Source of the DNA: Candidatus Omnitrophota bacterium | Lineage (GTDB): Bacteria; Omnitrophota; Gorgyraeia; B26-G9 | Reading direction: 5' to 3' | Length of the DNA stretch: 36,536 nucleotides | NCBI GenBank assembly: GCA_023819605.1 | Contig: JAMWCB010000003.1 | Location: forward strand, 1 to 36,536 | Shown here: positions 1 through 36,536 of the stretch, in pieces | Numbering within the stretch: the first letter of the stretch is position 1 | How the letters are laid out: each line of letters starts with the position of its first letter | Made by a program: the position numbers and the translations under genes | The notes under the pieces: generated by a model | What the model was told of the DNA's origin: nothing | What the model saw: the letters and a program-made list of their open reading frames with translations, nothing else | Databases searched by the model: none

Positions 1-725
1 CTGCCGCTGTTTTCCATCGCCGCATGGTTGGTCCAATTATTGATCAATTGTTTGCCGTTGACCCATAACCGCACCCCGTCGTCGCTGAGCGTATAAAACG
101 TATACTTCTGGCTAAACTGCGCCTGCAGCGTGCCCTGCCAGCGCACGCTGAACCCGTCGGCAGGCACCCCCGCACAGGGCGCCGCGCTGCCCCACGCGAA
201 ATCCACCGTGCCGTCAAGGCGTACCAGCGGCGTACCGCTAAGGTCAGCGGCGCGGTAATACCGCCCGGTCAAGCCGGTGCCGCTGCCGATTACCGGCGCC
301 GGATAAAGTTGCGACCGCGGGATAACCTGCTTATCCGTGCCCGGACAACTCCACAGCAACTGCAAGGTGGCATTGCCGACATTGTCGTAATATTCCAACA
401 CCAGCGCATATTCCTCTCCGGCGGTTAAAGTTATACTGCCGCTGTTTTCCATCGCCGCATGGTTGGTCCAATTATTGATCAATTGTTTGCCGTTGACCCA
501 TAACCGCACCCCGTCGTCGCTGAGCGTATAAAACGTATACTTCTGGCTAAACTGCGCCTGCACCGTGCCCTGCCAGCGCGCGCTGAACCTGTCGGCAGGC
601 ACCCCCGCACCGGGCGCAGCGCTGCCCCACGCGAAATCCACCGTGCCGTCAATACGAATCAACGGCGTACCGCTCAGGCCGGTGCCGCCGTAGTACTGCC
701 CGGTCAAACCGGTGCCGCTGCCGAT
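1..725 (-). repeat. Tandem 435-bp direct repeat encoding two PA14 domains
   Basis: The sequence at position 1 recurs at position 436, giving a period of 435 bp (145 codons). The first ~135 bp of the two units are identical, and the following ~150 bp differ at scattered positions, both silent and amino-acid changing. The unit starts at a GSGTGLTG motif in the protein. Further copies may lie left of the window. The pattern indicates recent duplication or gene conversion within the surface protein gene. Confidence 0.9.
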
Positions 726-3359
726 TACCGCTTGTTCCGGCGTACGAATCTGATACGTAGCCGCTGCGGAAACATTTCCTACCGTATCGACGGCAAAAAC
801 GGTATATGTATAGAGTGTGTTTGCGGCAAGGCCGCTGTCGGTATACTGCGGCGCGCTGACCGCGGCGATCTGTACGCCGTTGCGGGAAATCCGATATTCA
901 GCGATACCGACCACATCGACGGACGGCTGCCAGGACAAGTGCACTTCCTTCGCCGAGACGGCGACACCGGTCACCTCTGCCGGCGTTGTCGGCGCGGAGG
1001 TATCCGCGGAACACGGACGGCCGTAGATACTCACCTCCTGAAATGCGCATTCCGTACCGGCGTAGTTTGCCGCGCCGCTCACCCGGAACCATACATACCG
1101 CGCTTTGATTTCCGGAAATTCATCGACTAAGGGATTCTCCGCCGTGCCGCCGGCCGTGTTCGCCTGGCGGTCCACGACTGTTCGGTACACATTATCCTCG
1201 GTCTTGACCTGCACGGCATATCGATACGCGCGCGCGCCGTACGGGATGATTTCCGCGCGGCTGACCAGATAATAATCCCCTAAATCGATTTTTACCCATT
1301 GCGGAAATCCGGCAGCCTTCCAGAGATCCGCCGGATTATCGCCGATCCCGTCAACCAGATTCGCTACGGCGCCGGTGGTTTCATTGTCCTGCGCGGAACA
1401 AACAACATTTTTTTTCAACGCCAGATTACTCCGTCCGTGAATATCCGAAGCGGAGGTTAGGTCAACGAGTTCCCCGGCGCTGAGCGCGTTATCCCAGAGG
1501 ATGCACCGGCGCGCTTTATTACTGGCACAGCGCAAACCCAAAAAAGGCCGGGAAAAATTCAACGTCTTGCCGGAAAGCGTCTGATATGCGCCGCAATCCG
1601 GGCTGGTGGCATGCGGCACATAATTAATCCCGATCCAACTCTGCGGCTCGTTCAGAGCGCGCACGTCCGCGCTCGCGGCGCCGATCGCCGGAGAACCGCT
1701 GCTCAACCGATAATTGCGATTCCGCCAGAGCGCGTCGAACGGGTCGACAAACAGCGGGTTTTTTCCCGCGACGCTGTTGAGGTCATACCCCAATGCCTGC
1801 CACTGCGCAAAGGTATAATTCACGTTAGTGCGCGAAAACCCGCTCAAGCCGGAATCATAATATACGTTGTAATCGTAACGCGCGGAAACCGGCGTTTGCC
1901 GTTGCTCGATAAAATTTGTCCGGACACGCGAAATAATATTATTCACCGCTTCGATTTTCAGCCGGGCGCCGTCATCGCAACGTATACCGCTGCCGGCCGC
2001 GCCGTTATCGCCGGCAATCTGATCTATCGTATTATTCCAATAATACAATTCCCACGCGCCGCCGCTGATTTCATTTTTATCGATGCCTTCTTCGGAAAAC
2101 CCGTAACGGCCGGCTTGCAGAACATTATGGTGCGCGCTGATCACCACGGTCCGGCCATTGGGCTGGCTGCAATGGTGGGCGGCATAGCTGGCGCCATAAC
2201 ACCGGTTACGGTAACTCATCGACGAACTGCGCGTTCTGAGGGCAGAGAGACTGCCGGCGCCGCTGATCACGTTATCATGGATACGGAATGCCGTCGCTGC
2301 CCCTCCCTGCCGTTCATAACCGATAATCGTATCTTTGCCGGTATTCAACGAACAACCGTACAGCTCTCCCGATTCCGCCGCCGACTCGCTGTACCAACCG
2401 GCATCGGCGGCGCGGGCGTCGGCCGCCCGGGCGTTACCGTCAAAATAACTGTACGCGCAGATAAAATAATAGTGTTGTCCGGCCAGGCGGAATCCGGACA
2501 AAGCAACGCCGGACCAGCCATTATTGCGGAATAAGCAATAGCGGAAACGCACGCCGGTACTGACGCCGTCGACCGCGCATCCGTTGCCCCGCGAATCGTT
2601 AAACACGCAATCGGTAAACGTAATATCTGTAGGATCGCCCTGCAGCCATACCGTTCCTTCGCCGGGAACAGCAGCCGCGCCGCGGCTGAATGCGAAACCG
2701 TCGAACCACAGATAATTTTGATTATTGGTGCGGCAGGCGTGCGGGAATATATATGCGGCATCGATCTGCGGACGTACGCCGGTGCCATAGGTTCCAAATT
2801 TGATTACTTGCGCGGCGTTGCCGGAACTTGAAACGACCAATTCTTCCTGCCAGACGCCGCTGCGCGCGAATAAGATTGTATCGCCGGGATTAAACAGCGT
2901 CGCATTGACCTTGGCGATTGTCCGCCAGGCCTGCGCTTGCGTCAAACCGCTGCGGGAATCGTTTCCGGACATGCTGTCCACATAAAAAATTCTTCCCCCG
3001 CCGCTGCGCGGCAGCGGAAATTCCGACGGATAGCGGTCAATAATCCGTCCATTTTCCGCCAGGACATATCCGGAACCGGTCCAGGCCATCGCGCGCAACG
3101 TTCCTTTGCCGTCATCCAGATACACCGTGCCGCGCGCATCATCCCAGAGCGGCAGACGTAATTGACTTACTGCCGACTGGTCACACAAAAGAGTCGTGGT
3201 TGCCGGAATAACCGCAAACGACCACGTTTCAATCATCTTATTTGTCCCGGCCGCCGCGCCGGCCGGCCGAGAAACGATAATCAGTCCAAACGCCGCCGAA
3301 AACAGCAGTAGTTGAACCATCCAACGCCACATTCTCCATTTTGTCCAAAGAAAACGCAT
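1..3359 (-). CDS. Large secreted multidomain surface protein (beta-helix, discoidin-like, FN3, tandem PA14), 3' end outside window
   Basis: The reading frame is open from an ATG at 3359 to the left edge, so about 1,119 N-terminal residues are visible and the C-terminus is missing. Residues 1-38 form a signal peptide (MRFLWTKWR, then a hydrophobic run ending in PAGAAAG). From about residue 120 a segment starting DSMSGNDS and rich in N, G and hydrophobic steps reads as a right-handed parallel beta-helix of the kind found in polysaccharide lyases and adhesins. A discoidin-like (F5/8 type C) domain follows at about 640-775 (NLALKKNV, VDGIGDN, WVKIDLG). A fibronectin III domain lies at about 785-875 (PAEVTGVAVSA, VHLSWQPS). 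Two PA14 domains of 145 residues each follow (TGQYYGG, DDGVRLWVNG), the second cut by the edge. The likely role is extracellular carbohydrate binding or adhesion; no catalytic residue can be assigned. Confidence 0.85.
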   Translation of the reverse strand, partial: MRFLWTKWRMWRWMVQLLLFSAAFGLIIVSRPAGAAAGTNKMIETWSFAVIPATTTLLCDQSAVSQLRLPLWDDARGTVYLDDGKGTLRAMAWTGSGYVLAENGRIIDRYPSEFPLPRSGGGRIFYVDSMSGNDSRSGLTQAQAWRTIAKVNATLFNPGDTILFARSGVWQEELVVSSSGNAAQVIKFGTYGTGVRPQIDAAYIFPHACRTNNQNYLWFDGFAFSRGAAAVPGEGTVWLQGDPTDITFTDCVFNDSRGNGCAVDGVSTGVRFRYCLFRNNGWSGVALSGFRLAGQHYYFICAYSYFDGNARAADARAADAGWYSESAAESGELYGCSLNTGKDTIIGYERQGGAATAFRIHDNVISGAGSLSALRTRSSSMSYRNRCYGASYAAHHCSQPNGRTVVISAHHNVLQAGRYGFSEEGIDKNEISGGAWELYYWNNTIDQIAGDNGAAGSGIRCDDGARLKIEAVNNIISRVRTNFIEQRQTPVSARYDYNVYYDSGLSGFSRTNVNYTFAQWQALGYDLNSVAGKNPLFVDPFDALWRNRNYRLSSGSPAIGAASADVRALNEPQSWIGINYVPHATSPDCGAYQTLSGKTLNFSRPFLGLRCASNKARRCILWDNALSAGELVDLTSASDIHGRSNLALKKNVVCSAQDNETTGAVANLVDGIGDNPADLWKAAGFPQWVKIDLGDYYLVSRAEIIPYGARAYRYAVQVKTEDNVYRTVVDRQANTAGGTAENPLVDEFPEIKARYVWFRVSGAANYAGTECAFQEVSIYGRPCSADTSAPTTPAEVTGVAVSAKEVHLSWQPSVDVVGIAEYRISRNGVQIAAVSAPQYTDSGLAANTLYTYTVFAVDTVGNVSAAATYQIRTPEQAVIGSGTGLTGQYYGGTGLSGTPLIRIDGTVDFAWGSAAPGAGVPADRFSARWQGTVQAQFSQKYTFYTLSDDGVRLWVNGKQLINNWTNHAAMENSGSITLTAGEEYALVLEYYDNVGNATLQLLWSCPGTDKQVIPRSQLYPAPVIGSGTGLTGRYYRAADLSGTPLVRLDGTVDFAWGSAAPCAGVPADGFSVRWQGTLQAQFSQKYTFYTLSDDGVRLWVNGKQLINNWTNHAAMENSG

Positions 3360-3379
3360 CCTAAGCCATAATACTTTCC

Positions 3380-3673
3380 CCCCTGTTTTCCCCCTGGTTA
3401 TGCTTTCCGACAGCCGGAACACCGCAGAGAAAAATAAAACCTCCCCCCCAGCCATCCGGACATCACCTGTTCCAGATGCTGAGATGAGAGGATCCATCCT
3501 CACGGCGCACTTCGGGCACCCCCGGCAATACCCGCTTTCCCCATCAAGCGGGATTAACCGTTGTTCAGCTCATCCGTGCATGAACCTAATCAGTTTTCGC
3601 GCGCGCCGAACCGATACCTGCCGTACGGCACGCGACCATTTTCCCCAACCCGCACCTCTCGGTACAAGCGGGC
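3380..3673 (-). ncRNA. Structured 5' leader or small RNA upstream of the surface protein gene
   Basis: Between a perfect promoter (3676-3704) and the ATG at 3359 lie about 310 nt without a convincing gene. The minus strand can form a series of stem-loops: 3649-3672 (CCCGC/GCGGG), 3619-3630 (UGCC GUAC GGCA), 3563-3585 (GUUCA/UGAAC), 3531-3552 (CCCGCUU/AAGCGGG, 7 perfect pairs), 3504-3520, 3488-3501 (GAGGA UGGA UCCUC) and 3464-3478. A G-rich stretch, then a U-rich run, lies near 3428-3450. I found no signature of the c-di-GMP, TPP, SAM, cobalamin, SRP, RNase P or tmRNA classes. It may be an unrecognised riboswitch, a mRNA-stabilising leader or a separate small RNA. Confidence 0.45.
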
Positions 3674-3675
3674 AA

Positions 3676-3704
3676 ATTATACTTTCCGAGACGGAAAATG
3701 TCAA
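3676..3704 (-). promoter_or_regulatory. Consensus sigma-70 promoter (TTGACA-17-TATAAT)
   Basis: On the minus strand TTGACA (3699-3704) is followed after exactly 17 bases by TATAAT (3676-3681), a perfect match to the housekeeping consensus. Transcription should start near 3669, at the first stem of the structured leader and about 310 nt before the surface protein start codon. No other reading frame begins close to it. Confidence 0.8.
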
Positions 3705-3755
3705 GCCTGAAAAATTTATCGACAGTAAAAATCCTGATCCGATATACGTGCACAC

Positions 3756-5021
3756 TCATTCAACGGCGCCGGCGGTCGTTTTGGCCAGCAGCGGATCAGT
3801 CCGAAAAACCGGCAGATGATAAAAAAAGAACGCCGCCGCAATCATGCAGCCCATGCCGCAAATCGTCAAGGTTGCCGCCGCGCCGACCTGCGCGGCCAAT
3901 GCCCCGGCCAACAAACTGCCGAACGGCGCCATGCCCATAAACGCCATCGTATACAAACTCATCACCCGTCCCCGCATCCGTTCGGAAACGATCGTCTGCA
4001 ACATAATATTCCCGGCGCTGAATAAAACCATCATCACAAATCCGCTGGCCAGGAGAGTTACCAGGGAAAACCAGAGCCGGTGTGAATGAGCAAACACGGC
4101 CATCCCGATCCCAAAAACAAACGCCGCAACGGCAACCCGCGTCTCCAAACCGCGCATTGATGACCGGCCGGCCAAATAAAACGCGCCGCCCAACGCCCCG
4201 ATTCCGGAAACGGACATCAACAAACCTAATAATTGCGGGCCGCCGCTAAAAATTTCCCGCACAAACACCGGCATCAAGACCGGATAGGCAACGCCCAGCA
4301 TGCTGACCAACGCCATCAAAGTCAGCAAGGCGCGGATTGAAACACTCCGATACGCGTAGTGCATGCCGTCGCGCATCTGGCGGATAAAATGCCGCGGTGA
4401 TTCGGCTACCGGACGCACGGAAATCTTCATGCGCAGCAGCGACGCAAGCACCGCGGTGTAGCTGAGCGCATTAAGCAAAAAACAAATTCCTTCTCCGGCA
4501 ACCGTAATGAGGATCCCGGCAAGGGCCGGCCCGACCAAGCGTGCCGCATTGACGATCGAAGAATTCAACGCGATCGCATTACTTAAATCTTCGCGATCTT
4601 CGATCATATCGATGGTAAACGCCTGGCGAACCGGAATATCAAAGGCGTTAATCAAACCCAGAAAAATACTCAAAACAATAACATGCCATATTTTCAGCAT
4701 TCCGGAAAAAAAAAGCACGGCCAGAGCCAACGATTGCAGCAGCGCTAACGTTTGCGTCAAAATGATCATATGATGCCGGTGGCAGCGGTCCGCGGCGACG
4801 CCGGCGAACGGCGCTACCAAAAATGTCGGGATTTGCCCGGAAAAACCGACCACCCCGAGCAAAAAAGGAGACTGGGTCAGGCGATACACCAGCCACCCCA
4901 GCGCCACCTGCTGCATCCACGTGCCGGTCAATGAAATACTTTGGCCGCAGACAAATAACCGATAATTACGGGACCGCAACGCCCGGAAAAACCGTTGGGA
5001 CATTCCATTAAAAAAACGCAT
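3756..5021 (-). CDS. MFS transporter, DHA3/EntS-like exporter
   Basis: A 421-residue integral membrane protein of the major facilitator superfamily with about 12 hydrophobic segments. It begins FFRALRSRNYRLFVCGQ and carries SLTGTWMQQVALGWLVYRLT, typical of the MFS_3/EntS-like drug or siderophore exporters. The loop between TM2 and TM3 (VVGFSGQIPTFLVAPFAGVAADR) is the family signature region. The frame stays open upstream to 5264, but that would overlap the next gene by about 180 nt, so the ATG at 5021 (MRFFNGMS) is chosen; MSQRFF at 5003 is an alternative. The substrate cannot be told from sequence. It follows a secreted glycosidase gene on the same strand. Confidence 0.88.
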   Translation of the reverse strand: MRFFNGMSQRFFRALRSRNYRLFVCGQSISLTGTWMQQVALGWLVYRLTQSPFLLGVVGFSGQIPTFLVAPFAGVAADRCHRHHMIILTQTLALLQSLALAVLFFSGMLKIWHVIVLSIFLGLINAFDIPVRQAFTIDMIEDREDLSNAIALNSSIVNAARLVGPALAGILITVAGEGICFLLNALSYTAVLASLLRMKISVRPVAESPRHFIRQMRDGMHYAYRSVSIRALLTLMALVSMLGVAYPVLMPVFVREIFSGGPQLLGLLMSVSGIGALGGAFYLAGRSSMRGLETRVAVAAFVFGIGMAVFAHSHRLWFSLVTLLASGFVMMVLFSAGNIMLQTIVSERMRGRVMSLYTMAFMGMAPFGSLLAGALAAQVGAAATLTICGMGCMIAAAFFFYHLPVFRTDPLLAKTTAGAVE

Positions 5022-5082
5022 GCCAGTTAGTATACCGCAAAAACCGCCGGCGCACCGTATTTTTTTCGCACGGGCGGATCCT

Positions 5083-7689
5083 TCAGTCCCGCGCTTTTTC
5101 CCGCAGATACAGTGTTTCAATGCCCCCCGGAGCAAAGGGTAGCGTAACCGTCCGAAATCCCAGAGCGGTGCGCGATGGCCGTTCGAGCATATCCGCCGAA
5201 AAACACCCCGCATGCGCTGGTGAAAACTCGATTCTGCCGAGCGTCTGCCGGCCGGCCGCTTCATAACAACGCAGCACGATTCCTTGCGCGTCCTCGGCGC
5301 GCTTCAGCGCCGTCACAATAAGCGATTCCGGCTGCGTCGCGCAAAAACTATAGGTTTCCGGCAATAAAAATCCGCGCGCGCTTTCCGTTCCGGCAGCCGC
5401 GATTAACGGGCTGTGCTGCTCCCAGCCGGCGCGCACCGCCGCGCTGCGATTAAAACCACCGGCGTAGGGACGGATGCTCCACTCATATACATGTGTCCCG
5501 GCCGTATCGAAAAAATACGGCTCCCCATAAAAATTCTGATCGGTGATCAACAGCGGCGCCGTAATCACCGTCATCGCCTCTTTTGCCTGGTTAACGTCAA
5601 AATATCCCCAACGACTGAGCACCGTGCAGCCGGAATCCGCGCTGGCCACATCCAGCCAGCTCTTTGCGAACAATCCGTACCTGCAGTGCGCCGCCGGCCG
5701 GGGCACCGCTTGACCGGCGCAGGTATGCGCGGATCCCCGGTAGGTTGCGACGGTGTATGGAATATCGTACCGCACTGCCGCTGCACTATCGGTGCGCAGG
5801 GCAAAAACACTCCCGACCCGCAACTTTGCCGCCCCGGCCCGCTTTTTCCAATTCGACAAAATTATCCGCACGTCAATCCGTTTTAATTGCGGATAGACGG
5901 TCACTTCCCGAATAAGCGCGCTGCCCTCCACAAATGCCGAAGTCATGCGCACGGTAGAACTAACCGGGCCGCAGTCTACCCGTTCGGTTTTCGTGTCATA
6001 ACGGGAACTGCGCTGCCATGCTCCCGTCATCGATGCCGGAGCTAAAATATGTTTAGAACGGAACGCCTGCGCGATAACTTCGGAAAAATCGAGAGCGTAA
6101 TCAGCGAGCAGCTGACGGCCGGTCTGTTTATCGATAATGCTCGACACGGCGCCGCGTTCCGGCTGGAACTCAATTTGAAAAAATTGATTTTCCAAACGAC
6201 GGCACGGTGTCGCGTCAACTGCTGTGGAATTCGGCGCGTCCACCGCGCGCACATAATACGTGGCGTACCCTAATGCCGGCACGCGCGCGACAAAACGAAC
6301 TTCCACGGTGCCGCCGCTGCCGCGGCGCTGCTGCGAATCAAGGATGGCGCCATCGGCGTCAACGATCTGCCAGCGCTGCCCTTCCCGCAACGGAAAAGCC
6401 GCCGGAATCGAAACCGTCGCTAAATCGACACGTTCCCAATTCATCGGATTAAATACTGCCACCGGAATTCCGGCATGCCGTTTATGAATATGCCGCAGCA
6501 GCGATTGCAACGCGGTATCGATCATCTGCCGCAGGTTTTGATTCAGCTGCCGGGCACGCCGGAATTTGACCGCATCGCTGCGCCTGCCCCCCTTGCCTCC
6601 CCAATTATGTTCGCGGTTCAACAGCCATCCTTTCCAAGCATCGCGGATTTCATTTGCCGGATACGCATACTCCGCCACCAATGCCGCCGTTATCGCCGCC
6701 AATTTTTCCCCATCCAGCAGCAACGATTCCACCTGCCGGCTCTCCCAGCCATAACGAGGCACATACAAATCCATCGCGTCCCACGCCGAAGGGATATCCC
6801 CCGTGCATCGCGGCAGCTCTTGCTTTTCCGCCTGTAAAAAAAATTCGGAACTATTCACTAATCGCAGCGAAATTCCGCTCGCGGGCTTCGTGCGATTGTA
6901 GGCGCGTATACGTGCCGGTATATTCGGATCCGGCAAGCGGCAATCCCCCCCTACGGCGGCGGCTAATAACGGCAGCGGTTGATCGTGCGCGCGCATGCGT
7001 TCGAACCGCTGAAAAAAAACGTCCGGCTCCCGATACGCCTGCCGGTTATTATAGCCGCCGGGCAATTCCAAGCGAAGCACCGCAGACCCATCCGGAGCTG
7101 CCCAACGCGACAGCCAGGGGCCGGAATAATCACGCCACGTCACGACGTAGTAAATGCCGGATTTTGCAAGAATCTGCGGCAATTGCGCTGTATGACCTGG
7201 AATATCGATATTCCAGGCAAAATCCGTATCATACGCAAAGGTATCCGCCAGCCATTTCTTTCCGAAATAGACATTGCGGATTAACCCTTCCGGCCCCGCT
7301 AAAGCTTCCGCGCACGCGGCGTACAGGCCGCCGCAGTCGATAATTCCCCGCCGCAGCAAATCCCGGATCGTTTCTTTGTAGTGTGGATAGTATTCCAGGA
7401 ATGCCTCAAGCGCCGCCGTAGTTTCAATCGTATAGCGAAAATCCGGATCGCGCCGGATTATGTTCAATACCTGCCGGATGATCTGCGCGTTTTTTTTCCG
7501 GCAATACCGCGGCGTTCCCACCCAACTCAAATCCGCATGCGTATGCGGGATAATATATAGTGTCCGGGGTGCCGCCGGCTCAGCATGACCGGGGCCTGCG
7601 TTGCCGAAGGCCGCCAGACACACAAACACCGCGCGCACCACGCCCGCCCAGAAACTTTCATTCCCAAAACACGTTGCGCGGATTTTCAT
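5083..7689 (-). CDS. Secreted glycoside hydrolase family 38-type alpha-mannosidase
   Basis: 868 residues. After an N-terminal hydrophobic segment ending near GHAEPAA, the mature part starts with YIIPHTHADLSW, the GH38 H-x-H-x-D zinc and substrate signature. The segment WNIDIPGHTAQLPQIL corresponds to the nucleophile region (D followed by GH-x-AQLP). A long beta-rich C-terminal half (AVFNPMNWERV, LENQFFQIEF) matches the GH38 C-terminal domains. The reaction would be hydrolysis of terminal alpha-mannosyl residues from glycans outside the cytoplasm. The start at 7689 is preferred because it begins the signal-like segment and has AGGGG just before it and GGAGGT further upstream; an upstream start at 7755 is possible but would overlap nothing useful. 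Family assignment is firm, exact glycan specificity unknown. Confidence 0.85.
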   Translation of the reverse strand: MKIRATCFGNESFWAGVVRAVFVCLAAFGNAGPGHAEPAAPRTLYIIPHTHADLSWVGTPRYCRKKNAQIIRQVLNIIRRDPDFRYTIETTAALEAFLEYYPHYKETIRDLLRRGIIDCGGLYAACAEALAGPEGLIRNVYFGKKWLADTFAYDTDFAWNIDIPGHTAQLPQILAKSGIYYVVTWRDYSGPWLSRWAAPDGSAVLRLELPGGYNNRQAYREPDVFFQRFERMRAHDQPLPLLAAAVGGDCRLPDPNIPARIRAYNRTKPASGISLRLVNSSEFFLQAEKQELPRCTGDIPSAWDAMDLYVPRYGWESRQVESLLLDGEKLAAITAALVAEYAYPANEIRDAWKGWLLNREHNWGGKGGRRSDAVKFRRARQLNQNLRQMIDTALQSLLRHIHKRHAGIPVAVFNPMNWERVDLATVSIPAAFPLREGQRWQIVDADGAILDSQQRRGSGGTVEVRFVARVPALGYATYYVRAVDAPNSTAVDATPCRRLENQFFQIEFQPERGAVSSIIDKQTGRQLLADYALDFSEVIAQAFRSKHILAPASMTGAWQRSSRYDTKTERVDCGPVSSTVRMTSAFVEGSALIREVTVYPQLKRIDVRIILSNWKKRAGAAKLRVGSVFALRTDSAAAVRYDIPYTVATYRGSAHTCAGQAVPRPAAHCRYGLFAKSWLDVASADSGCTVLSRWGYFDVNQAKEAMTVITAPLLITDQNFYGEPYFFDTAGTHVYEWSIRPYAGGFNRSAAVRAGWEQHSPLIAAAGTESARGFLLPETYSFCATQPESLIVTALKRAEDAQGIVLRCYEAAGRQTLGRIEFSPAHAGCFSADMLERPSRTALGFRTVTLPFAPGGIETLYLREKARD

Positions 7690-7760
7690 GCCCCTGCCAA
7701 CGTTCCTTACCTCCTTGACACTGCCGCCGGCTCCATCCTCGGGCCGTTGCGGCACCCCCG

Positions 7761-8390
7761 TTATCCGGCACCCAACAACACACCGATACCGCCATAGATC
7801 AGCTGCTCCATAATACCGATCACCGGATTGAGCGCGCCGGTAAACAGCAAAAACGCAAGAATAAAAAAACCATACGGTTCCACACGCGCCAGGCGTTCCT
7901 GCGCCGGCGGAGAAAGAACACTCATTAAAATACGGGAACCGTCGAGCGGCGGAATAGGTATCAGGTTAAAGGCGGCTAAAATAATATTGATCCGCACCAG
8001 CAGCACAAGACCTGCGGTCAATCCCGGATTCATCTCCGCCAGCGGACTGCGCAGCACGATTATCCCGCACACCGCGATCAAAACATTTGCCAGGCACCCG
8101 GCTAAAGAAACGCAGAACAAAGCCAGGCGCGCATACCGCAAGCGGCCGTAATTGACCGGCACCGGACGCGCCCAGCCGAATCCGGCAACAAACAGCATCA
8201 ACGTTCCCACCGGGTCAATGTGATTGAACGGGTTCAGGGTCAAGCGTCCCTGCCGGCGCGCCGTATCGTCGCCGAAGCGCAGCGCCACCCAGCCATGCGC
8301 CACCTCATGGACGATCACCGAATACAGCAACAGCGCCGCCAGAACAAAAAAATACACGGGGTTCTGAATCAATAAAGATAAAAAACTCAT
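7761..8390 (-). CDS. Site-2 protease family (peptidase M50) membrane metalloprotease
   Basis: A 209-residue protein with about five membrane segments. HEVAHGW at residues 28-34 is the zinc-binding H-E-x-x-H in a transmembrane helix, and [14 protein letters not shown] near the C-terminal third is the N-x-x-P-x-x-P-x-D-G motif that supplies the third ligand. There is no PDZ domain, and the small size fits the minimal M50 subgroup common in bacteria. The frame is open to 8522, but the upstream part is arginine-rich low-quality sequence, so MSFLSLL at 8390 is chosen. The substrate is unknown; such enzymes cleave membrane-embedded regulators. It lies 72 nt upstream of the GH38 gene start. Confidence 0.88.
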
Positions 8391-8560
8391 ACGCCATAGT
8401 CTCCGATCGCGCCGCAGCCGCGTTCCTCCGTGCGGATGCGCACACATTCCCGCACACCGAGCGCAAAGATTTTCCCGTCGCCGGTCTTTCCGCTTTTCGC
8501 GCCGGCGCCGCGCATCGACCACATTGAAACAAGACTGTTTGCGTTGCCGCCGGCGCGCCG

Positions 8561-9838
8561 TTACTCCCGAAGGATCGATTCCGCGCGCCGGGCATACGCC
8601 TGATACAATGCGCGCTCAGCCGCCGTCAACGCCGGATCCGGCGCGGCCGCGGTCCACCGGTCTAAAAATAAGCGATAATAACGCCGCGCCGGCGACGGCA
8701 TATTTTGCTTTTCCAAAAGCACTGCCGCCTGATACAAATCATAGGGTTCCTGAAATAAAATCACCGCCCGGCATACCCAGCGGAACGCCTGGAAATAATC
8801 CTGTTCTTCCCGCCAGAGGCCGTATGCCTGCCGCACTGCGCGCAACGCAATCGGATGCCGGGCGTCTTCGCCGGCCCGCGCCCATCCCTGGCTGAAATAA
8901 TCCAGCGCTTCCCGGCGCAAAAGGCGCGCGTGCGCAGGGTCAGCCACGGCGGCGGCCTGCGCCGCCGTGGTCAGTCCCAATCCGTACCAGGATTGGAAAT
9001 TCTCCGGCGCTTCCTGCCGCAGCGCGCTGAACAGCGATCCGGCCGGCGGCAGGCATTCGCCGCCGGCCATATACAACGCGTAGGCCAGCGAAAAACGAAT
9101 CTCCGGATCAGCCGGCGCCAGCTGCGCCGCGCGCAAATACTCGATAATTGCCGCCGGATATTCCCGACGGCCGGCATATTCGGCTCCCCGCGCCGCATAC
9201 GCCTGGCTGCCGGCTGCCGCATCCGCGCCATACAGCGCGGCCCGCTGCGCCAATTGATAACCGGCATACCGTTCATGCTCAAAAACACCGGGATGAGCGA
9301 GCAGCCACCGCGCAAACGCGGCCAGCGCATCGGCGTACTGCTGCACTGCTTCCGGAAAATAAAAAAAATGTTCTCTCTGTTCGCGCAGGGTTGTTCCGTC
9401 CGGCAAACGTTTTTGCTCCAGCACCGCCGCCACATTCGCCAAGGACCGTTCCAGACGCGCAGCGGCCTGCCCGAACGCGTCCCGCAATCCCTGCGCCGCC
9501 GGATCGTCGACGGAAATTTTCGCAACTTCCGCGGCAAACTGCCGGATCCATTTCTGCGCGTCGGCAACGCGCGACACCTTTTTATACGCGGCAATAAATT
9601 CACGCTCGGCGGTCGTTTCACGCAATTGCCTAACGGCCTCGAAATCCAAAAAAATTATACGCAAGCCGTTCTCTGCGCAGGAAAGCGAACGCCATAAATT
9701 TTGCAACGGTTCAACCACGCCCGCCTGCCGCGCGTCCCGGCCGGGCTCCAACGGCTGCAATTGCCCCGAAGCGATCCGTTCGCCACCGCACAACATTAAT
9801 CCACTCAGCACCAGCGGGACACAGTATTTCCGCAGCAC
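8561..9838 (-). CDS. Exported TPR-repeat protein
   Basis: 425 residues beginning with a GTG codon at 9838, preceded by GAGGG. The N-terminus (KYCVPLVLSGLMLCGG) is a signal peptide; the cysteine is not in a good lipobox, so periplasmic or lipoprotein status is open. The central and C-terminal parts are alanine-rich helical repeats resembling tetratricopeptide repeats (REYPAAIIEYLRAAQLAPADPEIRFSLAYALY at about 225-260, DYFQAFRWVCRAVILF later). Function unknown; TPR proteins act as scaffolds. A terminator-like hairpin separates it from the lipoprotein gene upstream. Confidence 0.7.
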   Translation of the reverse strand: MLRKYCVPLVLSGLMLCGGERIASGQLQPLEPGRDARQAGVVEPLQNLWRSLSCAENGLRIIFLDFEAVRQLRETTAEREFIAAYKKVSRVADAQKWIRQFAAEVAKISVDDPAAQGLRDAFGQAAARLERSLANVAAVLEQKRLPDGTTLREQREHFFYFPEAVQQYADALAAFARWLLAHPGVFEHERYAGYQLAQRAALYGADAAAGSQAYAARGAEYAGRREYPAAIIEYLRAAQLAPADPEIRFSLAYALYMAGGECLPPAGSLFSALRQEAPENFQSWYGLGLTTAAQAAAVADPAHARLLRREALDYFSQGWARAGEDARHPIALRAVRQAYGLWREEQDYFQAFRWVCRAVILFQEPYDLYQAAVLLEKQNMPSPARRYYRLFLDRWTAAAPDPALTAAERALYQAYARRAESILRE

Positions 9839-9857
9839 AAAACCCTCGTTAACAAAA

Positions 9858-9890
9858 GAGCAATCCGTCCACCGAATTTCCGGATTGCTC
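9858..9890 (-). terminator. Intrinsic terminator between lipoprotein and TPR genes
   Basis: A perfect 10-bp inverted repeat (GAGCAATCCG / CGGATTGCTC, loop 13) read on the minus strand is followed by TTTTGTT. It sits after the lipoprotein stop and about 20 nt before the TPR gene start, so it could either end the lipoprotein transcript or modulate read-through into the TPR gene. Confidence 0.6.
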
Positions 9891-9934
9891 CCCTGCTTGG
9901 TTGGCTTATTGCAACGCTCGTCTCCGACCGCCGC

Positions 9935-10429
9935 TTAGTCTTCCTGTTTTCTTTGCCGGCGGCTGCGCGGCGTTGTCCGATCCGGTACCGCCGGGAGGTT
10001 TGGAGACGATTCGGCGATTTCGACATCTTCCGGATGAAAGACAATACCCTGTTCCCGCTCCAAACGCTCCAGTTCCGCTTTTCCCGGCCCGAATTTATAA
10101 AAATACAATGTTTCTTTCTGGTTGATCACTTCCGCATCGGCATAAGCCTGCGGAATTCCCCAAACAATCGAAACCGGCCAGAACAGCAAATTCACGACAA
10201 AGATACCCCACTGCCCTAAATACGCGTTGCCGATGCCCGGCAGAATATTCAACGCACCGGCAGTTGTCGGATTTTTTTCTTTTTCCGGCTCCAGGCCGAC
10301 CGTGGTGAGACGGGATTCCAATTGACGGTATTCGTACTTCTCATAGGTACGCAGCGATTCACATCCGCTGATGACCACACCGAAAAATACTGCCGTCACG
10401 ACCGAAATTAAACGAGCATGCTTCTTCAT
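9935..10429 (-). CDS. Predicted lipoprotein with hydrophobic hairpin region
   Basis: 164 residues. The signal peptide MKKHARLISVVTAVFFGVVISGC ends in a good lipobox (VISGC, cysteine at 23). The middle (ILPGIGNAYLGQWGIFVVNLLFWPVSIVWGIPQAYADA) is a glycine-rich then hydrophobic stretch resembling TM2/DUF5683-type short membrane motifs, and the C-terminus is charged. The ATG at 10429 follows GGAGGGACC, an excellent ribosome site, and is preferred over the ATG seven codons upstream. No function is recognised. Confidence 0.72.
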   Translation of the reverse strand: MKKHARLISVVTAVFFGVVISGCESLRTYEKYEYRQLESRLTTVGLEPEKEKNPTTAGALNILPGIGNAYLGQWGIFVVNLLFWPVSIVWGIPQAYADAEVINQKETLYFYKFGPGKAELERLEREQGIVFHPEDVEIAESSPNLPAVPDRTTPRSRRQRKQED

Positions 10430-10803
10430 GGTCCCTCCGCATCGAAACATAGTTTACACGATACGATTTCTCCGAACCGCTGTAAATTACTCCTTATTTT
10501 TTACCGGACGACCGACGCGCATCAACATGAAGACGCGTCGACTTCATCGCAGGACTAAAATGTCGTACCTCGACCAACGTGCCGCTCAGAAATTTGTGGA
10601 TTATGCCGGCAACGTATGTTTGATACGGCAAGCCCTCAGTTACTGCCCGTTTTTGCAATTCCGACAAATCTCTTTTTGCTTTTTTTCAGCATTCCAACGA
10701 AGGTGCTTCATTATCCGACCTACAGCACAATATTAACCCATTGTCGGCATTCTGGCAATATAATCTTCCCTTACAATTCCCCTGTATCAAAACGTATCAA
10801 AAC
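10430..10803. other. AT-rich intergenic region without a recognisable gene
   Basis: About 370 bases between the lipoprotein start and the end of the next operon. Open frames here have no ribosome site or recognisable product. A possible weak minus-strand promoter for the lipoprotein (TTTACA, 17 bases, TATCGT) lies about 45-75 nt upstream of it. Two tandem copies of a decamer, GTATCAAAAC, lie at 10784-10803. Nothing else could be supported. Confidence 0.5.
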
Positions 10804-10853
10804 TAAAAAAACTTTAGGGAACTTCTAAAAATTAATTTTGTTATGAGGTTCCC
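10804..10853 (-). terminator. Terminator-like hairpin after the KamA operon
   Basis: On the minus strand GGGAAC and GTTCCC (10848-10853 and 10817-10822) enclose an AT-rich internally palindromic segment, and a T7 run (10804-10810) follows within a few bases. It begins just past the stop codon of the small membrane protein, so it probably ends that operon. Confidence 0.5.
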
Positions 10854-10854
10854 G

Positions 10855-11151
10855 TTACTTATGCAGAAACTGCATCACATGAATCGTGATAATACTCACG
10901 CCGATCGCGACCCGGATGCAGCGCAGGAATTGCCGCCGGGGCGGCAGATCTTTCTGCCGGAAAATCTCCGCCAACGCCTCGCCGCTGAGGAAAAACCCAA
11001 TCAAAAACGCGACAATATCTATGGTGATCGGATCAAGATAGCTAGCGCATTGCACGGTTTTATTCGCCTGGCTCTGAATCATATATGCGCACGCCGCCCC
11101 GCCTGCCGATAAACCGCCGGTCAACCAGAGTGTTTTTTTCAGATTATCCAT
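10855..11151 (-). CDS. Small membrane protein of unknown function
   Basis: 98 residues with two to three hydrophobic segments: TLWLTGGLSAGGAACAYMI near the N-terminus, DIVAFLIGFFLSGEALAEIF in the middle and IRVAIGVSIITIHVMQF at the end. Two adjacent ATGs (11154 and 11151) follow AAGGGGGG; the second has better spacing. It lies about 30 nt after the acetyltransferase gene and is probably the last gene of the lysine aminomutase operon. I do not recognise a family. Confidence 0.6.
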   Translation of the reverse strand: MDNLKKTLWLTGGLSAGGAACAYMIQSQANKTVQCASYLDPITIDIVAFLIGFFLSGEALAEIFRQKDLPPRRQFLRCIRVAIGVSIITIHVMQFLHK

Positions 11152-11182
11152 CATCCCCCCTTCGCGATAGCGATCCGCCGCC

Positions 11183-11653
11183 TCAGATTATTTTTTTTGA
11201 AAAAATCAACAAATCATCGTGCGCGCTGTAAAAACCGGAAATGCGGCCGACCAGCGCATAACCGTTTTTCTCGTAGAGCTTACAAGCCGGACCATATTCC
11301 GCGCGCGAAGACGTTTCAATGCGCACCACGGATTGCTGCGCGAAGAGTTGTTCGCGCATATGCGCTTCCGCCTGAGCGATCAAGCGCGTACCGATACCGC
11401 GGCTCTGGATTTTTTTATCGACAACCACCCAATAAATATCCCAGGCTGCCGCCGTCAAGGGAGTGCGGCCATAAAGAATAAATCCGGCCGTGCGGCCGTC
11501 CACCGCTTCTTCCCGGTAAAAATATTTTTTTTCGCCGTTATTCCGGTAATCTTCCAGGATTTCCCGCAATATATCCGTCTCATGCGCGCCGAAGACGCCG
11601 GTTTCCTGCGCCATTTTTACCAAAGCAAAAATTTTCGCTTCATCGATGAGCAC
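11183..11653 (-). CDS. GNAT family N-acetyltransferase
   Basis: 156 residues in the Gcn5-related fold. The acetyl-CoA pyrophosphate loop is VDKKIQSRGIGTRLIAQAE (Q/R-x-x-G-x-G-x-x), the C-terminal part GPACKLYEKNGYALVGRISGFY is the usual beta5-alpha4-beta6 region. The frame extends upstream inside the ligase gene; a GTG at 11653 (VLIDEAKIF) overlapping the ligase stop by 14 nt is the most economical start. It follows lysine 2,3-aminomutase and two ATP-grasp ligases. AblB of the N-epsilon-acetyl-beta-lysine pathway is also a GNAT enzyme, so acetylation of a beta-lysine-containing product is an attractive inference, not shown by sequence. Confidence 0.8.
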   Translation of the reverse strand: MLIDEAKIFALVKMAQETGVFGAHETDILREILEDYRNNGEKKYFYREEAVDGRTAGFILYGRTPLTAAAWDIYWVVVDKKIQSRGIGTRLIAQAEAHMREQLFAQQSVVRIETSSRAEYGPACKLYEKNGYALVGRISGFYSAHDDLLIFSKKII

Positions 11654-12641
11654 CGCACACCGCCTGTTCAATAATTTTTTGAATGACCTCCGTAAATAAC
11701 CATCCCCGCGCGGCCGCCTGCCGCATAAAACCGCTGTCGTCGTTGATATCCGGATTGGGATTGACGTCGATGACCGCCAGCTCGCCGCCCCGCGCGCGCA
11801 GATCAACCCGGCAATACCCGCGGCAGCCCAACGCCTGCGCCGCCGCAGCGGCAAACCGCCCGATACGCTGCCGCGCCGCCGTTGGGATATCCGCCTGCGG
11901 CGAAGGCGTCAGCTTTCGATATTCCACACTGGCCGTATCCCATTTCGCGGCGTAGGTAAAAAACGGCCGGCATTGCGGCGCCGCCGCGAAATCCATCACC
12001 GAAATTCCCACCTGCTCGTACGGCGCGCTGCCGAGCAACCCGACGTTATACTCCACCCCGTCAAAAAATTCCTCCACGATCAAGCCGGCCGGGTGATTTT
12101 TTAATTTTTTTTCGATGCCGGCGCGGGCGGATTGCCGGTCGCCGGCCCATGATTCCGCGTCAATCCCGACGCTGCCGTCTTCGGCGCCGGGTTTGATAAA
12201 TAACGGGTACCGTAATTGCGTATCGCTAAACTCATCCAACCGCCGGACCAGCACGCCGGCGGGAACCGGGATACCCTGCCGGCGAAGCTCCTCTTTTGCC
12301 TGATGTTTCTGCAGGCACACTGCTAATGCGGCGGAACCGTTGCCGGTAAACGGAATCCGTGTTTCTTCCAGGAGGCGCGCAAAAACGACTTCCTGGCCGG
12401 AATCATCGCAAAACCCTTCAAAGAGATTAAAAATACACAGCGGCGAATTTTGCCGCAACCGAGCAACCAGCGACGCGCCGTTTTCTTTCAGATCATGCAC
12501 GCGCACGGCAAACAGCTCGGCGGCATACCCGCGCTGCCGCGCGGCGTCCAGCACATTGCGGGCGCAGCGCAGCGCGTCCGCCGTATCCGGACGAAATGCT
12601 TGCTCTTCGGCAACCGTGACTAAAAGCTTTTTCTTGTTCAT
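11640..12641 (-). CDS. ATP-grasp ligase, D-alanine-D-alanine ligase-like (second copy in operon)
   Basis: 333 residues with the three parts of the D-Ala-D-Ala ligase fold: N-terminal Rossmann-like part (PLCIFNLFEGF about 88-98), central ATP-grasp part (LFIKPGAEDGSVGID about 145-160, LIVEEFFDG about 190-198) and C-terminal magnesium site (VIDVNPNPDINDDSGF, the E/D-x-N-x-x-P signature). Such enzymes form an amide bond through an acyl phosphate. Its ATG overlaps the stop of the preceding ligase gene (ATGA), so the pair is translationally coupled. Because the two paralogues differ greatly and sit with KamA, dipeptide ligation outside peptidoglycan synthesis is more likely than a housekeeping Ddl role. 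Confidence 0.85.
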   Translation of the reverse strand: MNKKKLLVTVAEEQAFRPDTADALRCARNVLDAARQRGYAAELFAVRVHDLKENGASLVARLRQNSPLCIFNLFEGFCDDSGQEVVFARLLEETRIPFTGNGSAALAVCLQKHQAKEELRRQGIPVPAGVLVRRLDEFSDTQLRYPLFIKPGAEDGSVGIDAESWAGDRQSARAGIEKKLKNHPAGLIVEEFFDGVEYNVGLLGSAPYEQVGISVMDFAAAPQCRPFFTYAAKWDTASVEYRKLTPSPQADIPTAARQRIGRFAAAAAQALGCRGYCRVDLRARGGELAVIDVNPNPDINDDSGFMRQAAARGWLFTEVIQKIIEQAVCGAHR

Positions 12642-13648
12642 GACCGCGCACAGCCGCAGCGAGCCAAGGAAAGCGCGAGCAATTCCTGCACAAAAACGCT
12701 GAAATCACGCCGGTGCAAGCCGCACATAAGCATCAAATCGCTATAGTTGGGGGAAAGCCCGGGCAACGGATTGATGTCGATAATTTTCGGAACGCCGGCG
12801 GCATCCAGACGAAAATCGATCCGGGCGATATCCTTAAGTTCCAACGCGCGGAACGCTGCCTGCGCGAACGCCTTGATCATCTGCGTTGTTTCGCGGGGCA
12901 AAATTTCCTCGGCCTTTTCATATTTTATTTTTTCCTGCCACGCGCGTTTATGTTCCAACGAATAGACAAAAAATGCGTTCGCGGTATGCCGCGGCGAAAT
13001 CCGCATCATGCCCACAATCATCGGCTCGGCATTGCCATACACCCCGACCGTCACTTCATCGCCGGGAAGAAATTCCTCGATCAGCGCCGGCTGGCCGTAC
13101 TGCTCCCGGATAAACGCCGTTTTTTTTTCGATGGCGGAATAGTCTGCCGCGACCGAATCCGAAAAAATCCCTTTCGACGATCCCTCCCAGCGGGGCTTGA
13201 CGATAAACCGTCTGCCGTCAAAACCGGCGGCCTGCCGTTTAAGATCGGCCGGCCCGGCAGCCATAACCATATCCGGCACCGGCACACCGGCGTGCTTAAG
13301 CATGACATTGGCCAGATATTTATCGAGGGCTATTCCCAAGGCAATCGCGTCGGAACCGAAGTAAGGTATCTGCAGCCATTCCAGAAGACAGGGGATTTGC
13401 GACTCCCGGCCGCGCGTTTTTCCGCGGCCTTCGGCAATATTCAAAACGAATTCCGGCTTTTCGCTGCGCAGGCGCGCGAACACCGTTTCATCCTGTTCCA
13501 GCCGGACCGCGGTATATCCCATTTTTTCAATTTGCCGCTGGAGGAATTCTATGGTTTCTATTTCGTCGTATTCCTCGTCGCAATCGCCGCCGGAATGTTC
13601 GCGGCGCAAATTATAGGTGATCCCGATACGGCGGATCTGTTTATTCAC
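12638..13648 (-). CDS. ATP-grasp ligase, D-alanine-D-alanine ligase-like (first copy in operon)
   Basis: 336 residues, GTG start at 13648 behind GGGAGG. The N-terminal part has PEFVLNIAEGRGKTRGRESQ, matching the Ddl VFNxxxG region; the ATP-grasp part has FIVKPRWEGSSKGIF and ALIEEFLPGDEVTVGVYG; the C-terminal metal site is KIIDINPLPGLSPNYSDL. It is clearly an ATP-dependent carboxylate-amine ligase. It shares only motif-level similarity with its downstream neighbour, so the two probably handle different substrates. The acidic N-terminus (GGDCDEEYDEIE) is unusual for housekeeping Ddl. Most likely it joins beta-lysine or a derivative to another amino acid, which is inference from context. Confidence 0.85.
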   Translation of the reverse strand: MNKQIRRIGITYNLRREHSGGDCDEEYDEIETIEFLQRQIEKMGYTAVRLEQDETVFARLRSEKPEFVLNIAEGRGKTRGRESQIPCLLEWLQIPYFGSDAIALGIALDKYLANVMLKHAGVPVPDMVMAAGPADLKRQAAGFDGRRFIVKPRWEGSSKGIFSDSVAADYSAIEKKTAFIREQYGQPALIEEFLPGDEVTVGVYGNAEPMIVGMMRISPRHTANAFFVYSLEHKRAWQEKIKYEKAEEILPRETTQMIKAFAQAAFRALELKDIARIDFRLDAAGVPKIIDINPLPGLSPNYSDLMLMCGLHRRDFSVFVQELLALSLARCGCARS

Positions 13649-13671
13649 CGGCTGCCTCCCTGATTCAGATG

Positions 13672-13700
13672 AAAGGGGAATGTCTCAGACATTCCCCTTT
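13672..13700 (-). promoter_or_regulatory. 13-bp perfect hairpin between kamA and the first ligase gene
   Basis: AAAGGGGAATGTC and GACATTCCCCTTT are perfect inverted repeats with a 3-base loop. On the minus strand it lies after the KamA stop and about 25 nt before the ligase ribosome site. Only three T residues follow the stem, so it is a poor intrinsic terminator; an attenuator, mRNA-stability or processing element is more likely. Confidence 0.6.
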
Positions 13701-13729
13701 ACCTGCACACGAATCCTCATACGGCGTTC

Positions 13730-14899
13730 TTATCCCTGAGGATTATAGTACTGGATCACCTCATTTTTATAATTACGCAGGGTAACCTGATCTTTGGCCA
13801 GGGAGATCAGATAATTCGGCCCCAGCGGAATCTTGCCTTTGCCTTCGGTGCCGTCAACCACGAACGTCGGGATGCACATACCGCTGGTATGCCCGCGCAG
13901 CTTTTCGATAATCTCAATGCCCTGGTACACGGACGTGCGGAAGTGATTGGCCCCGACCACCGGGTCGCACTGATACAAATAATACGGCCGCACGCGAATG
14001 GCCTGCAGCTTCTGCATGAGCTGTTTCATGACGTCCGGATTGTCGTTGACGCCTTTAAGCAGCACCGCCTGGTTGCTCAACGGAATACCGCAACGCTGCA
14101 GTTTCCGGCAGGCTTCCGCCGCCTGCGGCGTGACTTCCGCCGGATGGTTAAACTGCACATTGATCCAGAGATTTTCATATTTTTCCAGGATACGGCAGAG
14201 CATGGCATCGATCCGCTGCGGATTGACCACCGGCGTGCGCGTGCCGATGCGCATGACTTCTACGCTTTTAATCTGCCGGATTGCCGAAAGAATATAATCC
14301 AAGCGTTCCGAATGCAGCGTCAACGGATCTCCGCCGGAGACAATAATTTCCCGGATCTGCGGCTTATCTTTGACATAGCGCAGCGCCTGATCGATTTCGC
14401 GCAGCGACGGCTCGGCATTTTTCGCTTTCCACAAACGCTTGCGGGTGCAATGCCGGCAATACATGAAACACCGCCCGGTAACCAAAAGCAGCGCCCGATC
14501 CGGATAACGATGGACCAGAAACGGCGTCACCGATGTTTTCTCTTCCGCCAACGGATCCATCGTTTCATGCTCGTTCTCCCGGATTTCCTCCAGGGACGGA
14601 ACGCATTGCCGGCGAATCGGGTCATGCGGATCCATAACATCTTTGATCAACGACAGATAATACGGCGTAATCAGCATTTGGTACGATTTTATCACCTGCT
14701 TGAGCGCGATTTTTACCTGTTCATTTAACGGGAGATACTTGGCAAGTGCTTCGATACTGGCGATAGGATGCCGAACTTCTTGGGTGGACGAAGGTATTTC
14801 TTTTAGGCAAAGCTTCGTACTCGGAGGCTCTTCAAAGTTAGGCTCCGGAGGTTCCTCTGACTTCTGTTCTGTTTTTTTCACCAACTTTTCATTTTCCAC
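13730..14899 (-). CDS. kamA: L-lysine 2,3-aminomutase (radical SAM, PLP)
   Basis: 389 residues, GTG start at 14899 behind AAGGAG. The radical SAM cluster motif is C144-F-M-Y-C148-R-H-C151. SGGDPLTL is the SAM-binding GGE/GGD motif. Near the C-terminus, GKGKIPLGPNY holds the PLP lysine. Two aspartates that, as I recall, bind the lysine epsilon-amino group in clostridial KamA are kept (QCDPVVG and VVDGTEG), which favours lysine over glutamate as substrate. It converts L-lysine to L-beta-lysine in the cytoplasm. The first 40 residues are an acidic proline-rich tail (EEPPEPNFEEPPS) not typical of the family. It leads an operon with two ATP-grasp ligases and a GNAT enzyme; its strong own promoter lies 57 nt upstream. 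Confidence 0.92.
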   Translation of the reverse strand: MENEKLVKKTEQKSEEPPEPNFEEPPSTKLCLKEIPSSTQEVRHPIASIEALAKYLPLNEQVKIALKQVIKSYQMLITPYYLSLIKDVMDPHDPIRRQCVPSLEEIRENEHETMDPLAEEKTSVTPFLVHRYPDRALLLVTGRCFMYCRHCTRKRLWKAKNAEPSLREIDQALRYVKDKPQIREIIVSGGDPLTLHSERLDYILSAIRQIKSVEVMRIGTRTPVVNPQRIDAMLCRILEKYENLWINVQFNHPAEVTPQAAEACRKLQRCGIPLSNQAVLLKGVNDNPDVMKQLMQKLQAIRVRPYYLYQCDPVVGANHFRTSVYQGIEIIEKLRGHTSGMCIPTFVVDGTEGKGKIPLGPNYLISLAKDQVTLRNYKNEVIQYYNPQG

Positions 14900-14955
14900 A
14901 GTTTGCTCCTTGGTTAGTTGCTTTCCCTGCGCACTTCCTGTGCGCTCAAGAATAG

Positions 14956-14983
14956 ATATTAATTATTTTTAATTAATTGTCAA
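14956..14983 (-). promoter_or_regulatory. Promoter of the kamA operon (TTGACA-16-TAATAT)
   Basis: On the minus strand TTGACA (14978-14983) and TAATAT (14956-14961) are separated by 16 bases of AT-only sequence. Transcription would start near 14949, about 50 nt before the KamA GTG. The AT-only spacer contains ATTAATTA-type palindromes that could be a regulator site. Confidence 0.7.
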
Positions 14984-15017
14984 GCATTTCAAAAATTTTT
15001 TCCGTCCGGCTGCCGCA

Positions 15018-16748
15018 TCAACGCGCCGGCCGATCCCGGCTAACCGTGGGAACGAACGGTTCCGGCATCGCCGCCGCCGGCAGGCCGAGTATTTCGCGCG
15101 CCCGGTGCAACGCATGATCGATATGGCTGGTAATATTTTCCTGTCCGATGGTATCCAGCAATCCCGCTTTGGTCATCGCGAACAACGGCTGGGTATGCAC
15201 ACCGGAAAGGACCAGCGCCGTTCCATCCCGCCGCGCAGTATCATATAAATCCTCCAGCGCTTTCAAACCCGAGGCATCGATGGACAAAACATCGCGCATG
15301 CGCAAAATAAAAACCTTGGGTTTTTCCCGGTCAAACCGCACCATGCTCTTAAACGTATCGACCACCCCGAAGAAAAACGCGCCGTAGATTTCAAATACTT
15401 CCACCCCCGCCGGAATCACTCGTTTATCCACGGCATTGGGGTCTTCGGCGTCATCCTCTTCCTGCAACGACTTCGTGATATACCCGGCTTGCGTGACCTC
15501 CGACATGCGGTACATGAACAGGAACGCCGCCAGCACCACGCCGGTTTGAATCGCCACGGTCAGATCAATGAGCACGGTCAGAAAAAATGTCAGCAGCAAC
15601 AGCACAATATCGCTGCGCGGGCAACGGAACAACTTAATAAATAAATGCAGTTCGCTCATGTTGTAGGCAACGATGATCAGGATAGCGGCAAGCGCCGGCA
15701 TCGGAATAAGTCCGGCCAACCGCCCCAAAAAAACCATGATCAACAGCAACGTCACGGCATGCACGATACCGGCCACCGGGGTCTGAGCGCCGTTTTTAAT
15801 ATTCGTCGCCGTACGCGCGATCGCGCCGGTAGCGGGAATCCCCCCGAAAAACACCGACGCGATATTCGCAATCCCCTGCGCGAGAATTTCCGCATTGGAA
15901 CGATGCCGGCGGCCGGTCATCCCGTCAGCCACCACGGCGGAAAGCAAGGATTCAATGCCGGCAAGCAAAGCGATCGTCACCGCCGGATGAAACATTTTCC
16001 GGATCAATTCCCCGGTGATGACCGGCAGCTGCGGCACCGGCAGGGAATTCGGCACGCCACCGAAACGCGACGCAATGGTTTCCACCGGCAAATGAAAAAC
16101 CTGCACGACGAGGGTAGTCAAGACAATTGCCGCCAAAGAACCGGGCAGTTTCGGAACAAAACGCGGCCAGTAAATAATCACACCCAGGGCCAGCGCACCG
16201 ATAACCAGCGCCCAGGGATTGGCTGTGTGGCTGTATTCAAGATACACGGTAATTTTGTCGAGAAACTCAGCCGGAACCTGCTCGATCCGCAAGCCAAAAA
16301 AATCTTTCACCTGGGAAGTAAATATGATCAACGCGATACCGCTGGTAAACCCGATGGTCACCGGATACGGGATAAATTTAATGAACGAACCGACGCGCAT
16401 CATGCCCATAATGATCAATATCATGCCGGCGAGCAATGTCGCCACCGCCAATCCCGCATAACCGTACTGCGCAACAATGCCGTACACAATCACGATAAAC
16501 GCGCCGGTCGGACCGCCGATTTGGAACCGGCTGCCGCCGAGCGCCGAGATAATAAAACCCGCGACGATCGCCGTATAAAGCCCCTGCTCCGGCCGCACGC
16601 CGGAGGCGATCGCAAACGCGATCGCCAGCGGCAGCGCGACAATCCCGACAATAACGCCGGCGCCCAAATCCGCGATGAATGTTTTTAACGAATAGCCTTC
16701 CCGGATAACCGTAACCAATTTCGGCAATAACGATGAATGGTATTGCAT
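15018..16748 (-). CDS. SulP family inorganic anion transporter with STAS domain
   Basis: 576 residues. The first ~430 residues contain about 12-14 membrane segments with the SulP signature near the N-terminus (VGIVALPLAIAFAIASG at about 35-51, SALGGSRFQIGGPTGAFIVIV). The C-terminal cytoplasmic STAS domain covers about 450-555 (FEIYGAFFFGVVDTF, ILRMRDVLSIDASGLKALE). The family carries sulfate, bicarbonate, or other anions, often by sodium symport; the ion cannot be told here. The ATG at 16748 lies behind GGAGCGGAACAGGTT. It stands alone between the kamA operon and a divergent gene, with a terminator-like hairpin in its leader. Confidence 0.92.
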   Translation of the reverse strand: MQYHSSLLPKLVTVIREGYSLKTFIADLGAGVIVGIVALPLAIAFAIASGVRPEQGLYTAIVAGFIISALGGSRFQIGGPTGAFIVIVYGIVAQYGYAGLAVATLLAGMILIIMGMMRVGSFIKFIPYPVTIGFTSGIALIIFTSQVKDFFGLRIEQVPAEFLDKITVYLEYSHTANPWALVIGALALGVIIYWPRFVPKLPGSLAAIVLTTLVVQVFHLPVETIASRFGGVPNSLPVPQLPVITGELIRKMFHPAVTIALLAGIESLLSAVVADGMTGRRHRSNAEILAQGIANIASVFFGGIPATGAIARTATNIKNGAQTPVAGIVHAVTLLLIMVFLGRLAGLIPMPALAAILIIVAYNMSELHLFIKLFRCPRSDIVLLLLTFFLTVLIDLTVAIQTGVVLAAFLFMYRMSEVTQAGYITKSLQEEDDAEDPNAVDKRVIPAGVEVFEIYGAFFFGVVDTFKSMVRFDREKPKVFILRMRDVLSIDASGLKALEDLYDTARRDGTALVLSGVHTQPLFAMTKAGLLDTIGQENITSHIDHALHRAREILGLPAAAMPEPFVPTVSRDRPAR

Positions 16749-16769
16749 AACCTGTTCCGCTCCTTCCTC

Positions 16770-16803
16770 AAAAAAACACCTCGCAGCATACCAGCTGCGA
16801 GGT
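16770..16803 (-). terminator. Intrinsic terminator just upstream of the SulP gene
   Basis: ACCTCGCAGC and GCTGCGAGGT (10 perfect pairs, 6-base loop) are followed on the minus strand by GTTTTTTT. It lies about 20 nt upstream of the SulP start codon. The gene upstream on the other side is divergent, so this is not simply the end of a neighbour; it may attenuate SulP or block read-through from the trehalose operon. Confidence 0.7.
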
Positions 16804-16809
16804 AAGAAT

Positions 16810-16837
16810 AGTTTATCGCATCACGTTTTATTTTTCC
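16810..16837 (-). promoter_or_regulatory. Possible SulP promoter
   Basis: TAAACT at 16810-16815 with a weak -35 (CTGGAA) 17 bases upstream on the minus strand. If used, transcription would begin almost at the base of the terminator-like hairpin, which makes either the promoter or the terminator reading questionable. Confidence 0.3.
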
Positions 16838-16867
16838 AGTATTTTTTGTGTTTTTTTTGTATTTCCC

Positions 16868-16896
16868 TTGCGCTACCCCCGGCTCTACTATATACT
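16868..16896 (+). promoter_or_regulatory. Promoter of the plus-strand secreted protein (TTGCGC-17-TATACT)
   Basis: TTGCGC (16868-16873) and TATACT (16891-16896) are separated by 17 bases on the plus strand. Predicted start of transcription near 16903, shortly before the two candidate start codons at 16919 and 16946. Confidence 0.55.
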
Positions 16897-16945
16897 TTTA
16901 ACGTCGATTGCCTGAAGCATGTTACGTAACAGACGCCATCGGATT

Positions 16946-17782
16946 ATGAAACGCTGCGCAATTATCCTCATCGGTGGTTTATTCTATGCGGCGGCCGCGC
17001 CGGCCGCCCAAGCGCCGACAACAGCGAAAGAGCCGCTGCCGTCCGGCGAATGTGCAACCCTTGCGCCACAATTGACCATCCAGCCGATCGCAACAACGTT
17101 CACACGTTCTGCCCGGCGCGGCCGTCCGGCGCCGGAATTTCAAAACCCCTCCGTTTCAAAAACTTACCGCAGAATTCTCAGCGCGCAAGAAAGCAAGATT
17201 TTGCGCCAGGTGGAAAAAATGTTGATCGATTGGTTCAACACTGCGGCAGAAAAAGAATCGCTCGCGGCGCTAACAGATAGTTTCGAGAATGCGCGCGCCG
17301 GTAAACGCAGAGAGTCGTTATTCAACGAACTTGCCGACACGACCCGGCATTATTATCAAACAATTTTTCAAAAAATATTTTATTACCATGCGCAGCGCAT
17401 TTTGCATCGCTACGGCACCGTACGCACTCTACCCGCGGACGCCACGGAACTCGCCCGCCTGCTCGACCGAGAAGACCAAACGCCTCTATCCGATCTTGCC
17501 AAAGAAGCCCCGGAACAACTCATTCGCGAAACACTTACCCAGCGCATCGATTATTCCCGTTCGCAGCCAGGCAAAGTTCAGAGCAAAAAACTACAATCGA
17601 TCGTAAAAACCATTACCATCGACCCTAACGCATCTTTTGACCTATTGCTCGCGCTGCTGCCGGCGGACGAAGCCGCACGATTACGCCGGGAGCGTGACCA
17701 CGGGAACGGCACCAACAAAAAAATTTCTCCGCAAGTACTATCCCCTCTCCAGGCGAACCACGTTGTGGAAAAATCTCTATAA
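16946..17782 (+). CDS. Exported protein of unknown function
   Basis: 278 residues from the ATG at 16946, which begins a signal peptide (MKRCAIILIGGLFYAAAAPAAQA); an ATG nine codons earlier at 16919 adds only a basic stretch. Neither start has a strong ribosome site. The mature part is low-complexity for the first 60 residues and then charged and helical (SAQESKILRQVEKMLIDWF, SLFNELADTTRHYYQTIF). No cysteine pairs or domain motifs are recognised. It is one of only two plus-strand genes in the window and ends 11 bases before the convergent TreT gene. Confidence 0.68.
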   Translation: MKRCAIILIGGLFYAAAAPAAQAPTTAKEPLPSGECATLAPQLTIQPIATTFTRSARRGRPAPEFQNPSVSKTYRRILSAQESKILRQVEKMLIDWFNTAAEKESLAALTDSFENARAGKRRESLFNELADTTRHYYQTIFQKIFYYHAQRILHRYGTVRTLPADATELARLLDREDQTPLSDLAKEAPEQLIRETLTQRIDYSRSQPGKVQSKKLQSIVKTITIDPNASFDLLLALLPADEAARLRRERDHGNGTNKKISPQVLSPLQANHVVEKSL

Positions 17783-17793
17783 CCAAAAAAATA

Positions 17794-19005
17794 TCACAAC
17801 CGTACTACGTCGTTTTCATAATACATGGACAAGAACAGCAAGAGGTAATCCCGCACATGACGGGTCAAGAGAAAATTATTCCGCACATGCTCGCGCCCGT
17901 TTTTTCCCAACTGTTGCGCATAGGCCGGACTATTCAGCAACTGCTTTACGGCAAACGCCGCGCCTTCGATGGAATGGCAGAGCAGCCCGGAATATTTATG
18001 GGTAATCTGCAAGGGAATACCGCCGACCGCCGATGCGACGACCGGCTTGCCTTTCCAGAGGGCTTCCGAAACGGTAAGCCCGAAACCTTCCTTGAGGGAT
18101 TTTTGCATAATCACATCCGAAGCCCGCTGCAGCGCGTTAATTAATAAATCATCCTGCGGCAACAGGAGAATATGTATATCCGGATCCTTGCCCGCCTGTT
18201 CGCGGACTTCCGCCAAGACTTCCAATCCTTCCGGATCGTCGGCGGCAGTGCCGCCGGCCAAAATCAATTGACAGTCGATATGCTTTTTTACCAACTGATA
18301 AACCTTGAGGACTCCCAGCGGATCTTTTAACCGGTCGAAGCGGGAAATTTGGGTAATGATCGGTTTGTCCCGCACAAGACCGTGCTGCCGGATCATCCGT
18401 TCGACGGTTTCTTCCGGCAACTCACGATTTTTATCGCTCAACGGGTCTATGGACGGCGTAATCAAAAACTGCCGGATCGGCAGCGGCCGGGAAAACGACG
18501 GCGAAGAAAACACGCAGCCGTCGTACCGGCGGATAAATCCCATGAGAAACTGCCATACCCCGTCGTCCGGATGCGACACGTCCACATGGCAGCGCCAAAT
18601 CCATTTATTCGACTGTTTTTTTTCAACGAGCATGATCGGCTGGGGATCGTGGATAAACACCACATCGCCGTAAATATTCAACGCGGCGTTATTTTTTCTG
18701 CCGGTATCCAGAAAAATATCGAAATCATCGCGCGTGATCACTTCCGCGCGCCCGTGCAGCGCGTTATGAAATTTCTTCGTCACGCCGAAAAACTGCTCGC
18801 CGCCTTTAATCACGTCCCAACCCGCGCGCACACCCAATTCCTGCAGCAACGGCACCATGCGGTTTAAAATCTCCGCTACGCCGCCGCCCACGGCGGTCGA
18901 ATTGACATTCTGAACCGCCTTGCCGTCGAGCCGTTCGCCCAACCGGCGCAAATCATCGATCACCGCCTGCCCGACAATCGGGACATATTCCGTTAAGTGC
19001 GCCAT
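17794..19005 (-). CDS. treT: Trehalose synthase TreT-type glycosyltransferase (GT4)
   Basis: 403 residues of GT-B fold. The N-terminal part has VQNVNSTAVGGGVAEIL, the TreT signature, and the C-terminal nucleotide-sugar site has KSLKEGFGLTVSEALWKGKPVV (E-x7-E). TreT joins NDP-glucose and glucose to trehalose, reversibly. The ATG at 19005 follows GAGGTGACCG and lies 3 bases after the preceding stop. It is the last gene of a coupled operon that also encodes a GT20 synthase and OtsB-type phosphatase, so two routes to trehalose, or to related glucosides, are encoded together. An alternative is that it makes or breaks another glucoside; the TreT motif argues for trehalose. Confidence 0.87.
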   Translation of the reverse strand: MAHLTEYVPIVGQAVIDDLRRLGERLDGKAVQNVNSTAVGGGVAEILNRMVPLLQELGVRAGWDVIKGGEQFFGVTKKFHNALHGRAEVITRDDFDIFLDTGRKNNAALNIYGDVVFIHDPQPIMLVEKKQSNKWIWRCHVDVSHPDDGVWQFLMGFIRRYDGCVFSSPSFSRPLPIRQFLITPSIDPLSDKNRELPEETVERMIRQHGLVRDKPIITQISRFDRLKDPLGVLKVYQLVKKHIDCQLILAGGTAADDPEGLEVLAEVREQAGKDPDIHILLLPQDDLLINALQRASDVIMQKSLKEGFGLTVSEALWKGKPVVASAVGGIPLQITHKYSGLLCHSIEGAAFAVKQLLNSPAYAQQLGKNGREHVRNNFLLTRHVRDYLLLFLSMYYENDVVRL

Positions 19006-19008
19006 CGG

Positions 19009-19671
19009 TCACCTCGCCGTTGTCTTTTGGATTATCTGAAGAATCGCCGCGCGCAACCCGTCCAGCGTGAACGTGTACGGATCTATCCGCGCTATTTTTT
19101 CCGCCGCCTCCGTCTGCCCCAAAGAATCGGCCAGCCAGTTTGAAAAATCGTTATTTCCTTTTTCAAGGCGCAGGCGCGCTTCAAACATATGGAAATAAAT
19201 CACCGGCAGGCTGACCGCCGCCAGTGCCGCGGTAAACTCCGCGAGCGTGCGCGCGAAAATTCCGGTCGGGACAATGAAACTTACGGATTTAATCACCTGA
19301 AACTCTTCCCCGCCGCGGCAGGCGCGCTCGCGAGCCGCCGGATTGCGCCCCAGATAATCTTCCAGGAGAAAAATAAACCGTTCGCGCACCGCGCGAATCG
19401 TCGGATAATCGATAATATTGACGCTGGCCAACTGCTCGGCCAATTCGTCTTCGCCCAACGCTTCCCGCACCCAGTACGCGAAATCATTCGGCGGCTCGGG
19501 CGAAACAAAGAGATGCTGCTGCAAAAACCGGTGCGTGTGATGATACATACACGCGCCCGGAACTTCCCGCAACAGGGCCAACAATTCTCCGGCGGTCGAC
19601 GCTTTCAAGCCGGTCAGTTCCGACAAATTAAACCGCGTGTAAAATTGAAACGGTTCCCGCTCCATATTCAC
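19009..19671 (-). CDS. DUF5752-type protein with internal duplication
   Basis: 220 residues, ATG at 19671 overlapping the OtsB stop (ATGA). I recognise it as the DUF5752 type that accompanies TreT genes; no enzymatic motif is known to me. Two similar halves are visible: residues about 25-108 (GACMYHHTHRF, NDFAYWVREALGEDELAEQLA) and about 136-216 (PVIYFHMFEARL, NDFSNWLADSLGQTEAAEKIA). It is soluble, helical and lacks a signal peptide. Its position between OtsB and TreT suggests a partner or regulator of trehalose synthesis, which is inference. Confidence 0.75.
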   Translation of the reverse strand: MNMEREPFQFYTRFNLSELTGLKASTAGELLALLREVPGACMYHHTHRFLQQHLFVSPEPPNDFAYWVREALGEDELAEQLASVNIIDYPTIRAVRERFIFLLEDYLGRNPAARERACRGGEEFQVIKSVSFIVPTGIFARTLAEFTAALAAVSLPVIYFHMFEARLRLEKGNNDFSNWLADSLGQTEAAEKIARIDPYTFTLDGLRAAILQIIQKTTAR

Positions 19672-20468
19672 CTCCGCATCGTTTCGCGCGCAAACATACG
19701 CAGCACTTCGATAACCTCCGCCTGCGTCTCAACGCAATACTGCGCCCCGGATCTTTTCTGCCGGCCGACGACAATTCCGACATCGCTTTCCCGCAAAATC
19801 CGGAACACGTCCTCGTCGGTGCGATCATCGCCGATATAGACCGCCACCCGCTCCCGCGGCGGTATCCCGCTCTGCCGCCACAGCCATCGCACCGCGTGCC
19901 CTTTATTCCAGGGGCGCGCCGGCCGCGCCTCCCGGACCAACGCGCCTTCGAGCGTTTCCAGCATTCCCTGTTCCCGCCACGGCCGAATACAGTGCTGGAA
20001 ACAGGATCTCACCGTACGCCGCCGCTGTGCCGCAACCGCGCGGTAGTGGAGCGCCACGGAAAACAGCTTGCCCTCGATCAACACGCCGGGAATATCGGCG
20101 CACACCCGCCGCAAACACCGTTCTACCGCAACCAGCGCCTGCGCGATTGCCGGCGATAATTTCCGCGTATAAGCGCCCTGCGGGGTCTGAATACACCAGC
20201 CGTGATCGCCGGCATAGGAAATATCCGGGATCGCCACCCGGCGGCGCAAATCCGCCAATGGCCGGCCGCTGACCACCGCGAGGCGGACGCGCGGCAACGC
20301 CGCGCACTGCCGCAGCACGCGACGCACCGCCGGCGCTAACCGCGCCTGTTCCGGCCGCGCGGCAAACGGCGCCAGCGTGCCGTCATAATCCACACCAAGC
20401 ATCACCTGCCGCCCGGCCAGTTTCCGACAAATCTCCGCTTGCGCGCGCCGGAAATCTTGAGGCATCAT
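19668..20468 (-). CDS. otsB: Trehalose-6-phosphate phosphatase (HAD family)
   Basis: 266 residues. HAD motif I is VDYDGTLAPF (about 26-35), motif II VVSGRPL, motif III lysine in PWNKGHAVRWL, and motif IV IGDDRTDEDVF. The cap region is of the OtsB/HAD-IIB type. It removes phosphate from the sugar phosphate made by the GT20 enzyme encoded just upstream. The ATG at 20468 overlaps the upstream stop (ATGA), and its own stop overlaps the DUF5752 start, so three genes are translationally coupled. Confidence 0.9.
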   Translation of the reverse strand: MMPQDFRRAQAEICRKLAGRQVMLGVDYDGTLAPFAARPEQARLAPAVRRVLRQCAALPRVRLAVVSGRPLADLRRRVAIPDISYAGDHGWCIQTPQGAYTRKLSPAIAQALVAVERCLRRVCADIPGVLIEGKLFSVALHYRAVAAQRRRTVRSCFQHCIRPWREQGMLETLEGALVREARPARPWNKGHAVRWLWRQSGIPPRERVAVYIGDDRTDEDVFRILRESDVGIVVGRQKRSGAQYCVETQAEVIEVLRMFARETMRR

Positions 20469-22708
20469 GCGTCCCGTTTCAAAGCCATTAATTCATTAAA
20501 AATCGTCCCGGCCCAGCGGAAAATATTATTCTCTTTGACCAGCGCGCGCATCCGTTCCATACGGCGCTGTTTTTCCTCCACCGGCATCACGATCGCCTGG
20601 TGCACCCCCTGCGCAAATTCTTCGATCGAATAGGGGTTGATCTGCACCGCATCGGTCAATTCACGCGCCGCGCCGGTAAACTTACTGAGCACGAGCATAC
20701 CGTTCAAATCATCTTTTGCCGTCACGTATTCTTTAGCCACCAAATTCATGCCGTCATGCAGCGAACTGACGATGCAGATATCGCCAACCTGATAATAAGG
20801 CAATATCTCGTCCTGGGAAAAATGATGTTTAAGATAGATGATCGGTTTCCACGTTCCGTCGGAATAATTCCAGTTTATTTTCTCGACCAGCTCATCCAGT
20901 TCGCCGAGCAGGTCGTGATAGCGTTTAATATGGGTGCGGCTGGGCGCCGCCAACTGCAACAATACGAATTTTCCCCGGTACTCCGGATAGCGGGTCAATA
21001 AACGGTCAACGGCAAGCATTCGTTCGTTCAATCCTTTCGTATAATCGATACGGTCGACGCCGACCGCGACAATTTTACCCTCCAGCGAAAATTCTTCGCG
21101 CAGCCGGCGTACGCCGCCGCTCACCGCCGGCTGCCCACGTTCGGAACCGGCAACGGCCACGCTGATCGGAAACGGACGGACAAGGGTTTCGTGCCCGGCG
21201 CAATGCACGCTGAATTTTTCCGTATCGATCCGCGATTCTAAAAAACGGTTGGCGGTTTCCAAAAAATTATTACAATGGAACTGCAAATGAAATCCGATCA
21301 AATCGCAGCCGAGCATGCCGTCTAATATTTCCTGCTGATAGGGGCAAATCGCGAACACTTCCGGATTCGGCCAGGGGATATGCCAAAACAGAGCGACCGT
21401 CACGTCCGGCCGCCGCGCTTTAATCATCCGCGGCAAGAGCGTGAAATGATAATCCTGAATAAACACGAACGCATGCCCATCCTGCGGCAGTTCTTCGAGC
21501 AGAGCGTCGGCAAAACGCTGGTTAACTTTTTGATACATCTGCCAATCGGCACTGCGGAACAGCGGCCGCGTATGCGTAATATGACAGAGCGGCCACAGCC
21601 CTTCATTGGCAAATCCGTAGTAATATCCCTGCTCTTCCGCTTTCGAAAGCCAGACGCGTTTGAGCACGTAGCGGATATCTTCCGGCGGCACGCCCACCTT
21701 ATCTTTGGCATTGACAAAAGCGCGATCCGCGCTGCCGCTGCCGTGCGCCAGCCACATACCGCCGCAGGCGCGCAAAATCGGGTCAAGCGCGGTCACGACC
21801 CCGCTGGCCGGACGCACGCATACCGGACGGTTCGTCTGCTGATTCACGATATGCATATAAGGCTCGCGGTTGGACACCGCGAAAAACCCGTGGTCGCCGA
21901 GTTTAGCCACGACGATATCCCGCAATTTTTTCTCCGTCCATAATTCCGTGTTTTCCAGCCGCGCCGACGCGGTGTCCGCAACCGCCCGCCGCGCGACCCG
22001 CAAACTCAGCGCAACCTGTTCCACTTCTCCGGCCAACGCCCGCATCTCATCAGCGCCTTTAATCGACGAAAACGCGCTGGTTTCTCCGCGATGAAACCGG
22101 CGGAACCAATCGGTCAGCTGCCGCAGCGGAAAAATAAACAGCCGCCACTGCATGAGCACGCTCACGCAAAACAGCAGAATAACCAGCACGATTACCGGCA
22201 TACCGATGCGCTCCCAGAGCTGCGCTAAACGAAAAAAGACATAGGAGGTATCATAGACTACTTCCACCATGCCTAAGCGGCGGCCGGCAGCATCACTGAC
22301 CGGTAGGCGGTATCGGTACAGCACATACTCCTGATACCGTTCCAGCGAAGTAGCCGCGCCTGACTCCACCGATTCCGGAAGAGGCATGGCCGGCGAAAAT
22401 TGTTCCTGGAGGAAAGCAATCCGCCGAGTTATGGCGAAAATCTTGCCGGCTTCATCATACAGAACGCAGCCCTGAAAATTTTTCCGCGTTTCAAACCGCT
22501 CGACCAGCCGCTGCGCTGCCGGAACATCCCGCTGCGCCAGCACATACTGCGCGGACACTTCCAGGCTTTCCGCCACCGCGCGCGCTTTCCGCTGCAACTC
22601 GTCGAGCAGGCGGTTTTCTTCCCGGCGGACGTTCCAAATCCCGTAACCGATCAGAACCGCGCACACCACGATGAGAATGGGCAAAAAGAAAAGAATTAAG
22701 CGTTTCAA
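20465..22708 (-). CDS. otsA: Membrane-anchored HAMP-trehalose-6-phosphate synthase (GT20)
   Basis: 747 residues from a TTG at 22708 behind GGGGAGG; a GTG at 22735 would add nine residues but lacks a ribosome site. The N-terminus holds a membrane segment ([21 protein letters not shown]), an extracytoplasmic part of about 140 residues, a second membrane segment ([17 protein letters not shown]) and a HAMP-like linker ([16 protein letters not shown]). The catalytic GT20 domain fills about 270-745: [25 protein letters not shown], and [14 protein letters not shown] are the OtsA signatures. The loop [14 protein letters not shown] replaces the usual GG-x-W-x-G-W-x-G, so the product may be trehalose-6-phosphate or a related glucoside phosphate. 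The layout of a sensor-like module fused to a synthase suggests direct response to envelope or osmotic state. Confidence 0.9.
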
Positions 22709-22798
22709 AAAGCCTCCCCTGAATCTCCCCGACACTATCCGTTACGGCCGTCTGAAAATACCGTGAGAAGAACACTACTGGCGCACATCCGGAGTGAT

Positions 22799-22831
22799 AA
22801 AAAAACGCCATCCGGATAATTACGGATGGCG
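22799..22831 (-). terminator. Intrinsic terminator between the IMPase gene and the GT20 gene
   Basis: CGCCATCCG and CGGATGGCG (9 perfect pairs, 8-base loop) followed by T7 on the minus strand. It is the natural end of the GroES-to-IMPase operon, but also lies downstream of the best promoter for the trehalose operon, so it may serve as an attenuator. Confidence 0.85.
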
Positions 22832-22851
22832 GCCCGACCATCGACAATGCC

Positions 22852-22871
22852 TCCGAAGCGGTTGCTTCGGA
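22852..22871 (-). promoter_or_regulatory. Leader hairpin upstream of the trehalose operon terminator
   Basis: TCCGAAGC GGTT GCTTCGGA on the plus strand, an 8-bp perfect stem with a 4-base loop. It is the first structure in the predicted trehalose operon leader, about 20 nt before the terminator stem. It could be part of an anti-terminator or sensor fold. Confidence 0.5.
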
Positions 22872-22883
22872 CCCTTAATTTTT

Positions 22884-22911
22884 AGTATAACGCCGCTCAA
22901 CAAGATGTCAA
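22884..22911 (-). promoter_or_regulatory. Promoter of the trehalose operon (TTGACA-16-TATACT)
   Basis: On the minus strand TTGACA (22906-22911) and TATACT (22884-22889) have a 16-base spacer. The -35 box overlaps the stop codon of the IMPase gene. Predicted transcription start is near 22877, giving a leader of about 170 nt that contains a hairpin and an intrinsic terminator. Confidence 0.7.
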
Positions 22912-23726
22912 GAAGTAATCCCGGTTTTTCCGCTTGTTAATGCCGGCGGACGGCGGTGCAGCACCGCCCGCATCGCCCGGTGCAGCCGCCCATTGGACGC
23001 CAGCATATTTCCCGCCGCATGGTCATAAGGTTTGCCGTCGAAACCGCTTATTTTTCCGCCGGCGCACTCGATAATCAAACCGGCCGCCGCCGTGTCCCAG
23101 GGCTTCAAATCCAGTTCCCAAAACCCGTCGAACCGGCCGCCGGCGACATAGCATAAATCCAGCGCCGCCGCGCCGGCGCGGCGCACGGCCATGCTGCGCA
23201 TGATAAACGCCGCGAAATGATCGAGATTATTTTCCTTTTTTTCCCGCACCTGGTAGGAAAAGCCGGTCGCCAAAAACGCGCGGTCCAAGCGCGCCTGGCG
23301 GGAAACCGCAATCCGCTGCCGGTTCAAACGCGCCGCTTCACCGGCAGCCGCGGTAAACAGTTCATCGCGCACCGGATCATAGACCACCCCCACCACCATG
23401 CGCCCGTCCTGTTCCAAGGCGATGGATACGCAAAAAAACGGGAACTGGTGGGCGAAATTCGTCGTGCCGTCCAGCGGATCGATAATCCAGCGTGCCGACC
23501 GGCCGGCCTCTGCCGGGCGCTCCTCCGCCAGTATCCCGTACGCGGGAAAATCTTTTTTCAACCTGCGCACAATCATTTCTTCCGCGCGCACATCGACATT
23601 CGTCACGATATTTATCGCGCCTTTATATTCAACCTGTTTTGGCCGGCGAAGATTTTTCCGGATAAACGAACCGGCATTTAAAGCCGCGGCGACCGCGGCT
23701 TTTTTTTCCTTCTGAAATTTCATCAT
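22908..23726 (-). CDS. Inositol monophosphatase family phosphatase
   Basis: 272 residues of the Li-sensitive, Mg-dependent sugar phosphatase fold. Motifs: AEERP (metal-binding glutamate, about 68-72), WIIDPLDGTTNF (motif A, about 79-90) and LKPWDTAAAGLIIECAGG (motif B, about 205-222). Substrate may be inositol-1-phosphate or a related sugar phosphate; suhB-type housekeeping use is also possible. The start overlaps the stop of the TlpA-fusion gene (ATGATGA arrangement), so it is coupled to it. It ends the operon at a strong terminator. Confidence 0.88.
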   Translation of the reverse strand: MMKFQKEKKAAVAAALNAGSFIRKNLRRPKQVEYKGAINIVTNVDVRAEEMIVRRLKKDFPAYGILAEERPAEAGRSARWIIDPLDGTTNFAHQFPFFCVSIALEQDGRMVVGVVYDPVRDELFTAAAGEAARLNRQRIAVSRQARLDRAFLATGFSYQVREKKENNLDHFAAFIMRSMAVRRAGAAALDLCYVAGGRFDGFWELDLKPWDTAAAGLIIECAGGKISGFDGKPYDHAAGNMLASNGRLHRAMRAVLHRRPPALTSGKTGITS

Positions 23727-24961
23727 CGTTTAAGCCGTTGAATATCCGCCGTGAGCCGCTCCCCAATATCCGGGTGCAATCCCACATACACCGCGGCAAT
23801 CACCCCGTCCCGCCCGACCACGACCACCTGCGGAATCGACTCCACGCCTAATTGCCGGGCAAACGCCGCGCCGCCGTCGAAAAAAACCGGTAATTGATAA
23901 CCGTTCTGCGCGATAAATTCCGCGACCACGTCTTTTTCTTCCGCGCTCACCGCTAAAAATTGCACCTGCGCATCGGTTTTCCATTCCTGGTACCATTGAT
24001 CGAGCAACGGCAGTTCTTTCTGACAGGGCGGGCACCAGCTTGCCCAAAAATCGATGACCGCGATCTTATTTTTAATCTGCGCGCGCTTAAACAGCTGACC
24101 CCGCGCGTCGAGGAGCGTAAAATCCGGACAGGGTTTGCCGACCAGCGGATGCTCCGCGCCCTGCGGCGATTCCCCCGCGTCCGGCGCGCCGACCGCTGCG
24201 CTCATATCCATTACTTCCACGCCTTCCGGCGGCGTATAGGAAAACAGCTCGTCCGGCAATTCTTTATTTTGCGCGACCTCCGTATACACAACCTGCGATA
24301 ACCGCCGCTGCTGCGCATTATACACTTCGATTTTTTCGCAATACGCGCCGGCCGTATTCCAATAGTAACTCATCTTTTCCGGAATGGTCTCCGCGCCTGC
24401 CGGATTGCCTTCCGCCTGCAAACGCTGCTCTATTTTTTTCCGCGCGGCCTCGGTCATCTGCAGCCGCACAATCTGAACGCGATACCCGTCGGACTGCGAC
24501 TCCTCAACCTGCACCGGCGCGTAGGTCTCGAGCACTCCCCGAAACTGCGCGGCGGGACTGAACTGCGCCAGCAGCATTTTTCCCTGCTCGCTGTCCGGCG
24601 CGGTGAGCACCTTCATCGCCCGCACGGACTTTCCTTCCGGCGTGCGCTGTTCCTGCCAAAACGTCGCGCCGTCGTACACGGACAAACTGTGCACGGTTTG
24701 GCCGTCGGGCAAGCCGCTGACCGCAAGCTCGGCGCGGAATTTATCCGGGTATTTCTGGCGCACCGGGCCGCTGACCGTTATTTCCATGCCGCTCATCGAA
24801 TTCGTCTGGCGGATAGTCGCGGAAAAATTCCGCACTGTTTCATACCGGGCCTGTATTTCTTTGACCAACATCGCGGGGCTGATTTCTTCAGCGGCCGCCG
24901 CGTACCCGGTCCAGACCCCGACGACGATCACCGCGCTCACGCACAATTTCCGTATCTGCAC
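23723..24961 (-). CDS. Exported LolA-like/TlpA thioredoxin fusion protein
   Basis: 412 residues. The GTG at 24961 lies behind AAAGGAG and starts a signal peptide (QIRKLCVSAVIVVGVWTGYAAAA). Residues about 25-240 resemble the LolA/outer-membrane-lipoprotein-sorting or DUF2092 fold (YETVRNFSATIRQTN, YPDKFRAELAV, ELFSYTPPEGVEV). Residues about 270-412 are a TlpA/AhpC-type thioredoxin domain (HPLVGKPCPDFTLLDARG, FWASWCPPCQKE with the W-C-P-P-C redox centre, IPQVVVVGRDG). It probably acts as a periplasmic thiol-disulfide reductase with an attached lipid- or protein-binding part; the fusion partner's ligand is unknown. It is coupled to the downstream phosphatase. Confidence 0.85.
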   Translation of the reverse strand: MQIRKLCVSAVIVVGVWTGYAAAAEEISPAMLVKEIQARYETVRNFSATIRQTNSMSGMEITVSGPVRQKYPDKFRAELAVSGLPDGQTVHSLSVYDGATFWQEQRTPEGKSVRAMKVLTAPDSEQGKMLLAQFSPAAQFRGVLETYAPVQVEESQSDGYRVQIVRLQMTEAARKKIEQRLQAEGNPAGAETIPEKMSYYWNTAGAYCEKIEVYNAQQRRLSQVVYTEVAQNKELPDELFSYTPPEGVEVMDMSAAVGAPDAGESPQGAEHPLVGKPCPDFTLLDARGQLFKRAQIKNKIAVIDFWASWCPPCQKELPLLDQWYQEWKTDAQVQFLAVSAEEKDVVAEFIAQNGYQLPVFFDGGAAFARQLGVESIPQVVVVGRDGVIAAVYVGLHPDIGERLTADIQRLKR

Positions 24962-24992
24962 ACATACTCCTTTCTGCTTCCGTTCGCCGGCT

Positions 24993-25748
24993 TCACACGC
25001 ATATCCGCAACCCGTCGCGGGCCACCCGCGCCTGCGGAAAAACCTGCCGCGCCTGCGCCTGCGCCTGCGCCCGCTGCGCGGTCGTGCGATAAACCTGCGC
25101 GTCAAAATGCGTCAACATCAGTTGTTTGGCCCCGGCCTGCCGCGCCAATCCCGCCGCCTTATGCGGATCCAGGTGCGGCCACCCGCCGTCATCCTGCCCC
25201 AATTGCAGCGCGCATTCCGTAATTAAAATATCCGCGGCGCGCGCCAATTTCACCGCGTTTGCACAGATACCGGTATCCGTGCAATAGGCCAGCGTCCTGC
25301 CGGAGAGTTCGAAACGATAACCGAAACAGACGGACGAATGCACCAGCGGCAGCGCGATACCGCCGCCGCCCGGCAAGGAAAACCGCCGCGGCACCGAACG
25401 CAACTCCACGGGAAACGGCAACTGCGCCAGCGGCACCGTCAACGGCTGCGCGCACAAACGCCGCACCGCCGCGCGCAATGCCGGCGGCGTAAAAATCGTC
25501 AGCCCGCGCGCAAACGAAAATTTCGCCAACACGTGCAAACCGACGGTATGATCCAGATGGGCGTGGCTTAAAAACAAATACACCGGCTTCTGTTGATCGA
25601 TAACGCTGTCCAGCTTATGCAAGCCATAGCCGGCGTCGAGAATCACCACGCATTCCGGCGTATCGGCCACCGCGCAGACCGTACTGCCGGTGGGTGAATC
25701 AAACCAGCCGTTCGTCCCTAAAAACGTAATCTGTATCGCTTTTTTCAT
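24993..25748 (-). CDS. MBL-fold metal-dependent hydrolase, RNase Z-like
   Basis: 251 residues, ATG at 25748 behind AAGGTAGGCA. The metallo-beta-lactamase motif is LFLSHAHLDHTVGL (H-x-H-x-D-H, about 59-72); later CTDTG (metal aspartate) and LMLTHFDAQVY complete the site. The overall layout follows the RNase Z/arylsulfatase-like group, but the flexible arm of tRNase Z is absent, so tRNA 3' processing is doubtful. The C-terminus has an AQAQAQAR run coded by a GCCTGC hexamer repeat. It lies 22 nt downstream of the GroES-like gene. Confidence 0.83.
   Translation of the reverse strand: MKKAIQITFLGTNGWFDSPTGSTVCAVADTPECVVILDAGYGLHKLDSVIDQQKPVYLFLSHAHLDHTVGLHVLAKFSFARGLTIFTPPALRAAVRRLCAQPLTVPLAQLPFPVELRSVPRRFSLPGGGGIALPLVHSSVCFGYRFELSGRTLAYCTDTGICANAVKLARAADILITECALQLGQDDGGWPHLDPHKAAGLARQAGAKQLMLTHFDAQVYRTTAQRAQAQAQARQVFPQARVARDGLRICV
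25051..25074 (+). repeat. GCCTGC hexamer tandem repeat
   Basis: Three perfect copies and one imperfect copy of GCCTGC lie inside the MBL hydrolase gene and encode alternating Ala-Gln on the other strand. Copy-number change would keep the reading frame and add or remove two residues. Confidence 0.75.
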
Positions 25749-25769
25749 TGCCTACCTTGCCGGACATCG

Positions 25770-26144
25770 TCAGCGCAAATCATCGGACAGGTCGTAGCGG
25801 ATCAGCGCCAGTATCGCCGCGTGCGGCACAATCACATATTTTACATTTTCGAATTCGAATTCCACCGCGGCGCTGCGCAGGAAAATCGCCCGGTCATGCT
25901 CGCGCGCCTGCAAAGGCACATAATGCGGCGTCGCCGCCTCGCGGGCTTCGGCCCACGGTTCTTTGTGCAAATCCTGAGGATCGGCCACCGGCGTACCCGG
26001 CCCGACGCTGACCACCTTGCCGCTATGGACTTTTTCCTTCTCGTACGTTCCCTGGGGAAGATAGAGCCCGGAATTGGTCATTTCCTTTTGATCATCGGGC
26101 TTGATCAGCACCCGATCGCCGACGATTATCAATTCGCGCTTCAT
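25770..26144 (-). CDS. GroES-like co-chaperonin family protein
   Basis: 124 residues. The N-terminus (ELIIVGDRVLIKPDDQ) and the mobile-loop region with SGLYLP, then GKVVSVGPG, match Cpn10. Normal GroES has about 95 residues; this one has an insert around residues 60-90 (DLHKEPWAEAREAATPHY) before the C-terminal beta part (VEFEFENVKYVIVPHAAILAL). No groEL follows. It may be a specialised co-chaperonin or a GroES-fold protein with another task. A TATAAT box ends only 11 bases before the ATG (26144), and no ribosome site is evident. Confidence 0.8.
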   Translation of the reverse strand: MKRELIIVGDRVLIKPDDQKEMTNSGLYLPQGTYEKEKVHSGKVVSVGPGTPVADPQDLHKEPWAEAREAATPHYVPLQAREHDRAIFLRSAAVEFEFENVKYVIVPHAAILALIRYDLSDDLR

Positions 26145-26149
26145 GGTAG

Positions 26150-26162
26150 AGCGTATTATAAC
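26150..26162 (-). promoter_or_regulatory. -10 box close to the GroES-like start codon
   Basis: A perfect TATAAT on the minus strand lies just upstream of the ATG at 26144, with only a poor T-rich -35. Transcription would start a few bases before the start codon, giving a nearly leaderless mRNA, which agrees with the missing ribosome site. Confidence 0.4.
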
Positions 26163-26459
26163 ACACAATCATGGCAAGAAAAAAATTTTTTGGGCACTGT
26201 CTAAGCGGAAAGCAGGAATAATTTTCTGTGCGCCGACAGAGAAAGTTATCTTTGAAATGGCAATGCTAATGGTGGCCATACGCCAAACTGAGCAACCAGC
26301 AAAAAATAATCAACAAAAATGAGCAAAAATGTACTCTATCCGGTATAATTATTGCTGAAACTTGGATAACAATCGTGCCTAAAAGCGTACCCGTGAAATT
26401 ACGGGATCAACACATGTATTCACGTTAAACGAAATTATAAACACAACCATCGGTAACCA
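26163..26459. other. AT-rich divergent intergenic region
   Basis: About 300 bases between the GroES-like gene and the plus-strand secreted gene. A TATAAT at 26344-26349 on the plus strand could be a -10 box, but no good -35 precedes it. A small hairpin, CCCGT GAAATT ACGGG (26389-26404), lies in the predicted 5' leader. Open frames in this stretch are not convincing as genes. Confidence 0.4.
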
Positions 26460-27299
26460 ATGAAAAAAAATACGTTAACAATTTTTACCTGCCTGCTTTT
26501 TACGGCCACCATTCCCCATCAAGCTCTTTGTGCGTCATTTCTTTCGCCTCGCCTATCAATTAATCAAAAAAATTTTAATAATACCATTGCCGCGCCTTAT
26601 CCAGATCGTGCGATAATAAATCCATCCTCTCTCCCTACCATGGTTGATCTGGATATTTTAGAAGACACGGTTTTTTCCGGAAAAACAGAAGAAGTTTATT
26701 TAATGATCCAGCAGGCGACCGCAGCCAATGATCATTTCCTATGGTTTATTCCGGAAGAAGATGACGACGATAGCTTTTTAAAGTATCAACCGGAATATAA
26801 TAATGTCGCTCTTTCCGTAAAGGGACAAATTTTTGCTGATAAAATAACCGCGCAGATACAACAATTCGCCGATCGGTATGATTTTTCTTAGGATATCTAT
26901 GAACATCCCTTCGCACAGATCGCGGAAGAACTGCTTTCCAACCTCTGGCGGCACTCTAACGCGTGGGGCATATTTGCCGTTCGGCTAATCCCCAAACCCG
27001 GACAAAGTGAAATAATTCTCGAAATCAGCCTTATTGACCATGGCGATGGCATTGATGATATCGATGCGATATTAGAAGGCGAATTTGAAAGGAAAGACAG
27101 TCCGGGAGAAGGGATTGCCAATTTAAAAAAAATATATAAAAATTTCGGAATACCCAGCGAGTTCATATTCAACAGCGAAACTCAAAAAAACTATCACGGC
27201 ACCGCCGTAACCATAAAACTATTTTCTCGACAAAAGATTAATACTCCTTTACTCAAAAAAGAAATAAACTATTCACATTTTTTTTCTTCTGCCGTTTAA
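26460..27299 (+). pseudogene. Secreted GHKL-ATPase-like protein interrupted by one in-frame amber codon
   Basis: A single frame of 279 codons runs from ATG 26460 to TAA 27297-27299 with one TAG at 26889-26891 (codon 144). The N-terminal part has a signal peptide (MKKNTLTIFTCLLFTATIPH...ALCA) then FLSPRLSINQ. The part after the TAG carries histidine-kinase-type ATPase motifs: N-box EELLSNLWRHS (about 156-166), G1 LIDHGDGI (about 191-198) and G2 SPGEGIANL. The two halves join without a gap, which argues for one ancestral gene with a nonsense change, or programmed read-through. TAG is used as a normal stop by the ferritin-like gene at 27543. Its base composition is visibly more AT-rich than its neighbours. 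Confidence refers to the single-gene reading; whether it is dead is open. Confidence 0.75.
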
Positions 27300-27310
27300 T
27301 CTTCTGCTCA

Positions 27311-27541
27311 TCATTTCCCGGTCAACACATCAATGCGTTTTTTATCAAATCCGACAATGACTTCCCCGTCGATCACCACCACCGGCACGCCCATCTGTCC
27401 GGAAACTTCTACCATTTTCTGCGCTTCCGCCTCATCCTGGGAAACATCCACTTCGGTATACGCAAACCCCTTGGCGGAAAGGTACTGTTTGGCAAGTTTG
27501 CAATACGGACAGGTCGGCGTCGAATAGACGGTAATATCCAT
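27311..27541 (-). CDS. Glutaredoxin-like (NrdH-type) small redox protein
   Basis: 76 residues with the redox motif TCPYCKLAK at about 10-18 and the GSH/thioredoxin-fold features MGVPVVVIDG and VIVGFD. Size and motif fit the glutaredoxin/NrdH-redoxin group that receives electrons from thioredoxin reductase or glutathione. Its start lies one base after the upstream stop, so it is coupled to it. It is the last gene of the oxygen-defence operon and ends 12 bases from the convergent plus-strand gene. Confidence 0.88.
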   Translation of the reverse strand: MDITVYSTPTCPYCKLAKQYLSAKGFAYTEVDVSQDEAEAQKMVEVSGQMGVPVVVIDGEVIVGFDKKRIDVLTGK

Positions 27542-27542
27542 G

Positions 27543-28040
27543 CTATCGCTCCTTGTTAAAATAACTTTTCAACTGGCACAATTTCACCAAATGTTTCTTT
27601 TCTTCGCGGATAATCCGGTCAATCACCGGCTGTTGTGCGTTCACGATACGATCGCGCAGCGCGCCATAAGCTAAAATGGAATCCTTTTCCAGCGCGATGC
27701 CGAACTCTACCGCGGCAATTTCCGTAGGAAAATGCTCTTTAATTTTTTGCGCAATCAGCTGCGGCGTGACGATAAACTCCGCGGCGATCGCCTGCATATA
27801 GAGCTCCCACTCCTGCGGACTGTTATCCACCACGACGTATTCCGTCAAATTATCAAGGATCTCTTCAAAAATCTCGCGGTGCCGCACTTCCTCGGCGCGC
27901 AAAAAATGCCAAATACTCCGCACCCGTTCGTCCATGGCGCGATGTTCCAGCGCCGCGTACAGCTGCTCGCCATTGTGTTCGACGTCCACGGCGATTTTCA
28001 GCAACTCCGCCGGACTGATACCCGCGGGAATCTTCTCCAT
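27543..28040 (-). CDS. Ferritin-like diiron protein (rubrerythrin family, no rubredoxin domain)
   Basis: 165 residues, all helical. The first helix pair has VEHNGEQLY then RAEEVRHREIFEEIL and the second VEFGIALEKDSILAYGAL then IIREEKKHLVKL, giving the two E...E-x-x-H ligand sets of a four-helix diiron bundle. No C-terminal CxxC pairs are present, so electrons must come from a partner such as the rubredoxin encoded nearby. Likely a peroxidase or sensor of the rubrerythrin group. Stop codon is TAG. Confidence 0.85.
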   Translation of the reverse strand: MEKIPAGISPAELLKIAVDVEHNGEQLYAALEHRAMDERVRSIWHFLRAEEVRHREIFEEILDNLTEYVVVDNSPQEWELYMQAIAAEFIVTPQLIAQKIKEHFPTEIAAVEFGIALEKDSILAYGALRDRIVNAQQPVIDRIIREEKKHLVKLCQLKSYFNKER

Positions 28041-28055
28041 AGCTCCCTTCCTGCG

Positions 28056-29234
28056 TTACGTCGTTAAACGTTTTTTCACTTCCGCCGCCACGGCGCATAG
28101 TTGCGCCAACTCCGCGGCGTCGGGAATATAGCGCACATAGTGGCCGTCATCCATCGGCTCAATCCCGGCTTCGCGCAAAAAATCCGTCAACATTTTAAAA
28201 CCCACGGTTGACCAACCGTACGAACCGAATGTCACCCCATAGCGATTGCGCGGCTTAAGGCCGCGCACATAAGTCAGGAACGCGCCCACCGTCGGCAACA
28301 CATTATTATTCAAAATAGAACTGCCCACCAACACGCATTTGCTGCGCATCACCTCGGTTATCACATCGGACAAACCGCTGGTCTGCAGGCTCAGCAAAGA
28401 AACCGGGATATTCTCTTTTTCTATCGCGTAAAACAATGCCTGCGCCATTTTTTCCGTGGAATGCCACATCGAATCATAAATGATCACCGCGCGGTTTTCC
28501 GCTTCATAGCGCGCCCAGCGGCCGTACAAATCGACGATCCGGCGAATATCTTCCGGCCGGCGCCAGAACAAACCGTGCGACGGCAAAATCATCTCCAGCG
28601 GCAACGCTTGGAGCGCCTCCAACACTTTTACCACCTGGTTGCCGTAAGGCATGACGATATTCGCGTAATACTTCGCCGCCTGCTCGCAGACACGGTCAAT
28701 GCCGTATTCGTCGGCGAAACGTTCCGGCGAAGCGATATGCTGGCCGAACGCGTCATTGGGAAACAAAATGCGGTCTGCCGGCGAATAGGTGGCCATCGAA
28801 TCCGGCCAATGCACCATCGGCATCAGGAAAAACTGCAGGCTGCGGCGTCCGATGGACAGCGTGTCGCCGGTATTGACCACTTTAAATTTCCAATTTTTCT
28901 TAAAATGGCGCCGCAAGCCTTCTTCGCCTTTCGGCGAACAGACGACCTCCGCCTGCGGGCAATAGGCCAGCAGTTGCTCGATGGTTCCGGAATGGTCCAT
29001 TTCCGTGTGATTGGAAATAATATAGCGGATATTTGCCGGGTCAATGACCGCGCGGATCCGCGCGAGCATCTCGTCGAATCCGTAGGATTTTACGGTGTCA
29101 ATCAACGTCGGCTTTTCGTCGAGCACGATAAACGCATTATACGTCGAGCCGGCCGGCGTCGCGTAACCGTGAAAATTCCGCAAATTCCCGTCGATAAAAC
29201 CGACCCAATGGATCTCGTTTTTAATCAGACTCAT
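28056..29234 (-). CDS. Flavodiiron protein (A-type flavoprotein, O2/NO reductase)
   Basis: 392 residues. The N-terminal MBL-type diiron domain has HTEMDHSG (H-x-E-x-D-H), PMVHWPDSM, FPNDAFGQH and LPSHGLFWR, so all diiron ligands are present. From about 255 on the flavodoxin domain binds FMN (IIYDSMWHSTEKMAQAL, VGSSILNNN, GSYGWS). It reduces O2 to water, or NO to N2O, using electrons from rubredoxin. A rubredoxin gene lies two genes upstream. No C-terminal rubredoxin fusion is present, as in most class A enzymes. Confidence 0.94.
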   Translation of the reverse strand: MSLIKNEIHWVGFIDGNLRNFHGYATPAGSTYNAFIVLDEKPTLIDTVKSYGFDEMLARIRAVIDPANIRYIISNHTEMDHSGTIEQLLAYCPQAEVVCSPKGEEGLRRHFKKNWKFKVVNTGDTLSIGRRSLQFFLMPMVHWPDSMATYSPADRILFPNDAFGQHIASPERFADEYGIDRVCEQAAKYYANIVMPYGNQVVKVLEALQALPLEMILPSHGLFWRRPEDIRRIVDLYGRWARYEAENRAVIIYDSMWHSTEKMAQALFYAIEKENIPVSLLSLQTSGLSDVITEVMRSKCVLVGSSILNNNVLPTVGAFLTYVRGLKPRNRYGVTFGSYGWSTVGFKMLTDFLREAGIEPMDDGHYVRYIPDAAELAQLCAVAAEVKKRLTT

Positions 29235-29266
29235 CTGCTCTGCCTCTGCGCCCGTACTGCCGCGTC

Positions 29267-29779
29267 TTAACGTTTTTTATCGCCGATCGTCAGCCGAATA
29301 TCGTCGCGAATCGCTTCCAAATCCTCTTCATGCATAATCTCATCCTGGAGGATCTGCAACACCACATCATACGTCACCGGGTCGCGATCTTTCGTATAAT
29401 CGATCAATTTTTTATACACGCCGATCGCGCACTGTTCGCCTTTAATATTTTGCTCCAGCAACAGGCGCACATCCGGATCATTCGGGCGGTCGTAGCCGCA
29501 ATTCGTATACTTCATCCACTCCGCCGGCTCAAGCAAGGGCGTGCCGCCTAATTGAATAATCCGGGTCGCGACCATACCGGCATGGCGCAACTCGTCCGCG
29601 GCGTGCTGCGTCAATTCCGCGACGACCGCTTCCCGCGGAATACCGCGCGCGACCTGCGCGCCGATCCAATATTGATAGTATGCCAGCCATTCATCGGCAA
29701 ACGCCCGGTTCAACAACGCAATCAATTCTTCGACATTGACGCCAAGACTTTCCAACAACGCTCTTCCTTTGGTACCCAT
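29267..29779 (-). CDS. DPS-like ferritin family protein
   Basis: 170 residues forming a ferritin-like bundle. Ligand-bearing segments are AFADEWLAYYQYW, HAADELRHAG, and EIMHEEDLEAI. Two cysteines (in TNCGYDRP and GEQCAI, 23 residues apart) recall the cysteine pair of thioferritin/DPSL proteins. These store iron and use peroxide as oxidant, protecting DNA. The ATG at 29779 follows AGGAAGAGGCC. It sits between rubredoxin and flavodiiron protein in the operon. Bacterioferritin is less likely, as no haem methionine is evident. Confidence 0.83.
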   Translation of the reverse strand: MGTKGRALLESLGVNVEELIALLNRAFADEWLAYYQYWIGAQVARGIPREAVVAELTQHAADELRHAGMVATRIIQLGGTPLLEPAEWMKYTNCGYDRPNDPDVRLLLEQNIKGEQCAIGVYKKLIDYTKDRDPVTYDVVLQILQDEIMHEEDLEAIRDDIRLTIGDKKR

Positions 29780-29793
29780 GGCCTCTTCCTCCG

Positions 29794-29931
29794 TTATACC
29801 GGTTCAAACTGATCTTTGCCGACGCCGCATTCCGGACATACCCAGTCCGCCGGCAGATCGGCAAACGCGACGTTGTTGTTTTCCGCCGGATCATACACGT
29901 ACCCGCATACCACGCATCGATACTTCTTCAT
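29794..29931 (-). CDS. Short rubredoxin
   Basis: 45 residues with one Fe(Cys)4 site: CVVCGY near the N-terminus and [13 protein letters not shown] near the C-terminus. The loop between the cysteine pairs is about seven residues shorter than in ordinary 52-residue rubredoxins, as in the short rubredoxin of some Desulfovibrio. It carries electrons to flavodiiron protein, superoxide reductase and rubrerythrin. A larger open frame begins at 30048 but overlaps the thioredoxin gene; the ATG at 29931 is right for the family. Confidence 0.92.
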
Positions 29932-29959
29932 CCGTTGATTCCTCCTCTTCAGCGTCCGC

Positions 29960-30283
29960 TCATTTCGGCAAATACGGCCGGACGATCTGCGCCAGCTTAT
30001 CCTTCGACTGCGCGCCGACGTTCTGGGTAACCACGTTCCCTTTATCAAAAACCATCAGCGTCGGGATGCTCATCACGCCGTACTGCGAAGCGATCTCCGC
30101 CGCCTCGTCGACATTTAACTTGCCCACTTTCAATTTTCCCGCGTATTCCCGGGAAAGTTCGTCGATGGTCGGCGAGAGCATACGGCAGGGGCCGCACCAT
30201 TCCGCCCAAAAATCGACCAGCACCGGCAGAGATGATTGAATCACTTCTTTTTCAAAATTTTCCGTCGTCAGCGTAACTGCCAT
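29960..30283 (-). CDS. trxA: Thioredoxin
   Basis: 107 residues, the usual thioredoxin length. [12 protein letters not shown] carries the W-C-G-P-C active site at about 28-34, and the cis-proline loop is [13 protein letters not shown]. The acidic and lysine residues of the fold are in place ([15 protein letters not shown]). It is a cytoplasmic disulfide reductant and probably supplies peroxidases and the glutaredoxin-like protein of the operon. A hairpin separates it from the ferritin gene upstream. Confidence 0.94.
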
Positions 30284-30304
30284 ACCCGACTCCTTTCTCT
30301 ACAA

Positions 30305-30327
30305 AACAGCGCGTTTCCGGCGCTGTT
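30305..30327 (-). promoter_or_regulatory. Hairpin between ferritin and thioredoxin genes
   Basis: AACAGCGC GTTTCCG GCGCTGTT is an 8-bp perfect stem, followed on the minus strand by a short T run (TTTTGT). It may act as a weak intra-operon terminator or a processing site that lowers expression of the distal genes. Confidence 0.5.
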
Positions 30328-30338
30328 CGCGGTCAATG

Positions 30339-30833
30339 TCAATCGTCTTCGCCTCGCTTCGCCAATTGCCGGTCAATCATCAACAGCGCCGCCGAATCCG
30401 GTTTAACGCGCTTGAGCATCGCCACAATATCCGCGGCATTTTTCTCCTCTTCCACCTGCTCGCTGACAAACCATTGCAGAAAGACTTCTGCCGCCGGATC
30501 CGCGGTTTCCCGCGCCAATGCGTATAATTTATGAATTAAGGACGTTACTTTCGCTTCATGCGCCCGCACCTGTTCAAACAATTCCAAAGCCGAGCCGAAT
30601 TCCGCCGGCGGCTCGCCGATAGCTTTCAGCGCCACCGCCTGGCCGCAATCGTTAAGATAGGCAAATAATTTCATACCGTGTTCCGTCTCTTCTTTTGCCT
30701 GCGCTTGCAGCCAATGCGCCATGCCCGGCAAATCCTGGGTTTCCGCCCAGGCGGACATCGCTAAATAAAGATACGCGGAGTAAAACTCATGATTGATCTG
30801 CTCGTTAAACGCTTTCGCTAATTTTTTTTCCAT
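30339..30833 (-). CDS. ftnA: Non-haem ferritin
   Basis: 164 residues. AFNEQINHEFYSAYLYLAMSAW and AKEETEHGMKLFAYLNDCG hold the ferroxidase ligands (E, Y, E-x-x-H), and WFVSEQVEEEKNAADIV holds the C-site glutamates. Length and motifs match prokaryotic FtnA. It oxidises and stores iron, limiting Fenton chemistry. The frame is open to 30911, overlapping the superoxide reductase gene; the ATG at 30833 (MEKKLAKAF) is the family start, with GGAG upstream. Confidence 0.92.
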   Translation of the reverse strand: MEKKLAKAFNEQINHEFYSAYLYLAMSAWAETQDLPGMAHWLQAQAKEETEHGMKLFAYLNDCGQAVALKAIGEPPAEFGSALELFEQVRAHEAKVTSLIHKLYALARETADPAAEVFLQWFVSEQVEEEKNAADIVAMLKRVKPDSAALLMIDRQLAKRGEDD

Positions 30834-30859
30834 ATGCTCCGACTCCTGTGTTGAACTGG

Positions 30860-31255
30860 TTATACAACGGTAATTTCTTTCGCATTCTCCCACGCCCCGT
30901 GAATATTGCAATACCCGCCGGCCAGCAAGACCCCGGATTTTTCCGTTTTCAGAGAAAAGACGGCGACGGGCTGCGTGAACACCGTACTCGTATCCGGCCC
31001 CTGGATCGATGCGCCGTGGCTGGAAAATTCACAACGGCCGATCTGATACGGAAACTTCTCCCCGTTCGGTAAAAAATACAATTCTACCGCCGCGATGTGA
31101 TGCGCGGCAGTGTTCGGATGCGCGATCTGTTTGCCGACGCTGACCGTTACCGTTACTGCCTCGCCTTTTTTCAGCGTATCCGCGCACTCGATGACCGGAA
31201 CGTGTTTTTCCGCTTTCCAATCCGCCGACTGATAAAGATCTTTCATCATTGCCAT
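30860..31255 (-). CDS. sor: Superoxide reductase (neelaredoxin/class II type)
   Basis: 131 residues. Ligands of the Fe(His)4Cys centre II are visible in EKHVPVIE, IAHPNTAAHHI and GYCNIHGAWEN. The N-terminal desulforedoxin cysteines of two-iron enzymes are absent, making it a one-iron SOR. It reduces superoxide to hydrogen peroxide with electrons from rubredoxin. The ATG at 31255 follows GGAGG with 7-base spacing. Peroxide made here can be removed by the rubrerythrin encoded just upstream. Confidence 0.93.
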   Translation of the reverse strand: MAMMKDLYQSADWKAEKHVPVIECADTLKKGEAVTVTVSVGKQIAHPNTAAHHIAAVELYFLPNGEKFPYQIGRCEFSSHGASIQGPDTSTVFTQPVAVFSLKTEKSGVLLAGGYCNIHGAWENAKEITVV

Positions 31256-31279
31256 GGAACGACCTCCTCGCCTCATCGG

Positions 31280-31792
31280 TTAAAACGATTTAAACACCGC
31301 CCGTTTCGCGCCGCATACCGGACAAAATTCCGGCGCTTCGCCCTCCACGGTGAACCCGCAGACCGGGCAAATATACATTGCGTTGAGCTTGATATCTTTG
31401 CCGTCGGCGGCGGCCTGCTTTGCCTGCTGATACATTTCCCGATGGATTTTTTCCGCCTCCAAGGCATAATGCGTTGATTTTTCCGCTTCTTTTTCCTGCT
31501 GGAACTGCGCGGCGTTTTTATACACCGGATACATTTCCTGCACCTCGAAATCTTCGCCGCCGATAGCCACTTCAAGATTTTCCACCGTCTTCTTGATGCC
31601 GGCTAAAACGCGCAAATGGTTCGTAGCGTGCACCTGCTCGGCATACGCGATCGCCCGGAACATGCGGGCGATGTTCGGCTTGCCTTCGCGCTCGGCGGCG
31701 TCGGCAAAAATCTGATATTTCATGTGCGCCTGCGATTCACCGGCAAACGCATTTTTTAAAAACTCCTCGGTCATTTTGTGCAGATGGTGCAT
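31280..31792 (-). CDS. rbr: Rubrerythrin
   Basis: 170 residues: an N-terminal four-helix diiron domain (FLKNAFAGESQAHMKYQIFAD, AYAEQVHATNHL, EAEKIHREMY) and a C-terminal rubredoxin domain (YICPVCGFTV, EFCPVCGAKRAVF). The domain order is the classical one. It is an NADH- or rubredoxin-dependent peroxidase. The ATG at 31792 lies behind AAAGGAGGAAGGC; the frame extension to 31843 is not used. The flavoprotein gene just upstream could supply electrons. Confidence 0.95.
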   Translation of the reverse strand: MHHLHKMTEEFLKNAFAGESQAHMKYQIFADAAEREGKPNIARMFRAIAYAEQVHATNHLRVLAGIKKTVENLEVAIGGEDFEVQEMYPVYKNAAQFQQEKEAEKSTHYALEAEKIHREMYQQAKQAAADGKDIKLNAMYICPVCGFTVEGEAPEFCPVCGAKRAVFKSF

Positions 31793-31839
31793 GCCTTCCT
31801 CCTTTGTTCTTTCCCTGCCTGCCCAGCGGCCGCGCCGGT

Positions 31840-32556
31840 TCATTCATAACCGGTAAACATTTCGGTTTTGAGCAAATCCGCCGGACAGCCGGCTTCCTGA
31901 CAAATGCTCTTCATCGCCGCGACCATCGTCGGCGGCCCGAAAATAAACACCTGCCGCCGGCGGCAATCGGCAACTTCTTTTTGCAGCACCGCCAAATCCA
32001 AATAGCCGTGAATACAGGCAAAATCACGCGGCCGGCACTGCGTCATCATATGGACGACGCGCAGATTTTCCCATTGCGCGTCCCAGGCGGTCAATTCCGC
32101 GCGAAAGGCTATTTCTTCGACGAAACGGTTGGAATAAAGCAGCACTGCGTCCGGCTTCAAGTTCCGGTCGCCGAGGTATTCGAGCATCGAAATCACCGGC
32201 GTAATACCGATGCCGCCGACGATAAACGCGATTTCGCGAAACTCATCCTGAAACACGCACGTGCCGAACGGCCCGTCGAACTGAACACAGCCGCCGGGCT
32301 GTAACTGCCGCAGCCGCCCGGAAAAGGAACTTTCGCTCAACCGCTTGGTAACGTCAAAATAATCCCGTTGCGGCGAAGACGAAAACGACAGATATTTGTT
32401 CAAATCACGATTTTTCCGGTTTTCCGGATCAAATAAGGCCGCGGTAAACTGGCCGGGACGAAACGCCACGCGTCCGCGTTCCGGAAGAAAACGGAACGTT
32501 TCCACCGAGGGCGTGCGCGGAATCCGCTCAATCAGTTTTGCGGTAAAGTACGGCAT
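31840..32556 (-). CDS. Ferredoxin-NADP reductase-like FAD oxidoreductase
   Basis: 238 residues. FAD site: FRPGQFTAALF and NKYLSFSSSP (R/K-x-Y-S-like). NAD(P) site: FIVGGIGITPVISML, and the C-terminal FIFGPPTMVAAM with a terminal aromatic region (TEMFTGYE). No [2Fe-2S] domain is attached. It probably passes electrons from NAD(P)H to rubredoxin or to rubrerythrin and so feeds the whole defence set; this is inferred from context. Its ATG directly overlaps the upstream stop by one base (TAATG). Confidence 0.88.
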   Translation of the reverse strand: MPYFTAKLIERIPRTPSVETFRFLPERGRVAFRPGQFTAALFDPENRKNRDLNKYLSFSSSPQRDYFDVTKRLSESSFSGRLRQLQPGGCVQFDGPFGTCVFQDEFREIAFIVGGIGITPVISMLEYLGDRNLKPDAVLLYSNRFVEEIAFRAELTAWDAQWENLRVVHMMTQCRPRDFACIHGYLDLAVLQKEVADCRRRQVFIFGPPTMVAAMKSICQEAGCPADLLKTEMFTGYE

Positions 32557-33011
32557 TATTTTCTCCTCACACCCGTTCTATCCGGTTTTTTTAATTCCCC
32601 GGAGACCGACTCGCGACAGCGGCGGCAGATGCCGTAAAAACAGCTGGAAAATTGTTCGATCCGGTGGCCTTCGATTTCACGGTCGCGCAGCGGCGGACAC
32701 GGATGCATCATTACATCAAAAATAGAATCACACGCGCGACAATAAAAATGATGGTGGGAATCCGTTCCAAGCTCAAACCGTGCCGTCAACGCGGCTGTCC
32801 GTAACTCGCGCACGACACCCTGCTTTTTCAGCAATTCCAACGTTGTATATACCGTCGCAAAGGACATGTGCGGCAACGACTGTTTTATTCTGCCATAGAT
32901 TTCTTCCGCCGTCAAATGCTTCTTCGCCGCGGCCAATACTGCATATACGGCTAAGCGCTGGGGCGTGATGCGCAAGCGTTTTTCTTGAAATACATCCACT
33001 GCTTCCCGCAT
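32556..33011 (-). CDS. perR: Fur/PerR family metal-dependent repressor
   Basis: 151 residues, ATG at 33011 behind GAGGAG. The winged-helix part has RITPQRLAVYAVL and SFATVYTTLELLKKQGVV; regulatory metal ligands appear in KKHLTAEEIY and DSHHHFYCRAC; zinc cysteines are CRAC and CRRC. Context (head of an oxygen-defence operon) favours PerR. However, the residue that I align with Asp85 of Bacillus PerR is Glu (ARFEL), as in Fur, and that Asp is needed for peroxide sensing there. It could therefore be a Fur-like iron sensor. It very likely represses its own operon through the dyad at 33097-33128. Confidence 0.87.
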   Translation of the reverse strand: MREAVDVFQEKRLRITPQRLAVYAVLAAAKKHLTAEEIYGRIKQSLPHMSFATVYTTLELLKKQGVVRELRTAALTARFELGTDSHHHFYCRACDSIFDVMMHPCPPLRDREIEGHRIEQFSSCFYGICRRCRESVSGELKKPDRTGVRRK

Positions 33012-33065
33012 CTGCTCCTCATGCTCCGCACATTTTCCCCTTGATCATCGATTCGGGATATCACC

Positions 33066-33081
33066 GGTGTATCATAACACC
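33066..33081. promoter_or_regulatory. Dyad around the -10 box of the defence operon
   Basis: GGTGT ATCATA ACACC is a perfect 5-bp inverted repeat with the -10 hexamer as its spacer, inside a looser CCGGTG...CACCGG dyad. It could be a second operator for another regulator. Confidence 0.4.
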
Positions 33082-33099
33082 ACCGGATGTCATTGTCAA
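33071..33099 (-). promoter_or_regulatory. Promoter of the oxygen-defence operon (TTGACA-17-TATGAT)
   Basis: On the minus strand TTGACA (33094-33099) and TATGAT (33071-33076) are separated by 17 bases. Transcription start near 33064, about 50 nt before the regulator gene. The -35 box overlaps the end of a long AT-rich dyad. Confidence 0.8.
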
Positions 33100-33128
33100 T
33101 AATAATTATTACAAAATAATTATTATTG
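33097..33128. promoter_or_regulatory. 14-bp inverted repeat, likely Fur/PerR operator
   Basis: CAATAATAATTATT, ACAA, AATAATTATTATTG: two perfect 14-bp arms around a 4-base spacer. Each arm also contains the 10-bp palindrome AATAATTATT, close to Fur/PerR box composition (TTATAATnATTATAA). It overlaps the -35 box, an ideal place for repression. Confidence 0.7.
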
Positions 33129-33146
33129 ATTTAATTCGGCCTATTG

Positions 33147-33180
33147 CTGCCGTGCTTTTTCAGCACGGCAGTTTTTTTTT
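33147..33180 (+). terminator. Intrinsic terminator on the plus strand
   Basis: CTGCCGTGCT and AGCACGGCAG (10 perfect pairs, 5-base loop) followed by T9. It is oriented for plus-strand transcription, although no plus-strand gene precedes it; genes on both sides are on the minus strand. Confidence 0.75.
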
Positions 33181-33188
33181 GTCCGTAT

Positions 33189-33223
33189 GACCGTTTCCAC
33201 AATGCGGGATTGTGGAAACGGTC
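33189..33223. repeat. 15-bp perfect inverted repeat
   Basis: GACCGTTTCCACAAT, loop GCGGG, ATTGTGGAAACGGTC. A very stable hairpin on either strand, without a T run. It lies 8 bases from the plus-strand terminator in the spacer after the AAA ATPase gene. Confidence 0.85.
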
Positions 33224-33352
33224 GCGCTCTTGCTCTTCGCGTCTTTCGTCCGTCATCCTTTGGTCTTTGCAGTATTCAGTTTTTTGTTTTTTCGTCCGTC
33301 GTCTCTCATCCATCGGTTTTTGCGGCCTGTAACTTGCAGCTGGCAGCGATTC
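33224..33352. other. Polypyrimidine/polypurine spacer
   Basis: The stretch between the hairpin and the ATPase stop codon is strongly biased to C/T on the plus strand, with degenerate CGTCCGTC-type words (near 33246 and 33291). No gene is supported here. It resembles degenerate short-word intergenic sequence. Confidence 0.5.
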
Positions 33353-34834
33353 TTATGCGGGAATCGTGCGCTCGGCCGCCCACTGGCGCAACGCCAAAAT
33401 TTCTTCGGCTTTAAGTATCGACAGCGGTTTCGTTTGGTTCATTTGATTTAAAATATGCGCCGGTGTTAAATCTTGCTTATCCGCGTGCGTGCGATACAGC
33501 GCCGCAATAATCACCTGTTCGATTTCCGCGCCGCTGAAGCCATCGGCAGCCCGCGCCAGCGCCGCGCAATTAAACGCTGCCGCGTGATAGCCGCGCTTAG
33601 CCAAATGAATGCGAAAGAGCTCTTCCCGGACCAGGGGATCCGGCAAATCGACAAAAAATATTTCATCAAAACGCCCCTTGCGTAAAAATTCCGGAGGCAG
33701 CCGAGAAATGTCGTTGGCCGTGGCCGCCACGAAACACCGTACCGTACGTTCCTGCATCCACGTCAAAAAAGTGCCCAGCAGCCGCTGGGATACGCCGCCA
33801 TCCTGTTCCGCGTTGGAAGCGGCAAAGGCTTTTTCAATTTCATCAATCCACAAACACAGCGGCGCGAGTTTTTCCATAACGGACAAGGCCTTGCGCAAAT
33901 TCTGTTCCGTTTCGCCGATATATTTACTGTACAATCTCCCTAAATCCAAACGGTACAACGGCACATGAAGCTGAGCGGCAATACACCGCACCGCCAGGCT
34001 TTTCCCGCACCCCTGCACCCCCATCAGTAACACACCTTTGGGGGCTGGCAGGCCGGGGGCGTTCTGCTTACCGACAAAAATCGCCTGTCGTTCCGCCACC
34101 CACCGCTTCAGGCGGGAAAAGCCGGCCAACGTATCTTCCTGGGCCATGCAAAATTCAAGCAAGCCCTCCTGATCGAAAAGAGTTTTCTTGCGTTCGATGA
34201 TTTTTGTAAAATCATGACCATCAAACATTCCGTCATCGAGCAGGCAATACGTGACCACGGAACGAACCTGCTGTACCGTCAAACCGCGCAGCAACGCCGC
34301 GGCTGAGGCTAAATCCGAATCCTTTACTCCCAGCCTGCCGCCGCGCGGCGATTCCCGCAACGTCTGCCGGATAAGCTCGCCGATCTCCGCTTCCGCCGGG
34401 TAACCGCCGACAATGCGCGCCGTATCCGCTTCAATTTCCCGCGGAATCACGGCGTCCGTACCGAGCAAAACCACGGTATCGCGCCGGCCTTTCACGGCGC
34501 TGATAAGATCTTTAAATAACCGCAACACCAACCCATCGGTCAGGTAACGCGCCAAATCCTTTAAAACATACAACCCCGGGGCGCCGGAAGCCTCGCCGCG
34601 CAACAGATAGATCAGCATATTTAACATCCGGGCCGGTTCTTTCGTTTGATAAAAAACCCCTTCCTGCCCGCTGCGCCGCAACCCCTCCGTCACTGACCAC
34701 TGAAAAAAAATCAAGCCTAACTGCGCCGCCACGCCTGCCAACTGGCGCAGCGAATAATCTTCATCCGGCGAATCCACAACCACAACCGGATAGTTCGATT
34801 GTATCAATAGCGCGATATCTTCCTCACAACGCAT
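33353..34834 (-). CDS. AAA family ATPase, Ycf46-like
   Basis: 493 residues. The N-terminal half (about 1-230) is a degenerate P-loop-like region with NYPVVVVDSPDEDYSLRQLA and later REIEADTARIVGGYPAEAEI, as in the Ycf46 group. The C-terminal AAA domain has Walker A GVQGCGKS, Walker B LCLWIDEIEKAF, sensor-1 FVAATAND, and an arginine finger segment FLRKGRFDEIFFVDLPD. ATG at 34834 follows GAGGAGG; a GTG at 34855 is less likely. Ycf46-like proteins have poorly known roles, in cyanobacteria linked to carbon supply. Here it follows a histidine kinase by 33 nt, probably in one transcript. Confidence 0.87.
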   Translation of the reverse strand: MRCEEDIALLIQSNYPVVVVDSPDEDYSLRQLAGVAAQLGLIFFQWSVTEGLRRSGQEGVFYQTKEPARMLNMLIYLLRGEASGAPGLYVLKDLARYLTDGLVLRLFKDLISAVKGRRDTVVLLGTDAVIPREIEADTARIVGGYPAEAEIGELIRQTLRESPRGGRLGVKDSDLASAAALLRGLTVQQVRSVVTYCLLDDGMFDGHDFTKIIERKKTLFDQEGLLEFCMAQEDTLAGFSRLKRWVAERQAIFVGKQNAPGLPAPKGVLLMGVQGCGKSLAVRCIAAQLHVPLYRLDLGRLYSKYIGETEQNLRKALSVMEKLAPLCLWIDEIEKAFAASNAEQDGGVSQRLLGTFLTWMQERTVRCFVAATANDISRLPPEFLRKGRFDEIFFVDLPDPLVREELFRIHLAKRGYHAAAFNCAALARAADGFSGAEIEQVIIAALYRTHADKQDLTPAHILNQMNQTKPLSILKAEEILALRQWAAERTIPA

Positions 34835-34867
34835 CCTCGCCTCCTCGCCGCGCACTGCCGCACATCC

Positions 34868-36454
34868 TTATGACTCTGACGCACCTGCCGGTAAAACGAG
34901 CGTAACCGTTGTTCCCTGGCCCGGCAGCGATTCCACCTCTACCGTACCCCGGTGCAATTGCGCGATTTCTTTCACAATCGACAACCCCAAACCGGCCCCC
35001 TGCGGATTTTTCCGGCGGACAGACGCGCTGCCGACTCTTTTAAACGGAATAAACAAAGCGTCTAAATCTTCGGCGGCAATACCACAGCCGGTATCCTGCA
35101 CACTGATCCGAATCATCTGCTCCCGGCAACGCGTTCGCAACGTAATCCTTCCGGTTTCAGTGAATTTGAACGCATTATTCACCAGATTAGTCACCGCTTC
35201 CACGATACGATCATGATCGAATGACAATAACGGCAGCGATTCCGCCAAATCCAAAACAAAATTGACCCGCGTGGCCAACGGCACCATTACCGTATACACT
35301 TCCCGCACGGCTTCATTAATGTTCGCCTGCTGCGCGGACAACAAATTCTCACCGCGGTGTATTTTTTGCAGCGACAAAACTTCATGGGCCAAGCGTTGCA
35401 GCCGGTCGGCATTCTTTACCGCAATCAAGAGGAATTCCTTCTGTTCCGGGGACAAAACTGTCGCGGACTCTTCGATCACCAGGGCAATACCCTCGCGCAA
35501 CGCGGTCAGCGGCGTACGCAGTTCGTGGGAGATGAACGCATTCAACTGCGCTTTCAACGCAATCGCCTCCTGCATTTTTTTCTCTGCCTGCCGGCGCGCG
35601 GTAATATCGACAACGCTGCCGCGGGTATTGATTAGCCGCCCCTGCTCATCATAACGCGCCGAAGCGTTTAACAGCACCTCCACCCGCGCTCCCTGCCGGG
35701 TAGCCACGGTATATTCCAAATTATGCACAACCCCGTGCCGCAGAATTTGCTGCCAATGCGCTTCAAACTGAGCGCGCTGCTCCGGCACGATCAAATCCGG
35801 CCACATTTTTTTGCCGACAATTTCTTCCCGCGCATACCCGAGCATCTGCAATTCCGCTTCATTAATATCAATGATCACCCGATCCGGGCCGAAAATATGA
35901 AACCCGACGGCGGCATGCATAAAAAAATCGCGAAAATATTCCTCGCTGCGGCGCAACGCCGCTTCCATACGCATGCGTTCGGTAATATCCCGGCTTACAT
36001 GTACAAACCGCGCGATCTCCCCCGTTTCCTCACGCAACGGATAAACTTTAATTTCAACATAATGCTCGTTGCCCTGCAAATCAATATGACGGTGCGTCGC
36101 GCTTGCCGGTTCGCCACGGCTCAACGCGGCTTGCACCGGGCAGCGATCGTCCGGAGATGAGCACGGTTCCGATAAATGGTGGGTTGTCGCATAACAATAC
36201 CGGCCGAGCAGTTCCGTCAACGGAACACCGGCCTCGGCGGCCGCTACCGGATTTGCCCAAATAATCTTGAAATTGCGGTCAATAAGCAAGACTCCTTCGG
36301 CAATGCCTTCCGCCACCGCCCGCAACAGGTGCGTCGAATCGCGCAACAGCGCCTGATCCTCCTCGCAGAGCTGATGTTTCCTTTCCAATTCCGCAAGCTG
36401 CCGGCGTAAGGCCGCCGCCTCTGCCTGCAATTCTGCCGTTTTCTGATTGCGCAC
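34868..36454 (-). CDS. PAS-PAS sensor histidine kinase
   Basis: 528 residues from a GTG at 36454 placed behind GAGGAGG; an ATG at 36475 is the alternative. A coiled-coil (about 3-45) is followed by PAS1 (GVLLIDRNFKIIWANPVA, about 55-165) and PAS2 (about 170-290, GFHIFGPDRVIIDINEAEL). HisKA has FISHELRTPLTAL (phosphorylated His near 310), then N-box VTNLVNNAFKF, G1 VQDTGCGI, and G2 GAGLGLSIV. There is no membrane segment, so it is a cytoplasmic sensor. PAS1 has several Cys/His (CYATTHHL, CSSPDDRC) that could bind a metal or sense redox. No response regulator is in the window. Confidence 0.92.
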   Translation of the reverse strand: MRNQKTAELQAEAAALRRQLAELERKHQLCEEDQALLRDSTHLLRAVAEGIAEGVLLIDRNFKIIWANPVAAAEAGVPLTELLGRYCYATTHHLSEPCSSPDDRCPVQAALSRGEPASATHRHIDLQGNEHYVEIKVYPLREETGEIARFVHVSRDITERMRMEAALRRSEEYFRDFFMHAAVGFHIFGPDRVIIDINEAELQMLGYAREEIVGKKMWPDLIVPEQRAQFEAHWQQILRHGVVHNLEYTVATRQGARVEVLLNASARYDEQGRLINTRGSVVDITARRQAEKKMQEAIALKAQLNAFISHELRTPLTALREGIALVIEESATVLSPEQKEFLLIAVKNADRLQRLAHEVLSLQKIHRGENLLSAQQANINEAVREVYTVMVPLATRVNFVLDLAESLPLLSFDHDRIVEAVTNLVNNAFKFTETGRITLRTRCREQMIRISVQDTGCGIAAEDLDALFIPFKRVGSASVRRKNPQGAGLGLSIVKEIAQLHRGTVEVESLPGQGTTVTLVLPAGASES

Positions 36455-36505
36455 CCGAACCTCCTCGCCACGCATCGTTTTATAACGCAGTGCACCTCTT
36501 TCTGC

Positions 36506-36511
36506 ATTATA
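36506..36511 (-). promoter_or_regulatory. Possible -10 box of the histidine kinase gene
   Basis: A TATAAT on the minus strand lies about 50 nt upstream of the kinase start; the -35 region is T-rich and poor. The window ends here, so the upstream neighbour is unknown. Confidence 0.35.
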
Positions 36512-36536
36512 ATAATTTTTTCGGCAAAAAACTATA

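Follow-up and report, generated by a model that had tools for sequence, protein, structure and literature searches.

The trehalose operon and its genes

The window, a 36,536 nucleotide stretch of contig JAMWCB010000003.1 from a Candidatus Omnitrophota bacterium, encodes on its minus strand a 747 amino acid protein (20465..22708) in which a predicted trehalose-6-phosphate synthase domain of the GT20 family is preceded by a membrane module of the Cache-HAMP type. The gene starts with a TTG codon at 22708, which is preceded by a strong Shine-Dalgarno sequence (AGGGGAGG) and corresponds to the M1 position of its relatives in the family alignment, and ends with a stop codon at 20465. The initial annotation had placed a synthase of this kind, fused to a receptor-like membrane and HAMP module, in the same interval, and both the interval and the composition were recovered here, with two transmembrane segments, a Cache-like domain, a HAMP-like unit and a GT20 domain (PF00982; Bitscore: 397.7-399.5; gathering cut-off: 32.5; e-value: 9e-119). 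The open reading frame runs on the minus strand, and a plus-strand reading of the interval was rejected on account of its many stop codons. A profile search of the genome identified this as its only GT20 gene.

The fusion gene heads a four-gene operon. It is followed on the minus strand by genes encoding an OtsB-type trehalose-6-phosphate phosphatase (19668..20468; PDB trehalose-6-phosphate phosphatases; e-value: 4e-33), which passes the NCBIfam trehalose-phosphatase cut-off (TIGR00685; Bitscore: 142.7; cut-off: 68.05), a DUF5752 protein homologous to OrfY (19009..19671; PF19027; e-value: 1.6e-62; 4cso_A; e-value: 1e-28 over nearly the whole length), and a TreT-like trehalose glycosyltransferring synthase of family GT4 (17794..19005; PF21269; e-value: 5.5e-52; 6zj4; e-value: 1.5e-119; 2x6q; e-value: 4.5e-99). 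The phosphatase start overlaps the GT20 stop, the phosphatase and DUF5752 genes likewise overlap, and the TreT gene begins a few bases after the DUF5752 gene.

Of the last two operon genes, one is thus homologous to the crystallised OrfY of Thermoproteus tenax, whose PDB entry (4CSO) labels it a transcription factor, and the other to TreT (6ZJ4, 2X6Q); in Thermoproteus, orfY and treT form an operon. Unlike an OrfY-TreT pair on its own, the pair in the window is joined downstream of OtsA/OtsB-type genes, and in a bacterium. In most loci of the relatives the phosphatase gene adjoins the GT20 gene, and in many the DUF5752-TreT pair then follows. Across 58 related genomes the DUF5752 gene adjoins treT in 30 of 31 cases, the 31st being cut by a contig end, and this adjacency also holds where the GT20 gene is missing, so that OrfY-TreT is an independent module, here attached to the synthase and phosphatase genes. 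Our literature search retrieved no paper on DUF5752 by name and none pairing OrfY with TreT. In the relative G008, the TreT reading frame is split over two frames (L054 12004-12892), reflecting either a frameshift or a sequencing error.

Architecture of the Cache-HAMP-GT20 protein

The N-terminal module comprises a first transmembrane segment (residues 4-22; 22643..22699; Kyte-Doolittle peak 2.96), which is retained in the Cache-type relatives, an extracytoplasmic single-Cache-like domain (residues 31-150; 22259..22618), a second transmembrane segment (residues 168-186; 22151..22207; Kyte-Doolittle peak 2.95) and, after it, a HAMP-like unit (residues 194-237; 21998..22129), all on the minus strand, and is followed by the GT20 catalytic domain (20489..21883, minus strand). 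The Cache-like domain matches the Pfam sCache_3_2 model just below the cut-off (Bitscore: 25.5; cut-off: 28.4; e-value: 1.6e-5), and matches to this model are found in 29 of the 51 family members. A profile built from the 51 sequences furthermore matches the Cache domains of WalK in the PDB (5is1/4ywz/7dud; e-values: 6.6e-5 to 1.3e-3). The HAMP-like unit was identified from the family alignment, Pfam and the family profile. The HAMP model (PF00672) scores below its cut-off in this protein (Bitscore: 14.3-14.5; cut-off: 25; e-value: 0.05) and the unit is recognized at the level of the family: HAMP matches with e-values of 0.1 or lower occur in 25/51 members (best e-value: 2.6e-5), and the family profile aligns with solved HAMP units, including Tsr-type receptors across the TM2-HAMP region (e-value: 1.3e-4) and the HAMP unit of AF1503 (e-values: 0.04-0.08). 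P194, W201, G208, L225 and E228 are invariant in the 51-sequence alignment. An AlphaFold model of the protein, built from a two-row alignment, had a mean pLDDT of 39.8 and was too poor to be of use.

Among close pairs with computable dS, dN/dS values of about 0.02-0.11 were obtained for the Cache part, 0.04-0.12 for the TM2-HAMP-linker region and 0.03-0.11 for the GT20 domain. The Cache and HAMP parts are under purifying selection. In the order of its elements (TM-Cache-TM-HAMP) and by profile similarity, the protein resembles chemoreceptors and histidine kinases of the Cache-HAMP type (WalK, Tsr, AF1503); the output domain differs, being a sugar-phosphate glycosyltransferase rather than a kinase, cyclase or signalling domain. 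Known outputs of HAMP units are kinases, cyclases and the signalling domains of chemoreceptors, and a HAMP-GT20 fusion was described in no paper found in our literature search. In our view the family represents a known enzyme in a new architecture rather than an enzyme of a new kind.

The GT20 domain and its predicted substrate

The best solved relatives of the GT20 domain in a PDB search are OtsA enzymes. The domain falls under every NCBIfam equivalog cut-off, among them those of OtsA (TIGR02400; Bitscore: 406.8; curated cut-off: 564.85) and of glucosylglycerol-phosphate synthase (TIGR02398; Bitscore: 311.3; curated cut-off: 569). An altered loop had been noted in the initial annotation, along with a possible change of substrate. 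The loop is present (residues 316-329; 21722..21763, minus strand) and differs from the E. coli GGLWFGWSG sequence, which is replaced by GG-W-AHGS-type sequences in membrane-bound and soluble relatives alike. The same loop type, GTWIAHGGGTADR, is carried by an alphaproteobacterial homologue on an Aminobacter plasmid.

Most OtsA residues mapped to donor and acceptor binding are conserved, namely R9, G22, Y77, W85, D130, H154, R262, K267, R300, D361, N364 and E369, while the position of Y76 is occupied by Y or F. The exceptions are the tryptophan at OtsA position 42 and the first glycine of the GG loop. Trp42 of E. coli OtsA (counted with the initial methionine), corresponding to Trp40 in the numbering of the structural literature, is His in the 747 amino acid protein and His, Gln or Tyr in the clade, and the first glycine is Ser in 53/53 sequences scored as membrane forms. 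The mycobacterial equivalents of the glucose-6-phosphate contact residues were taken from PMC6879718, and Arg384 of the allosteric site of the M. thermoresistibile enzyme (PMC6879718) is replaced by His in nearly all members. A donor assignment from three mycobacterial specificity residues was abandoned, the pattern (L/F/E) being mixed.

The protein hence resembles E. coli and mycobacterial OtsA in its family, in the largely conserved donor and acceptor residues and in the trehalose-6-phosphate phosphatase partner, and differs from OtsA in the N-terminal TM-Cache-TM-HAMP module, in SGV for GGL, in H for W at OtsA position 42 and in a score under the equivalog cut-off; it further differs from mycobacterial OtsA in the histidine at M. 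thermoresistibile R384 (PMC6879718). Because the loop change is a trait of the whole clade, soluble members included, it gives no reason to think that the fusion altered the substrate, and this proposal was rejected. The loop and histidine changes may instead point to altered allostery.

It is conceivable, and in our assessment quite improbable, that the GT20 domain uses another acceptor, such as glycerol-3-phosphate, as in glucosylglycerol-phosphate synthase, with the operon making a different osmolyte. The substitutions at Trp42 and in the GG loop and the score under the OtsA equivalog cut-off would be consistent with this reading, but the OtsA model outscores that of glucosylglycerol-phosphate synthase, and the mapped glucose-6-phosphate contacts R9, D130 and R300, and mostly Y76, are kept (mycobacterial equivalents: PMC6879718). 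The adjoining phosphatase, scoring above the trehalose-phosphatase cut-off, and the adjoining TreT, predicted to make trehalose as well, likewise argue for a trehalose-6-phosphate synthase.

Distribution and evolution of the fusion

Of 376 genomes searched in the same class, 229 returned matches to the fusion protein. No fewer than 82 genes within one class align essentially over the full length at 58-63% identity, and a second set of relatives, with 41-48% identity and the same layout, extends to other classes of the phylum. With 82 or more genes sharing the full architecture at 58-63% identity, and with the low dN/dS values, a chance fusion is excluded, and an assembly artefact was rejected on account of the same recurrence. 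Among eleven relatives searched in the family to which the window belongs, G008 alone contains a near full-length relative, while two others contain a distant, bifunctional TPS-TPP type.

In a tree of 115 GT20 domains the membrane forms all fall within one branch of 74 rows (SH-aLRT: 91), with soluble relatives beside it. Membrane and soluble copies occur together in four genomes (G361, G374, G392 and G411). Eight members of the membrane branch have lost the Cache domain and retain at least one transmembrane segment and the HAMP-like unit; an artefactual origin of the Cache-less forms was rejected for these eight, while in L112 the Cache domain does exist, in a separate upstream open reading frame. 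Loss of the membrane region in homologues, which the initial annotation had named as evidence against its view, is therefore seen in part: the sister clade is soluble, and the eight Cache-less proteins are still membrane forms with a HAMP-like unit. As the Cache domain has been lost in these eight relatives, a periplasmic signal is dispensable in them.

This dispensability makes a plain anchor a real alternative. The N-terminal module would then serve as an anchor and dimerisation scaffold that positions the synthase at the inner membrane without a signalling role, and control would be entirely transcriptional, through the riboswitch described below, or would act through OrfY. Retention of the transmembrane segment and HAMP-like unit in the Cache-less members is compatible with this, as are the MscS-type channels co-encoded in many relatives and the single N-terminal transmembrane segment, lacking a Cache domain, of the alphaproteobacterial homologue. 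Strong purifying selection on the Cache domain where it is present, and a HAMP-like unit with invariant P194 and E228 that would be superfluous in a plain anchor, argue against it, and we consider the anchor unlikely, if the most serious of the alternatives weighed here.

A search of plasmid records returned none covering 80% of the query, and thus no full fusion among them. The Aminobacter plasmid homologue (L132 4791-6608), with its one transmembrane segment and lacking both Cache and HAMP, adjoins genes for an amylo-alpha-1,6-glucosidase and a GT4 protein.

The leader and its nhaA-I riboswitch

The region upstream of the fusion gene harbors, on the minus strand, a σ70-like promoter (22884..22911; TTGACA-16-TATACT; 11/12 matches), an nhaA-I riboswitch aptamer of the Li+-I/Na+-II class (22824..22874; RF03057; Bitscore: 47.4; gathering cut-off: 37), which is the sole Rfam hit in the window, and an intrinsic terminator (22806..22831), the 5′ arm of which shares CGCCATC with the P2 stem of the aptamer, such that the two folds are mutually exclusive. 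In the predicted folds the aptamer alone forms P1 and P2, and with the downstream sequence included, the terminator captures the 3′ strand of P2. By analogy with the characterised members of the class (PMC9646797), from which we infer the ligand and the direction of the switch, this layout predicts an ion-activated transcription switch that is on in the presence of the ion.

In an alignment of 38 nhaA-I RNAs from related genomes, standard pairs occupy 97.6% of the pair cells and 66 cells have changed on both sides, compared to 17.8 in shuffled alignments, while slid aptamer structures drop to 34-61%. The terminator also overlaps P2 in the related-genome RNAs inspected; the leader sequences thus document the exclusive predicted folds and their recurrence across the clade. 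A covariance-model search over the loci of the relatives, in which the window, itself positive, was counted extra, located a riboswitch within 300 nt upstream of 18/55 Cache-type genes and 0/46 soluble or Cache-less genes (Fisher p = 7e-6), and within 1.6 kb upstream of 29/55 and 1/46, respectively (Fisher p = 7e-9), both p-values being inflated by relatedness, since the genomes counted are related to one another and do not provide independent observations. For 27 Cache-type genes the upstream DNA searched, which for some was short, contains no riboswitch.

Overall, nhaA-I RNAs are present in 106/376 genomes of the class, many of them in terminator-bearing forms. Such forms had in 2022 been found only in Deltaproteobacteria (PMC9646797). 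The leader in the window resembles the Na+-II riboswitch of D. propionicus in being a terminator-type "on" platform with an aptamer above the gathering score, and differs from the earlier cases in its lineage and in its linkage to a membrane-fused trehalose-6-phosphate synthase. An occasional linkage of a trehalose-6-phosphate synthase gene with this class was already noted, with Na+ or osmotic control suggested as one option (PMC9646797), and the present data add anatomy to that association.

A cytidine at the position equivalent to nucleotide 54 of the D. propionicus RNA marks the Na+-II type, which responds to Na+ (PMC9646797). In the window, Na+ is favoured by the terminator platform and the context; the uridines conserved in P2, by contrast, are those of the Li+-sensing majority of the class. 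The riboswitch could accordingly answer lithium toxicity instead of Na+ or osmotic stress, with a role for trehalose in Li+ tolerance. Most nhaA-I RNAs tested sense Li+, and Li+ control of trehalose synthesis has been raised before (PMC9646797); the P2 U residues, moreover, are kept in the window aptamer. On the other hand, the characterised terminator-type member senses Na+ (PMC9646797). The nhaA-I-linked genes found here include those for CitMHS-type transporters, MscS and a sodium/hydrogen exchanger; moreover, the usual osmotic signal is Na+. A lithium response appears rather improbable, slightly more so than the plain anchor.

Two nhaA-I riboswitches are located upstream of the Cache-GT20 gene in two further arrangements, namely as a direct tandem in L158 of genome G197 (L158 1501-1683) and separated by a 320 amino acid open reading frame in L140 (3857-5239). 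Other nhaA-I RNAs precede genes for a sodium/hydrogen exchanger, CitMHS-type transporters and an HflK-like protein (L093 9816-10898, L060 12858-14273, L085 1400-2671 and L138 from 5339 onwards); in L085 the transporter gene begins approximately 1 kb downstream of the RNA.

Association with MscS-type channels

In loci with an intervening gene of about 1 kb between the riboswitch and the GT20 gene, this gene often encodes an MscS-type channel, and seven such riboswitch-linked genes were confirmed with Pfam. Among loci with enough upstream DNA, an MscS gene is found directly upstream of the GT20 gene in 14/51 Cache-type and 11/34 soluble loci (25/85). No MscS gene is present in the operon of the window or upstream of it, while two are located elsewhere in the same genome.

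The association recalls the msc-gt-tpsp operon of T. tenax, for which it has been proposed that trehalose is made under stress and released via the channel (PMC3634074). The trehalose genes share with that system the co-operonic GT4 protein and, in the relatives, the MscS-type channel. In T. tenax, however, TPSP is a soluble fusion protein activated by a PimA-like glycosyltransferase (PMC3634074), whereas the window encodes a membrane-fused synthase, a separate phosphatase and a GT4 protein of the TreT type, with no MscS in the operon. Immediately next to the soluble GT20 genes of four loci (L037, L038, L040 and L063) stands a second GT4 gene with distant similarity to TreT, reminiscent of the activating glycosyltransferase of T. 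tenax.

Proposed function and regulation

We consider it probable that the GT20 fusion is the committing enzyme of an osmotic or salt-stress trehalose cassette, held at the membrane, probably gated by its HAMP unit and placed under an ion riboswitch. Transcription would start from the promoter at 22911-22884, and RNA polymerase would stop at the overlapping terminator; an alkali ion (Na+ or Li+), by stabilising the aptamer, would prevent this and switch the operon on. Judging from homology, the GT20 domain would convert NDP-glucose and glucose-6-phosphate to trehalose-6-phosphate, the product of the next gene would dephosphorylate it, and the OrfY/TreT pair would provide a second trehalose route, its regulator, or both. 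The receptor-type TM-Cache-TM-HAMP module would hold the GT20 domain at the inner membrane, where an extracytoplasmic or membrane signal would probably adjust the activity of the synthase through HAMP packing and dimer geometry. That the Cache/HAMP module alters GT20 activity is the least certain element of this scheme. Of the direct envelope or osmotic control put forward in the initial annotation, the osmotic context is well supported by the alkali-ion riboswitch class, the MscS neighbour in relatives and the trehalose cassette, while direct control of activity is only plausible.

More tentatively, and with slightly more doubt than confidence, we propose that an extracytoplasmic Cache/HAMP receptor directly gates compatible-solute synthesis within a single transmembrane sensor-enzyme, layered on a riboswitch of the alkali-ion class that gates transcription. 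Osmotic stress would then be sensed twice, once in the envelope and once in the cytoplasm, and the output of the HAMP unit would be a metabolic enzyme. If the HAMP output is indeed a committing metabolic glycosyltransferase, the logic of transmembrane signalling would extend to direct metabolic control. Together with the riboswitch, the membrane module may couple trehalose production directly to salt stress perceived at the cell surface. The operon would offer a compact and testable model of dual osmotic control by an ion riboswitch and a membrane receptor. The question of why trehalose-6-phosphate synthase is among the genes regulated by Li+/Na+ riboswitches can now be tied to a concrete operon, with its OrfY-TreT pair and, in relatives, MscS.

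Additional genes observed in the window and in related genomes

Giant proteins with trehalose-type glycosyltransferase domains are encoded in several related genomes. A GT20 domain lies within a 7499 amino acid open frame in L035 (G013:C30), and TreT N-terminal domains within frames of 3056-5683 amino acids in G049:C39, G054:C24 and G021:C36. In the window, near the trehalose operon, a row of genes on the minus strand (11183-14899) encodes a lysine-2,3-aminomutase-like protein, two D-Ala-D-Ala-ligase-like ATP-grasp proteins and a GNAT acetyltransferase-like protein, a combination that would possibly yield a β-lysine-derived solute or peptide.
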